From: a virus
IMG/VR virus record: IMGVR_UViG_3300014497_000012
Location: 1-47,387 of that record
Direction: 5' to 3' (one strand)
Length of the DNA stretch: 47,387 nucleotides
The notes beneath the pieces are model-generated. The model ran no database searches, was not told the origin of the DNA, and was given only the letters and a program-made list of their open reading frames with translations. Numbering within the stretch: position 1 is the first letter of the stretch; the number at the start of each line of letters is the position of its first letter. The position numbers and the translations under genes are program-made. Positions 1 to 47,387 of this stretch are shown here, piece by piece.

Positions 1-123
1 GGATCCGCTGGATGATAGCTGTTTTTCCTGCCTGGATACCACCGGCAACCAGCACAAAACCACGCATACCTTCAGCAGCACCAGACATGCTTTCACCCAG
101 TTCATGAAAGCTTTCACCCATCA
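1..123. repeat. Direct terminal repeat, left copy (123 bp)
   Basis: Positions 1-123 are identical to 47265-47387. The repeat lies inside a single P-loop gene that continues in frame across the joined ends. This is the signature of a circular or circularly permuted genome whose assembled contig overlaps itself. A true short terminal repeat is possible but less likely, since the repeat sits inside a gene. The unique genome length is then 47264 bp. Confidence 0.95.
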
Positions 124-187
124 CGGCAATGACCTTCATTCCTTTTTCAATAGCTTCCTGGAACTGTTCAGTTGTTTTAATTTCCAT
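1..187 (-). CDS. P-loop NTPase-like protein, 5' part (continues at 47264 going down)
   Basis: The start codon is at 187. The reading frame leaves the window at position 1 and continues at 47264 down to 46963, giving 162 residues. Residues 49-56 read GGIQAGKT, a Walker A motif (GxxxxGKT) after a short hydrophobic strand, so nucleotide binding is likely. No clear Walker B is visible, and the last 30 residues are rich in Lys and Arg. It overlaps the end of the upstream 117-residue gene by 11 bases, so the two are co-transcribed. It is too short for a terminase or helicase, and its substrate is unknown. Confidence 0.8.
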   Translation of the reverse strand, partial: MEIKTTEQFQEAIEKGMKVIAVMGESFHELGESMSGAAEGMRGFVLVAGGIQAGKTAIIQRI

Positions 188-530
188 CACCACCATCCTT
201 CCATTTACCGCCAATAATGAATTTAGCCTTTAATCTTTCAGATGTTGAACTTCCTAGGCTTTCACCGGTGGAAACATCAACACCCTGTGGTTTTAAACCT
301 GGATTATCAATGAAGCCACCCAAAGGAAACCTGACCTGTTTCATTGCCTTAAACATCCCGATCCTGGCACCTATCAAATCAACATCATGTTTCAGGAAAG
401 GAAGGTGTTTTTCTGGTGTAAAGGCACTGGAAACACGAAGATGGATCACCTGAAGCTTCAGCACCTGTTCAAAGATGGCCATCCTTTTATTCAGGATGAA
501 TTCCATCTGTTCAATTGAAGTTGTTTTCAT
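177..530 (-). CDS. Hypothetical protein, 117 aa
   Basis: I do not recognise this family. The product is mainly helical in its first half and basic, and ends in a Gly/Asp-rich tail. There are no cysteines and no membrane segment. The ATG at 530 lies one base after the stop of a 35-codon membrane peptide and downstream of the promoter at 673-680, so it is the second gene of that unit. Its end overlaps the start of the P-loop gene by 11 bases, which suggests translational coupling. Confidence 0.75.
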   Translation of the reverse strand: MKTTSIEQMEFILNKRMAIFEQVLKLQVIHLRVSSAFTPEKHLPFLKHDVDLIGARIGMFKAMKQVRFPLGGFIDNPGLKPQGVDVSTGESLGSSTSERLKAKFIIGGKWKDGGDGN

Positions 531-531
531 T

Positions 532-639
532 TTAACTGATTAGACTGATGATAAAATTAACTGATAAATACATTAATGATGCTGCAATAGAAAGGATTGC
601 AATCCAGGTGACCTGTTTAGTCCGGTTTACTTTGTTCAT
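532..639 (-). CDS. Small single-span membrane protein, 35 aa
   Basis: Reading the gap between 531 and 720 on the minus strand gives ATG at 639 and TAA at 532-534, for 35 codons. The N-terminus is basic (MNKVNRTKQV) and is followed by one continuous hydrophobic segment to the end, the profile of a single-pass inner-membrane peptide. It is the first gene after a promoter (TATATTTG at 673-680) and the conserved leader motif at 650-668, which supports real expression. The role is unknown; a small holin-like or envelope-acting peptide is possible. Confidence 0.65.
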   Translation of the reverse strand: MNKVNRTKQVTWIAILSIAASLMYLSVNFIISLIS

Positions 640-649
640 GATGTGATGT

Positions 650-668
650 GTAAGATTTATTGTTGTTC
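650..668 (-). promoter_or_regulatory. Conserved leader motif before the 35-aa gene
   Basis: Minus-strand reading is GAACAACAATAAATCTTAC, a three-base-longer variant of the GAACTTTAAATCTTAC leader seen before eleven starts in this genome. It ends ten bases before the ATG at 639. Confidence 0.65.
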
Positions 669-672
669 ATCA

Positions 673-680
673 CAAATATA
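673..680 (-). promoter_or_regulatory. Bacteroidota-type promoter, -7 element
   Basis: The minus strand reads TATATTTG, matching TAnnTTTG, in an AT-rich 80-base gap. A clear TTTG -33 element at the expected spacing is missing (GGTG instead). Its likely targets are the 35-aa peptide, the 117-aa protein and the P-loop gene, and possibly genes beyond the circular junction. Confidence 0.6.
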
Positions 681-721
681 TATTTTTATTTATATTTCAC
701 ACCAATAATATAAACTTTTAT

Positions 722-991
722 TTATTCATCATTTTCATTCAACTGGGCATTCAGATACCCTGAACACTGTTCACCTTCCTTTTCATGACACATGAACCTT
801 TTACCTGGTTCAAACAGGCATTTTAAGGCATCAATGACAACTGGATCTTCATTGGCTTCAGTACCTGGTTTGAATGCACACCCATTGCACATCTTGTGTG
901 GTTCACATCCCAGTAATGTGGCCTTTTCAGCACCCTTTCTGGCACACTTCACAATCATCTGTGCAATCAGGGATCTTTGTTCTTCCTTCAT
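722..991 (-). CDS. Cysteine-rich small protein, 89 aa (copy A)
   Basis: There are seven cysteines (16, 29, 35, 38, 58, 68, 76). The core pattern is C35-x2-C38-A-FKP, then MCH at 67-69, then C76-SG. The 83-aa protein at 7347-7598 shows the same arrangement (C14-x2-C17-P-FKP, ICH at 47-49, C62-KG), so the two look like diverged paralogs. A bound metal, zinc or an iron-sulphur cluster, is likely from the ligand pattern, but I cannot name a function. It lies four bases after the upstream 99-aa gene, in the same unit. Confidence 0.75.
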   Translation of the reverse strand: MKEEQRSLIAQMIVKCARKGAEKATLLGCEPHKMCNGCAFKPGTEANEDPVVIDALKCLFEPGKRFMCHEKEGEQCSGYLNAQLNENDE

Positions 992-995
992 AAGT

Positions 996-1295
996 TTAGT
1001 TATTAAAGAAATCAGATGTTTTCTTCAGCATCAACATTTCAGATAAAGTGAACAGCAGTGACCATTCATCACCAGATTTGGTTCTAACATTCAGGATCTT
1101 CTTCCCTTTGTATGGCCACGGTGTTTCATAATAGCTTTCCAGGTGGGAAATATTAATGACAACAGGTGAAACATAAAAGTAATGATCAACACCATTTGTG
1201 TCAATACCCTGCCTATTGGCTTCATTACCTTCTTTAGTCAGGAAGATGGCTTTGAATACCTGTTCAATGCTGTTCACTGGGATACGGTATTCCAT
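996..1295 (-). CDS. Hypothetical protein, 99 aa
   Basis: I do not recognise this family. It has no cysteine and no membrane segment; an alternating hydrophobic pattern around residues 35-55 suggests a small mixed alpha/beta fold. It is packed two bases after the upstream gene and four bases before the cysteine-rich gene, typical of early-region accessory genes. Confidence 0.7.
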   Translation of the reverse strand: MEYRIPVNSIEQVFKAIFLTKEGNEANRQGIDTNGVDHYFYVSPVVINISHLESYYETPWPYKGKKILNVRTKSGDEWSLLFTLSEMLMLKKTSDFFNN

Positions 1296-1297
1296 AA

Positions 1298-1621
1298 TTA
1301 TTCAGCGGATCCAGTTGAATTTTTAATCTGTTCATCCTTGATTTTAGCTTCATAATCCATTTCCCAGATGAACACCCTTCCAGGTGGAACAATTTTATTG
1401 TAAGGATCTTCCAGTGGCACACCCCAGTGTTCAGGATCATATTCTGAAACAGGGATGATCCCTTCACTGTCTTCATTATGGAAGTAGGTTTCTTCTGAAA
1501 CATAAGCTTCACCTATTTCAACATAATCTTCTATCTGTGTGACTGTTGCTGGCTGTTGCAGCTGACTTTCATTTAAGGTGTTCAAGAATTCTTTCAGGTC
1601 ACCCAGGGTTTTAATTTCCAT
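1298..1621 (-). CDS. Hypothetical acidic protein, 107 aa
   Basis: Family not recognised. The product is acidic, with a helical N-terminus (MEIKTLGDLKEFLNTL) resembling the start of the P-loop gene product (MEIKTTEQFQEAIEKG). That may be a shared N-terminal helix or chance. The middle is rich in Glu, Tyr and Pro. Spacing to both neighbours is under ten bases. No catalytic motif is visible. Confidence 0.7.
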   Translation of the reverse strand: MEIKTLGDLKEFLNTLNESQLQQPATVTQIEDYVEIGEAYVSEETYFHNEDSEGIIPVSEYDPEHWGVPLEDPYNKIVPPGRVFIWEMDYEAKIKDEQIKNSTGSAE

Positions 1622-1629
1622 TTGATTAT

Positions 1630-1929
1630 TTATTTAAGTTTTAACATATTATTACTCATTAATGATGGATCAGCAGCAGCCAGGGCTGAAAATACAGTGA
1701 CCAGCTTTCCCTTCATGAATTCATTAACAGCATTGAAGAACTGTTCAGCTGTAACATTAAGATCCAGGTTCTTTTCAAGCTTCAGCACCTTTGGCCTGGA
1801 TTTGTATGTGTTAAATTCAAACCCACCATTATAGTTTGGACAACTAACAACCAGTGCATAATTCGGATTTATGACAGCGGTGAAGGTTTCTTTTTGAATT
1901 CTGAATCCTGGATATTTCATTTTCTTCAT
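1630..1929 (-). CDS. Hypothetical protein, 99 aa
   Basis: Family not recognised. The first 55 residues look beta-rich and the last 45 look helical, ending in KLK. Its start shares a base with the stop of the upstream 111-aa gene, indicating translational coupling. The start could equally be the second Met (MKYPGF), three residues later. Confidence 0.7.
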   Translation of the reverse strand: MKKMKYPGFRIQKETFTAVINPNYALVVSCPNYNGGFEFNTYKSRPKVLKLEKNLDLNVTAEQFFNAVNEFMKGKLVTVFSALAAADPSLMSNNMLKLK

Positions 1930-2264
1930 CAGCTATTAATGGATTTGATGTAATCCTTCACGGACTGGATCCTGGATTTTAAGTCATCCGGATTGCTACT
2001 GTCCAGGTTGCTTTGCGCCATCACCATTGCTTCCTGGATGGAATCACCGTGGCCAATTTGGGCACCACTGGTGACTTCACTGATGATCATGGTTTCAGGG
2101 AACAGGTGCTGGAAGTTGTGGTCAATTTCCTTTATTGGATCAAAGGGATCTTTATGAAGGGCAAATTTAAATTCTTCATAACCTTTGAAGAAGACTTCTG
2201 TTCCGGTTACTTCCATAGAACGGGAACCCCATGTTTCTTGTTGATAATGGATTGTCAATTTCAT
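1929..2264 (-). CDS. Hypothetical protein, 111 aa
   Basis: Family not recognised. A beta-rich first half is followed by a helical second half containing a Ser/Asn/Asp-rich turn near residue 90. No membrane segment. It follows the 43-aa membrane peptide by two bases and overlaps the next gene by one base, so all three probably share a transcript. Confidence 0.7.
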   Translation of the reverse strand: MKLTIHYQQETWGSRSMEVTGTEVFFKGYEEFKFALHKDPFDPIKEIDHNFQHLFPETMIISEVTSGAQIGHGDSIQEAMVMAQSNLDSSNPDDLKSRIQSVKDYIKSINS

Positions 2265-2266
2265 GG

Positions 2267-2398
2267 CTACTTCATTAGATCGTTAAACCTTAATGCAATG
2301 ATCATCAGTCCCAGGAACATACCTTCAGTTACTGATAAGGCACCAAAGAAGACACAAATGGTCAACAGTGCAATGATTATACTGTAAAATGCTTTCAT
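2267..2398 (-). CDS. Small membrane protein, 43 aa
   Basis: ATG at 2398 and TAG at 2267-2269 give 43 codons filling the gap between two supported genes with two bases to spare on either side. The product is strongly hydrophobic, with two predicted spans (about residues 5-20 and 26-37) separated by a short Ser-Val-Thr-Glu turn, and ends NDLMK. A membrane hairpin of this size could be an envelope effector, but nothing shows its role. Confidence 0.6.
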   Translation of the reverse strand: MKAFYSIIIALLTICVFFGALSVTEGMFLGLMIIALRFNDLMK

Positions 2399-2400
2399 AA

Positions 2401-2619
2401 TTAAGCCCCCGTGTTTTGTGATAAAATAATACCTTTTTTCTGATCAGCATGGGCAATACCCAAATCAGTTGCTGATAAATTACTTTTATCAGTCCAATCA
2501 TCAATATATCCACCAGGGATGATTGATAAAGCTTCATCTTCACTTTCAGCAACACAGACAAAAGCTTTATATTCATTCCAGCTTACTTCATCTGTTCTTT
2601 CAACTAAGTATATTTTCAT
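2401..2619 (-). CDS. Hypothetical phage protein, 72 aa
   Basis: The opening (MKIYLVERTDEVSWNEYK, then AFVCVAESEDEA) resembles a small protein common in phage accessory regions. It has a beta-strand start, an aromatic turn, then a Glu/Asp-rich helix. I recall no function for the family. It sits five bases after the 250-aa NUMOD1-like gene and two bases before the 43-aa membrane peptide. Confidence 0.75.
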   Translation of the reverse strand: MKIYLVERTDEVSWNEYKAFVCVAESEDEALSIIPGGYIDDWTDKSNLSATDLGIAHADQKKGIILSQNTGA

Positions 2620-2624
2620 AATTA

Positions 2625-3377
2625 TTATTTTTCAATATAAAACCATCCATCCTTATTTCCCTTTGCCCGTTTCAGTACGGTATTGACAGAAACTTTAAGT
2701 GCTTCAGCTGCTTTCCTGGCTGACTGATAAGAAACACCATCAATCTTCAGATAAGGAAACTTCATTGGCTTTGATCCCTTCAGATTGTTCATGACCAGTC
2801 TAGGATCCGGACTTTCAGAATGAAGGTTTTTATTCACAATACCCTGAACCAGATCTTCAACCACCTTTTTATCCTTTGATGGCCTGATGGACTTTGTGGC
2901 CTTCTTTGACTTCACAGCACGCTTGCCAGGTTCAGCAGCTGGCAAAGGATCCCTGTTTGAAAGTTTGGCCATCATTTCAGGTGTGATCTCTGTTGCTTCA
3001 GACATGAAGGCATCTTTTATTTTGTTAACCACCGGATCCTTTGAAGGCTTTCCTTCCAGGATGGCATCATGAAGCTGGTTCCCCAGTTCCATCATTTCAA
3101 ATGCTTTAGTGTAAGGGATGGCACCATCTTCATCATTGAATTCATTCTTTGATGTGGCATACATCTTCAGCAGCTGTTCACGGGTAAATCTTCTAACCAG
3201 CTGAAGTGGCTTCTTCAATCCCTTGAATGAAGCCGGAACTTCATCACTTAGAAGTTTAACTGTCCAACCTGTTAATCCCTTTTCCAGTGGGACAACTTCA
3301 TAGGTTTCAATTTCAATCACTGTGGCATCTGGCGCAATTAAATACCCTGATAACTGGTCATACTTTTTATAGATCAT
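2625..3377 (-). CDS. Protein with C-terminal NUMOD1-like DNA-binding domain, 250 aa
   Basis: Residues about 1-115 form an unrecognised domain. Residues 135-175 are a Lys/Ser/Pro-rich linker. Residues about 212-248 carry KIDGVSYQSARKAAEALKVS and end in a GWFYIE strand. That matches the NUMOD1 pattern (I-DG-x-Y-x-S, then a helix-turn-helix), usually a DNA-binding tail of homing endonucleases. No HNH or GIY-YIG nuclease motif is visible, so this may be a regulator or nucleoid-like protein rather than an endonuclease. It overlaps the end of the 120-aa gene by four bases (ATGA). Confidence 0.65.
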   Translation of the reverse strand: MIYKKYDQLSGYLIAPDATVIEIETYEVVPLEKGLTGWTVKLLSDEVPASFKGLKKPLQLVRRFTREQLLKMYATSKNEFNDEDGAIPYTKAFEMMELGNQLHDAILEGKPSKDPVVNKIKDAFMSEATEITPEMMAKLSNRDPLPAAEPGKRAVKSKKATKSIRPSKDKKVVEDLVQGIVNKNLHSESPDPRLVMNNLKGSKPMKFPYLKIDGVSYQSARKAAEALKVSVNTVLKRAKGNKDGWFYIEK

Positions 3378-3736
3378 AATTTGGTGGTTTTTGGATAACG
3401 TTTTTGGAATATAAGAACACTTTTCAGTGTTGATTTTAAGAACTTTTGTGTGTGGTATCGCTGTGAATGTGTGGTGTGGTACTCATGTGAAATTTTCACG
3501 TGAAAGAATCCGGAAACAGAAGCAATCCTTTCATCCACTGACACCACAATATAAACACAGTCCTTTATGAAGCTGTATTGGTTTGCTGGAAGTGCCAGAT
3601 CACATTCACCATATCTTTTCAGATATTTGGCTTCCTGTCCACCAAAGTACCTTCCAGTTTCATTCCATCCGAAATATTTTATCTGAATAGGTGAAACACA
3701 GGTGTACAGGAACCGTGGATCCTTTGCTGTTGCCAT
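3374..3736 (-). CDS. Hypothetical basic protein, 120 aa
   Basis: Family not recognised. The C-terminal third is strongly basic and rich in His, Tyr and Thr (about residues 82-118), which could contact nucleic acid. The first 80 residues look beta-rich. It follows a 55-codon gene by three bases, and together they form the first part of the transcript from the 3932-3939 promoter. Confidence 0.65.
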   Translation of the reverse strand: MATAKDPRFLYTCVSPIQIKYFGWNETGRYFGGQEAKYLKRYGECDLALPANQYSFIKDCVYIVVSVDERIASVSGFFHVKISHEYHTTHSQRYHTQKFLKSTLKSVLIFQKRYPKTTKL

Positions 3737-3739
3737 TTC

Positions 3740-3907
3740 TTAAAAGGCAATAACATCAGCACCAGTTTCAGCAAAGATCTGTTCAATCTCTTTAGAATTT
3801 GGATTTCCAGTAACTGTCACTTGAATATAAGCTTCAGTTTCAATTCTGCCTTCAAAGTAAGAAGCTGCAACTGTTTGTGTTTTAGTTGTAAATGATGAAT
3901 TTTTCAT
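3740..3907 (-). CDS. Small hypothetical protein, 55 aa
   Basis: ATG at 3907 and TAA at 3740-3742 give 55 codons in a gap between supported genes. The product is soluble: a Thr/Ser-rich start, two likely strands (TEAYIQVTVTG) and a helix around NSKEIEQIFAETGAD. This gives a beta-beta-alpha profile. It is the first gene behind an exact-spacing promoter and the leader motif, so expression is likely. Function unknown. Confidence 0.65.
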   Translation of the reverse strand: MKNSSFTTKTQTVAASYFEGRIETEAYIQVTVTGNPNSKEIEQIFAETGADVIAF

Positions 3908-3911
3908 TTCA

Positions 3912-3927
3912 GTAAGATTTATTGTTC
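3912..3927 (-). promoter_or_regulatory. Conserved leader motif before the 55-aa gene
   Basis: Minus strand reads GAACAATAAATCTTAC, ending four bases before ATG 3907. It is identical to the copy at 24084-24099. Confidence 0.75.
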
Positions 3928-3931
3928 ATTC

Positions 3932-3962
3932 CAAAGGTATAAACATTTATTTATATTCCAAA
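3932..3962 (-). promoter_or_regulatory. Bacteroidota-type promoter, exact consensus
   Basis: On the minus strand TTTG (3959-3962) is followed by 19 bases and then TACCTTTG (3932-3939). This is the known sigma-ABfr consensus TTTG-N19-TAnnTTTG. Its spacer is nearly the same as in the promoter at 24104-24134. A cluster of TGAACA hexamers lies directly upstream. Confidence 0.85.
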
Positions 3963-3967
3963 TAAAA

Positions 3968-4119
3968 TGAACAGAAAATGAACACTTTTTATAAAATAAA
4001 TGAACACTGTTCACTGAACACCACGAAAATGAACAGATTTTTGAACAAAAAAAAATGAACAGCCAGTTTATTGGTGTTCATTGTAAGAAATATTGTTCAG
4101 TTTTTATCAGAAGTGTTCA
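3968..4119. repeat. Cluster of eleven TGAACA/TGTTCA hexamers
   Basis: TGAACA occurs at 3968, 3979, 4001, 4015, 4030, 4042 and 4056. Its complement TGTTCA occurs at 4008, 4075, 4094 and 4114. Several copies extend to AAAATGAACAG. The pair at 4001-4013 forms a dyad (TGAACA-C-TGTTCA). The stretch between 3968 and 4116 contains no credible gene and lies just upstream of a strong promoter. It could be a repressor/activator array or replication-origin iterons. Confidence 0.75.
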
Positions 4120-4365
4120 GTGTGGGTGCCCTACATCAAAGGAGAAATGAACACCTTTTTCTTCCCAGCTTTCAACAATTGCATCATCCATGTCCAGTGC
4201 AAATTCCAACGGCTTTGGCCACTTTGGTTCTGGCTTTTTAATGATCCTGGTGCCATGCTTCAGGAAGGCTGGATGATGTTTGCGCTTTGTTCGGATACTT
4301 TCCAGGTGATCCCTGTTCATGGAAGAAAAGAAGTATTCAAGTGTGTCAGCGTAGTGATCAAACAT
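4117..4365 (-). CDS. Hypothetical protein, 82 aa
   Basis: Family not recognised. It has a helical first half, a basic middle (RTKRKHH near residue 25, KKPEPKWPK near 45) and an acidic helix (DMDDAIVESWEEKG). It overlaps the end of the 101-aa gene by eight bases. It is the last gene before the TGAACA cluster, so transcripts from upstream would enter that cluster. Confidence 0.65.
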   Translation of the reverse strand: MFDHYADTLEYFFSSMNRDHLESIRTKRKHHPAFLKHGTRIIKKPEPKWPKPLEFALDMDDAIVESWEEKGVHFSFDVGHPH

Positions 4366-4663
4366 TCACACCACCTTTCTTCAATTCCTTCTTTCCCTTT
4401 AAGGTGGCCACTGAAGAAGCCTGTCCAGTCAGTTCATTCAGCCTGGCCTTCCTGATGATCACAGGCTTATCCCAATACAGATCTGGTGTTTTATCAGTCA
4501 CGTGGGTTTTGCCATTGTACGTGTAATGGATATGTGTGAACCTGGAAGACCTGGAAAACTCCACACAGAAGGTGTTCACACCCAGTTCAGAAACTGTTCC
4601 TTTTCCTAGTTTTAAAGACCAGACCTTCTGGCCTGGTTTTACGTTTTTGAATGTTCTTTTCAT
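4358..4663 (-). CDS. Hypothetical phage protein, 101 aa
   Basis: The N-terminal half reads like a small beta-barrel, with KPGQKVWSLKLGKGTV near residues 10-25 followed by short strands. This resembles a family of small phage proteins with an SH3/KOW-like start that I have no function for. The C-terminal 35 residues are basic. A gap of about 126 bases upstream (4664-4789) shows no clear promoter or gene, so it is probably co-transcribed with the 217-aa gene. Confidence 0.65.
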   Translation of the reverse strand: MKRTFKNVKPGQKVWSLKLGKGTVSELGVNTFCVEFSRSSRFTHIHYTYNGKTHVTDKTPDLYWDKPVIIRKARLNELTGQASSVATLKGKKELKKGGVNV

Positions 4664-4789
4664 GAAATGCTTTTAATGGATTGTAAATTCTGTAAATACT
4701 TTGGTTAATATAAGCCGTTTTAAGGCACTTTAGTTTTATTATGGATCATCTTGTAACAACTGTATAAGATGAAGCCACAGGTGTGACAT

Positions 4790-5443
4790 TTACCACATTG
4801 GTGGCTTTATTTCTTGTATGGGTTGCCAGTGGGAAAAATAAGCCACAAACCATTGCTTTGTCCACACAATACCATCCCAGGACTTTGGTGAATCTTCCAT
4901 CCGGTTGTAAATCTTTGACCACACATTAACCAGCTGCCCTTTCTTTGGAAGATCTTCTTCCTTTTCCATCCTTATCCAACCATTGTTTCCTTCAATCCCT
5001 TCCAGGTCTTTAGGTCGCCACGTGTACTTTCCATCTGGATTGATCCCTATGATTTCAACATCTGTTCGGTCAAAATTAAAGTTCTCATACTCCATTCTAT
5101 TTGTCAAGCCATGACCAATGACCTTCCTAGTTATCCAGCCGTTTTCATTAATCAAACCCTTCACGTTTTCCCAGGCTGAACCATAAGCCTTTTCAATCAG
5201 TTCCATCTTTGGACTTAAATCCAGAACCTTCAGCTGCTTTGGTCGCCACATGCACGGATTAAATTCCTTAGTGGTTTCAAAATATTCTTTCCTTCCATTG
5301 ACAACTTCCCACAATGTATGTTCAAGTTCTTTATTTTTACCGTACAGGCTTAAAACTGCCCATCCTGATTTCATGTCAATGATGGATTTGAACTTTTCAA
5401 AGTGTTCACCCCATGCTTCTTTTATTGCTTTTTCCCTATCCAT
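4790..5443 (-). CDS. Protein with duplicated domain and C-terminal DUF551-like domain, 217 aa
   Basis: Residues 5-70 and 83-146 look like two copies of one unit. Each has an amphipathic helix (AIKEAWGEHFEKF; LIEKAYGSAWENV), a GW turn, and ends in a W-R-P-K motif (MWRPKQL; TWRPKDL). Residues about 155-217 match the DUF551 pattern: GWI, then LPKKGQLVNVW, then a final HWQPIQEIKPP. DUF551 proteins are common in phages and have no settled role. The duplication could mean a two-site ligand binder. Confidence 0.65.
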   Translation of the reverse strand: MDREKAIKEAWGEHFEKFKSIIDMKSGWAVLSLYGKNKELEHTLWEVVNGRKEYFETTKEFNPCMWRPKQLKVLDLSPKMELIEKAYGSAWENVKGLINENGWITRKVIGHGLTNRMEYENFNFDRTDVEIIGINPDGKYTWRPKDLEGIEGNNGWIRMEKEEDLPKKGQLVNVWSKIYNRMEDSPKSWDGIVWTKQWFVAYFSHWQPIQEIKPPMW

Positions 5444-5444
5444 T

Positions 5445-5741
5445 TTATTGTTTTTTCAACCAAAAATCTGTAACTGCTGTAAATAACTGCTTTAAAATAT
5501 GTGTTTCTATGAACAACGGTGGTAAACTTTCCAGATCCCCCTTCTTCACCCTTATCCGTGCCTTATGTCTGCTATATTTCACCCTGACTTCAATTTCCTG
5601 ATCAAAGCATTCAAACACCACCACCTTCAGTGGATTTTTCATGTCTGGGATCTGTATGTTCACCAGGTTCTTTGGATCCAGACTTTCAGCTGATGAAAAT
5701 ATCTGAAGTTCCTTATTGAATAGATTAATTGTCTTTTTCAT
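5445..5741 (-). CDS. Hypothetical protein, 98 aa
   Basis: Family not recognised. Alternating charged and hydrophobic residues in the middle (VVVFECFDQEIEVRVKYSR) suggest a beta-sheet, and the C-terminus is helical. It is adjacent to the DUF551-like gene with a one-base gap, so the two are presumably translated together. Confidence 0.65.
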   Translation of the reverse strand: MKKTINLFNKELQIFSSAESLDPKNLVNIQIPDMKNPLKVVVFECFDQEIEVRVKYSRHKARIRVKKGDLESLPPLFIETHILKQLFTAVTDFWLKKQ

Positions 5742-5762
5742 CTTCCCTTCCCTTTAAAAGAT

Positions 5763-6242
5763 TTATTGATCTTTTTGCATTTCTGATGGTCTTAAAATAC
5801 CATAAGCCAGGCAACCAAAACGCTGATCATCATCAGTGACACCCTTTTTAAACCTTTCTTCCCTTCCGGTTATAGAATACAGCTTAAAGCCTTCTGGAAT
5901 CGAATTATACCACTCCCCAGGCAAAAGAATTATATCATGATCAACTTCCATTTTTTCAACTGGATCATCACCACGGCCTAAATCAAAATCAACAGTCCCA
6001 GCTGCATTCAGGTTCATATCATAGGCCGGTATTGCTAGGATGTTAATTTCTGGTTTAGCAGCATTTTCTTCAGCCACTTTGTTAATTGTATCCCAGATAC
6101 AGAATCCTAATCCTTTCAAGATGTACCACGGTGCATTGGTAACCGTATCAATGAATTCCTGGTCATTTGCAGGAATGTAATTGAAATCCAGCTTCCATGT
6201 TCTTTCATGCTGTGAAACAGCCACACTGATTGTCTTTTTCAT
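5763..6242 (-). CDS. Hypothetical protein, 159 aa
   Basis: Family not recognised. It is acidic and mixed alpha/beta, without cysteine clusters or membrane spans. A hydrophobic segment (WYILKGLGFCIW) near residue 40 is too polar for a membrane span. The C-terminal 50 residues hold a hydrophobic strand (DHDIILLPGEWYNSIP). Neighbours are within 20 bases. Confidence 0.65.
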   Translation of the reverse strand: MKKTISVAVSQHERTWKLDFNYIPANDQEFIDTVTNAPWYILKGLGFCIWDTINKVAEENAAKPEINILAIPAYDMNLNAAGTVDFDLGRGDDPVEKMEVDHDIILLPGEWYNSIPEGFKLYSITGREERFKKGVTDDDQRFGCLAYGILRPSEMQKDQ

Positions 6243-6261
6243 ACTTCTTATTTGTTTACAC

Positions 6262-6534
6262 TTAGTTAATTTTTTTAAACGTTATCGGCCTGTTAAAATC
6301 AATTTCGTTCAATTCAAACATCACATTACAGGGATCAATGATCTTCCCTGGCATGTCGGTACAATGAAGGCCGGCACTGGTGTCATGGAATTCATTCAAC
6401 AGCATTACTTCACGGCAAAACAGATCAAAGTCTTCAGCTGACATCTTTTCCAGTAGACCAATAAACCAGACTTTACTGAATTGTTTGTCACCCAGCTGGC
6501 TTTTTTGGATGATTTCTGTTGATACTCTTTTCAT
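6262..6534 (-). CDS. Hypothetical protein, 90 aa
   Basis: Family not recognised. It is mainly helical in the first 50 residues (SAEDFDLFCREVMLLNEF) and beta-like at the end. It lies one base after the 52-aa gene. No motif points to a function. Confidence 0.65.
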   Translation of the reverse strand: MKRVSTEIIQKSQLGDKQFSKVWFIGLLEKMSAEDFDLFCREVMLLNEFHDTSAGLHCTDMPGKIIDPCNVMFELNEIDFNRPITFKKIN

Positions 6535-6535
6535 T

Positions 6536-6694
6536 TTACTGTTTTCTAATGGGCTTTTTTATGGTTCCTTTCACTATTTCATCCACTACTTCCTGGATGG
6601 TTATCACCTTTTTAGGATATAGTTCATTGTAGTCCTTAACCCTTTGAATCGTGCTTTTTGCAATGCTTTTTATAAAATTTTCCTTAATGGTCAT
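6536..6694 (-). CDS. Small helical protein, 52 aa
   Basis: I place the start at the ATG at 6694 (MTIKENFIKSIAKS). The longer frame from 6724 would overlap the upstream gene by 26 bases. The product is basic and almost wholly helical, ending KKPIRKQ. Function unknown; nucleic-acid binding is possible from the charge. Confidence 0.6.
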   Translation of the reverse strand: MTIKENFIKSIAKSTIQRVKDYNELYPKKVITIQEVVDEIVKGTIKKPIRKQ

Positions 6695-6698
6695 ACAG

Positions 6699-6950
6699 TT
6701 AAATTTTAACGTTTGACATTTCACCAGGGAACCTGACAGATCTGTTGTGTGATATTACCATCACCGTGGCCACATGACCATAAGAAGAAGAAAAGTAATC
6801 TGTTTGGTTTTTAAACTCCACGGTGAACTTTCTTCCTTCTTCCTCAAAAAACAGGACTGGTGTGTCCTGTTTTACGGTTTGTTTGTATGGCTGGCCTTTG
6901 ATCACTTTCCCTTTGCACTTGATGTGCCACAGTCGTTTGGGCTGTTCCAT
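6699..6950 (-). CDS. Hypothetical protein, 83 aa
   Basis: The start is taken at ATG 6950 (MEQPKRLWHIKCKGKV), two bases after the stop of the upstream zinc-ribbon gene; the longer frame would overlap that gene. The protein is beta-rich and resembles the small-barrel start of the 101-aa protein at 4358-4663 in layout. Function unknown. Confidence 0.6.
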   Translation of the reverse strand: MEQPKRLWHIKCKGKVIKGQPYKQTVKQDTPVLFFEEEGRKFTVEFKNQTDYFSSSYGHVATVMVISHNRSVRFPGEMSNVKI

Positions 6951-6952
6951 AA

Positions 6953-7204
6953 TTAGGTGTCTGGATTTTCTGAACATCCGTAATTGGAACACCCATCTGT
7001 TCCAGTTTCATACCCACAGGAAGGACAAAGGTCATACTTCCTGAATGAAGCCACATCTTCCTTTACAATTGAATAACTGTGGCCATTTGATATTTCAAAC
7101 TGGTAATCCAGATCATTTTCTTTGAAATCCCTTTCAAAGTCAACAGGATCAAAGCTTTCCTTTTCCCCGTTTTTCATTGTGAATTCTATTCCTACGGTTG
7201 CCAT
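6953..7204 (-). CDS. Small protein with C-terminal zinc ribbon, 83 aa
   Basis: Cysteines 60, 63, 72 and 77 (LCPSCGYETGTDGC then SNYGC) form a plausible four-cysteine zinc site at the C-terminus. The first 55 residues are acidic, with strands and a helix. Its start overlaps the end of a 50-codon gene by 13 bases. A zinc ribbon on a small acidic protein could mediate contact with a host protein, but that is inference. Confidence 0.7.
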   Translation of the reverse strand: MATVGIEFTMKNGEKESFDPVDFERDFKENDLDYQFEISNGHSYSIVKEDVASFRKYDLCPSCGYETGTDGCSNYGCSENPDT

Positions 7205-7344
7205 AATTTATTTTCAATTAACATGTTAACTAAATTATGAGGAAGATATTCAACACAATCTTCTTCAAATGCTTCAATTACGCTTTCCAGGTCATCTGGA
7301 TGACTGAAGATCTTTTCCAGAACTTCTTCTGATGGTTTTTCCAT
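7192..7344 (-). CDS. Small acidic protein, 50 aa
   Basis: ATG at 7344 and TAG at 7192-7194 give 50 codons. The product is very acidic and helical (EEVLEKIFSHPDDLESVIEA) and ends in LWQP. It lies two bases after the upstream cysteine-rich gene and overlaps the next start by 13 bases. Small acidic phage proteins are often DNA mimics or inhibitors of host enzymes; nothing here proves that. Confidence 0.6.
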   Translation of the reverse strand: MEKPSEEVLEKIFSHPDDLESVIEAFEEDCVEYLPHNLVNMLIENKLWQP

Positions 7345-7346
7345 AT

Positions 7347-7598
7347 TTATTTTACTAAGTGGTTTAATCCCATACGGGTATATATTTCATAATTATAATC
7401 AAAGGATCCTTTACACCTGTTGTTCGCTTCCCTGTCCTTTCCTTCTGTCCCGTGGCATATTTGGTGGGCTTTAAACAGTGTTCTGGAAATTACTTTATTG
7501 CATGTTTCCGGATCTCGCTGATGACCTTTTTCATCAGGCTTAAATGGGCACGTTTTACAGTGTGCCTTCATCACTGGTAGTTCAAAGGCTGGTTTCAT
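7347..7598 (-). CDS. Cysteine-rich small protein, 83 aa (copy B)
   Basis: Cysteines 14, 17, 33, 48 and 62 with His 13 and 49. The pattern C14-x2-C17-PFKP, then ICHG, then C62-KG parallels the 89-aa protein at 722-991, so they appear to be paralogs. A metal site is likely. It overlaps the end of the ASCH gene by 17 bases, placing it in the HD-ASCH transcript. Confidence 0.75.
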   Translation of the reverse strand: MKPAFELPVMKAHCKTCPFKPDEKGHQRDPETCNKVISRTLFKAHQICHGTEGKDREANNRCKGSFDYNYEIYTRMGLNHLVK

Positions 7599-7947
7599 AA
7601 TTACGGCTTAAAATTTTACCTAATTTGATGATGAAGACTTCTTCAGTGGATCCACCCCATTCAGGCTTTCCTTTTCCAACTAAAATTTCTTTGAATTCAA
7701 TTGTGATCCTTCTGGCATCCTTACTGTAACCATGTTGGAATTCCACCACATCAAATAGTTTGGCTTTCACAGACCATTTGTCAATGTTGAAAAGAAAGCC
7801 TTCCCTTTCATCACAAATGATCTTTTCCAGAAGCCGGTCTGACCAGAACTTCTTCAAATCCCTGTATTCATCTTTTTTAATTCCCTGGTCAATCATATCA
7901 AACCATTTGCCCTTCAGCACCAGGTGAAGCTTTTTAATCTGATCCAT
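7582..7947 (-). CDS. ASCH-domain (PUA-like fold) protein, 121 aa
   Basis: The sequence fits the small ASCH family. It starts HLVLKGKWFDMIDQGIKKDE, then YRDLKKFW, followed by a strand pair (KAKLFDVVEFQHGYS) and a final IIKLGKIL. ASCH domains share the PUA fold and are linked to RNA binding or nucleoside modification; some stand-alone members hydrolyse modified cytidine. Lys11, Lys24, Glu26 and Arg28 fall where basic-acidic ligand residues are found in the family. It overlaps the HD gene by 14 bases and the cysteine-rich gene by 17. Confidence 0.75.
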   Translation of the reverse strand: MDQIKKLHLVLKGKWFDMIDQGIKKDEYRDLKKFWSDRLLEKIICDEREGFLFNIDKWSVKAKLFDVVEFQHGYSKDARRITIEFKEILVGKGKPEWGGSTEEVFIIKLGKILSRNYETSL

Positions 7948-8716
7948 GACTAAAATATATACGGTTCAACACTTCCAGCCTATCCTGTTCTTCCTGGCTC
8001 ATGAATCTGTTCTTCCTGGATTTATATTCCAGAAGGATATTTCTTTCCATTTCTTCACTATCAGTCAGCTTTATCTTTACAGGATTATCAATTTGTATAA
8101 TTGGATGCACAACACCATTTATAAAACCAAATGCCCTTTTCAGGGTATCAACAGCTTCATTATATAGATCCCAGTCACCATTCATCATGTTCATCAGCAG
8201 ATGTTTTTTTTCCTTCAGATATACAGCAGCAAAACCAGGATCATGTTCCACAATGGACTGTGTATTATGGATCAGGTCAGCATATTTCACAGTCATGAAG
8301 GCCGGTTCAATCCCTTTCATCCTTAAAACTTCCTTCTTTTTCCTTTCAGACCTGTTTAATTCAGGGAAAAGTTTGGTGGTGTAAAAGTCAGTTAAGGCTT
8401 CAACACCAGATCCAATGAAAGAACGTTCATCCAATTTATACCCAAATTCCCTTAAAGCGTTTTTAAGGTCATTATGTCCACACTTAGTGTCTTCAAACAG
8501 GTCATGACACAAAGCCACTTCAATCAGAAGTTCTGGATCCTTTATTCTGTTTTGGATGATAGCAGCCACAAACATCAGATGAACATAATATGGTTCACCA
8601 GTGTATTTTCTTTTCTGTTCACCATGCTGTTCTTTTACAAAGTGGAAAAGCTTCACCTGTCTTCCATCCAGGTGCAATTCTTTCATGTTGTCGGTTATTG
8701 ATGGAAATTTATTCAT
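7934..8716 (-). CDS. HD-domain phosphohydrolase, (p)ppGpp hydrolase-like, 260 aa
   Basis: The HD fold motifs are complete. They are YTGEPYYVH with His46, the doublet His71-Asp72 in ALCHDLFEDT with Glu75-Asp76, and VKYADLIHNT with Asp147 and Asn151. These match the ligand set and spacing of SpoT/MESH1-type Mn-dependent (p)ppGpp 3'-hydrolases. There is no synthetase domain. Residues after about 200 are not recognised. A phage copy could remove alarmone or alarmone-like signals during infection; that role is inference. Its overlap with the ASCH gene suggests a functional pair. Confidence 0.8.
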   Translation of the reverse strand: MNKFPSITDNMKELHLDGRQVKLFHFVKEQHGEQKRKYTGEPYYVHLMFVAAIIQNRIKDPELLIEVALCHDLFEDTKCGHNDLKNALREFGYKLDERSFIGSGVEALTDFYTTKLFPELNRSERKKKEVLRMKGIEPAFMTVKYADLIHNTQSIVEHDPGFAAVYLKEKKHLLMNMMNGDWDLYNEAVDTLKRAFGFINGVVHPIIQIDNPVKIKLTDSEEMERNILLEYKSRKNRFMSQEEQDRLEVLNRIYFSHGSD

Positions 8717-8734
8717 TGTTTTAATATTTAGATT

Positions 8735-9016
8735 TTAAATTAATTGGTGGACTTTTAAAGCTTTTTTATTGAATTCTTTATCACTTTTGATCAGCACATC
8801 ATAAATTTCACGCATGTAAATGATGGTACTGTGATGCCTGTCAAATATCTTTCCCAGTGCCAGTGTGGTGATCTTTGGGTTTGCCTTTAGGATATGATGA
8901 ACACAGATGAACCTGGCTTCAGTCAGTTCTGTTTTTCGGGAACGGCTTTTCACCATTTCCGTGGTCAATCCCAGTATTTCTGAAGCTTTTTCAATTATTA
9001 AGTCCGGATCAGTCAT
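8735..9016 (-). CDS. Stand-alone DnaA domain IV-like DNA-binding protein, 93 aa
   Basis: The start at 9016 overlaps the upstream gene by eight bases. Residues 27-75 follow DnaA domain IV: a basic first helix, TEARFICVHHILK where DnaA has the AR-IAMYL helix, then TTLALGKIFDRHHSTIIY where DnaA has SL-eIG--FG-RDHtTV-H. RHHST at 60-64 corresponds to the DnaA-box contact motif. No AAA+ domain is present, so it can bind but not melt DNA. It may compete with host DnaA or mark the phage origin. Confidence 0.75.
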   Translation of the reverse strand: MTDPDLIIEKASEILGLTTEMVKSRSRKTELTEARFICVHHILKANPKITTLALGKIFDRHHSTIIYMREIYDVLIKSDKEFNKKALKVHQLI

Positions 9017-9386
9017 TTTGTTGGTTTTGCAAATTTTCAATTTCAGTTTCCAGGTCATACACTCTGGCTTCCAGTTCAGAAACCCTGGCTTCAGCAATGT
9101 TCTTTTCTTCTTCCATGTCCTGACCATAGGATCTTAATGTTTCATTCTGAAGCCTTAACTGTTCCAGTGGATTGTCACGGTGCCAGTTGTACTTTTTCAC
9201 ACAGAACAAAGGATCCAGATTGTAAATGACATCATTGATTTTTGAAATGGCATCCTTTACATAATCAGTGGGATCTTCTTCTTTTTCTAAAAGATAAAGT
9301 GCATCTGACAATATTTTTGACTGTTCTTCAATGGTGCCCTGTACAGCATTGATGTCAGGACATGTGTTGGGAATTGGTGCTGGCAT
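9009..9386 (-). CDS. Coiled-coil protein, 125 aa
   Basis: Residues about 75-122 are a heptad-patterned coiled coil (LRLQNETLRSYGQDMEEEKN onward). The first 60 residues are helical with Pro-rich caps. Function is not recognised. It is the first gene after the hairpin at 9419-9442 and carries a leader motif, and its end overlaps the DnaA-like gene. Oligomerisation is the one property the sequence supports. Confidence 0.75.
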   Translation of the reverse strand: MPAPIPNTCPDINAVQGTIEEQSKILSDALYLLEKEEDPTDYVKDAISKINDVIYNLDPLFCVKKYNWHRDNPLEQLRLQNETLRSYGQDMEEEKNIAEARVSELEARVYDLETEIENLQNQQND

Positions 9387-9392
9387 AGGAAA

Positions 9393-9407
9393 TAAGATTT
9401 AAAGTTC
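9393..9407 (-). promoter_or_regulatory. Conserved leader motif before the coiled-coil gene
   Basis: Minus strand reads GAACTTTAAATCTTA six bases before ATG 9386. No TAnnTTTG promoter lies between it and the hairpin just upstream, so it acts here without its own promoter. Confidence 0.7.
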
Positions 9408-9418
9408 TTTACCTTAAA

Positions 9419-9442
9419 AACCTGCTAGTTTCCTAGCAGGTT
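9419..9442 (-). terminator. Rho-independent terminator or attenuator
   Basis: A perfect ten-base-pair stem (AACCTGCTAG / CTAGCAGGTT) with a four-base loop is followed on the minus strand by TTTTTAAGG. It lies downstream of the exported-protein gene. The next gene has no visible promoter of its own, so partial read-through is likely. Confidence 0.85.
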
Positions 9443-9467
9443 GGTTGCATTTTGTGTGTGTGAAATG

Positions 9468-9770
9468 CTATTTTTTAGGTTTTGAAAAGATCATCACCAC
9501 GTGGTTTGGAAATTGTTTGTGCTTAACCGGATCAATGCGCCATACATCAACAGCTTTGAATCCTTTTTTAACCAGGGCATTTATTTCAATAGCTTCCCTT
9601 ATTTCATCTGCTGGTGTTGTTTGCTTATCACAAACCACGACAACTGAAGCAAATTCAACTGAAGGAACTTCTTTTGAATAATTGGCTGCAAAATCTTTTT
9701 TTGATTGTTGAGCGTTTGACACTGCCACTGAAGACAAAAGGATTGCAAGGATAAAAATTGCTTTTTTCAT
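9468..9770 (-). CDS. Exported protein with signal peptide, 100 aa
   Basis: The N-terminus has the three parts of a Sec signal peptide: MKK, a hydrophobic core (AIFILAILLSSVAV), and SNA with predicted cleavage after Ala20. The mature 80 residues have a strand-helix-strand look (EFASVVVVCDKQ; EIREAIEINALVKKGFKAVD; HVVMIFSK). It is one gene between its own promoter and a terminator, the layout of a moron. A periplasmic or surface role during infection, such as superinfection exclusion, is plausible but unproven. Confidence 0.8.
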   Translation of the reverse strand: MKKAIFILAILLSSVAVSNAQQSKKDFAANYSKEVPSVEFASVVVVCDKQTTPADEIREAIEINALVKKGFKAVDVWRIDPVKHKQFPNHVVMIFSKPKK

Positions 9771-9773
9771 ATT

Positions 9774-9790
9774 GTTAAGATTTTAAGTTC
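9774..9790 (-). promoter_or_regulatory. Conserved leader motif before the exported-protein gene
   Basis: Minus strand reads GAACTTAAAATCTTAAC, three bases before ATG 9770. Confidence 0.7.
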
Positions 9791-9794
9791 ATTA

Positions 9795-9827
9795 CAAATA
9801 TATACTTTTATTTATATTCCAAACAAA
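9795..9827 (-). promoter_or_regulatory. Bacteroidota-type promoter for the exported protein
   Basis: TATATTTG at 9795-9802 on the minus strand, with TTTG boxes at 9820-9823 (17-base spacer) and 9824-9827 (21-base spacer). The spacer resembles those at 3932-3962 and 24104-24134. Confidence 0.75.
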
Positions 9828-9845
9828 TAAAATATAAACTTTATT

Positions 9846-10049
9846 TTATATTTTTCTTTTACCCTGGAAGAAGACATCTTCAGCATGTTTTAAGCAGGGA
9901 TCACATTTCAATCTTTCATTACACATGGAAGATCCAAACGGACAAAGAAGCCGGTTATCAGCTTCTTTGAATATTGACCACTTTTCCGGATCCTTAGTCC
10001 CTGTTGTATTTTGGATCCTTAATTCTTTGCAATAGTTTGTTTGTGGCAT
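9846..10049 (-). CDS. Small cysteine-rich protein, 67 aa
   Basis: Start taken at ATG 10049 (MPQTNYCKEL). Cysteines 36, 43, 49 and 52 (CPFGSSMC, KCDPC) suggest a zinc site, with a basic tail (FFQGKRKI). It overlaps the MazG-like gene by 56 bases, an unusually long overlap, so the true start could lie further in. It is the last gene before the exported-protein promoter. Function unknown. Confidence 0.6.
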   Translation of the reverse strand: MPQTNYCKELRIQNTTGTKDPEKWSIFKEADNRLLCPFGSSMCNERLKCDPCLKHAEDVFFQGKRKI

Positions 10050-10290
10050 GGTGGATAAGATCTGAACCGGTGAAACCAAATTTGTTGGCCATTTGCAGAA
10101 GGACAAACAGCACATCAGCCATTTCATCCTTTAATTTTGCAGTTTCTACACAGGGATATGTAAGCTGTTCCATCAGTTCAGCAAATTCTTCTTCCAGCTT
10201 CCCTGTTTTGGCTTCATGGCTGTAATCAGGCCAGACTGTTGTGGCCATGTGAACAGCAATCTTTTCAAGTGCTTCAAATGTTTTTTCCAT
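9994..10290 (-). CDS. MazG-like nucleotide pyrophosphohydrolase, 98 aa
   Basis: All-alpha NTP-PPase motifs are present. They are the acidic helix KLEEEFAELMEQL (residues 31-43; E34, E35, E38) and KLKDEMADVLFVLLQMANK (52-70; E56, D59), which form the Mg-binding EExxE/ExxD pair. The length fits single-domain phage MazG-type enzymes. These cleave NTPs or dNTPs to monophosphates and can clean nucleotide pools or lower alarmone effects. It follows a 70-aa gene by one base. Confidence 0.8.
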   Translation of the reverse strand: MEKTFEALEKIAVHMATTVWPDYSHEAKTGKLEEEFAELMEQLTYPCVETAKLKDEMADVLFVLLQMANKFGFTGSDLIHHATNKLLQRIKDPKYNRD

Positions 10291-10291
10291 C

Positions 10292-10504
10292 TTACTTACT
10301 TTTTAAAGCAATTAATTCAGTTTTCAACTTTTGAAGTTCTTCAATAAAATCATCAATCTGAACAGGATCCTTGAATGGCATAGCTAGGCATTCATCATTA
10401 TTAGATATTTCAACATAAACAGCTTCATCACCTTGATCACCATCAATTGATAATGTTGTTCTGACTTCGTTTTCTGGAAAGATAAACACGATTTCTTTTT
10501 TCAT
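10292..10504 (-). CDS. Hypothetical small acidic protein, 70 aa
   Basis: Family not recognised. The first 50 residues are acidic and beta-like (MKKEIVFIFPENEVRTTLSI, then DGDQGDEAVYVEI) and the last 20 form a basic amphipathic helix. Its start shares a base with the stop of the HNH-like gene. Confidence 0.65.
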   Translation of the reverse strand: MKKEIVFIFPENEVRTTLSIDGDQGDEAVYVEISNNDECLAMPFKDPVQIDDFIEELQKLKTELIALKSK

Positions 10505-11034
10505 TATTCTAAATTTAAGTACTTGTAAGCTTTTATTAATTCTTTTGGTGTTAGTAGATGTTCAAATGATTTGAAGCGTTCCACAGCCACCGGATACACT
10601 GCCATTTTAATTCTGTCAGCTGCATCACCATTATCCCAGCGTTCGTGACCATAGCAACCAGTTTGACAGCACATGAAAACACGGTTTTGTGGATGAACAG
10701 CAACAGAAGGAAATCCAAAGTCGTTTCTTTTTGGAAGGATGTGACAGGTTTGCTTTCTTCTGTCAAACATGGTGTTTCCATGTAGCCTGGCATTACAGTT
10801 TTCACAGTGAACAGGGAATTTTAAAGCCTGTTCAGCAAAGAAAACATTCAATCCCTTCTTCACTTCTATCTTTTCCTTAACCACTTTCTTTGGTGCTTTT
10901 GAAAGGCAATTTTTGCAACATCCATCCTGGATGTTTTTATCAGGATTGTTTTTGTCTTTTATCCTGGATCTCCAAAGTGACTGAACCTGGTGTTTTCCGA
11001 CATCACAAAACTTTTTTAATTTGACTTCCTCCAT
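10504..11034 (-). CDS. HNH-like / NinG-type zinc protein, 176 aa
   Basis: An N-terminal zinc finger (C10, then CCKNC around 39-43) is followed by a second block. That block has C77-x2-C80, TCHILPK at 96-102, VAVHPQN at 111-117 and CCQTGC..H at 122-130. The order Cys pair, H-I-L-P-K, H-P-x-N, Cys/His resembles HNH-type beta-beta-metal nucleases and NinG-like recombination proteins. His98 and Asn117 are candidate active-site residues. The gene lies downstream of a DEDDh exonuclease, which fits a DNA-processing role. Confidence 0.65.
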   Translation of the reverse strand: MEEVKLKKFCDVGKHQVQSLWRSRIKDKNNPDKNIQDGCCKNCLSKAPKKVVKEKIEVKKGLNVFFAEQALKFPVHCENCNARLHGNTMFDRRKQTCHILPKRNDFGFPSVAVHPQNRVFMCCQTGCYGHERWDNGDAADRIKMAVYPVAVERFKSFEHLLTPKELIKAYKYLNLE

Positions 11035-11486
11035 TAATTGACATTATTTTTATCCCTGGTCAGTGTCTTCATCACTTGCATGTGACCTAAATACTTTTGA
11101 AGATGAAGGATGGTGGTGTCAATGATGTCAGGAAGTCTTTCTTCATTAGGTATATTATTGACCAGGAACAAAGCCAGTTTATTAATCCCTTTTGTGGCTG
11201 CAAATTCCTTTTTGACTTCTGAAGAAACCTGATCAGGGATTTCCCTGAAAAGCATTCCACCGGCTTCCAGATACTTCTGTTCTTCCAGTGAAAGAATTTC
11301 AGATCCACCAATAAAGAATTCATGTGTGGGCTGAACTGTTTCATCCATTAGAAATGGAAACATTCCAGCTGGACATCCACATCCTATGTGGGTACATGTC
11401 ACTTCTTTTGGGTTTATACCAAAAACGGTGTCAGGTTTATTGATCACGGTAACGTGTGCAAAAGGGCATAAGTAGGCTATTTTCAT
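11034..11486 (-). CDS. Hypothetical protein with cysteine motif, 150 aa
   Basis: Family not recognised. A His/Cys cluster near the N-terminus (C7, H11, then TCTHIGCGCPAG around 30-41) could bind metal. The second half is helical. It starts six bases after the DEDDh exonuclease gene, and its stop overlaps the start of the HNH-like gene. Confidence 0.65.
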   Translation of the reverse strand: MKIAYLCPFAHVTVINKPDTVFGINPKEVTCTHIGCGCPAGMFPFLMDETVQPTHEFFIGGSEILSLEEQKYLEAGGMLFREIPDQVSSEVKKEFAATKGINKLALFLVNNIPNEERLPDIIDTTILHLQKYLGHMQVMKTLTRDKNNVN

Positions 11487-11492
11487 ATATTT

Positions 11493-12134
11493 TTATCTTA
11501 AAACAATTACTTTTCTATTAATTAACTCAATCAGGGACTTTGAACAGGCCGTAACATCAGCCATTGCATCATGTGCCCCATCAAAATCTTCATTGAACAG
11601 GATCCGGTGAAGTTCCTGAAGGGATGGCCACTTGAACTTTCCACGGAATTTCCCTGGCAAACGGCAAAAGTTAGTGCTGGACTCCATTGTGCAGATCCTT
11701 TTCAGCCTTCTGTCAGCTGACATGTCCAGCCTGATCATTTCAGCACCCACCACATTGACATCAAAGTTGATATTATGTGCAACCAGGTACAGTGAATCAT
11801 TCATATCTTCAATGAGCATCTGAAGCACTTTGTGAATAGGTTCACCTTCATCCATACAACGTTGTGTGGACATGTTGTTATCAATAAAGAACTTTGCTTC
11901 TTTTTCGGCTTCTTCCTGGCTTAATCCATTGGCCAGACCTTCTTCAACACTGGGAATTGTCCATCCATCCGGATAAATCAAATGTTGTTTTTCATGGATC
12001 ACTTCACCTGTTTCCAGGTTTACTTTCTGCCAGGCCAGCTGTGTGATCCGTGGCCAGTTGTCAACATCAGCCATAAGGGCTTTAAAGTTTTTCGCTTTAC
12101 CGTTTGTTTCGGTGTCAAAGATGATTGCATTCAT
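11493..12134 (-). CDS. DEDDh 3'-5' exonuclease (DnaQ/RNase T-like), 213 aa
   Basis: The motifs are complete: Exo I FDTET with Asp7 and Glu9, Exo II AHNINFD with Asp125, and Exo III GAHDAMADV with His188 and Asp193. This is the DnaQ superfamily, which removes nucleotides from 3' ends of DNA or RNA with two metal ions. No polymerase gene is visible in the phage, so the enzyme may act in repair, in RNA turnover, or with the host polymerase. It is flanked by small accessory genes in the same direction. Confidence 0.85.
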   Translation of the reverse strand: MNAIIFDTETNGKAKNFKALMADVDNWPRITQLAWQKVNLETGEVIHEKQHLIYPDGWTIPSVEEGLANGLSQEEAEKEAKFFIDNNMSTQRCMDEGEPIHKVLQMLIEDMNDSLYLVAHNINFDVNVVGAEMIRLDMSADRRLKRICTMESSTNFCRLPGKFRGKFKWPSLQELHRILFNEDFDGAHDAMADVTACSKSLIELINRKVIVLR

Positions 12135-12145
12135 ATTTTATGATT

Positions 12146-12373
12146 TTATCTTATTCTGGATTTTACTCTGTTAATTAAATTCAAAGTGTGTTCACTATAA
12201 AAAGCACTTCTGTCAACATGAAGGCCATTGAATTCATGTCCTAATACTTCATCAGGTCTTCCTTCTGGATTAAGGTGGATATATGTCACAGTGGTGACGC
12301 TGGCCACATAGCTTTTTTCAAAGGCTTCAAAAGCCTTATCACTACCAATAAAGGCAACTTTTATTTTCTCCAT
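12146..12373 (-). CDS. Hypothetical protein, 75 aa
   Basis: Family not recognised. It opens with a beta-alpha unit (MEKIKVAFIGSDKAFEAFEK) and continues with strands and a short helix, ending in basic residues. It lies one base after the membrane-anchored gene. Confidence 0.65.
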   Translation of the reverse strand: MEKIKVAFIGSDKAFEAFEKSYVASVTTVTYIHLNPEGRPDEVLGHEFNGLHVDRSAFYSEHTLNLINRVKSRIR

Positions 12374-12374
12374 T

Positions 12375-12596
12375 CTAATTGAATTTTTTAATTACTAATT
12401 CCCCGTTTTTATTGCCACCAGCCACACAGATACTGTCTTCACGGCTGTCAAATGTTCCATCACTGTAAATGGTTATTTCATCAAACTTTTTGAATTTAGC
12501 ACACTTACAGGTTCTGTTTGACCTGATATTCATGGCAATAGTGAATAATATCAAAGCCAGAACAGCTGATATTATAAGGGTTTTCTTTTTGGTCAT
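12375..12596 (-). CDS. Membrane-anchored small protein, 73 aa
   Basis: Start taken at ATG 12596 (MTKKKT) so that it does not overlap the upstream gene, which ends at 12607. A basic start is followed by one membrane span (LIISAVLALILFTIAM, about residues 6-22), then a CKC motif and a beta-rich outer domain with one more Cys. Probably inner-membrane, with the C-terminal domain outside. The cysteines sit close to the membrane exit. Function unknown. Confidence 0.65.
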   Translation of the reverse strand: MTKKKTLIISAVLALILFTIAMNIRSNRTCKCAKFKKFDEITIYSDGTFDSREDSICVAGGNKNGELVIKKFN

Positions 12597-12606
12597 GGTT
12601 TTAGGA

Positions 12607-12894
12607 TTAGTCTTCAAAAGTGTAGCTGTTTTCAAATTTCAGGATGGCAGCTTCTTCAGCAGCGTCTTCAGCTTGCTGTTTCATTCTTTGGTCAAATTGG
12701 TCTTCAGTTTCAAAGACTTCTTCACATGGTTCACCGCATTCACAGCAGATGATCACACCATCAATGTGTTTAACTACATCAGAACAGCAGTCTGAACCCA
12801 GGCTTTGAAGATCTTCTGGATGATCAGCATGGTTCCAGGGAAATGTGGGATCACTCCCCTGGCAATCGGCAGGTAAATAAGGATCAAATGTCAT
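12607..12894 (-). CDS. Acidic cysteine-rich protein, 95 aa
   Basis: The start at ATG 12894 (MTFDPYLPAD) is fixed by the leader motif that ends four bases before it. A zinc-ribbon-like pattern is made by C36-C37 and CCECGEPC (50-57). The C-terminal 35 residues are an acidic, Ala/Glu-rich helix. It is the first gene after its promoter and sits immediately downstream of the large terminase gene. Function unknown. Confidence 0.7.
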   Translation of the reverse strand: MTFDPYLPADCQGSDPTFPWNHADHPEDLQSLGSDCCSDVVKHIDGVIICCECGEPCEEVFETEDQFDQRMKQQAEDAAEEAAILKFENSYTFED

Positions 12895-12898
12895 ATTT

Positions 12899-12914
12899 GT
12901 AAGATTTAAAGTTC
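12899..12914 (-). promoter_or_regulatory. Conserved leader motif, consensus copy
   Basis: Minus strand reads GAACTTTAAATCTTAC, the most common form, ending four bases before ATG 12894. Confidence 0.8.
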
Positions 12915-12918
12915 GTAC

Positions 12919-12948
12919 CAAATATAAACAAATATTTATAATATCAAA
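12919..12948 (-). promoter_or_regulatory. Bacteroidota-type promoter, accessory region
   Basis: On the minus strand TTTG (12945-12948) is followed by 18 bases and TATATTTG (12919-12926). It lies between the large terminase gene and the accessory genes and probably drives the run from 12.9 kb to about 9.9 kb. Confidence 0.8.
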
Positions 12949-12967
12949 AAAAGTTTATACTTTATTT

Positions 12968-14365
12968 TTAGGCAACAGATTTGAATAAGTCATTGAACAT
13001 CCATACAATAACATATTTAAAGGCATCATGAAGGTGACTGTTCTTTTGAAAACGGATACCTGTTTTTTTATCTTTTGTCCACTCTTTGTGAACACCATCA
13101 GCACCCAGTAAGATTGTTGAAAGATCTTTGATCAACAGTGGGCAAAGTTCATCATCAATTAAGATTTCAATGTTGTATTTGTCAGCCAGGATCCGGTTTA
13201 TGAAATCCCTGGCTTTCATCACTGAAGGGTTTGATTTGGGCACCCTGTCTGAAGCATTGTTCAGCATGGTGGCTAATGTGGTCTTTACATCTTTGAAATT
13301 GCTGGCATCACCTTTCCCAGCAATATTATATTTTCCAGAAGCATCACCATAATAAAAGATGTCAGATCCTTTGTCTTTGAAATCTTCCTTGAAGGCTTCA
13401 CATACTGAAACCACCGTATTATCTGGATACTGGCCAGCTATACCTGTATATTCTTTGAAGAAACGGATCTGTGTGACATATTCAAGTTCACATCCTTCAC
13501 GGAAATCTTTGAAGCGCATTTTTGTCCGTGGATTTCGCCACCTGACCACACCTTCCAATATTTGAGCGCAAACCATAGGCTGATAAGGTCTGGCATTGAA
13601 ATCCAGTGATATGTGAATAGGCCGTTTTTTGAGATAGGAACATTTACCCGTGTGTCTAACATGACTGAAGTGTGGAAGGAATTCATTTCCGGTCTTCAGT
13701 TTGCCCCACTGTCCCAGTGCATAAATATTGTACTGGTTTTCATCATAGGTTTTCATTTCTTCAATTTCTTCATGATCTGAAGGAAAAAGGAAATTATTGT
13801 CCCAGTGTGTTGTGTGGACAATGGTGGCGTTTTTCACCACGTTGTCAAAGAAGTGCTTCTTCAGCCAGTGGTCTTCATCAATCGGATTGAAAATTAAAAC
13901 GATCTGGATATTTTCAACACCCCTGACACGCCTGTTTAATTCTTTAAAATCTTCATAATCCAGTTCTGAAGCTTCTTCAATTACAATCCTGGTCAGACCT
14001 TCAATGGATTTAAGCTTTTCAGGATCATCCAGGCCACTGAACAACATGATTGAACCAGACCTTTCAAAATGAATTTCCATTGGCTTCACGGTGGTTCTGA
14101 TGAACTTATCCACTGAAAATTCTTTGATCCTGTTCAGGATGGAATCATACACACTGTTTTTTAAGGTGGATCCAACTTTCCGGATGAAAAGTGTCTTCTG
14201 GTAGGAATCCAGGGAAATTAAAACTTCCCTTTGTGCTGCTGTGAATGATTTTCCGGCACCTGTACCACCATAGAGAACCAGAAACCTGGTATCAATGTCA
14301 CAGATCTTCCAATATACTTCAGAAAACACATCTTCATCAATGTTTAATCTGATGTTATTATCCAT
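12968..14365 (-). CDS. terL: Large terminase subunit, 465 aa
   Basis: The ATPase half has Walker A GGTGAGKS (33-40) and Walker B IVIEEASEL (127-135, catalytic Glu pair). The RNase H-like nuclease half has SLDFN (253-257), YYGDASG (338-344) and HLHDAFK (444-450), supplying the acidic triad. This is the packaging motor that cuts concatemers and pumps DNA into the prohead. Its start overlaps the small terminase stop by eight bases. It lies far from the portal: about 14 kb of accessory genes separate them around the circle. Confidence 0.95.
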   Translation of the reverse strand: MDNNIRLNIDEDVFSEVYWKICDIDTRFLVLYGGTGAGKSFTAAQREVLISLDSYQKTLFIRKVGSTLKNSVYDSILNRIKEFSVDKFIRTTVKPMEIHFERSGSIMLFSGLDDPEKLKSIEGLTRIVIEEASELDYEDFKELNRRVRGVENIQIVLIFNPIDEDHWLKKHFFDNVVKNATIVHTTHWDNNFLFPSDHEEIEEMKTYDENQYNIYALGQWGKLKTGNEFLPHFSHVRHTGKCSYLKKRPIHISLDFNARPYQPMVCAQILEGVVRWRNPRTKMRFKDFREGCELEYVTQIRFFKEYTGIAGQYPDNTVVSVCEAFKEDFKDKGSDIFYYGDASGKYNIAGKGDASNFKDVKTTLATMLNNASDRVPKSNPSVMKARDFINRILADKYNIEILIDDELCPLLIKDLSTILLGADGVHKEWTKDKKTGIRFQKNSHLHDAFKYVIVWMFNDLFKSVA

Positions 14366-14873
14366 CTGTTCTTTTCTTTCTTACAATGTTGATTTCAAAC
14401 CCACCAACAGCAGAACCATCAGCACCAGTGATTTCCTGTCTGTAAACATAACCACGTTTTTTGCCTTTGGTCTTTAATTTGAACATGACTGAAGCATTGT
14501 CAATCGGGTTTATATAATCCCGTATCGGTTCACCTTCAGCATCCATTTCATATTCACCAGGAATGGGATTTCCTTGTTTATCGGTTTTGTGGCGAAGCAC
14601 ATACTGACCTTTCATCAGAAACCTTAATTGACTTTCAGCAAAGTCCAGATCTTCTTCATTGATGTCATCAACGGCTTCTTTGAAGTCAGGAATATTATTG
14701 TACCATTTGTAAAATGTTGGCCTGGATATTTTGCCAGCCACACATGTTTTTGAAATATCACATGATTTGTTCCTGTAAATTTCAAGGATATTCAGCTGCT
14801 GTTCTGTGAACACATGTGGCACAACAGGAGTTTCACCAGGTTTCACAGTTTTGTTTTCTTGTATATTTTCCAT
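14358..14873 (-). CDS. terS: Small terminase subunit, 171 aa
   Basis: Start taken at ATG 14873 (MENIQENKTV); longer frames would overlap the upstream nuclease gene. Residues about 30-65 hold a helix-turn-helix (ILEIYRNKSCDISKTC, then SRPTFYKWYNN) like phage small terminases that recognise packaging sites. The middle is helical and acidic, suited to ring formation, and the C-terminus is basic (VRKKRTDG). It overlaps the large subunit gene. A consensus promoter ends five bases before the ATG, so the mRNA is probably leaderless. Confidence 0.85.
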   Translation of the reverse strand: MENIQENKTVKPGETPVVPHVFTEQQLNILEIYRNKSCDISKTCVAGKISRPTFYKWYNNIPDFKEAVDDINEEDLDFAESQLRFLMKGQYVLRHKTDKQGNPIPGEYEMDAEGEPIRDYINPIDNASVMFKLKTKGKKRGYVYRQEITGADGSAVGGFEINIVRKKRTDG

Positions 14874-14877
14874 ATAC

Positions 14878-14907
14878 CAAAAGTACACGAAAACTTTCTG
14901 AAACAAA
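14878..14907 (-). promoter_or_regulatory. Bacteroidota-type promoter for the terminase genes
   Basis: TTTG (14904-14907), an 18-base spacer, then TACTTTTG (14878-14885) on the minus strand. Transcription should begin about four bases further on, at or next to the small terminase ATG at 14873. Confidence 0.75.
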
Positions 14908-14917
14908 AAAGCCCTTT

Positions 14918-15526
14918 TTACAGGACTATTTTGGTGTTTTTTCTTAAAATTTTCGTTTTTGGAACAGGTGGTTTGCTTAATAGTTGAGCATCCAAAAGGT
15001 GTTGGATTTGTTCCCTTTTCTGGAAGGGTTGTCCCCATCCTGGGTATAAAGATGAATTTTGTGCTATCTCTTTATATTCATTTTCCTGAATATATTTCAT
15101 CTGGATGTTTGGATGATACTTCTTCATTCTGTTCATCTTTACGGTGTCCTTCTTTTCCCAGTATCCCTTCACTTCCACCCTGTATTCACTTTCATCTGTC
15201 CTGGTGATCTTGAAGTCTGGTTTGTAATTGTTCGTACCACGAAGGATCCCTTCAAACCAGAAGGTTTCTTTTTCATAATCCCAGTCTTTAATGGATCCCT
15301 TTTGTTTCAGAAACTCATAATAAGCGCAAAGATTTGCTTCCCACCTGGAACGAACAAACAGGACACGTTCACCAAACTGGATCCATCCGTGTTCATATCC
15401 ACGTTTGATCATGTTTGGATCTTCCTGAAGCTTTTCACGGATCACTTCTTTCCTGGATAAAGCCGGTTTATTTTCTGGCAGCTTTCCAGCCACCGTTTCA
15501 GACAGTGTTTTTCTTGTAAACTTCAT
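14918..15526 (-). CDS. PD-(D/E)XK endonuclease (T7 endonuclease I-like/DUF1064-like), 202 aa
   Basis: The motif set is clear: RWEANLCAYYEFLK with Glu63, YKPDFKI with Pro103-Asp104, and RVEVKGYW with Glu118-x-Lys120. This core belongs to the PD-(D/E)XK nucleases that include T7 endonuclease I. A Holliday-junction or branched-DNA resolving role before packaging fits its place right upstream of the terminase genes, but the target is inferred. The first 45 residues are basic and the C-terminus is Lys-rich. It overlaps the upstream gene by four bases. Confidence 0.8.
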   Translation of the reverse strand: MKFTRKTLSETVAGKLPENKPALSRKEVIREKLQEDPNMIKRGYEHGWIQFGERVLFVRSRWEANLCAYYEFLKQKGSIKDWDYEKETFWFEGILRGTNNYKPDFKITRTDESEYRVEVKGYWEKKDTVKMNRMKKYHPNIQMKYIQENEYKEIAQNSSLYPGWGQPFQKREQIQHLLDAQLLSKPPVPKTKILRKNTKIVL

Positions 15527-16065
15527 TCAAATACTTCTTTAAAATAACCAGCTTCAAAATCAAAATCCAATGTTTTACCATCTGTGAATTCATATTTGAA
15601 AGCTGTTGATCTAATATAAATTAAATTATCAATCATTTGCCTTTGATCAAACCAGATGTCAGACATGCCCTTTTCAGATACAAAGGTGATCACCATGCTG
15701 TCATCACAGATGATGATGGCCTTCTGGCCTGACATCTGTCCTGAATTGACCAGGATCAGATCACCTTCTTTAAAAAAGCCGGTGAAGCCTGATCCATGAA
15801 GAACTTCCTTCTTTGGTGCAAACACGGTGCAATCAGAAAGTTTTCCTTTCATTTTAAATCCAATGACCTGAAGCTGATCAACAATGCCATCCCAGTCTGA
15901 ATTCAAAATGTGAATTTCCTTAATCTTCTGGTCAGAAAGTTCGACTTCAGACAGTCTGAACCTTCCTTCTGTGTTGGATAACGGGATCACCACACGGACA
16001 CCAGAAAACGCCAAAGAACGCAAAATCAATTCCCGTTCCTTTGACAGTATTTCCCCCAGCTTCAT
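15523..16065 (-). CDS. Hypothetical protein, 180 aa
   Basis: Family not recognised. It is beta-rich throughout, with a helical start and an acidic end. There is no cysteine cluster or membrane span. It is translationally coupled on both sides: its start shares a base with the 72-aa gene stop, and its stop overlaps the nuclease start by four bases. A partner of the nuclease is possible from this arrangement. Confidence 0.7.
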   Translation of the reverse strand: MKLGEILSKERELILRSLAFSGVRVVIPLSNTEGRFRLSEVELSDQKIKEIHILNSDWDGIVDQLQVIGFKMKGKLSDCTVFAPKKEVLHGSGFTGFFKEGDLILVNSGQMSGQKAIIICDDSMVITFVSEKGMSDIWFDQRQMIDNLIYIRSTAFKYEFTDGKTLDFDFEAGYFKEVFE

Positions 16066-16283
16066 TAAAGCTTTTCAATTACTGAAGTAATATCTTTCAC
16101 CATTTCAGATAAACCCTTCTTCAGCTGCTCTTTATCATTATCTGTCAGATCCTTTGGTTTATCACCACGTGTTGATTTACCATTGATCCGGTGGTACAAT
16201 CCACCCCTGGCTTTCAGGGTTGTATATTTTTCAGTAAACGGTTCTAATTTAACCAGCTTAAAGACTTCATTTATATTTTGCAT
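16065..16283 (-). CDS. Hypothetical basic protein, 72 aa
   Basis: Family not recognised. It is basic in the middle (KARGGLYHRINGKSTRGDKP), with a helical C-terminus (TDNDKEQLKKGLSEMVKDIT). The central loop rich in Arg, Gly and Lys could touch nucleic acid. It starts four bases after the 54-aa gene. Confidence 0.65.
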   Translation of the reverse strand: MQNINEVFKLVKLEPFTEKYTTLKARGGLYHRINGKSTRGDKPKDLTDNDKEQLKKGLSEMVKDITSVIEKL

Positions 16284-16287
16284 AATC

Positions 16288-16452
16288 TTAAAATAATTTA
16301 CTTTGTGGGTTTAAAATTTCTTTTGCTGCTTTTGCCAGCTTCCTTTCTAAATCTTTAGACCTTTGAAGATCTTCAGGTTTCCTTCCTTTGAAAAAGGTTT
16401 GCTGTGCTTCCAGGACTTCCAGAACCATTTCAGCGAATTCTTTAATGTCCAT
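16288..16452 (-). CDS. Small helical phage protein, 54 aa
   Basis: ATG at 16452 and TAA at 16288-16290. The ATG overlaps the stop of the membrane-protein gene in TGATG. The product is helical with the pattern FAEMVLEVLEAQQTFFKGRK, then a Leu/Lys heptad stretch around SKDLERKLAK. This matches a small protein found widely in phages, which I know only as hypothetical. A coiled coil is likely. Confidence 0.7.
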   Translation of the reverse strand: MDIKEFAEMVLEVLEAQQTFFKGRKPEDLQRSKDLERKLAKAAKEILNPQSKLF

Positions 16453-16850
16453 CACTTTTTGTTTGACTGGTAGATGAATAATTCAACATTTCTAAAGTCT
16501 GATAATGGCCATTCAAAGCCATCATCATAGACCACAAACCATCCAGCTTCTTTGTCATATTTCAGGATCCCTGGAACAGCTGGTCTGGTTGCTGATCCAC
16601 GGTCATAAACAATGTCATAAACCGTGTATGCCCCTCCCCTATTGTAAAACACCAGTCTTCCTTTTTTGGGATAAACACGGTAAAAGATGTAACTGAAGAA
16701 AAGAACCACTAAAAATGAAGCGTAGATGGCAGCTGGAATAAATCCGGCTGCAAAAAGTATAAGTAAAAGCGTGGCCAGTGAAGTGATAACCAGGATTTTT
16801 CCTGAATGTTTTGCAAAAAAGTTTATACAGGTATTCATGTTTTTAGTCAA
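16452..16850 (-). CDS. Membrane protein with C-terminal soluble domain, 132 aa
   Basis: Two adjacent membrane spans (about residues 17-36 and 39-58) are followed by a basic stop (RVYPKKGR) and a beta-rich soluble domain of about 70 residues. The start could also be at the second Met (MNTCIN). It lies three bases after the GHKL ATPase gene and overlaps the next gene, so the three are probably translated together. Function unknown. Confidence 0.7.
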   Translation of the reverse strand: MTKNMNTCINFFAKHSGKILVITSLATLLLILFAAGFIPAAIYASFLVVLFFSYIFYRVYPKKGRLVFYNRGGAYTVYDIVYDRGSATRPAVPGILKYDKEAGWFVVYDDGFEWPLSDFRNVELFIYQSNKK

Positions 16851-16853
16851 TTT

Positions 16854-18146
16854 TTAGTGTCCAAATAAGATTTTTTCAAAGGATTTATTTTGTCTGGCAA
16901 ACTTTATCAGCCTTTTAAGTGCTTTGAACAGGTTGCCTTCATTTTTATGGAAGACAGCAATCAGAACGGTGGCTTCCAGATCAGAATAAGAAAGATTGTC
17001 CAGGTCAGAACTGAACACCACGCTGTCATCAGTGACCAGCATTTCAAAATCAGAATCCCTGGGAACAGCAATGGTGAATTTGATATGGCTTTTGTATTTA
17101 AACAGTATTTCCTGGATCCGGTCTTTTAAAGATAGATTGCTGACTTCCTTATAAGAAGCCTTTTCAGCTTCACGGTATCCATAACCACCACCACCATAAT
17201 ATCCACCAGATCTGGTTGCTATCTGTTCACATGGAAGTAAACATTCAGATAACAAATTGAAGAAACTTTCAGTGACCATTACACTTTTACTGTTTTTAGA
17301 AGCTGAAGACCTGGGATGAAGAAACAGGAAACCCTGGAAGATGTCCCTGACAATTTCAGCTTTATAACTGATGTATGTCCATTCAATCTTTCCTTCAATG
17401 AAAGGATTGTTGACAGATCTTTTGCTGTGTTCCTGTATATCCCTGATAAACAGATCAGCCACTTCTTTATTTGAAGATAAAATTGATCTTCCAATATCAC
17501 CCTGGACATGGCCTTGATACTGCCTTAATTCATTTAGGTTGGCATGTTTAAAGTCATAGATAAACAGTGACTTATAATGGTTATCTGTATGAATTAAAAC
17601 CCTGTTTTTATAGATCTTCATGATCTTGCCTGGATTTAAATAAATCCCCACGTTTTCATCTTCAAAAATTGGTTTTTCTGCCAGGAAGTAACTGTCCCAG
17701 TTTGCAATCACTTCTTCAATCTCTTTGGTGTGTTCAATGAAGAAGGTTGTCCGGCCTTTGGTTCCGGAAATAATGGATCCATCTGAAGTCACCTTTTTTT
17801 GTTCTTTTCCTTCATCTTTGGCATTGCACCAGATTTCACGAATCACTTCCCAGGCTTTCCACTGGTATCCATAACGGGTTGTTATGTTCATTGATTTGCC
17901 ATTGCAATAAATTTCTTTAAATTCCTGGCCACTGATCACTTCATCTTTTCCGCTGAAGGTGACTTCTTTTTCACCAATGAACAGCCTGAATTTATTGTCA
18001 GTACGAATCAGGTAACTGATTGCATACTTCAGGCCGGTGCCAAACTGACCAATTTTATTATTATCATTGGCTTTTGTAGTGCCACCCATTAAGGCCACCA
18101 AACGAACATCCAGTTCGCCTTTATTACTGATTTTGAAATACTTCAT
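16854..18146 (-). CDS. GHKL-type ATPase with unusual motif order, 430 aa
   Basis: GQFGTGLKYA (33-42) looks like the G2 glycine loop of the GHKL fold. REIWCNAKDEG (103-113) looks like the N-box with Glu104, Asn108 and Asp111, and SGTKGRTTFF (127-136) like the third motif. In classical Hsp90/MutL/gyrase proteins the N-box comes before the glycine loop; here it comes after. The rest includes a Gly/Tyr-rich loop near residue 325. I recall similar proteins in other phages annotated only as ATP-binding. Substrate and role are unknown. A leader motif lies before its start. Confidence 0.7.
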   Translation of the reverse strand: MKYFKISNKGELDVRLVALMGGTTKANDNNKIGQFGTGLKYAISYLIRTDNKFRLFIGEKEVTFSGKDEVISGQEFKEIYCNGKSMNITTRYGYQWKAWEVIREIWCNAKDEGKEQKKVTSDGSIISGTKGRTTFFIEHTKEIEEVIANWDSYFLAEKPIFEDENVGIYLNPGKIMKIYKNRVLIHTDNHYKSLFIYDFKHANLNELRQYQGHVQGDIGRSILSSNKEVADLFIRDIQEHSKRSVNNPFIEGKIEWTYISYKAEIVRDIFQGFLFLHPRSSASKNSKSVMVTESFFNLLSECLLPCEQIATRSGGYYGGGGYGYREAEKASYKEVSNLSLKDRIQEILFKYKSHIKFTIAVPRDSDFEMLVTDDSVVFSSDLDNLSYSDLEATVLIAVFHKNEGNLFKALKRLIKFARQNKSFEKILFGH

Positions 18147-18154
18147 TTTTGATT

Positions 18155-18170
18155 GTAAGATTTAAAGTTC
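18155..18170 (-). promoter_or_regulatory. Conserved leader motif before the GHKL gene
   Basis: Minus strand reads GAACTTTAAATCTTAC, eight bases before ATG 18146 and one base after the stop of the upstream gene. There is no promoter, so the motif works inside a transcript. Confidence 0.8.
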
Positions 18171-18425
18171 TTATTGTGCTGCTTTGGATAACTGTGTGAT
18201 TTCCTCATACTTCTGAAGGCCATATTTAGCAATACTATCTTCAAATTGTTCTTCTGAATAAACCATTGACCACTTATTTGAATACCTGGCAAACATCAAA
18301 CCCCTGGCTGTATTTTCATTGTCAGCTTCAATTTCAACGTAGTACCTGAATAATGATTTGCCTTCATCGGCTGTTCCTGCTGGTGCAAAGTGATTGCCAC
18401 CGAATGTGAAATAATACTTTTTCAT
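18171..18425 (-). CDS. Hypothetical phage protein, 84 aa
   Basis: It begins KKYYFTFGGNHFAP, followed by a YYVEIEADNENTARGLMFA unit and a KWSMVY strand. This pattern is shared by a small protein family common in phages and known only as hypothetical. It has a beta-beta-alpha-beta look. It has its own -7 promoter element and leader motif, so it is probably well expressed. Confidence 0.75.
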   Translation of the reverse strand: MKKYYFTFGGNHFAPAGTADEGKSLFRYYVEIEADNENTARGLMFARYSNKWSMVYSEEQFEDSIAKYGLQKYEEITQLSKAAQ

Positions 18426-18428
18426 TTT

Positions 18429-18445
18429 GTTAGATTTTTAAGTTC
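18429..18445 (-). promoter_or_regulatory. Conserved leader motif before the 84-aa gene
   Basis: Minus strand reads GAACTTAAAAATCTAAC, three bases before ATG 18425; a slightly diverged copy. Confidence 0.65.
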
Positions 18446-18449
18446 GTAT

Positions 18450-18457
18450 CAAATATA
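18450..18457 (-). promoter_or_regulatory. Bacteroidota-type promoter, -7 element
   Basis: TATATTTG on the minus strand in an AT-rich gap between the helicase and the 84-aa gene. No clear TTTG box lies at 17-21 bases. The surrounding 40 bases resemble the promoter at 12919-12948. Confidence 0.6.
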
Positions 18458-18492
18458 AACAAATATTTATAATTGTATAAATAAAAGTTTAT

Positions 18493-20010
18493 TTAAAACG
18501 GTGAACCGTTGTCATCCTGATCCGGATCCAATGTATAACCTGAAGCTGTTGGAAAGTTAATTCCAGATTGAACTGGCTTATTTGAATGAACAGTGTGTAA
18601 ATCCGGATGATCTGATAAGGTCATTGTGTTCAACTTCAGCATTGTTGGAATGATCATGGTTTCACCTTCCCTTTGTTTGGCAATGATTAAGGCCAGAAGA
18701 TCCTTTGGCAGAATATCCACATTAAAGTGTCTGAATTCTACTGGATCAGTGTATCCATAGTATTCTGGTCGCCACAGAAAGATGATGGTGTCAGCATCCT
18801 GTTCAATTGCCCCTGAATCCCTTAAATCAGATAGCTGTGGTAATTTATTACTTCCTGGTCTGCTTTCAACAGCACGGGACAACTGACAAAGGGCAATGAT
18901 AGGAATCTGAAGTTCTTTGGCCACTTGTTTCAGTTTACCGGATATTTCAGATACTTCAGCTTCTTTATTGAAGGATCCTTTTGATCCCTTCATTAATTGC
19001 AGATAGTCAATAATAATGGCCTTTAATCCGTGTTTGTGCTTCATAATTGTAGCTTTTGCACGGAAACGGTCAATATTTAAAGCCGGTGTGTCATCAATGA
19101 AAATTTGTGCTTCAGAAAGATCACCATCAGCACTGAACAGAACCTGTGCTTCAGCAGTGGAAAGCCGGTTGTATTTGATCTTTTTACTTTCCAGACCTGA
19201 CACCTGTGCCTGGAATCTGGTGTAAAGTTGTTTTGCTGACATTTCCAGGGAAAACAAAGCCACTGGTTCCTTCAGCATCAAACCAATGTTTTTGGCAATG
19301 GCCAGTGCCACCGCTGTCTTTCCCATTGCTGGTCTGGCACCAATTATGATCAGCTGTTCTTCCTGAAGACCACCAATGGCTTTATCCAAATCAGTCAGGC
19401 CGGTGGAAAGTCCCAGTGTAACCTTTTCACCTGGATTTTGTTCCCTGTCTTTGATAGCACCCATAGCAAGTTCCGAAATATGGACTTCTGATTTGGTCAC
19501 AGTGCCCTGTTGCAGTTCATCCAGAATCCGTGTGGTGTTGGTCAGTACATCAAATGGATCCGCAAGTTCATAACAGTTTTGAATTCCTTCAGAAAAGCAG
19601 CGGATCAATTCACGCAAAAGGAAAGCCTGGTAAACTATCCGTGTGTAATCATGGATATGGGATGGATTATTTGCTTTGTCCATCAGGTACATCACGGACA
19701 TTACACCACCAATGGCTTCCAGCTTTCCTGTCTTTCTTAATTCTGCAATTACCGTGATGTTGTCCACCTTTTTTGAAGAAATGTGAAGATTGATCATAGC
19801 TTCACAGATCATTTTGTGGTTTTCATTGTAGAAGATTTCAGGCTTTAAAAGGTCAATGACCATCACAATGTGTGTTGACCATGAAAGCAGTGTTCCCAAA
19901 AGGGTTTCTTCAGCTTCAATTTCCTGTGGTGGTACTTTACCCAGTGAAAAATTTGGCTGTGTTAAATTCCGTTTCTTTTTATCGAAATCAGTTTTTTTGT
20001 CCTGTGACAT
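18493..20010 (-). CDS. dnaB: Replicative DNA helicase (DnaB-like), 505 aa
   Basis: The N-terminal helical domain (about 25-150) starts with PPQEIEAEETLLGTLL, typical of DnaB. The RecA-like motor has Walker A GARPAMGKT (224-232), Walker B IIIDYLQLM (333-341) and the DNA-binding LCQLSRAVE region (about 374-382). It unwinds DNA at the replication fork as a hexamer. Full length for the family. It has its own leader motif and lies just downstream of the primosomal gene, which probably helps load it. Confidence 0.95.
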   Translation of the reverse strand: MSQDKKTDFDKKKRNLTQPNFSLGKVPPQEIEAEETLLGTLLSWSTHIVMVIDLLKPEIFYNENHKMICEAMINLHISSKKVDNITVIAELRKTGKLEAIGGVMSVMYLMDKANNPSHIHDYTRIVYQAFLLRELIRCFSEGIQNCYELADPFDVLTNTTRILDELQQGTVTKSEVHISELAMGAIKDREQNPGEKVTLGLSTGLTDLDKAIGGLQEEQLIIIGARPAMGKTAVALAIAKNIGLMLKEPVALFSLEMSAKQLYTRFQAQVSGLESKKIKYNRLSTAEAQVLFSADGDLSEAQIFIDDTPALNIDRFRAKATIMKHKHGLKAIIIDYLQLMKGSKGSFNKEAEVSEISGKLKQVAKELQIPIIALCQLSRAVESRPGSNKLPQLSDLRDSGAIEQDADTIIFLWRPEYYGYTDPVEFRHFNVDILPKDLLALIIAKQREGETMIIPTMLKLNTMTLSDHPDLHTVHSNKPVQSGINFPTASGYTLDPDQDDNGSPF

Positions 20011-20014
20011 TTGT

Positions 20015-20031
20015 ATAAGATTTAAAAGTTC
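20015..20031 (-). promoter_or_regulatory. Conserved leader motif before the helicase gene
   Basis: Minus strand reads GAACTTTTAAATCTTAT, four bases before ATG 20010. A weak promoter candidate, TATAATTG at 20036-20043, lies upstream with one mismatch to TAnnTTTG. Confidence 0.7.
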
Positions 20032-20058
20032 AGTGCAATTATAAACAATTGTCTATAA

Positions 20059-20766
20059 TTAAAGGGATATTTTTTGTTTTTGTTCTTCTTTTGGTTGTTC
20101 CTTTTCCACACCACGTGTCCAGTTTCTAGCTGCTGCTTTCCAGTCTTTCATTTTGTTCTTTCCAACCAGCCAACCCTTTGAAGTGTAGAAGTCAAAAAAG
20201 CGGTCAGTTTCAGCCGGAAATCCCAGCGCAATAAAATATTCTTTTACAGCTTCTATGGTTGGAACAATGAACTTTTTTGATTTTTCTTCAGAAATTTTGT
20301 CTTTGCCTTCATTACCGTTAGGTAATGATATATTATTATTTGTATTATTAATAATAGTTTTGCCGTTTTGGTCAAACTGGTTTTGCTGTTTTGGCAAATC
20401 TAGTTTTGCTGTTTTAGCAAAACTGGAATTAAGCATCAATGCAATGGGTTTTTCGCAGATAGTGATGTGTAATTTGGCTGGTGAACCAAATAATTTGGTC
20501 ATAATCAAACCACGTGCTGTAAGGTCAGCAAGGATCCGTTTTTGCACCCTGTATCCAATACTGAAAGTTTCTTCAATACTGGTAGATGTGTAAAAAAACC
20601 AGTGCCTGTCATTTCTGAACAATGTTGCAGATCTGCCTTGAAAATTATAATACTTTTCAATTAGATCCGTTAAGACAACAGCACTTTCAATACCCAGTTC
20701 AATGACCAGCCTTTTATTGATCTGCCAAAAGGCATCCTGTGTTAAACAGTTTTTGATGTATTGCAT
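20059..20766 (-). CDS. Primosomal/replication initiation protein, winged-helix, 235 aa
   Basis: Residues about 10-105 look like a winged helix (SIEETFSIGYRVQKRILADL, then LTARGLIMTKLFG), as in phage replication initiators and DnaD-like loaders. An Asn/Gln/Ser-rich linker follows (about 125-160). The C-terminus (about 170-220) ends in GKNKMKDWKAAARNW, a motif common at the end of such loaders. It probably recruits or loads the helicase encoded next. A hairpin and leader motif precede it. Confidence 0.75.
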   Translation of the reverse strand: MQYIKNCLTQDAFWQINKRLVIELGIESAVVLTDLIEKYYNFQGRSATLFRNDRHWFFYTSTSIEETFSIGYRVQKRILADLTARGLIMTKLFGSPAKLHITICEKPIALMLNSSFAKTAKLDLPKQQNQFDQNGKTIINNTNNNISLPNGNEGKDKISEEKSKKFIVPTIEAVKEYFIALGFPAETDRFFDFYTSKGWLVGKNKMKDWKAAARNWTRGVEKEQPKEEQKQKISL

Positions 20767-20772
20767 GTGTAA

Positions 20773-20789
20773 GTAAGATTTAAAAGTTC
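20773..20789 (-). promoter_or_regulatory. Conserved leader motif before the primosomal gene
   Basis: Minus strand reads GAACTTTTAAATCTTAC, six bases before ATG 20766, directly after a hairpin and without a visible promoter. Confidence 0.75.
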
Positions 20790-20794
20790 AATTT

Positions 20795-20819
20795 AAAACC
20801 CAGCTGTGAACTGGGTTTT
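20795..20819 (-). terminator. Rho-independent terminator or attenuator
   Basis: A nine-base-pair stem (AAAACCCAG / CTGGGTTTT) with a seven-base loop follows the 214-aa gene. The minus-strand exit reads TTTTAAATTGAAC, running straight into the leader motif. As at 9419, no promoter separates hairpin and motif, so read-through control is possible. Confidence 0.75.
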
Positions 20820-20826
20820 TATTTTT

Positions 20827-21471
20827 TTAAGCTGCTTTCAGTTTTTTTGATCTTGAAGGTTTTGCTTCTTCGTTTTCAATTCCGGCTTCAGCTTCAATGT
20901 CAATTGCATTTCCTGTGTTTTCAGGGAACATGGTTGTTTGTGGGTTTTCTGCCACTTTTCCTTCCATGTACAGTTCCACTTCATTCATGAATCTGAAAAC
21001 ACCTTTGTTCAGGTATTCAGCATAAACATACCCATCGTCAAAGTTATCCATATTGATCATTGGTGACAAGTTAATAACTTTTCCGCTTTTCAATACTTTC
21101 CGGCCTACCAGAACCACATGTCTTTGTTCAGATTTTTCCTTTACATGGATACCTGTCACTTTGAAACCATCCAGGCTGGCATCCTTCAAAGCCTTTTCTT
21201 TTTTAAAATATTCATTGTTAAAATCTTTTGAAGATCTGAATTCAGTTTCAATCAGAAGATGTGGCACCAACAAACGCAAAGCAATGAACATATCTTCATG
21301 TGGTGTTTTTGGTGGGTTTTTGGCTGAAGGTGTGATGATGACTTCATTGCTGGCCATTGTCAGGACTTCATCATAAAGGATTTCCATTGAAAAATCACCT
21401 TTTTTCCCAGCTTTCACTTTTGCTGTTTTTAATACGTTTTCAACGTTTACTTCTTTTACCTCGTTAGACAT
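20827..21471 (-). CDS. Hypothetical protein in the recombination block, 214 aa
   Basis: Family not recognised. The core (about 55-175) is mixed alpha/beta with a helix (DMFIALRLLVPHLLIETEF) and strands. The C-terminus is acidic, then Lys-rich (RSKKLKAA), like an accessory protein that contacts DNA or a partner. It lies between a RecE-like nuclease block and the primosomal gene, where many phages keep an annealing or ssDNA-binding protein. I see no RecT or Erf signature, so this remains open. Confidence 0.65.
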   Translation of the reverse strand: MSNEVKEVNVENVLKTAKVKAGKKGDFSMEILYDEVLTMASNEVIITPSAKNPPKTPHEDMFIALRLLVPHLLIETEFRSSKDFNNEYFKKEKALKDASLDGFKVTGIHVKEKSEQRHVVLVGRKVLKSGKVINLSPMINMDNFDDGYVYAEYLNKGVFRFMNEVELYMEGKVAENPQTTMFPENTGNAIDIEAEAGIENEEAKPSRSKKLKAA

Positions 21472-21501
21472 ACTTTTAAAATTTAATTGTGAATTGATTT
21501 A

Positions 21502-22146
21502 TTATTTGATTGTTTTGAAATTTAATATTTGATCCATAAGATCCATTCCAGCATACAGGATCCGCTGGTTCAATAATTTGATGTCTTCATCAGTTAACCT
21601 GGATATAAGTTCAGATCTTCCACTGTAAACACCTGTTGCAATTGCTGAACACACAGCCAGCCTTTCTTCATAAACATTTTTAATCCCATCAAAAATGTCA
21701 ATCTGGTCTTTTGGTTTTGTCGGCTTAATTTCAGCCGTTTTAAAGGACTTTAATTTCAAAGTGATGTCGTTACCTGATTTACTGGACATATTTGAACTGT
21801 GGTCAGCTGATAGTGGTACATCCATCAGTAAAGGGTTGTTTAACATTACATCCTTTTCTTTTTTCATCTGGATATTCCTTAAACGGATAAATTCAAGTAT
21901 CTGGATGGCCATCTTTTCTGTGGCCTGGAACGGCTTCACACTTAAATACACACCATGTTTTTCTGGTGATGACCTGATGAAACCCATTTTAGTCAGTGCC
22001 GTTCCCATTGATCCACTGACACGGTGTTCCGTAGCCAGTCCATCCATTGAAAATTTATCACCTTTTCTGATTTTCAAAGTGACATCCTGAAGGAAACCTT
22101 TCACCTTCAGGACTGTCACTGGTCTGATTTGATACTTTCTTTCCAT
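21502..22146 (-). CDS. Hypothetical protein in the recombination block, 214 aa
   Basis: Family not recognised. The first 70 residues look like a small DNA-binding unit (HRVSGSMGTALTKMGFI). A low-complexity Ser/Asn/Lys-rich linker follows (about 110-145), then a helical C-terminal domain. The start lies ten bases after the RecE-like nuclease gene. A recombination or replication partner role is inferred from position only. Confidence 0.65.
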   Translation of the reverse strand: MERKYQIRPVTVLKVKGFLQDVTLKIRKGDKFSMDGLATEHRVSGSMGTALTKMGFIRSSPEKHGVYLSVKPFQATEKMAIQILEFIRLRNIQMKKEKDVMLNNPLLMDVPLSADHSSNMSSKSGNDITLKLKSFKTAEIKPTKPKDQIDIFDGIKNVYEERLAVCSAIATGVYSGRSELISRLTDEDIKLLNQRILYAGMDLMDQILNFKTIK

Positions 22147-22156
22147 TGCTGGCTGG

Positions 22157-23302
22157 TTAATCGTTCAGGTCAATTGGATTTAACAGCTTATGTGACCAGG
22201 ATGGCTGTTTCATTTTGATGATCCCGTGGTGGCCTTCTTCAGCTAAACTTTCATAACCTGGATAAAGGTTTTTATCAATACATTCCTTCGCTGTGTCCAG
22301 TGCATATCTGTATTTATGCTTTCCGTTCTGAAGATCTTCAGGTGACCACCAGAAGACAGCTGGCTGGTATGGTGCCACGGTTTGAACCATGATCATGATG
22401 GTGGCATTGAATTTCTGTTTGGTCACATTGCTGATCACTTCCTGATACATGCCTTCAGATAGTTCATAACTGAAACGGGCTGTATCTGACATGAACTTTT
22501 CAGCAGTTGGTGAAGCTGTGCTTTTTACAGAAATGATGGCATTCACACCAATATTTTCTTTGATATTGAAGGCATCCGGTCTGACCTTCACACGGATACC
22601 GGTTTCTTCATCCACACCATAGAAGGAAGTTTCCACCATTGCACCTTTCATGATCTTTGGAATGATGCCACGGCCATAGGTTCTGTAATTACGTTCCACT
22701 ATATCAATGATGATTTTGTGATCTTCCTGGATCATCATGAATTTGCAGTTGTCTTTTTGTTCCTGGATATAATCCTTCATTTCAGTCAACTTCATGGAAT
22801 CGAAATTGAACACCCGTTTGTCACGGTTCAGTTTCTGGTAAAACTCACAAAGCCTTTTGCAGCCTTCTTTTGAAGCCAGGCTGGCCTTTGGTTCCACTTT
22901 TACTTTTTTGAACAGCTTTGGTTCCAGGAAGGCCATGTGAATAAAGGTTCCCAGTTCAAAATGTTTTTTATCTTTTTGGAATAATCTGGAACGATCATTC
23001 AAATAGAAAAAGAAGTTTGCCGGATTTTTCAATACTTCCTTCAGTCCAGAAGAAGGAAGGTGTTTTGATGCCAGGTAACTGGACATTTTATCCCTTTTAA
23101 CCTGGCCATTTTTTGAAAGTTTCCTGACAGTGATCTTCGTTGCCGGCTTATCTTCATTTTCCGTGATGAAGTCAATCATTTCAAAAATTTCAGGATATTC
23201 AGTCATAGGTGTTGGCATAACCAAACCAATTGAAGCGTTTTGAAGAAGTGATGGATCCATGTCCATCACTTCATCCATAAATGGGTTTACTCTGCTGCTC
23301 AT
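22157..23302 (-). CDS. RecE-like PD-(D/E)XK exonuclease (DUF3799-like), 381 aa
   Basis: Family hallmarks are LGTFIHMAFLEP (His122), VETSFYG (Glu224), VKVRPDAF (Asp243) and IISVKST (Lys260). RecE-type enzymes degrade one strand of duplex DNA from ends to feed recombination. Where RecE has D-x-K, this protein reads S258-V-K260, so one metal-binding acid appears replaced; Glu224 could compensate. It overlaps the upstream small gene by one base and shares its transcript, which is consistent with an exonuclease and ssDNA-binding pair. Confidence 0.75.
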   Translation of the reverse strand: MSSRVNPFMDEVMDMDPSLLQNASIGLVMPTPMTEYPEIFEMIDFITENEDKPATKITVRKLSKNGQVKRDKMSSYLASKHLPSSGLKEVLKNPANFFFYLNDRSRLFQKDKKHFELGTFIHMAFLEPKLFKKVKVEPKASLASKEGCKRLCEFYQKLNRDKRVFNFDSMKLTEMKDYIQEQKDNCKFMMIQEDHKIIIDIVERNYRTYGRGIIPKIMKGAMVETSFYGVDEETGIRVKVRPDAFNIKENIGVNAIISVKSTASPTAEKFMSDTARFSYELSEGMYQEVISNVTKQKFNATIMIMVQTVAPYQPAVFWWSPEDLQNGKHKYRYALDTAKECIDKNLYPGYESLAEEGHHGIIKMKQPSWSHKLLNPIDLND

Positions 23303-23751
23303 TACCCTAGATTTAAAGTTTTAACAGTAAAAATGTTTGTGGATCCCTGTGAAGTGCTATTCTTTTTCTTTCCTTCAAAGGTGATTTCCAGTGGTGTTCC
23401 TTTTGCCAGACCACGGACTGAATCAACCAGCACCATCTGACCAGCAATGAAAGTTTCTGTTTTACTCATAAATCCAGCACAGATCACTTTTTCACCTTCT
23501 TCATTTGGAACTTCTTTCAGTCCCATAAAAAAACATCTGATCGGTTCACCAGCCACCCAGTCTTCCTGTTTTTTGTACTTGATTGTAAGGGACATTCCAG
23601 TGACAGCACTTTCAAGTTTTCCCAGTGCTTCTGTGTTTGGCATTACCAATGTTACATCAGTCATGTCTTCTGTTTTTGCTTTTTGATTTTCCATTTTGTT
23701 ACTTTTTTGTGATTGATTTGGGTATTTGTTATTAAAATCTTTTGTATACAT
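23302..23751 (-). CDS. Small recombination-associated protein, possibly ssDNA-binding, 149 aa
   Basis: ATG at 23751 gives 149 residues; an alternative ATG at 23694 (MENQKAKTED) gives 130 and follows an A-rich stretch. The body is beta-rich and ends GTPLEITFEGKKKN followed by a final strand. That ending is shared by small phage proteins found beside RecE-like nucleases. An OB-type ssDNA-binding role is likely but not proven. A 10-codon leader peptide ends nine bases before the first ATG. Confidence 0.65.
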   Translation of the reverse strand: MYTKDFNNKYPNQSQKSNKMENQKAKTEDMTDVTLVMPNTEALGKLESAVTGMSLTIKYKKQEDWVAGEPIRCFFMGLKEVPNEEGEKVICAGFMSKTETFIAGQMVLVDSVRGLAKGTPLEITFEGKKKNSTSQGSTNIFTVKTLNLG

Positions 23752-23760
23752 TTGTGACTT

Positions 23761-23793
23761 CTACAACAGGAAGGTCATTCTGACTAACCTCAT
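23761..23793 (-). CDS. Putative 10-codon leader peptide
   Basis: ATG at 23791-23793 is followed by ten codons (MRLVRMTFLL) and TAG at 23761-23763. One base upstream sits the leader motif that otherwise precedes only real gene starts. The stop lies nine bases before ATG 23751. Translation of this peptide could control the gene that follows; a decayed gene is the alternative. Confidence 0.5.
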   Translation of the reverse strand: MRLVRMTFLL

Positions 23794-23794
23794 T

Positions 23795-23811
23795 GTAAGA
23801 TTTATAAGTTC
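23795..23811 (-). promoter_or_regulatory. Conserved leader motif before the 10-codon peptide
   Basis: Minus strand reads GAACTTATAAATCTTAC, one base before ATG 23793; it overlaps the stop codon of the 89-aa gene. No promoter is visible. Confidence 0.7.
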
Positions 23812-24079
23812 AGGAGAGGGATGAAGACAGGATGTTTTCATCCTTTTCTGTTTTATCGGCCTGGACAAAGAATCTGACAGCAGTCACAAAATCTAAATTA
23901 TTGGCAATGGATCCTTCAAAGGTGATCACCGGATTTTCAATTCCAGAAAGGGATTGTTCCCTGTACTTTTTCACCTGTTCAGCCAGTTGATGTGGGTATC
24001 TGAATTTTATCCATTCGTGAACAGATTGCTGTTCAGCTGATGGAAGGACATTTCCCATTTCATTGTTTAAATGAATCAT
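23810..24079 (-). CDS. Hypothetical protein, 89 aa
   Basis: Family not recognised. It is helical in the first 50 residues (SVHEWIKFRYPHQLAEQVKK), with a strand-helix end and a Ser-rich tail. It is the first gene after the strong promoter at 24104-24134, so it heads the recombination-replication transcript. That position suits an early regulator or a replication helper. Confidence 0.7.
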   Translation of the reverse strand: MIHLNNEMGNVLPSAEQQSVHEWIKFRYPHQLAEQVKKYREQSLSGIENPVITFEGSIANNLDFVTAVRFFVQADKTEKDENILSSSLS

Positions 24080-24083
24080 GATA

Positions 24084-24099
24084 GTAAGATTTATTGTTC
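24084..24099 (-). promoter_or_regulatory. Conserved leader motif before the 89-aa gene
   Basis: Minus strand reads GAACAATAAATCTTAC, four bases before ATG 24079; identical to the copy at 3912-3927. Confidence 0.8.
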
Positions 24100-24103
24100 A
24101 CAT

Positions 24104-24134
24104 CAAAAGTATAAATAAAAATTTATATTCCAAA
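24104..24134 (-). promoter_or_regulatory. Bacteroidota-type promoter, exact consensus
   Basis: TTTG (24131-24134), a 19-base spacer and TACTTTTG (24104-24111) on the minus strand. It sits between the lysis-block terminator and the recombination-replication genes and is probably an early or middle promoter. Confidence 0.88.
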
Positions 24135-24155
24135 TAAATTTCAAAATAAAAAAAA

Positions 24156-24176
24156 GGGTTGCCTGTGAAGCAACCC
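24156..24176 (-). terminator. Rho-independent terminator after the lysis block
   Basis: Stem GGGTTGC / GCAACCC with a seven-base loop, followed on the minus strand by a run of eight T. It closes the structural-lysis transcript. Confidence 0.9.
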
Positions 24177-24200
24177 CTAATTTATACAGTATGGCTTTAA

Positions 24201-24713
24201 TTACCATAACCCTTTGATTTTCATTAAAACCCCAGCACCGATAATTAAGGCTAGGGAAACAATTATCCATGTTTTATTTCCACTGGCTTTCTTTTCTTCA
24301 ACCAGCTGTTCATTTTTTTCTTCAATCCTGCCTTTTTGAACGTTTAAACTATCTCTGGCCTTCTTCAGTTCATGATTTAGAAGAAAAATCTTTGCCGTGT
24401 CTTCAATTTTGATGGTGTCAGGTGTACATTCAATGGAAGGTGGGCATTTTACATGTCTGTCTGGTGCCCTGACCTTTGTGCCATCCGGACACGGAATGGA
24501 ATCCCCTGGAAGATAAATGGTCTGTCCTGGAATGGTGTCACGTTTACCAGGAAGAAACACAGTTTTAACTGGAAATTTATCTGTACACAATTTCGCAAGT
24601 TCAGCAGGGTTTTCATTGAAAAATTTGGAAGACCTGGCCAGTTTTTTATTGTATGATGAACAGGATGCAAAAAGCATGGCCAGGCACATCAGAAGTAAAC
24701 AGTTTTTGATCAT
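24201..24713 (-). CDS. Lipoprotein with C-terminal membrane span, candidate unimolecular spanin, 170 aa
   Basis: The signal ends in a lipobox (LFASC, Cys18), so the N-terminus should be lipid-anchored, by default in the outer membrane. Residues about 148-166 (TWIIVSLALIIGAGVLMKI) form a C-terminal inner-membrane span. A coiled-coil helix (about 110-145) lies between. This both-membranes topology is that of one-piece spanins such as T1 gp11, which fuse the membranes in the last lysis step. It overlaps the holin-like gene by four bases in the amidase operon. Confidence 0.75.
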   Translation of the reverse strand: MIKNCLLLMCLAMLFASCSSYNKKLARSSKFFNENPAELAKLCTDKFPVKTVFLPGKRDTIPGQTIYLPGDSIPCPDGTKVRAPDRHVKCPPSIECTPDTIKIEDTAKIFLLNHELKKARDSLNVQKGRIEEKNEQLVEEKKASGNKTWIIVSLALIIGAGVLMKIKGLW

Positions 24714-25012
24714 GATGATGGATTTTTAGGTTCTGAAATGATGGTTGTGGTGGTGGTGCCTGAATTTTCAGGTGTCTGTAATACTGTTTCATTTGTGCCT
24801 TTTTTATCCCGTGTGGCGTTGCTGCCTAAAAGATAACCGATCCCACCGGAAACCGCTGTTGACAGCCAGAAGATCAGTGCTGTGTCTGCAATCCTTTCAG
24901 CTGTTTTAATAGGCATGTAAATGATCAGGAAGATGGTCAGGATCATTCCAAAAAAGCACAGTCCGGAAATAAACCAGAACACATGGAAAAAATGATTATT
25001 ACCTTTTTCCAT
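24710..25012 (-). CDS. Holin-like membrane protein, 100 aa
   Basis: Two membrane spans (about 8-31 and 44-63) are followed by a charged, Thr/Ser/Asn-rich tail. The size and two-span profile fit class II holins, which open the inner membrane to release the amidase. It starts at the amidase stop (shared base) and overlaps the spanin start, so the order is amidase, holin-like, spanin. The two larger membrane proteins upstream are rival holin candidates. Confidence 0.6.
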   Translation of the reverse strand: MEKGNNHFFHVFWFISGLCFFGMILTIFLIIYMPIKTAERIADTALIFWLSTAVSGGIGYLLGSNATRDKKGTNETVLQTPENSGTTTTTIISEPKNPSS

Positions 25013-25689
25013 TACTTCAGGTATTTATTGGACACCCATCCTTTTGTTCCTGTTTCGCAAATAAAGACTTCTGACCAGTTATCTTTTTTCGTTAACACAT
25101 TTACTTCACTTCCTTTTAAAAGTGTTCCGGTGACAGGGAAATCAACACCAGCGCCTGATCTAACATTCAGAACATCAGCGGTGACTTTCAATTTCTCCAC
25201 ACCAAACACTGATTGTCTTAATTCAGCCATTGGAAAGTGTTTCCCTGGATCAATCTTTCTTCCAGGTGATATGTCTGAATGTCCCAGGATTTCAGTCAGC
25301 TTGTATTCCTTCACCAGTGCCTTTGCCACTTCAGTCAAAACATCCAGCTGGATCTGTGTGTATGGCTGGGATCCGTTGTTCTGTAATTCAATACCAATGG
25401 AATGACTGTTCAAACCACTGATCCCTTTCCAGTAAGATTGACCAGCGTGCCAGGCTACGGTGTCAAAGGGAACCAGCTGAACCACCTTCCCTTCCCTGGA
25501 AATATGAAGGTGTGCTGAAACCTGTGAAACCTCGCTGGCCATCCAGCTGATAGCACCTTCAGCAGTGGATGAAGCATCATAATGAATGACCAGGAATTTA
25601 TGGAATAGTTTTCCACCCGTGTTTGGGCTTTTTCTGAATGGAACCGGTGTTCCGTTGTCCAGGGACAAAATGTGTGAAATTGATTTCAT
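25012..25689 (-). CDS. N-acetylmuramoyl-L-alanine amidase endolysin with SH3 domain, 225 aa
   Basis: An Amidase_2 domain spans about 15-160. Zinc ligands are His36 (VIHYDAS), His137 (GHSDISPGRK) and Asp147 (IDPGK), the spacing of AmiD-type enzymes. A bacterial SH3 domain (about 168-225: VTADVLNVRSGAG to GWVSNKYL) binds the wall. The enzyme cuts the bond between muramic acid and the stem peptide. There is no signal peptide, so release depends on a holin. First gene of the amidase, holin-like, spanin run. Confidence 0.92.
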   Translation of the reverse strand: MKSISHILSLDNGTPVPFRKSPNTGGKLFHKFLVIHYDASSTAEGAISWMASEVSQVSAHLHISREGKVVQLVPFDTVAWHAGQSYWKGISGLNSHSIGIELQNNGSQPYTQIQLDVLTEVAKALVKEYKLTEILGHSDISPGRKIDPGKHFPMAELRQSVFGVEKLKVTADVLNVRSGAGVDFPVTGTLLKGSEVNVLTKKDNWSEVFICETGTKGWVSNKYLK

Positions 25690-25714
25690 TTTTCGTGATT
25701 TTCTTTACAGTTAT

Positions 25715-25729
25715 GTGAATTTATTCACA
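25715..25729. promoter_or_regulatory. Dyad and perfect DnaA-box sequence in the lysis gap
   Basis: GTGAAT-TT-ATTCAC (25715-25728) is a perfect inverted repeat, and its right half reads TTATTCACA (25721-25729) on the plus strand, matching the DnaA box TTATNCACA. It lies in the 119-base gap before the amidase gene. No strong promoter is present. It may be an operator or a DnaA-like binding site. Confidence 0.5.
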
Positions 25730-25808
25730 GTAAAGGTACACACAAACCAGAAATAAAAAAGGTGATCACATTTCTGCAACCACCCCAGTTCAAAAGACCA
25801 TTTAAGAC

Positions 25809-26213
25809 TTATCTGTCCCCTTTTATATAGGATCTTAATTTTTCATAGAAAGTCAAAGTAAAACCAATTTCACGGTATAGGATAAAAATACAAAGTGGAA
25901 AGAAAATTGAAAAGATTGTCCAGGGAAAGATCTGTTTGATCACCTGGCCATTCCATAGGTTGTTCATCATGACAAACATGGCCAGCATGGATCCAGCGAA
26001 CAATCCCACTGAAGCACGGTAAAAGGCTGACCTGAATGATCGTTTGAAAAGCCTTAATCTAGCCGATAAACTTTTATTCAGGATCCTGGAAGTTTTCACA
26101 GACCTAGCATCTTTACAGATGGTGACTTCCATTAACAGCAGGGATAAAATTCCCCATTCAAACAATCCAATTAAATTGGCAAACCATAAAGTTACAAGTG
26201 ATAAATCATTCAT
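25809..26213 (-). CDS. Multi-span membrane protein, 134 aa
   Basis: Three membrane spans are likely (about 8-28, 66-84 and 94-114), with a strongly basic loop between the first and second (RILNKSLSARLRLFKRSF). It overlaps the upstream membrane protein by eight bases. Its place before the amidase and its profile make a holin, anti-holin or lysis-timing role plausible. I do not recognise the family. Confidence 0.65.
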   Translation of the reverse strand: MNDLSLVTLWFANLIGLFEWGILSLLLMEVTICKDARSVKTSRILNKSLSARLRLFKRSFRSAFYRASVGLFAGSMLAMFVMMNNLWNGQVIKQIFPWTIFSIFFPLCIFILYREIGFTLTFYEKLRSYIKGDR

Positions 26214-26568
26214 CTTCTTTTTTGTTTTTCTGACCTTTTACTAATTGGTTTGATAAGAAAGGCAATAAATCTGTCATCATCCAATCTGAAGCCGGTCTAT
26301 GCAAAAAGGCCATTGCCATAATTACAAACGGGTAAAATTTATTTAATAATTCGTTTTCCTGAAGAAATCCACTGACCATCATGCACACAAACAAGGCCAC
26401 AATGCTTTTTGGAAGGAATTTTTTGAAACTGGTGTTTTCGTTTTTTAAGATCTGATAACTTTCTTGAGCCACCACCCCAAACAACACACAAAAAAAGAAG
26501 ATAGCTATTCTTTGATTTTCAATTAGAAGTTGGATAAGGTCTTTCTTACTCATTAGGTGGTTATTCAT
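26206..26568 (-). CDS. Multi-span membrane protein, possible holin, 120 aa
   Basis: Two to three spans are visible (about 21-38, 53-70 and 78-92), with a basic, charged C-terminal tail (KGQKNKKEDE). The start could be the second Met (MSKKDL). The charged tail and location at the head of the lysis block resemble phage holins. It follows the terminator at 26617-26646. No clear promoter is seen, so read-through from the structural transcript may supply it. Confidence 0.65.
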   Translation of the reverse strand: MNNHLMSKKDLIQLLIENQRIAIFFFCVLFGVVAQESYQILKNENTSFKKFLPKSIVALFVCMMVSGFLQENELLNKFYPFVIMAMAFLHRPASDWMMTDLLPFLSNQLVKGQKNKKEDE

Positions 26569-26616
26569 CTAGGTTAAAAACCTTAAATATTTTGGCATAA
26601 ATATAAGTAAAAAGAA

Positions 26617-26646
26617 AACGCCACTCCAAATTGCTGGAATGACGTT
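26617..26646 (-). terminator. Rho-independent terminator after the 195-aa structural gene
   Basis: A twelve-base-pair stem with a six-base loop. Two positions pair only as G-U in the minus-strand RNA and would be mismatched in plus-strand RNA, which fixes the direction. TTTCTTTTT follows. Confidence 0.88.
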
Positions 26647-26671
26647 CTTTAATACAAGTACCATGAAAATT

Positions 26672-27259
26672 TTAAATTGTTTCAACAATCGGGTTGTCCA
26701 CAGCTTCTTCAGTGAACTTGTTTTTCCAGGTCAGTGTTCCATTAATTGCAACAACTTCGTCTGTTCCTCTGGCCAGAACAACATCCATTGTAAGTGTTGC
26801 ACGTTGGATGCCTGAATTCCCACCGAATAAAAGACCACCGTGAATTCCATACCAGAATTTAACAATGGATCCACATTCTGAAGCCCTTTGGAATGCAAGG
26901 TTTTCTGGTGTGATTTCATCAATAGTGAAATTCAAAGTGTGATCTTTCCTGATCACTTTTGATCTTTGGTTTGATAGTTCTTTGGTCACTGCTGCTGGTG
27001 CTGGTTTATCAGCTATCACAGTCAAAGGTCTGATCAAATCACCAACTGGTGTGGTGTTCGTTGGCGCATTTGGGACAACGTTGGTTTCTGATAAACGCTT
27101 TCCCCATTCAATTGGATCAGCAACATCTGTGAAATCAGCTGCTGAAGGTTTAGCAATGTAGATTTTGTTAATTTCAGAAGCCACTGAATTTGGGTTGCAG
27201 TTATCGAAGGCAACAACTGGAAGATCTGTTGAACAATCAACTGGGCAAATTGGATCCAT
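26672..27259 (-). CDS. Virion structural protein, candidate major tail (tube) protein, 195 aa
   Basis: A Cys/Pro-rich start leads into a beta-rich domain with long strands (residues 100-185, including ATLTMDVVLARGTDEVVAIN). It has its own promoter element and one of the strongest terminators, as expected for an abundant virion protein. No tail tube gene is evident between the capsid and the tape measure, where one usually lies, so this displaced gene is my candidate. A decoration protein is the alternative. Confidence 0.5.
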   Translation of the reverse strand: MDPICPVDCSTDLPVVAFDNCNPNSVASEINKIYIAKPSAADFTDVADPIEWGKRLSETNVVPNAPTNTTPVGDLIRPLTVIADKPAPAAVTKELSNQRSKVIRKDHTLNFTIDEITPENLAFQRASECGSIVKFWYGIHGGLLFGGNSGIQRATLTMDVVLARGTDEVVAINGTLTWKNKFTEEAVDNPIVETI

Positions 27260-27289
27260 AATTTTAAGTTAAAAAAGTAAATAGTTAGA

Positions 27290-27297
27290 CAAATATA
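27290..27297 (-). promoter_or_regulatory. Bacteroidota-type promoter, -7 element, for the 195-aa gene
   Basis: TATATTTG on the minus strand, 30 bases before ATG 27259, in a 121-base AT-rich gap. No clear TTTG at the -33 position. Confidence 0.6.
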
Positions 27298-27380
27298 AAT
27301 TATAATTCTTATTAATCATTAAAGCATTAATGGCTCTAGAATCAAGCAATGCAGTAAAAAACCTTTTTTTAGCCTAAACT

Positions 27381-28247
27381 TTAAGGTAAAATTGTTGCTG
27401 GATCACTAAAGGTGTCACCGTAAAACCTACCACCTACATCAAAGGCTTTGGTGTACAGATCGAAGTCAATAGCTTCAACTTCTGCGTAAGTTCTGCCAGA
27501 TACAGTCAAATCTTCTATGTATGTTCTATACAATACCATTGACCATCCTTTGTGAATTGTAAATGATCCGTAAGCGGTTTCATTACCTACATAAAACAGC
27601 CGGCCTAAAGGATTGACAGGTGAACCAGTTACACCCGTGAATCCACTGGAAGTAAATTTATTTCCAGTGGTGTTATACCACGGTGCCAGTCCAGGTGATC
27701 TTTTTCCACCCAACCATCTTGACGGTGTTGCACCATCAGGTGTGTTGGCCAGTGCATTTGCATTGTAGTAATAATTACTAGTGTTTTGCATAAAATATGC
27801 AAACGCTGACGTTGTTGTGTCGGCTAAACGTGTGTTTCTAAGCCAGTGTGACATATAAAATTTATGGCCATTATTACCAGCTATGTAATCTCTGATTTTT
27901 AAGGGCATTTCTATCTGTAAATATTGGCTTGCCACATCATTAACCTTAGACATGACGACATGTAGTCCCTTTTTTGCAGTCCTTTCTACTTTCATGCCAG
28001 AAGCAGCATATCCGGTTAGTTTATAAATAGGTTTTACTCCCGTTTCGTCACTGCCGGTCATTATTGCGGATGTATCTTTTGCAATATTATTTAAAGCGTA
28101 ATCCCCAGAAGTGGGTGAATTTTCAATCCCTAATCTTGAAGCATCAAGCAACACCAAACTTCCAGGTGACAAAAGTGAATCTGGGTATAATACAGGTAAT
28201 GTTTGGTCTGTTGCTGCAACTTGCAGTTTAATCATTTTTCCGTTCAT
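27381..28247 (-). CDS. Putative tail fibre/receptor-binding protein, 288 aa
   Basis: Family not recognised. It is rich in Gly, Thr, Asn, Tyr and Ser, with no charged coiled coils, which is typical of surface-exposed tail proteins. The second half (about 115-270) has a lectin-like strand pattern, including GWSMVLYRTYIEDLTVSGRT. It lies directly after the SGNH-esterase fibre. Codon use looks more AT-rich than in neighbouring structural genes, consistent with exchange of host-range genes. Confidence 0.6.
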   Translation of the reverse strand: MNGKMIKLQVAATDQTLPVLYPDSLLSPGSLVLLDASRLGIENSPTSGDYALNNIAKDTSAIMTGSDETGVKPIYKLTGYAASGMKVERTAKKGLHVVMSKVNDVASQYLQIEMPLKIRDYIAGNNGHKFYMSHWLRNTRLADTTTSAFAYFMQNTSNYYYNANALANTPDGATPSRWLGGKRSPGLAPWYNTTGNKFTSSGFTGVTGSPVNPLGRLFYVGNETAYGSFTIHKGWSMVLYRTYIEDLTVSGRTYAEVEAIDFDLYTKAFDVGGRFYGDTFSDPATILP

Positions 28248-28259
28248 GTTGTTTTTGTT

Positions 28260-30146
28260 TTATTGTATGTATCCTAATTCTTTAAATCTTCTATAAATTA
28301 AATTTGCTAGTACCGTGTAACCCACTCCTAATAAGTGAACAGCATCAAATAATAAAGAAGGTGGCATTTTACCAGCTGCCATAGCAGTAATATCTGCTTG
28401 TGTTGGTGTTATACCTGCATCAGAAAGGCCATAAACAGAAGCATATTCCCTCCAATTTATATACTTCTGACCAAAAGCATCACTCATGGCTTTTTCTAAT
28501 GAAGCCCTTTCAGATGCTGTTCCTGAATGCAAACCTATTAATATGTAATTATTACAGTCACTAAAATCAATCATCCTTTTATAGTAATCAACCAGTTCAG
28601 CATCAGTTGAGTACCCACCATTTTGACCAACCCAAAGAACTTGCGCAAATGGTTTTCTGTATTTTTTTGCAGCTGAAGTGGTTAATATTGAATTTGCTAT
28701 TATTTTTTTACTCTCCGTTGCTGCAACATTCCTTTTAATTGTCCACGATCCATTGGGATCTGTTGAATTTGCACCAACCCATGTCAGTGTGCATTCTATC
28801 CCTTGTATATAACAAGGATTAACAGAAAGTCCCACACCAGCACCTTGTTTTAGCATTGAAACTTCAGCACCATATAAAGTATTTCTGATTTTATTAGAAG
28901 CTACCGTTGAAATAGTTATTGGACTTGTATCCGCTGGAAGTATAAACTCCTGTGTAATTACAGCAGGAACACCACCCTGTCTGGCTGCAATGGTTGGTGC
29001 TGTTTCACCACCAACACCATTATTAATCACTTTGAAATTTCCACCCAATAAGGATCCCAACACTATTGGATAAGTCACCCCACTACCACCAGCACCAGCT
29101 GTAAGGCTATCACCATAAGTCAGAACTTCAAGTTCTTGAGTTTCCGGCTTAAAAACAACTGAACCATCTGTTTTTATTCCCAATAGAATTCTGTTTGATG
29201 AATCAAGTATTGCATATATATATCCAGATGAAGGATCCAATGGCTGTAACATGTTGGATTTAAGATCTTCAGTTAAATGCGCTTCATTAATACCAGCCTT
29301 CTTCAAAGCAGAACCAGGAATGTTTTCAGAAAGCCATTTTGATATTTCAAAACTACCATCCAACCTCCAACCACCCAAAAATCTGTTTAACGAATCAACA
29401 ACTGGAAATAAATAATCTATATATGGATTATCTTTAAAAACAGCATCAGCCTCATTAAAAACCACTAAATTTTCATCATTAAAACCACCTTTCCACCAGT
29501 AAGTGACATAATTTCCTTCTGCACCTATATTCACCCTTTTACCATCCCTTTGATTTTTGCCGTTTACAACAGTGCTTTGAATTGCCTGATTTGCATCCGA
29601 CACGGTTAAAAACCTACCACCAAAGTCAGCAAAATCTTTGGTCATATATCCAGTTAAATCAATATTGATATTTGCAACTGACCAGTTTCCAGCATTAAAC
29701 ATCAGAAATCCGGAAACCCCTGTAATGGTTTGGTTTCCGAAATTAGGATATACACCAGGCTCACCAATCCAGAATTCAGGTGATGAAGGAACACCTGGAT
29801 TTGTTGCTGGAACAGCCTTTCCTTTGAAGCCAAGCGTGGAAGATAATTTGTCACTTTGCATTATCCAGGTTAAATTTCCAGGTGCTTCCGGAACAGAAGT
29901 GTTGTTGTTTATAGTAGATCGGTAAATCCTTTCTTTATAAGAAACGAAATAATCAATATCATACTTCCCTTTGTTAGCTTCACCCTGTGACCACGTTCCA
30001 ACCAGTTTAGATAAATAAGCGTCTGGACTTGTTCCATCTGTAAAAAAGAAGATGGAATAAATCAGATCAATCATGTTTTTATAGGACAACGTTCCACACT
30101 GTGTCAGCTGGTCAATGATTTCCTGTCTTGTTCTTTGTGTAGGCAT
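28260..30146 (-). CDS. Tail fibre with C-terminal SGNH/GDSL esterase domain, 628 aa
   Basis: An N-terminal attachment region and a carbohydrate-binding-like unit (about 60-97) come first. Two related repeats follow: DSLNRFLGGWRLDGSF at 251-266 and DSSNRILLGIKTDGSV at 315-330. The SGNH hydrolase has all four blocks: GDSLTAG (Ser347), NNGVGGET (375-382), VGQNGG (Asn509) and DAVH (Asp601, His604). It probably removes acetyl groups from a surface glycan during adsorption. Part of a leader-like sequence precedes the start. It seems richer in AT codons than the genes upstream. Confidence 0.85.
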   Translation of the reverse strand: MPTQRTRQEIIDQLTQCGTLSYKNMIDLIYSIFFFTDGTSPDAYLSKLVGTWSQGEANKGKYDIDYFVSYKERIYRSTINNNTSVPEAPGNLTWIMQSDKLSSTLGFKGKAVPATNPGVPSSPEFWIGEPGVYPNFGNQTITGVSGFLMFNAGNWSVANINIDLTGYMTKDFADFGGRFLTVSDANQAIQSTVVNGKNQRDGKRVNIGAEGNYVTYWWKGGFNDENLVVFNEADAVFKDNPYIDYLFPVVDSLNRFLGGWRLDGSFEISKWLSENIPGSALKKAGINEAHLTEDLKSNMLQPLDPSSGYIYAILDSSNRILLGIKTDGSVVFKPETQELEVLTYGDSLTAGAGGSGVTYPIVLGSLLGGNFKVINNGVGGETAPTIAARQGGVPAVITQEFILPADTSPITISTVASNKIRNTLYGAEVSMLKQGAGVGLSVNPCYIQGIECTLTWVGANSTDPNGSWTIKRNVAATESKKIIANSILTTSAAKKYRKPFAQVLWVGQNGGYSTDAELVDYYKRMIDFSDCNNYILIGLHSGTASERASLEKAMSDAFGQKYINWREYASVYGLSDAGITPTQADITAMAAGKMPPSLLFDAVHLLGVGYTVLANLIYRRFKELGYIQ

Positions 30147-30175
30147 TTTATTTGTGTTTAAGATTTTAAATTTAA

Positions 30176-30985
30176 TTAACAGTTGGTTTTTATAATGTCC
30201 TGGTCAAATATACTGAATGTCAGTTGAACCGTATCCAGTGCCCCACCTTCAACTTTATCCGGCTTATAAGTGATGTCCCTGACCTGGTATTCATTACCAT
30301 TGTGTTTGATCACAATATGTTTCAAGGTGGTCAGGTAGGCCAGGCCTATTGAAATACTATTTGGAACAGGATCCAGTTCAATGTTATAATTAAAGATGAT
30401 GACAGTCCTTAATTTGATTTGCCTTTCATAGCCATCTTTGGTGAATTCCTCTGTGATGTCCGGTGTGACATTGGTGATGAAGGAATTGAAAAATGATCTA
30501 TATCTGAAGCCATCTTCAAAGTTTCTTCCATTGCTGTTGGCATCATCCCAGGCTTCAATTTCCATTGTGATTTCCTGATCACAGATCCCAGTTCCAGGAA
30601 CATGGAAGACTTCAGAAAAATAGGATTTACCATCAACAGCCACTTCAAAATAATAGAAGCCTGAAGGGATCACCAGTGGTTCAGTGGCACCACTTTCACG
30701 GTCAAAAGTAAACTGTTCACCTTTATACACCACCCACTTCTTTGATCCGGATGTTTTGAACTTCACTTTGTCGGAATTGTACTGAAGATCCACATCAAAT
30801 TCATACACAAAGCCCTTTATTTTTACATAATCAATGGCCACGGCTGTATTTGGAACAGCAATCTGAAAAGGGATGTGCCTGTTTCCTGGACTTAAAAACT
30901 TATAAAGCCCATCACTGCTTTCTTTGAACCTTTCCTGTTCAGAAACCCTGTCAAAGAAGGGTAAAGGTTGTATTAAATTTATCAT
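30176..30985 (-). CDS. Distal tail/tip protein, 269 aa
   Basis: It is beta-rich with several long strands and few helices, and starts with NLIQPLPFFDRVSEQERFKE. Family not recognised. It overlaps the 1014-aa tail protein by four bases and precedes the fibre gene, the position of baseplate or tail-tip proteins in siphophages. The role is inferred from location and composition. Confidence 0.6.
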   Translation of the reverse strand: MINLIQPLPFFDRVSEQERFKESSDGLYKFLSPGNRHIPFQIAVPNTAVAIDYVKIKGFVYEFDVDLQYNSDKVKFKTSGSKKWVVYKGEQFTFDRESGATEPLVIPSGFYYFEVAVDGKSYFSEVFHVPGTGICDQEITMEIEAWDDANSNGRNFEDGFRYRSFFNSFITNVTPDITEEFTKDGYERQIKLRTVIIFNYNIELDPVPNSISIGLAYLTTLKHIVIKHNGNEYQVRDITYKPDKVEGGALDTVQLTFSIFDQDIIKTNC

Positions 30986-33900
30986 GCTATAATTGTGTAA
31001 TTAGGTGAAGGTAATATCTGATTTGTTTTGTCATAGGTATAAGTGTAAGTTGATCCAGGGCACCCGTAGTAATTGTAATGAGAAATAGCACCTTCCACAA
31101 TATAAGCCGTTCCGGAAACGCTCCTTTCATATTCAAAAACACCAGCACCATCACCGGTTATGGTTTCCTTTATTTTCAACATCAAACCATAGCCAGTGAC
31201 ATCCAGTGGCTGTGTTCCTGCTGCATCAGAATAGAAATTAATGTACTGATCATATATGGTCTGATTTCCAATGACAGTTTCATCTGTTGGTATTGCCATC
31301 ATTTGCATCATTGGTTCTTCACCGCCACCTGAACAGTTCTGTGTGATGTTTACCTGTTCCTGGTTTAATTTTCTGTACTTCACATAAACCTGTTGCAACG
31401 GGAAAACAGTGATGGAAACACGGCCTGTGTCAGTGTTGTTATTGGAATCTTTCAGCGTATAATCAAACCAGTCATTTCCGGTGAAATTTGCCGGTGGCGT
31501 ATAAACACAGGATCCTGAAGCATAGATCTGAACAGATCCACCGGCTGAAGTGGCCTTTGTTTCCGGTACAACAGAAAGGGCACCGGCACCAGTGTCATTG
31601 GAAAGAACATTGCCAATGGTCAGCGGTCTATTTTGACCAGTGCTGAAGGCTTCATCCCCTGCTATTGGAATAGGTGATCCAGGATGAACAGTTATAGCAA
31701 CCTGGCCATTGTTTGAAGGTGCTTGCCATCTGTCTTTGAACCTGTAAATGATCAGATCCTGACCAGTGAAGCCAGTGTTTGGTTTGTACCTGATTTTTCC
31801 GTTTACAACGGATACTGTTCCGGATGCACTTTTGTACACAATTTCAAGTGTTGCAGGATCCACCACACCTTCATCATCTTCATCATTGGCCAGCACATCA
31901 ATATCAATGGCCAGGTTCATGAAGGTTTCAGCCACATCAGGAACAGCCACCGGTGGATCATTGGTGGAAAGTCCTTCATCAGCTGGATACAGCAATGTTA
32001 AGGTCAAATTTTCTTTATACAGATCAAAAGAAGCTTCAGCCACGGATCCTTCACCTAGTTCAGTAGCAACCAGGTTTTCCGGATCAAAGTCTTCACCACA
32101 ACAAAGGGAAACATCCAAAGTGACTTGTTTTTTGGTAGGGATCACAGTGATGGCTGATGTGGGCACATTGTTCATTGAAAAAGCATAAAACACCCTTTCA
32201 TGTCGCCAAAAGTTTTTGTGTAAATGTGCCCATGACAAATAATTGTTCAGGTAATTTCCACCCATGATGGTTCCTTCAGTGATGATTTCATTTTTATCAT
32301 TACAGGCAACCAAAACAAAACCATCATCACTGATCACCTGGCTGTCTGAAGCTGGGTTGTTCAGTGCCAGTGTCACATCAGTCATGATGTTTTCAACAAT
32401 CCAGTCCTTATCTTCTTTGTCACCCTGTCCCACACATGAATTTGAATACACAATGGGCACCCCTTTAAAGTCACCATATTGATATTTTTCATCAGCAAAC
32501 TGGAAGACTTCCCTTCTGGGCATGTTGTCTATATCATAAGAATATTTCCTTTTTCCGGATCTTAATCTTTCATCCCTTCTTCCAACCAGGTTCAGTCCAA
32601 TACCTTTCCTGAAGTATGACACGTGTTCAATGATAAAATCACCTTTTTCATCAATATCCCACTTCAGCTGGAACATATTGCATATATCTTTATTAAGCTT
32701 ATCAAATGTTAAAAGCCCAATACTGGCATTACTGGTGCTATTTGGCCTTTTTACATCTGATTTCTGGAAGATGATCAGGTTGTCCACCTTTGATTTCTCA
32801 CCGGTTACATAATTTGTGTCATTAAATGGACTGTATGCAATCCCACCTGTTCCCATGTACAGCATGATTTCTTTCTTGTCAGCATCATAATATTCATAAC
32901 GGACAAAGTGAACATTTGCAGGAATGTCTGCAATCTTTACCGCCACTGAAGATCCTGGAACCGGTGGCGCAAGGGAAACAAAGTTTTTGTTTGCATCATA
33001 AAAGCCATTGATGTCCCTGCCACCCAATGTCCCAGGGTTTTGAAGCCATAATTCTTTTCCAGGGATCACCCTGATGAAGTCTGTCACCTTATTGAAAACA
33101 TCTGCATTTGGAATGATCTGTCCCTGTTCATTTAAATCAGCGTATGGTGTTGATTTCAAAGGATTAATCAGATTTACATTCATCAAAGGATCAGGATCCC
33201 AATTGAAGAAACGGGACTTCACACGCATTGGAAAACAGGCCATGTTTGCAAAACCCTGATACACTTCCTGAAGTTTTCTTCCATTGTCAATGGTTCCACC
33301 TACCTGATAATCATAACCATTGTCATACTGGCCACCATAGGATCTGAAGCCATACAAAGCCGGTGGTTTTGCGTACCTGTCCACGCCAATGGAAACCCAG
33401 GGATGTGTTAAAGGAACTGTTGATGTGATCACTTCCCTGACATAAGTGATGTTAAAAGTGTTCTGGTCAGGGAATTCAGGGTTGTTTACTGAATAATAAC
33501 TTTTTATTGTCCATCCATCAGCCTGGTCACCGGATCCACACCATTCATTTCCGGAACCATGTGCCCCTGAAGAACACTGAAGTGTTTCAATGGTGCCCTG
33601 AACCAGTTTCACGGTCTGGTTTGTATAGGCAATAGAAAGGATGTTCTGTTCTACGCTTTTATTCTCATTATAACAGGTATAATTGTCTTCCACTTCAGCT
33701 TCAATTGAAGCGGTGCATTGATCTGGATCCCAGTCAGCATTGTTCAGAAGTAACCTGGCCACAAAGAATGGATTGAAGTCAGAACCACACTTCTTTTCCA
33801 CTACCAATGTAATGGGATCACACCTGTACTGTGATGTTTCAAAGATCCAAAGCCAGTGAAAGTCTTCACCCATGAACAACATCTTTCCTTTCAGTTCTTT

Positions 33901-34026
33901 GCGGAAATAAGCGTTTTCTTCACCTTTTTCCCATGAAACAACTAAAGCGTTCCCATTTGCAGGGAACACTTCCTTTGAACCAGTCCGGCCAATTGCAGTG
34001 AATTTATATTTTATTTGGTCTTCCAT
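30982..34026 (-). CDS. Large tail protein with two tandem-95/cadherin-like domains, 1014 aa
   Basis: Residues 1-660 are a beta-rich tail region with scattered cysteine pairs. Residues about 691-781 and 783-876 are two tandem-95/Ig-like repeats; each opens with a Pro-x-A-x-D unit, carries VLANDEDD or VLSNDTGA, ends a strand in YTP or YKP and then shows F-x-G-D/Q. These domains are usual in secreted adhesins and point to a surface-exposed tip. A Cys/Met-rich tail follows. It overlaps the tape measure gene by 16 bases. Confidence 0.75.
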   Translation of the reverse strand: MEDQIKYKFTAIGRTGSKEVFPANGNALVVSWEKGEENAYFRKELKGKMLFMGEDFHWLWIFETSQYRCDPITLVVEKKCGSDFNPFFVARLLLNNADWDPDQCTASIEAEVEDNYTCYNENKSVEQNILSIAYTNQTVKLVQGTIETLQCSSGAHGSGNEWCGSGDQADGWTIKSYYSVNNPEFPDQNTFNITYVREVITSTVPLTHPWVSIGVDRYAKPPALYGFRSYGGQYDNGYDYQVGGTIDNGRKLQEVYQGFANMACFPMRVKSRFFNWDPDPLMNVNLINPLKSTPYADLNEQGQIIPNADVFNKVTDFIRVIPGKELWLQNPGTLGGRDINGFYDANKNFVSLAPPVPGSSVAVKIADIPANVHFVRYEYYDADKKEIMLYMGTGGIAYSPFNDTNYVTGEKSKVDNLIIFQKSDVKRPNSTSNASIGLLTFDKLNKDICNMFQLKWDIDEKGDFIIEHVSYFRKGIGLNLVGRRDERLRSGKRKYSYDIDNMPRREVFQFADEKYQYGDFKGVPIVYSNSCVGQGDKEDKDWIVENIMTDVTLALNNPASDSQVISDDGFVLVACNDKNEIITEGTIMGGNYLNNYLSWAHLHKNFWRHERVFYAFSMNNVPTSAITVIPTKKQVTLDVSLCCGEDFDPENLVATELGEGSVAEASFDLYKENLTLTLLYPADEGLSTNDPPVAVPDVAETFMNLAIDIDVLANDEDDEGVVDPATLEIVYKSASGTVSVVNGKIRYKPNTGFTGQDLIIYRFKDRWQAPSNNGQVAITVHPGSPIPIAGDEAFSTGQNRPLTIGNVLSNDTGAGALSVVPETKATSAGGSVQIYASGSCVYTPPANFTGNDWFDYTLKDSNNNTDTGRVSITVFPLQQVYVKYRKLNQEQVNITQNCSGGGEEPMMQMMAIPTDETVIGNQTIYDQYINFYSDAAGTQPLDVTGYGLMLKIKETITGDGAGVFEYERSVSGTAYIVEGAISHYNYYGCPGSTYTYTYDKTNQILPSPNYTIIA

Positions 34027-37000
34027 ATCTTCTGTTTATGATTTTCATTGTGAATTACCAGGATGTAATCACCCATGTCCATGATGGCTGGTGTGGTCTT
34101 CTTTTCCATCTTTGCCAAACGGCTTTCAATAGCCTTCAGATAAGCTTCTGATTTGCTGGATCTGTCCACCACCACTGTTCTGGATGTTTCAACTATGGAA
34201 ACATTATTCTGGCTGGCTTCTTTTGAACTTTCCATCTGTGCATAAACACCAGTACCATGAAGTAATTCCTGAATTGAAGTATCAAACATTGACAGGCCAC
34301 TGAAATCATCAGCATTAATGGCCTTCAACAGTTTACGGTGTTTAGCTGAAGACTTTCTTTTGATGACTTCTTCACCTTTTTCAATTTCCAGGATCCCACC
34401 ATCATTTCCATCCATAGAAATGTATTTGTTCCCACCTTCAGAATGGAGTTTTCCACCGGCTGTTCCACCATCAGCCAGTTTGGTGGCATTAAAGGCCGTG
34501 ATTTTGGCAACGGTAAAGGCACCAAACATGGTGGCAATGGCAGCAATGGCCAGCGGAACACCAATAATTGGGATTTTAGAAAACACTTTAAAGATGTCCG
34601 TGGATGCTGTGATCAAATTGGATCCCTGTGCAACACTGTCAGCGATAATTTGCACCCTTTGAAGTGCCTGTTGACGTTTTTGCGCTTCTTCCTGCTGTTT
34701 TAACAGTTCATCCCTTTGTGCTTTTTGCGCCTGAAGTGTCTTCTGTGCATTCTCATAATTGTTGGCATACCCTTTATCCATCAGATCTTTTTCCCTGTCC
34801 ACGGCTTCTTCCTGCTTGTTGATCAGTTCATCAATTGCATCAATTTCTTCTTTAATGATGTCCACTTTTGCCTGTGCAGCTTCAGCCAGACCACCGAACA
34901 GATCAGAAGTCACCTGGCCAGCCATTGCAGCTGCATCAGCATAATCCATCAGTTTATCACCGTTAATCCCTAAATAATCAAACAGGTCACCTTTTTTGTC
35001 TTTCCCAATGGCATTCACTTCATCCTGTGCTTCTTTGATGGCTTTCATCAGTTTGTTGACTTCTTCAGTTTTGGCTGGATCCGTAGCAATCAAAGCCAGC
35101 CTTTTCTTTGCAAATTCAATGTTTATCTTCAGGATCTCTGTCTGGGTTTCCCTTTCAAAAGAAACTTCACTTTGATTTTCCCTTTTCTTCCTGGCATATA
35201 GGCCAGACAAAGCCAGATCTTCCTGTTTCTGAAGACTTTCATCCATTGATTTGATCTTCACATCAGTCACTTCTTTTTCCTGCTGGATCACCAGTAATTT
35301 TTCCACTTCAGTGGTCATTGTTCCGGCTTTTTTTGCGTTCTGCCTGATCAGGTCATATCTTTCATTGATGGCGTTAATCTGTGCATCCGTGTCATCTTTT
35401 AAAACACGTGCAATTTCACGCTGTGATGATTGTCTGGCCTTCAGGTCATCTTCTTCACCTTTTTTAATGATAGCTGTGACACGGGATTTTGACTGGCTTT
35501 CTTCTTCTTCAATTAAAGCATTGATCTGTTTAACCAGTTCAGGAAATATGGTTCTTCTGTTTTCCAACTCCCTGACACGGTTTTGTGATCCAACGGTTTC
35601 AGCTGCAACAGCCTTTGTGGTGGCATCTTCAATTGCTTCAATCTGTGAACTGTAAAAATCATTTTCCAGTTTTACACGTTCCGCATTTAATTGCTGTATA
35701 CGCTGCAACCTTTTGTTTTCGGCCTTTTCATCTGCTTTATCCCTTCTTTTCTCGGCTTTTCCAGTGATTTCATCAATTTTCAACTGAAGTGCATCAGCTT
35801 CATCCAGCAATTTTTGCCTGTCTTCAGCGTTTCCACCTTCAATGCCAGGGATGATGTTTTTTGCAGTGGCACGTAAATCAGTGACCTTTTGTTCCATTTC
35901 AACCACAGAAAGGATGCCTTTTGCCGTTCTTTCAGCCTTTGCACGCTCCATGTTCTGATCCTTCAGGTTTCTTAAAACATTTTGAGCAGCAACCAACTGT
36001 TCACCAAAAGCCTTTCTGTCATCATCAATTTTCCTTTTACCACGTGTGGAAAAGGCACCATCATATTCATTTAAAACTTTGGTGTATTTACTGGAAAGTT
36101 CCTGAACCAGCTTTTCCTGGTTATTGATCAGTATGCCCAAAGCACGTGAACTGGCATTTGAAAGATCCCCAAATTGCTGTTGTGCTTTACTGGTTAATTC
36201 ACCAATAATTTTATTATCAGCAATATTGGGATTGAACATCCTAGCAAAGAAGCCAGCCACAGCCAGCTTTGCATTTGCCCAATTTGTTGACATCCTTCCA
36301 ACTTTATCAGATAAGGTGTCCACGTAAGCACCTGAACTTTGCATTTCCCTTTCAATCAAATTGGAAACAGCGGTGGTGAAATCACCTGTCTTTTTAAACT
36401 CCTTTTGAATGTCAACAATAGAAATCCCTAAATTATCAATGATCCTGGAAGATTTCCTTCCAAGACCATCAATGATGTTGTTCGTTAATTTGTTGACATC
36501 TTCACCGGTTGCAGCTGCCCTTTGTGAAGCAAAAGCGAGGAAACCACCCAGTTTTTCAATCGGGATATTAAAGTTATTAGCCTTCACAGTCAGCTTTTCC
36601 AGTTCCAGATCAGCCACAAAGCCATCTGTTTCTTTCCTTAACTTTTTCATAGAAGCACTATCACCCAGCCTGGAAAATGCACGTTCAATACCTGAAGCCT
36701 TCACACCCAAACTGAACAGTTCCTTTCCGAATTGGACAACGGTGGTCAAAGCAAAGGCAATACCCAAAGCTGAAGCAATATTGTTCAGGCCATTGACCAA
36801 TCCCCTGGTTTGGTTTGTGGTTCTTTGGATCCTGTTCCCCATTTCATCAAATCCCTGCCTTCCAGCGTTGGTGGTCTGCCTGATTTGACGTTCCAGTCTT
36901 TCAATGGCCACATTGTATCTTCTGATGGCTGCTGTGTCCGTGGCCTGTGTCAGTTGGTCTTTATAGGTTTGCAAAGCCTTTTTCAGCTGTTCAATTGACT

Positions 37001-37208
37001 TTGTGGTGGAATTTAAAGCGGTGGCCTGTTGTGTGATGTTCCTTCCCAGATTGTTGGCAGCATTAGCAGCATTGTTAAAGGTCTGCTGGGTATTATTCCC
37101 CATGTTCAGTGCTGTCTGGTTCAGATCCTGAAGGATCCCTTTTGCCCTTCCAGCATCCCGAATCATTTTTTCAAGATCCAGTCCTAATGGTAAATTATAT
37201 TCATTCAT
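34011..37208 (-). CDS. Tape measure protein, 1065 aa
   Basis: It is the longest gene. Coiled-coil segments (about 45-120, 480-560 and 820-890) alternate with hydrophobic segments (near 148-162 and around 900-950), the usual build of proteins that set tail length and enter the envelope at DNA injection. The position right after a frameshifted chaperone pair is the classic siphophage order. It starts five bases after the end of the -1 frame extension. The phage tail is therefore probably long and flexible. Confidence 0.9.
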   Translation of the reverse strand: MNEYNLPLGLDLEKMIRDAGRAKGILQDLNQTALNMGNNTQQTFNNAANAANNLGRNITQQATALNSTTKSIEQLKKALQTYKDQLTQATDTAAIRRYNVAIERLERQIRQTTNAGRQGFDEMGNRIQRTTNQTRGLVNGLNNIASALGIAFALTTVVQFGKELFSLGVKASGIERAFSRLGDSASMKKLRKETDGFVADLELEKLTVKANNFNIPIEKLGGFLAFASQRAAATGEDVNKLTNNIIDGLGRKSSRIIDNLGISIVDIQKEFKKTGDFTTAVSNLIEREMQSSGAYVDTLSDKVGRMSTNWANAKLAVAGFFARMFNPNIADNKIIGELTSKAQQQFGDLSNASSRALGILINNQEKLVQELSSKYTKVLNEYDGAFSTRGKRKIDDDRKAFGEQLVAAQNVLRNLKDQNMERAKAERTAKGILSVVEMEQKVTDLRATAKNIIPGIEGGNAEDRQKLLDEADALQLKIDEITGKAEKRRDKADEKAENKRLQRIQQLNAERVKLENDFYSSQIEAIEDATTKAVAAETVGSQNRVRELENRRTIFPELVKQINALIEEEESQSKSRVTAIIKKGEEDDLKARQSSQREIARVLKDDTDAQINAINERYDLIRQNAKKAGTMTTEVEKLLVIQQEKEVTDVKIKSMDESLQKQEDLALSGLYARKKRENQSEVSFERETQTEILKINIEFAKKRLALIATDPAKTEEVNKLMKAIKEAQDEVNAIGKDKKGDLFDYLGINGDKLMDYADAAAMAGQVTSDLFGGLAEAAQAKVDIIKEEIDAIDELINKQEEAVDREKDLMDKGYANNYENAQKTLQAQKAQRDELLKQQEEAQKRQQALQRVQIIADSVAQGSNLITASTDIFKVFSKIPIIGVPLAIAAIATMFGAFTVAKITAFNATKLADGGTAGGKLHSEGGNKYISMDGNDGGILEIEKGEEVIKRKSSAKHRKLLKAINADDFSGLSMFDTSIQELLHGTGVYAQMESSKEASQNNVSIVETSRTVVVDRSSKSEAYLKAIESRLAKMEKKTTPAIMDMGDYILVIHNENHKQKIWKTK

Positions 37209-37213
37209 GGGTT

Positions 37214-37905
37214 TTATTTTTGTGTGCTTAATTTTTTACGTTCCAGGTCAGCTTCAAATTCATCCATTAAGTAAAAGAATTCAATAAAATCTGATCTTCT
37301 TAAAGAATCATACTGGCTTTTATCACCTTTTGAAAGGTTCCAGAAGACTTTTGTCCAGTATTTCCTGTGTTCCAGGACTTCCAGGTGGATGTATTTTAAA
37401 ACTTCCTGATTTTTAACGCTGTTAGAAGTTGGTTTTCCGTTTAGTGGGAACCGGAATGGATGGCATTCACTAAGCCTTCTCCCAAACCTTTTACTTTTAA
37501 CAGCGAAAATTCCAAAAAACCATTGATCCCCAAACCTTCAGCCTTCCAGTCTTCAATCTTCCTGGTGATCATATCTTCTGTGATGGTGCCACGGTCTTCA
37601 TCTTTAGCATTCATGAACAGGGCGCAAAACTTCAGGATCATTGGTTCACGGTGGTATATTTTGGAAATCCCGTTAACCATGTTATGTGCCATGATCACAA
37701 TGGAAGAAACCTTGTTTTTATCTACCATGTCAATCACTTTGAACCAGTTTTGTTGCATTTCTTCGTATTCCACGCCAAAACCCAATTGAATAACCAGTTC
37801 ATTCATGAAGATCCAGCGGTCAATTGACAGGTTGTCTTCAATAAAATATTCAGTACCGTTTGCCGTGAAAGGCTGTCCATTGCTGGGTATTTCTTTTAAT
37901 TCCAT
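37214..37905 (-). CDS. Tail assembly chaperone, -1 frameshift fusion (G-T type), about 230 aa
   Basis: After residue 131 of the 154-aa chaperone, a slip of one base backwards at T-TTT-TTG (37513-37519) opens a frame running to TAA at 37214-37216. It adds about 99 residues, helical and charged, ending MDEFEADLERKK. Without the slip, 37209-37440 would be an unexplained coding-like gap. This matches lambda gpG-gpGT, where a small share of ribosomes make the long form that contacts the tape measure. The fusion is inferred. Confidence 0.75.
37441..37905 (-). CDS. Tail assembly chaperone (G type), 154 aa
   Basis: Start taken at ATG 37905 (MELKEIPSNG), two bases after the upstream membrane-protein stop; a longer frame would overlap that gene. 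The protein is helical from residue 30 on, with no recognised motif. It lies directly upstream of the tape measure gene, which with the overlapping -1 frame identifies it by position and architecture, not by sequence similarity. Confidence 0.7.
   Translation of the reverse strand: MELKEIPSNGQPFTANGTEYFIEDNLSIDRWIFMNELVIQLGFGVEYEEMQQNWFKVIDMVDKNKVSSIVIMAHNMVNGISKIYHREPMILKFCALFMNAKDEDRGTITEDMITRKIEDWKAEGLGINGFLEFSLLKVKGLGEGLVNAIHSGSH
37513..37519 (-). other. Predicted -1 ribosomal frameshift site (T TTT TTG)
   Basis: The minus strand reads TTTTTTG with frame-0 codons TTT TTG after the T of GGT, a perfect X-XXY-YYZ heptamer. It lies within the region where the -1 frame is open, about 25 codons before the frame-0 stop. 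No strong downstream hairpin was seen by eye. Confidence 0.75.
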
Positions 37906-37907
37906 AA

Positions 37908-38231
37908 TTATTTGTCTAGTATTTGGTAATAAATGTATGTTACAATTTTGGCCACAAATATGGTTTGCATGATAAACCACAAATGAAGCCACCAGTGATA
38001 TTGAAAGTTATTTTGAACCAGAACCATGTAAAAGTAAAACCAAAGCGCCCACTGTCCGGAAACACAGTACTGGCACCCAATTAATGGCTTGAATAACCAT
38101 TCTGGAAGTTTACGTTCTAAAAAGTCAAAAACCTGGTTCAAAATCTGACCTGGTTCCGTTAATATGTTCGAGAAAGTGAAGGCTGAAATGGCAATGGCCA
38201 CTGTTAACCAATTTAGAAGAAGGATGTTCAT
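37908..38231 (-). CDS. Membrane protein inside the tail gene block, 107 aa
   Basis: Three hydrophobic spans (about 5-22, 56-72 and 80-100) and a CQYCVSGQW motif near residue 53, resembling the C-x2-C turn of DUF1360-like membrane proteins. A membrane protein between the tail terminator candidate and the chaperone is unusual for a siphophage. It could act in envelope assembly, superinfection exclusion or DNA entry. Spacing of two to three bases on both sides shows it belongs to the operon. Confidence 0.7.
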   Translation of the reverse strand: MNILLLNWLTVAIAISAFTFSNILTEPGQILNQVFDFLERKLPEWLFKPLIGCQYCVSGQWALWFYFYMVLVQNNFQYHWWLHLWFIMQTIFVAKIVTYIYYQILDK

Positions 38232-38234
38232 GTT

Positions 38235-38861
38235 TTAGCAGTTTAAAGGATTAGGATCTGGCATCATTGGGACTTTGCAGTGTTTAGGGATCCCAAAGGT
38301 GACATCCAGGTCAATGGCAAAGAAGTCATAAGGTGGCATCAGGAATTGTGTTTCCTTTTCATCATAATCATAAGCGGTGAACAGTGCGCTGGTGTTCGCT
38401 GGTATGCTGGCCACTTCCACCTTCACCTGTTTGAACACCTCATAATTTACCGGATTTGTACACAGCAGACTGATCATTTCATTCATGGCCTGGGATCCCA
38501 TCTGGTTGTCAAACTTTTCCTTCAGAAGCTTCTGGTTCATCCAGACCACCAAACGCAAACGGGAACGCCAAAAGTTCAGGCCGGTGTGTCTTCTGCCAGT
38601 GTCCACCGTGGATCCACCATCTTCAAAATAAAGCATCCCTTTCAGCTTGCTTTCTGGAATAAAGTGAATGCTGGTAGCTTCAGCCAGTGAACAGTTGGCT
38701 GGTGCCTGATGTACTGCTGAAATCGGGATCCTTTTGATGTTGGATTTTCCATCAACAGCTGGGATCACTTTTTGAATGACCTGAACAATGCCACCAAATT
38801 TTTCTATGTATGGAAGATTGAAAAGTCTGGCCATTAAGACCATTGAAAGATATTTGTTCAT
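38235..38861 (-). CDS. Tail protein, possible tail terminator, 208 aa
   Basis: Family not recognised. It is mixed alpha/beta with an amphipathic first helix and a beta-rich end. It occupies the place between a tail-completion-like gene and the chaperone pair, where siphophages keep the tail terminator or tube protein. Coding spacing is two to three bases. The role is inferred from order only. Confidence 0.55.
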   Translation of the reverse strand: MNKYLSMVLMARLFNLPYIEKFGGIVQVIQKVIPAVDGKSNIKRIPISAVHQAPANCSLAEATSIHFIPESKLKGMLYFEDGGSTVDTGRRHTGLNFWRSRLRLVVWMNQKLLKEKFDNQMGSQAMNEMISLLCTNPVNYEVFKQVKVEVASIPANTSALFTAYDYDEKETQFLMPPYDFFAIDLDVTFGIPKHCKVPMMPDPNPLNC

Positions 38862-38863
38862 TT

Positions 38864-39397
38864 TTAGGTGATTAAAATTCGTTTATAAACATTACCTACT
38901 AACTGAATAGCACGGTTTCCAATCATTTGGCGTTGTGTCAGATCAGGTGTCAGAAACCTTCCATATCTGATCATGTTGTGGTACATTTTGCGTTTGGCTT
39001 CATCATTACGGGCACCTATGATGGAATAGAAGATATTGGAAACACGCTTATTTTGATCAATACCAGTGGAATTCAACATCTGGCCACTGTAATAAACATC
39101 AACATATCCCACCTGAAGTCCCTGCGCATTTCTTAACTGTGCCCAATTTGTACGTTCCCCCTTTTTGATCTTCGCATCCAGGAAGGATTTTCCAGTGGAA
39201 TTCAGTTCTTTTCCCTCTAAATAATGGGCTGAATACAGTTTTGGTGAATAGGATCCAATACCTGTCTTTTTGATCTGCTGGATCTTTGAAACAAGAAAAA
39301 GACCAGCCACATCTGTTGAAATGGCTGGCATGGCAGCGGTCAATTCCTGTTTGAACTGATCCATCCTTCTTATTGCATCTAAAATTGTTAAGGCCAT
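38864..39397 (-). CDS. Tail completion (HK97 gp10-like) protein, 177 aa
   Basis: Start taken at ATG 39397, overlapping the upstream stop in TAATG. The pattern of a helical start (ILDAIRRMDQFKQELTAAMP), a Ser/Tyr/Lys loop, a STGKSFLDA turn and a C-terminal helix ending ILIT resembles tail-completion proteins of the gp10 type. These join the head-tail connector to the tail. Similarity is by overall pattern, not by a firm motif. Confidence 0.55.
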   Translation of the reverse strand: MALTILDAIRRMDQFKQELTAAMPAISTDVAGLFLVSKIQQIKKTGIGSYSPKLYSAHYLEGKELNSTGKSFLDAKIKKGERTNWAQLRNAQGLQVGYVDVYYSGQMLNSTGIDQNKRVSNIFYSIIGARNDEAKRKMYHNMIRYGRFLTPDLTQRQMIGNRAIQLVGNVYKRILIT

Positions 39398-40506
39398 TAC
39401 AGAAGGATTTGTGTGACTTTTAATCTTTTGGCACCTGAACAGGTATAGCAATCATTGATGGAAAGGTCAATGTTTTGCACCAGGTATCTGATCCGGATCC
39501 AGTATTCAGTATCAAACAGGTTCATGTTTTCTTCAATGGTTTCCCTGTTGGCCATTGTGTCCTGGGTAATGGCATTTGAAGAAAGAACAGCTTTGTGTAT
39601 TTTCCAGCCAGCTTTATACATCACAGCATGTGCAACATACTTTGACCATTCAGCATTCACTTTGAACATTTCACAGATCATTGCTTCAGAATTACACCTG
39701 ATTTCAGCATCCAGAACAATCCCGTTTGAATAATCTGAACCAGACCATGATCCCAGTGAATTGATGTCATCACCAGCCACACCAGCATAATTGACCATAC
39801 CTTTCAGCACGTGTTCTTTCCTGCCACATCCACATGAAGCAAGATTGTTCCGTGGTTTCCCTGCTGCCATGTCATAAAGGAAGAAATATTCAATATTTCC
39901 TTCATTTTCAATCTGCAATGGAAGGATCAGTGGCTGTTCCAGAAGATTTTCAGTGTATTGGTTTGCATTGGACTGAACACCTTCAATGGTTTCTACCAGT
40001 TCATATTGATCAATGTCAGCATACCTTCTGTAAACTTCAATATTGAACAGGGATGTGGTGTTCAGCAGAATTCCCAGTCCTTTGATCACCATTACACCAC
40101 CGGCTGTTTCTTTCACCGTGATCTTCAGGCCGGCAAACTCTTTGTTGATGTCCAGAACTTTATTTGATGACCTGGATCCAATGAAACCAACAAAATTACT
40201 GGATTTGCGTTCATACTTTTCATTGATATTGGCAGCAATGTCACCGGCTGTTTCTGCCACGCTGGTTTCAATGATGTCTGTATAAAATTCATAAAGCTTT
40301 TCACATGATATGATGTCCTTCACAGTGTCCATTGAAACAATTCCATCCAGCTGATGAATGTAAAAGCCTGATTTGCTTTGTTTATACCAGTCTTTATCAG
40401 CAGCAACATCACCTTCAGCTGGGATGGTCATTTCATCATCAAAACAGTCACAACTTTTTTTGGTGACACCTACAATTTTATTTATACATTCTACATTATT
40501 TGTCAT
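39397..40506 (-). CDS. Head-tail connector/structural protein, 369 aa
   Basis: Family not recognised. Cysteine pairs stand out near both ends (KSCDCFDDE at the start, ASCGCGRKEH around residue 226, YTCSGA at the end) and could bind metal. The middle is beta-rich. It is the first gene after the capsid terminator and has a -7 promoter element. Its place between capsid and tail-completion genes suggests head closure or connector work. Confidence 0.6.
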   Translation of the reverse strand: MTNNVECINKIVGVTKKSCDCFDDEMTIPAEGDVAADKDWYKQSKSGFYIHQLDGIVSMDTVKDIISCEKLYEFYTDIIETSVAETAGDIAANINEKYERKSSNFVGFIGSRSSNKVLDINKEFAGLKITVKETAGGVMVIKGLGILLNTTSLFNIEVYRRYADIDQYELVETIEGVQSNANQYTENLLEQPLILPLQIENEGNIEYFFLYDMAAGKPRNNLASCGCGRKEHVLKGMVNYAGVAGDDINSLGSWSGSDYSNGIVLDAEIRCNSEAMICEMFKVNAEWSKYVAHAVMYKAGWKIHKAVLSSNAITQDTMANRETIEENMNLFDTEYWIRIRYLVQNIDLSINDCYTCSGAKRLKVTQILL

Positions 40507-40525
40507 AATAACTTTTTTTATAAAC

Positions 40526-40533
40526 CAAAAGTA
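40526..40533 (-). promoter_or_regulatory. Bacteroidota-type promoter, -7 element, for the connector-tail genes
   Basis: TACTTTTG on the minus strand, 20 bases before ATG 40506 and overlapping the T-rich exit of the capsid terminator. No TTTG at the -33 position. Confidence 0.6.
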
Positions 40534-40540
40534 AATAAAA

Positions 40541-40569
40541 AACCCTGAACAATTGATTTGTCCAGGGTT
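40541..40569 (-). terminator. Rho-independent terminator after the major capsid gene
   Basis: A twelve-base-pair stem (AACCCTGGACAA / TTGTTCAGGGTT, one G-U pair in minus-strand RNA) with a five-base loop, followed by TTTTTTATTT. It separates abundant capsid mRNA from the tail genes. Confidence 0.9.
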
Positions 40570-40603
40570 GGTGTTAATTCTTGATTAAATGTTAGTTAAA
40601 ACA

Positions 40604-41611
40604 TTAAGGTGTCACGGTAAAGGACTGAATTCCAGTGTTGCCAGCTTCACATAAGAATGGATTAACAGCAATTAGACCACGGAACTTGAATTTCCATGAA
40701 TAAACTTCTGAATCCTCCACGCATGTTTGCTGGTATTTCACATCCAAACCTAAACCTGGGTATCCAGGAAGATCAATTGAATACTTTGTATAATCATTGT
40801 ATTCTTTTGGAACACGTGGCCATTTTTGGCGTGACTGAACAGCCATTGCACCACGGTCAATCAAATATGTGTTATCAGAAACACCTGCCTTTGCAAAGCC
40901 TAAAAGGTCATTGTAGTACGGGAACATTTCAAACAATGCACGTTTGGTTTTACCATCGTCATTCAATGAATCAGCCATTGCCAGGATACGAGCCTGAAAC
41001 AAGTTCTTTCCATCTAAAATGAAGCTGCTGTTTGAACGCAAGATGGTCAACATTTGCATCCAGTAAGGGTACATGGTTTCAATGTTGAAATTTGCAGCTG
41101 GGACAACTGTGTCACCATCTAAAGTTGTAAAAGCAGCTAAATAAGGGTTTACACCTTTATTTGCATCCACCATTGCAATGATCTTTGTGTTCAAAAGTTC
41201 AATGATGTTTTTAATTTTGGAAAGCATTCCCTTTGCAATGGTTTCATCCTTATCCAGAACAGAAGTCTGATAATCTTCTTCACGGATTGAAAAACAGTCA
41301 GATAAAAACGTATTGTTTTTATAAGTTTTTGTTTTAGGATCTGGTTCATCACATCCTGTAATATCACAGGCATCAGCATCAGTTTCAGTGGTGGCTGTGT
41401 CATCACAGAAGTCAGCCCATTTCACAGCCACTTCACGGTCTTTGGATGGATCCTTCAGTTCAGGAAAGGTGGCAGTTTGGTTTTCCCTGATCGCTTTCAA
41501 GGTTTCACCGTTTGCGGTGTAAAATTTCTGGTTTTGTGGTTCTTTCCACATTTGATCCAGTTTCACCTGAATTTCTGCCAGTTTGGTTGGTGTAAAATCG
41601 CCTTTAGCCAT
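40604..41611 (-). CDS. Major capsid protein, 335 aa
   Basis: Length, position after a scaffold-like gene and before a strong terminator, and a mixed alpha/beta sequence with a long helix (IREEDYQTSVLDKDETIAK onward) fit an HK97-fold capsid protein. An insert of Cys/Asp/Thr (about 75-95: DACDITGCDEPD) may be a surface loop. No direct motif proves the fold. Expression is driven from the promoter at 43325-43357 through the scaffold gene. Confidence 0.75.
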   Translation of the reverse strand: MAKGDFTPTKLAEIQVKLDQMWKEPQNQKFYTANGETLKAIRENQTATFPELKDPSKDREVAVKWADFCDDTATTETDADACDITGCDEPDPKTKTYKNNTFLSDCFSIREEDYQTSVLDKDETIAKGMLSKIKNIIELLNTKIIAMVDANKGVNPYLAAFTTLDGDTVVPAANFNIETMYPYWMQMLTILRSNSSFILDGKNLFQARILAMADSLNDDGKTKRALFEMFPYYNDLLGFAKAGVSDNTYLIDRGAMAVQSRQKWPRVPKEYNDYTKYSIDLPGYPGLGLDVKYQQTCVEDSEVYSWKFKFRGLIAVNPFLCEAGNTGIQSFTVTP

Positions 41612-41651
41612 TTGTTCTTCTTATTTAAAAATAGGTTGTTAATTCAGTTAA

Positions 41652-42587
41652 TTAATCACTGAACTGTTCACCATACGTTTCTTTTAAGGCCACTTTTTGG
41701 TCAGTGTCCATGTTCGGATCTGTCAACAGTTCAAGATATTCAGTACTATTTGCAGGTTTTTTTCCGCTGTATTCTTTGGATTGTTGCTGGTGCTGGTTTC
41801 CAGTTTTGTTGCCTGGTGTCTTCCGTGGATCCACTAAGTTGAATTCAAAGTTTCTGTCCACAATACCTTCAACAAGTGTATTGAAGTCTAATGGATTTCC
41901 ATGTGCATCATTTAACTGTTTACCTTCAGCATCCAAAGGAATTAAAGATCCATCAGTCCCTTTCATGAACTTCTGTCCTTTCAATTCATCAATCAGAAGT
42001 TTGTTCTTCATGGTACTGGCCTTTGTGCTATCCTTTGGAAGTATTGGGTTTTTACCTTCCAGAATGGCCAAAGCTTTGGATGAAGCATCTGACATGATTT
42101 GTGCAGTGGTTTGTTTTTCCTGTTCTAAACGGATGGCTGTTTCCTTTTCAGTTTCTTTATCCTTCAGCTGTTGTTTGTAGGATCTTTCTTTTAAAATGAA
42201 GGCTGGTATTTTGGCCAGATCTTCTTCAGTTACTTTGGAAAGATCAACGCTGTCACCTGGTTTGCCAGGTTCAGGAAGATTTGTTTCTATATGGGTTAAC
42301 AGTTCATCCCCTTCTAGGTCATCAGTCACATTGAACACTTGCTTCAGCTTTTTTTCAAATTTGGTTGCTGTATCCTTCTGGCCTTTTTTAACTCCATTGT
42401 TAAATCTTTCAGTGGCTTCAGTTTTAAAGGTGGTTACCTTTTCAGCATCAAGACTTTTTAAAATTGCTTCGGCTTTGTCATCATTGACTTCATCACCTTC
42501 AACCGCATCTTTTAGATCATCGGCAAGATCCATTTCAGATTTCTTATAAAGCGTTTTCGCTACGCTCAAAAACAATGCTTTTTTCAT
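41652..42587 (-). CDS. Scaffold-like protein, 311 aa
   Basis: It is highly charged, rich in Lys, Glu, Asp and Thr, with a long coiled-coil segment (about 125-175: ILKERSYKQQLKDKETEK onward) and a Gln/Asn-rich patch near 275. This composition and the place just before the capsid gene match internal scaffolding proteins that shape the prohead and then leave or are cut. No protease motif is visible. Confidence 0.75.
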   Translation of the reverse strand: MKKALFLSVAKTLYKKSEMDLADDLKDAVEGDEVNDDKAEAILKSLDAEKVTTFKTEATERFNNGVKKGQKDTATKFEKKLKQVFNVTDDLEGDELLTHIETNLPEPGKPGDSVDLSKVTEEDLAKIPAFILKERSYKQQLKDKETEKETAIRLEQEKQTTAQIMSDASSKALAILEGKNPILPKDSTKASTMKNKLLIDELKGQKFMKGTDGSLIPLDAEGKQLNDAHGNPLDFNTLVEGIVDRNFEFNLVDPRKTPGNKTGNQHQQQSKEYSGKKPANSTEYLELLTDPNMDTDQKVALKETYGEQFSD

Positions 42588-42627
42588 GTTTCAGTTTTAT
42601 TGTTTGCTGGACATCCAGCTGGTTTTA

Positions 42628-42789
42628 TTATTTACTGGTACTGGTTTTTAAATCGGCTGGTTTTGCTTCTTCTTCTTCATAAATGAAGGCATCTTTCAGC
42701 ATTTTATTTGCCTGTAAGGTCTGAACATCCTTTGCATCTGCTGTGAATGTTTTTCCAGTGGCCTTGTTGGTATATTTTAACTTTGCCAT
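42628..42789 (-). CDS. Small head-region protein, 53 aa
   Basis: ATG 42789 overlaps the upstream stop (TAATG); TAA at 42628-42630. The product starts MAKLKYTNKATGKTFTADAK, with two strands and a turn, then a helix and an acidic Glu run with a Lys/Thr/Ser tail. It lies between the 166-aa gene and the scaffold. Small proteins like this occur in phage head operons without a known role. Confidence 0.65.
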   Translation of the reverse strand: MAKLKYTNKATGKTFTADAKDVQTLQANKMLKDAFIYEEEEAKPADLKTSTSK

Positions 42790-43289
42790 TATTCAGTTTC
42801 TCCTTTCTTAATCATGATAGGTTCACCAACCTTTACACCTGACATTGCCAGTGCAGGATTAGTGTCCAGGTCTTCCTGTGTCACAATGTGTTCAATTTCA
42901 TCACCTTCATCATCATCTTCTTTTTCGGAAATCGCTTCACTCATTTCTTCAACAGACATTCCTTCTGCTGGATCCTTTCCAAATGCGAGAACATAAGCTT
43001 CAAAGGCTGCTTTGTGTGCTGATGTGGCAATCTTTTCAGATGTTGATGTGTTTGCTGCTGATTTTGCGCTTTCCGTGTTTAATGAAAGATCAGAAGGTTT
43101 TCCTTCCACTTCTTTCCATCCATCTTTGTCAGGTGGTAATGAATTCCAGACTAAGTAATTAAAGTTTCTCTGAACTTTACCCCTTACTGCTGAAATCATT
43201 TTTGTGCCTTTCAAAGCTTGCTGATCAGTACTGGAAGAAGAAACGGCTGTTCCTGGTTTCCTGCTAGTTGATTTTTTGACTTTTGACAT
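42789..43289 (-). CDS. Head-region protein, 166 aa
   Basis: A basic Ser/Lys-rich start precedes a short domain (about 30-62) and then an acidic helical region (SEAISEKEDDDEGDEIEH). Family not recognised. It is the first gene after the promoter at 43325-43357 and lies just before the 53-aa gene and the scaffold. A minor head or assembly factor is likely from context. Confidence 0.65.
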   Translation of the reverse strand: MSKVKKSTSRKPGTAVSSSSTDQQALKGTKMISAVRGKVQRNFNYLVWNSLPPDKDGWKEVEGKPSDLSLNTESAKSAANTSTSEKIATSAHKAAFEAYVLAFGKDPAEGMSVEEMSEAISEKEDDDEGDEIEHIVTQEDLDTNPALAMSGVKVGEPIMIKKGETE

Positions 43290-43324
43290 GACTAATAATT
43301 AAAGGTTTTAATGAATTGTTACAT

Positions 43325-43357
43325 CAAAGATATATAAAACTATACCAAACATACAAA
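43325..43357 (-). promoter_or_regulatory. Bacteroidota-type promoter for the capsid genes
   Basis: TATCTTTG (43325-43332) on the minus strand, with TTTG at 43354-43357 (21-base spacer) or 43346-43349 (13 bases, too short). It drives the head proteins, scaffold and capsid. Confidence 0.7.
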
Positions 43358-43390
43358 TGTGGCTGTGGTGGCCTTAAAAAGCATAAAAAA

Positions 43391-43410
43391 ACACCAGCTG
43401 GAACTGGTGT
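43391..43410 (-). terminator. Rho-independent terminator after the MuF-like gene
   Basis: Stem ACACCAG / CTGGTGT with a six-base loop, followed by TTTTTTTATG on the minus strand. It ends the portal-MuF transcript before the capsid promoter. Confidence 0.88.
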
Positions 43411-43463
43411 TCGGTTAAATTGTATGATGTAGATCAGAAAGCTTTGTAAATGTAAGTATAATT

Positions 43464-44381
43464 TTAAAGATTGTATGGTACTTTAGAGAAACCACGGCCT
43501 TCCAGATCATTGGCAATGTGTTCAGTAATGAACACGGGCATGTGTTTACAATTGATGCCACCCATGTCAATGGCTGGATTATAGGTGGGAACATCAATTC
43601 CAATGGGTGAAGGGTTTTCATAAGGCCACTGTTCACCCTCTTTCATGGTGTAAATTCCATGTATCTTCTTACGACAAAAAGCACGTGAACTTTTGATGAT
43701 GATCCCAGCATAAATGAACTTCTTCAGTTCTAAGGCTTCAGCAAACTGGGCTGAAGCCATCCGGTCAATCTGACTAAATGAATCATAAGCAAATTTGGAA
43801 TAAAACTTGTAAATGGCACCACCTTTATCACCGGAACCAACTACAAAACCCTGAAGTGTCTTTCTGAAGTCCACCACCTTTGTCTGACTGGTGACATTTT
43901 TGAAGAACAATTCCCTGACATCGTTTTTCACAGTGTTCATTTTAACCAGGTCATCCAGATACCCACCTGGCTTCACAGCACCATTTCCATCAAATCCCAG
44001 TCTTTTGTTCACCAGATCCACAATGGTTTTCTTTGTGGTGCCAAACAACACCCTGTTCACTGCCATCCTGGAATATAAACCAGCATTATTGGAAACAACT
44101 TTCTGAAGCTTATCAATCAGCTTTGTCATTAAGGCCAGGCCACTGGTGATCATGAAGGTATTGAACAGTGCATCCACTTTCCCAATCAACAGGAAATTAT
44201 TCCGGTTCTTTTTGATCAGGCCATCTTCGACTTCAAAGTCATCCAGCAGCAGTAGCAACAGAAGGATCAATTCCCTTTCTGACATCTTCACATCTTTGTT
44301 CAGGAAGGCTTCAGGAACTTCATCCAGATAGATTGCATTCCTTTCAGCCAGTTCTTTGATATTTTCCCACTTTATTTCCAT
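43464..44381 (-). CDS. MuF-like minor head protein, 305 aa
   Basis: The C-terminal region (about 232-298) has SRAFCRKKIHGIYTMKEGEQ, then a W-P, then GGINCKHMP. This is the S-R-x-F-C / N-C-x-H pattern of Mu gpF-type head morphogenesis proteins. The first 200 residues are helical. Such proteins join the portal inside the prohead and may be injected. It overlaps the portal stop by one base and is followed by a terminator. Confidence 0.8.
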   Translation of the reverse strand: MEIKWENIKELAERNAIYLDEVPEAFLNKDVKMSERELILLLLLLLDDFEVEDGLIKKNRNNFLLIGKVDALFNTFMITSGLALMTKLIDKLQKVVSNNAGLYSRMAVNRVLFGTTKKTIVDLVNKRLGFDGNGAVKPGGYLDDLVKMNTVKNDVRELFFKNVTSQTKVVDFRKTLQGFVVGSGDKGGAIYKFYSKFAYDSFSQIDRMASAQFAEALELKKFIYAGIIIKSSRAFCRKKIHGIYTMKEGEQWPYENPSPIGIDVPTYNPAIDMGGINCKHMPVFITEHIANDLEGRGFSKVPYNL

Positions 44382-46288
44382 TATGCAGCAGGATCAATGT
44401 CATCTTCTTCTTCTTTCACCACAATACCTGGAAGGACTGGCTGTTTAGGTGTTAATTCAGTGATGTACCTGGCCACAATTTCATCAATAACCTTTTTCTG
44501 TTCAGCTTGCTTCATCAGGTAAAAGTTTGGACTGACCACTTCAGCTTCTTCCATAATATCTTCAAAGTTCAGCTTCAGCACCTTTTTGTATTCTGTTGTT
44601 AGGACTGAAGACAGGGCAAAAGCAATCTGATCATCAGTCAGACCACGGAAAGGAAGGAATTTCTTCTTCACTGTGTATTTTAATAAACCTTCAGGATCAT
44701 CCACAAATACCTGATTTGCCAGGTCATCTTCCACGCTATCCTTTACAAATGATGGTGCCCCTGAATCATTGATGGTCTTCATTTCGTTGTACAGGATTTG
44801 TCTGGACTTCATTTTGAAATCAGCCGGATACCGGTGAACAAAGGTCACATCACCTGAATATCCCAGCAGTAATGCAATGGCATTGCACACATTGAGATAA
44901 ACAGCTGAAGATTTATTTGCAAAGGCCGTTAAGGTGTCATAAACAGAATCCATGTCCTGATCCTTTTCTGTTGCAGTGGCCACGGTGGTCTTCTGAACCA
45001 GGACTGTTGAATTGAAGATGGCCTGATGGATCTGTGGTTCAAACTTATCAATCTGTTTAGACTGGAATTCCAGTAATTCAATTGGTGGCGCAAAATAGGC
45101 CATCATTTCATTCAGTGGAATGTGGTCAGCTTTACTTTCTGGAAGTGGCATGGTCATCACATCCTGTGAAGAACTGTGAAGCCTGGCACCAGTGCCTTTG
45201 CAGCCTGAACAGATGGATCCTTCAGTTGTCCGGCCTGATCTACACGCATGACTGACATTTTTATCATCCAGGTATCCTGGGCATGGTGATACATAAGCAA
45301 TTTTCTGTGGGAACACGTGGATGGCATTGGTCAGGTCAAATTCAGATACTGATTTGATTGACTTTTCAAAATAACAGATGGCTGGATGAAGTTCAGAAAC
45401 ATAAGTCCTTCCATCAGTTTCCAGATCCCTTTTATACCCTATACGGAACATTTGCCAGTCTTCCAGTTTGGTGTCATATTCAGAAAAGGCAAACCACCCC
45501 TTTCCACTGATTTCAATGGCTGTTTCATCTTCCTTCAGATCCATTGCCTGAACAGGCTTGTTGTCACTGATCTGTCTTAATACATAGCTGAATTCACCAC
45601 AATAAATTGTGTACTTGTCACCATCGGTCATTTCTTTTTTCAGTTTCTCACCCACACCAGAAGTTTCCTTCACATACTTCACAGGCTGTTTCACAATTAA
45701 CCAGTCAACATTGTTGTTTTCAATCTCAAAATTGACAGCCATTTCAGCCTTAACTTCAAACGGATAAGCATTTGGTGTGCTTTCTTTTGGATCGAAATCA
45801 TCAAATTCAATCACAATAAAGGTGTTCGGATCTATGAAGGAAAGTTCAATGAACCTGTTCTTCAGCCAGAAGTCCAGTCCACCTTCTTCATTGTCGGATC
45901 CATAAAACAAATTCAGTTTGTTCTGGATGTCCATGACAATCTTCTGGTTCTTCTTCAGTGTCGGGATGATCTTCTTCACCACACGGTCTGTCCTGGGTAC
46001 TTTGTAGAAGGGTTTCATCACAGATGATGACAGTGCCGGTGTGATCACTTTGGTGATGGCTTTACGCTGGTTAAATGCCAGCAGATTTTCCCGTGGATTA
46101 AATTGAAGCAGCAGACTTTCAATGTTTTTCCCTGTGATAATCTTTTTGTAAAGATCTGCCAGTTCAACCGTTCTTTTATAGTCTGGATGCCTTAATTCTT
46201 TTTGAATGGTGCTTATCACCGTGTTTAATGCCTGGTCTTTGTTAAGTTTCATAATGGGCTGTGTTTCTTTCTGTTCAAAAATAGACAC
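44381..46288 (-). CDS. Portal protein with zinc-binding-like insert, 635 aa
   Basis: Size, the long helical segments and the place next to the MuF-like gene fit a portal protein, the dodecameric DNA channel of the head. Residues about 330-365 hold a four-cysteine insert (SPCPGY, HACRSG, ICSGCKG) resembling a DnaJ-type zinc knuckle. The start is GTG at 46288; an ATG at 46252 would remove 12 residues. The C-terminus is acidic with a conserved-looking Pro-rich stretch. Confidence 0.8.
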   Translation of the reverse strand: MSIFEQKETQPIMKLNKDQALNTVISTIQKELRHPDYKRTVELADLYKKIITGKNIESLLLQFNPRENLLAFNQRKAITKVITPALSSSVMKPFYKVPRTDRVVKKIIPTLKKNQKIVMDIQNKLNLFYGSDNEEGGLDFWLKNRFIELSFIDPNTFIVIEFDDFDPKESTPNAYPFEVKAEMAVNFEIENNNVDWLIVKQPVKYVKETSGVGEKLKKEMTDGDKYTIYCGEFSYVLRQISDNKPVQAMDLKEDETAIEISGKGWFAFSEYDTKLEDWQMFRIGYKRDLETDGRTYVSELHPAICYFEKSIKSVSEFDLTNAIHVFPQKIAYVSPCPGYLDDKNVSHACRSGRTTEGSICSGCKGTGARLHSSSQDVMTMPLPESKADHIPLNEMMAYFAPPIELLEFQSKQIDKFEPQIHQAIFNSTVLVQKTTVATATEKDQDMDSVYDTLTAFANKSSAVYLNVCNAIALLLGYSGDVTFVHRYPADFKMKSRQILYNEMKTINDSGAPSFVKDSVEDDLANQVFVDDPEGLLKYTVKKKFLPFRGLTDDQIAFALSSVLTTEYKKVLKLNFEDIMEEAEVVSPNFYLMKQAEQKKVIDEIVARYITELTPKQPVLPGIVVKEEEDDIDPAA

Positions 46289-46314
46289 TTTATTTTAAAA
46301 TTCGTATAAAGCAC

Positions 46315-46342
46315 AAAAGGCCATCATTTCTGAAAGCCTTTT
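46315..46342 (-). terminator. Possible terminator upstream of the portal gene
   Basis: Inverted repeat AAAAGGC / GCCTTTT with a 14-base loop, in the gap between the 81-aa gene and the portal. The minus-strand exit carries TTTT inside the stem only, so efficiency may be low. Confidence 0.5.
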
Positions 46343-46350
46343 CTTCTTAA

Positions 46351-46596
46351 TTAATGAATTTTATCTTTAATATTTCCGGTGTCATCCACAACAACAGGGA
46401 TCCAGTCTTTAAACTTGAAAGCTTTGTCCAGATCTTCCTGTCTACATGTGAACACAGTGCCACACTTTAGGTGTTCAAATTTATACAGTGGTTTGGTCAA
46501 CTTCTTCCCACCTTCCCTGTCAATGATGGTGATCAATTTTATCAGCATGTCACCCAGATAAACAATTCTGAATATTTGGTCAATTTTAATCACCAC
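46351..46596 (-). CDS. Hypothetical protein, 81 aa
   Basis: The start at 46596 (MVIKIDQIFR) overlaps the upstream stop by 11 bases; ATG 46548 (MLIKLI) would avoid overlap. It is beta-rich with two cysteines (KCGTVFTC). Family not recognised. It is the last accessory gene before the portal and is followed by a possible terminator. Confidence 0.6.
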   Translation of the reverse strand: MVIKIDQIFRIVYLGDMLIKLITIIDREGGKKLTKPLYKFEHLKCGTVFTCRQEDLDKAFKFKDWIPVVVDDTGNIKDKIH

Positions 46597-46939
46597 AGTC
46601 TTTTTTCGGTTCCTTCCCTTCCATTATACCACTGGCCATGTATAATCCATTAGAGAAACCACGGACATAATCACTTCCGTTATTAGGTGCCACACAATGA
46701 TCTTCCATGATCTTGTTTAGTTCAGACACCCGTTCTTCAAAGGTTTTAACTGAAGCTGAAGGTTCAATAAATTTAAAATTACTGGGATGAACCATTTCAA
46801 TAGATCCATCAGGCATTTCAATAATAGCCACTGAATAACTGGAATTATCTTCAGTGTCCAAACCCCATGATAGGAATATACCTTCAATTCCTTCTTTCCA
46901 TTTCTTATCAATCCACTTTTTAAAAAGCACTTTTCTCAT
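46586..46939 (-). CDS. Hypothetical phage protein, 117 aa
   Basis: It begins MRKVLFKKWIDKKW with strands carrying VAIIEMPDGSIEMV, and ends in a helix FSNGLYMASGIMEGKEP. This start and end are shared with a small protein family frequent in phage accessory regions and known only as hypothetical. It starts 23 bases after the P-loop gene. Confidence 0.7.
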   Translation of the reverse strand: MRKVLFKKWIDKKWKEGIEGIFLSWGLDTEDNSSYSVAIIEMPDGSIEMVHPSNFKFIEPSASVKTFEERVSELNKIMEDHCVAPNNGSDYVRGFSNGLYMASGIMEGKEPKKDCGD

Positions 46940-46962
46940 TTTGTTATTATTTAGGTTAAAAA

Positions 46963-47387
46963 TTATTTACGTTTCCTTTGCCTGGCCAGTGTTCTTTTAT
47001 CCGGCCTGTTTCGCCACTTCTTCTGTTTAGGTGGTTCATTGAACAGGAAGTTCTTTGGTGGATCTTCACTGGTGCCACTGTCAACCATATCAGGCCATTC
47101 ATTCAGATGGAAGTCCTTCAGACGAACATCCAAACCATTGAATTTGTCAACCATGTAATCATCCAGGCTTCTTTCCCGTGGAAAAGTCATTTCCCCTGGG
47201 TAATTAAACATAGGAAGATCAATGTGGCTGGCTATCCCTATGCGGTTTTGCATTGCATCAGCCAGGATCCGCTGGATGATAGCTGTTTTTCCTGCCTGGA
47301 TACCACCGGCAACCAGCACAAAACCACGCATACCTTCAGCAGCACCAGACATGCTTTCACCCAGTTCATGAAAGCTTTCACCCATCA
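46963..47387 (-). CDS. P-loop NTPase-like protein, 3' part (5' end at 187)
   Basis: This is the main body of the 162-aa protein whose start lies at position 187 in the other end of the contig. It includes the Walker A GGIQAGKT and a basic C-terminus. An internal ATG at 47385 would give 140 residues if the genome were linear. The in-frame continuation across the repeat shows the longer form is intact. Confidence 0.8.
   Translation of the reverse strand, partial: MGESFHELGESMSGAAEGMRGFVLVAGGIQAGKTAIIQRILADAMQNRIGIASHIDLPMFNYPGEMTFPRERSLDDYMVDKFNGLDVRLKDFHLNEWPDMVDSGTSEDPPKNFLFNEPPKQKKWRNRPDKRTLARQRKRK
47265..47387. repeat. Direct terminal repeat, right copy (123 bp)
   Basis: Identical to positions 1-123; see the left copy. 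Removing one copy joins the P-loop gene without a frameshift. Confidence 0.95.

Follow-up and report, generated by a model that had tools for sequence, protein, structure and literature searches.

A programmed −1 ribosomal frameshift yielding G and GT-type tail chaperones was predicted, with a probability of about 0.93, at the heptamer T TTT TTG in the IMG/VR virus record IMGVR_UViG_3300014497_000012 (the window, meaning the whole stretch of 47,387 bases analysed), whose late genes lie on the minus strand. The majority of ribosomes would yield the 154-aa protein G. A few would slip one base back on U UUU UUG, aided by an RNA stem 7 nt downstream, and would proceed in the −1 frame to give a predicted GT fusion of approximately 230 aa. 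The analogy with lambda suggests a role for each part, with G coating the tape measure protein and T recruiting the tail tube subunit, and the G:GT ratio would matter in tail assembly. We infer the slippage, its ribosomal nature, its efficiency and the roles of both products from sequence and from this analogy. The frameshift would account for a stretch ahead of the tape measure gene that is bound to escape gene callers, and would add a divergent group of Bacteroidota phages, unrecognised by current family libraries, to those with a frameshifted tail chaperone.

Reading frames and slippery heptamer

The zero-frame gene G (37441–37905, minus strand), delimited by its open reading frame and by alignment with 15 distinct relatives, ran from an ATG at 37905 to a TAA stop at 37443–37441. 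The initial annotation had described a startless stretch, open in the −1 frame, between this 154-aa gene and the tape measure, and this was confirmed. The −1 frame was free of stops from 37537 to 37217, extending 224 nt beyond the stop of the 154-aa ORF and overlapping the zero frame by 97 nt. Its sole ATG, GTG or TTG was the ATG at 37267, 17 codons from the end, so that the extension had no usable start. The extension T (37214–37513, minus strand) comprised approximately 99 codons, from the first −1 codon at 37513 to a TAA stop at 37216–37214. The chaperone gene lay directly upstream of the gene for a 1065-aa tape measure protein (34011–37208, minus strand; phrog_20660, tail length tape measure protein, E 5.7e-19), the ATG of which (37208) was located 5 nt past the extension stop.

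The heptamer T TTT TTG (37519–37513, minus strand) lay inside the overlap in the register X XXY YYZ, as had been claimed, with the zero-frame codons GGT TTT TTG encoding residues 129–131. It was the single in-register occurrence of T TTT TTN among the 6,064 codons of 15 late genes of the window. By chance, 0.005 in-register T TTT TTN sites were expected in the overlap, and 0.15 for any X XXY YYZ with Y being A or T.

Repeated rounds of alignment queries against IMG/VR and GTDB contigs gave 15 distinct relatives, with G identities of 19–36%. These included a Chitinophagaceae MAG (L007), Fibrisoma montanum (L008; virus entry L013) and a Saprospiraceae MAG (L009). Searched as a single sequence with tblastn, G matched no named phage, and the link required profiles; a query of viral contigs with the tape measure also found no relatives. 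The sequence T TTT TTN was present in phase at the homologous codon in all 15 relatives (16/16 including the window), a few residues past a KI(E/D)DW motif. The heptamer was TTTTTTG in the window, TTTTTTA in L009, L014, L015 and L022, and TTTTTTT in the others, several of which had an in-register TTTTTTC or TTTTTTG next. In the Porphyromonas phage phage026a, the N-terminus of the tape measure was 34% identical to that of the window, and no recognisable G/T-like pair was found upstream of it (L023:2878–3737).

The zero-frame residues at the slip site were mostly D-F-F or D-F-L across loci. Given the local amino acids and the codon usage of each locus, the probability that all 16 loci choose NNT TTT TTN was approximately 1e-10 under an assumption of independence, and serves only as a guide since the loci are related. 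The site was kept in L008 despite a GC content of 57% and only 14% of Ala codons ending in T, and in L016 although GAT made up 29% of its Asp codons. Constructs in E. coli shifted far less on U_UUU_UUA and U_UUU_UUU than on A_AAA_AAG (PMC5009743). This weakness of U runs counts against a frameshift, tempered by the low level that suffices in lambda.

Candidate stimulatory stem and alternative explanations

A stimulatory RNA element is common, though not universal, at frameshift sites of the G/GT type. The initial annotation had noted no obvious hairpin downstream of the heptamer. This held for compact hairpins in the window (absent in a 60-nt folding, z 0.25), but a longer-range stem had been missed. 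Upon folding of 140 nt, CGCUGUUA (37498–37505, minus strand), 7 nt after the heptamer, paired perfectly with UAACAGCG (37417–37424, minus strand), forming 8 bp across a loop of 73 nt. The best perfect stem with its 5′ arm 4–9 nt after the heptamer was compared with dinucleotide shuffles in 14 loci. Stems at this spacing were enriched family-wide (Fisher p=1.3e-7), with 8 of the 14 loci below 0.05; for the stem of the window alone, p was approximately 0.03. At eight control offsets the values were 0.006–0.85, with the minimum at the neighbouring offset on the upstream side. Other stems included a 10-bp hairpin in L011, 9-bp stems in L008 and L009, and 8-bp stems in L012, L015 and L018, and the perfect-stem test gave none in L007, L014/L022, L016 and L020. 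Where stems were present they kept their position, while their sequences and loop lengths varied.

These features also bear on whether the frame change arises during transcription, through slippage of RNA polymerase on the T run, rather than at the ribosome. Runs of about 8–10 T's occurred in L003, L008, L016, L019 and L021, and T runs longer than 8 have been listed as transcriptional slippage sites (PMC3711429). However, the window, L009, L014, L015 and L022 had just six T's, which is under that length. Moreover, the T run always included the last base of one codon together with both codons that follow it, a phase fit for tandem tRNA slippage and needless for a polymerase, and stem enrichment was confined to the spacing that ribosomal −1 sites typically show. 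Based on the stem spacing, the five loci with just six T's and the fixed codon phase, a ribosomal shift was favoured and transcriptional slippage in this family was considered improbable.

In all 13 relatives whose contig extended far enough, the −1 frame was open past the G stop and closed at the tape measure gene. The extension proteins of L007 and L012 were 38% and 29% identical to that of the window, and other pairs shared 9–23%. According to the initial annotation, a frameshift would be refuted by relatives that had no heptamer or that provided the extension with a start codon. Neither was found: the heptamer was universal, as given above, and no start position was conserved. An ATG was present in the extension of some relatives (at +15 past the G stop in L012 and at +18 in L016), as would be expected if the extension were a separate gene with its own start or translated by re-initiation, with no fusion formed. 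We regard this as very improbable, since the sole possible start in the window leaves 17 codons, start positions were unconserved and the −1 frame was open back to the heptamer in every relative. The overlap was also unchanged between L014 and L022. Upstream of the overlap, G of these two loci differed at 60 of 428 sites, of which 45 were third positions; the overlap had 0 differences in 97 nt and the extension 9 in 207, and sliding divergence had a local minimum at the overlap. Local recombination could partly account for the identical overlap, given that the extension, too, was well conserved.

Splitting of a once continuous gene by sequencing error or decay was judged similarly remote: homopolymers are prone to sequencing errors and cultured Bacteroidota phages carry the homologous chaperone as one in-frame ORF, but 16 distinct sequences, drawn from many samples and assemblies, had their two frames related in the same way at one and the same codon, the heptamer was conserved, substitutions were biased to third positions and the in-frame family carried an A run there rather than a T run.

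Relationship of G to annotated tail assembly chaperones

No match above the cut-off was obtained for G in Pfam or NCBIfam. A profile of G matched a family of phage chaperones of approximately 250 aa (E 7.5e-7), and an hhalign comparison of the GT fusions with 81 sequences of this family gave E values of 5e-10 (local) and 1e-12 (global). G of L007 alone matched phrog_8914 (E 0.003), with the match ending at profile position 123, just ahead of a KKK motif. The T extension matched the C-terminus of the long family weakly (E 0.04), and homology of the T part to a known chaperone C-terminus is not claimed on the strength of such a match.

AlphaFold2 models of G (pLDDT 75) and of L035, a member of the long family (pLDDT 88), agreed in their predicted order of elements (strand-strand-helices-strand-helix-helix). 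Both the T run (residues 129–131) and the KKK motif (residues 131–133) were located in the last helix of the modelled N-terminal domain. Searches of PDB folds with both models found no solved relative, including tail chaperones. A BFVD fold search gave weak matches, some of them named tail assembly chaperone (E 0.06–0.1). Homology of G to proteins annotated as tail assembly chaperones is thus supported at the level of sequence profiles. Given the lack of a match to solved folds and the weak BFVD matches, homology with the lambda or HK97 proteins is not established.

The heptamer of lambda is G_GGA_AAG. In lambda, gpGT is made alongside gpG through programmed −1 frameshifting (Levin 1993; Xu 2004, 2013; for a review, PMC5009743). 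Like that system, the window has a short ORF with a startless −1 extension directly ahead of the tape measure gene and an X XXY YYZ heptamer within the overlap. The gpG/gpGT-type logic proposed by the initial annotation was supported by the conserved heptamer and extension and by the profile-level homology of G to annotated chaperones. Unlike lambda, the window has a U run and a supported downstream stem, it belongs to Bacteroidota phages, and its G matched no characterised tail chaperone in sequence or fold. Some T4-like phages obtain both chaperone forms from two gene copies (PMC10885494), and other routes to the same protein pair are therefore known. No report of a T-run or A-run site in Bacteroidota phage chaperones was found in the literature searched, the coverage of which left out most subscription journals.

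A conserved A10 run in the sister family

The sister family of PHROG 8914-type chaperones (approximately 250 aa) was assembled from named phages and IMG/VR contigs and comprised 81 distinct sequences. It includes phages of Bacteroides, Parabacteroides, Alistipes, Flavobacterium, Croceibacter and Elizabethkingia, and several records name the protein tail assembly chaperone. Members compared with the window were those of the Bacteroides phages B124-14 and B40-8, the Elizabethkingia phage TCUEAP2, the Croceibacter phage P2559Y and the Flavobacterium FPSV and Fpv phages. They shared with G a homologous N-terminal domain, the same predicted secondary-structure order and mostly the same neighbours, with a small CxxC membrane protein gene before and the tape measure gene after. 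In contrast to the window, the chaperone was encoded by one in-frame ORF, an A run took the place of the T run, and stems were not enriched after it (Fisher 0.86), a result that speaks against ribosomal shifting driven by a stem in this family.

The codons AAA AAA AAA were present at about codons 127–134 in 81/81 distinct sequences (for example L025:4595–4604; also L024, L026–L032 and L034–L111), at the domain boundary corresponding to the T run of the window. The A run was 9–11 long in all 81 and exactly 10 in 78, with GTC AAA AAA AAA AT. as its usual form. One search pattern held KKK but accepted either codon, so that the codon choice was unbiased by the search. AAA made up on average 51% of the Lys codons in the sister loci, and 11–17% in L041, L051, L064 and L069. 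Only four other runs of at least 9 A's occurred elsewhere in 383 kb, and just one of nine other KKK motifs was encoded by three AAA codons. Stops followed the A run after a median of 2 codons in the −1 frame and 4 codons in the +1 frame, compared with 11 and 12 codons elsewhere in the same genes. That the A10 site is a constrained sequence is strongly supported by these comparisons.

The chaperone of the cultured relatives thus seems to be a single fused protein, yet a near-invariant A10 run sits where a short form should end. In E. coli cassettes, frameshifting rose from 10% with 7 A's to 40% with 9 and 63% with 11, and dnaX makes a truncated product from such A runs (PMC3711429). The conserved run and its nearby stops most simply suggest a reversed, dnaX-like logic in the sister family, in which the protein would be long by default and slippage, probably transcriptional, would give a short form of approximately 135–155 aa, matching the size of G in the window. 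The proposed logic resembles that of dnaX, where a shift on an A run truncates the zero-frame product (PMC3711429), although the proteins are unrelated, and the logic of dnaX differs from that of the window's own gene.

We consider it likely that homologous Bacteroidota phage chaperones keep a short/long pair by opposite recoding logics at one domain boundary. In the family of the window, the short form would be the default and a stem-assisted −1 ribosomal shift on the T run would give the long form; in the family of the cultured phages, the long form would be the default and slippage on the A10 run would give the short form. Selection would then keep the ratio of the products rather than the mechanism. 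If the A10 run makes a short form, two recoding mechanisms with opposite defaults would serve one ratio requirement in homologous genes. This opposite-logic site is a more novel result than the frameshift of the window, and it can be tested in phages such as B40-8 and B124-14, the hosts of which are in culture.

Further observations were made on annotation and neighbouring genes. The tail assembly chaperone of the Elizabethkingia phage TCUEAP2 (L024:2844–3614) was annotated from 2907, while the alignment placed its start at 2844, 21 codons earlier. The small CxxC membrane protein gene (GCQYCxSGQxALW or NCDFCLSFW) directly preceded the chaperone gene in most members of both phage families (window 37908–38231, minus strand; L025:3623–3928; L024:2584–2847; L004:5393–5749; L005:7621–7959), and its product was annotated as DUF1360 in the Parabacteroides phage PDS1. 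After the tape measure gene, a 1014-aa gene of the window (30982–34026, minus strand) encoded GFTGxDxFxYxxxD-type repeats that appeared cadherin/Ig-like by eye and were likewise present in the matching gene of L004; its product is probably a distal tail or adhesion protein.
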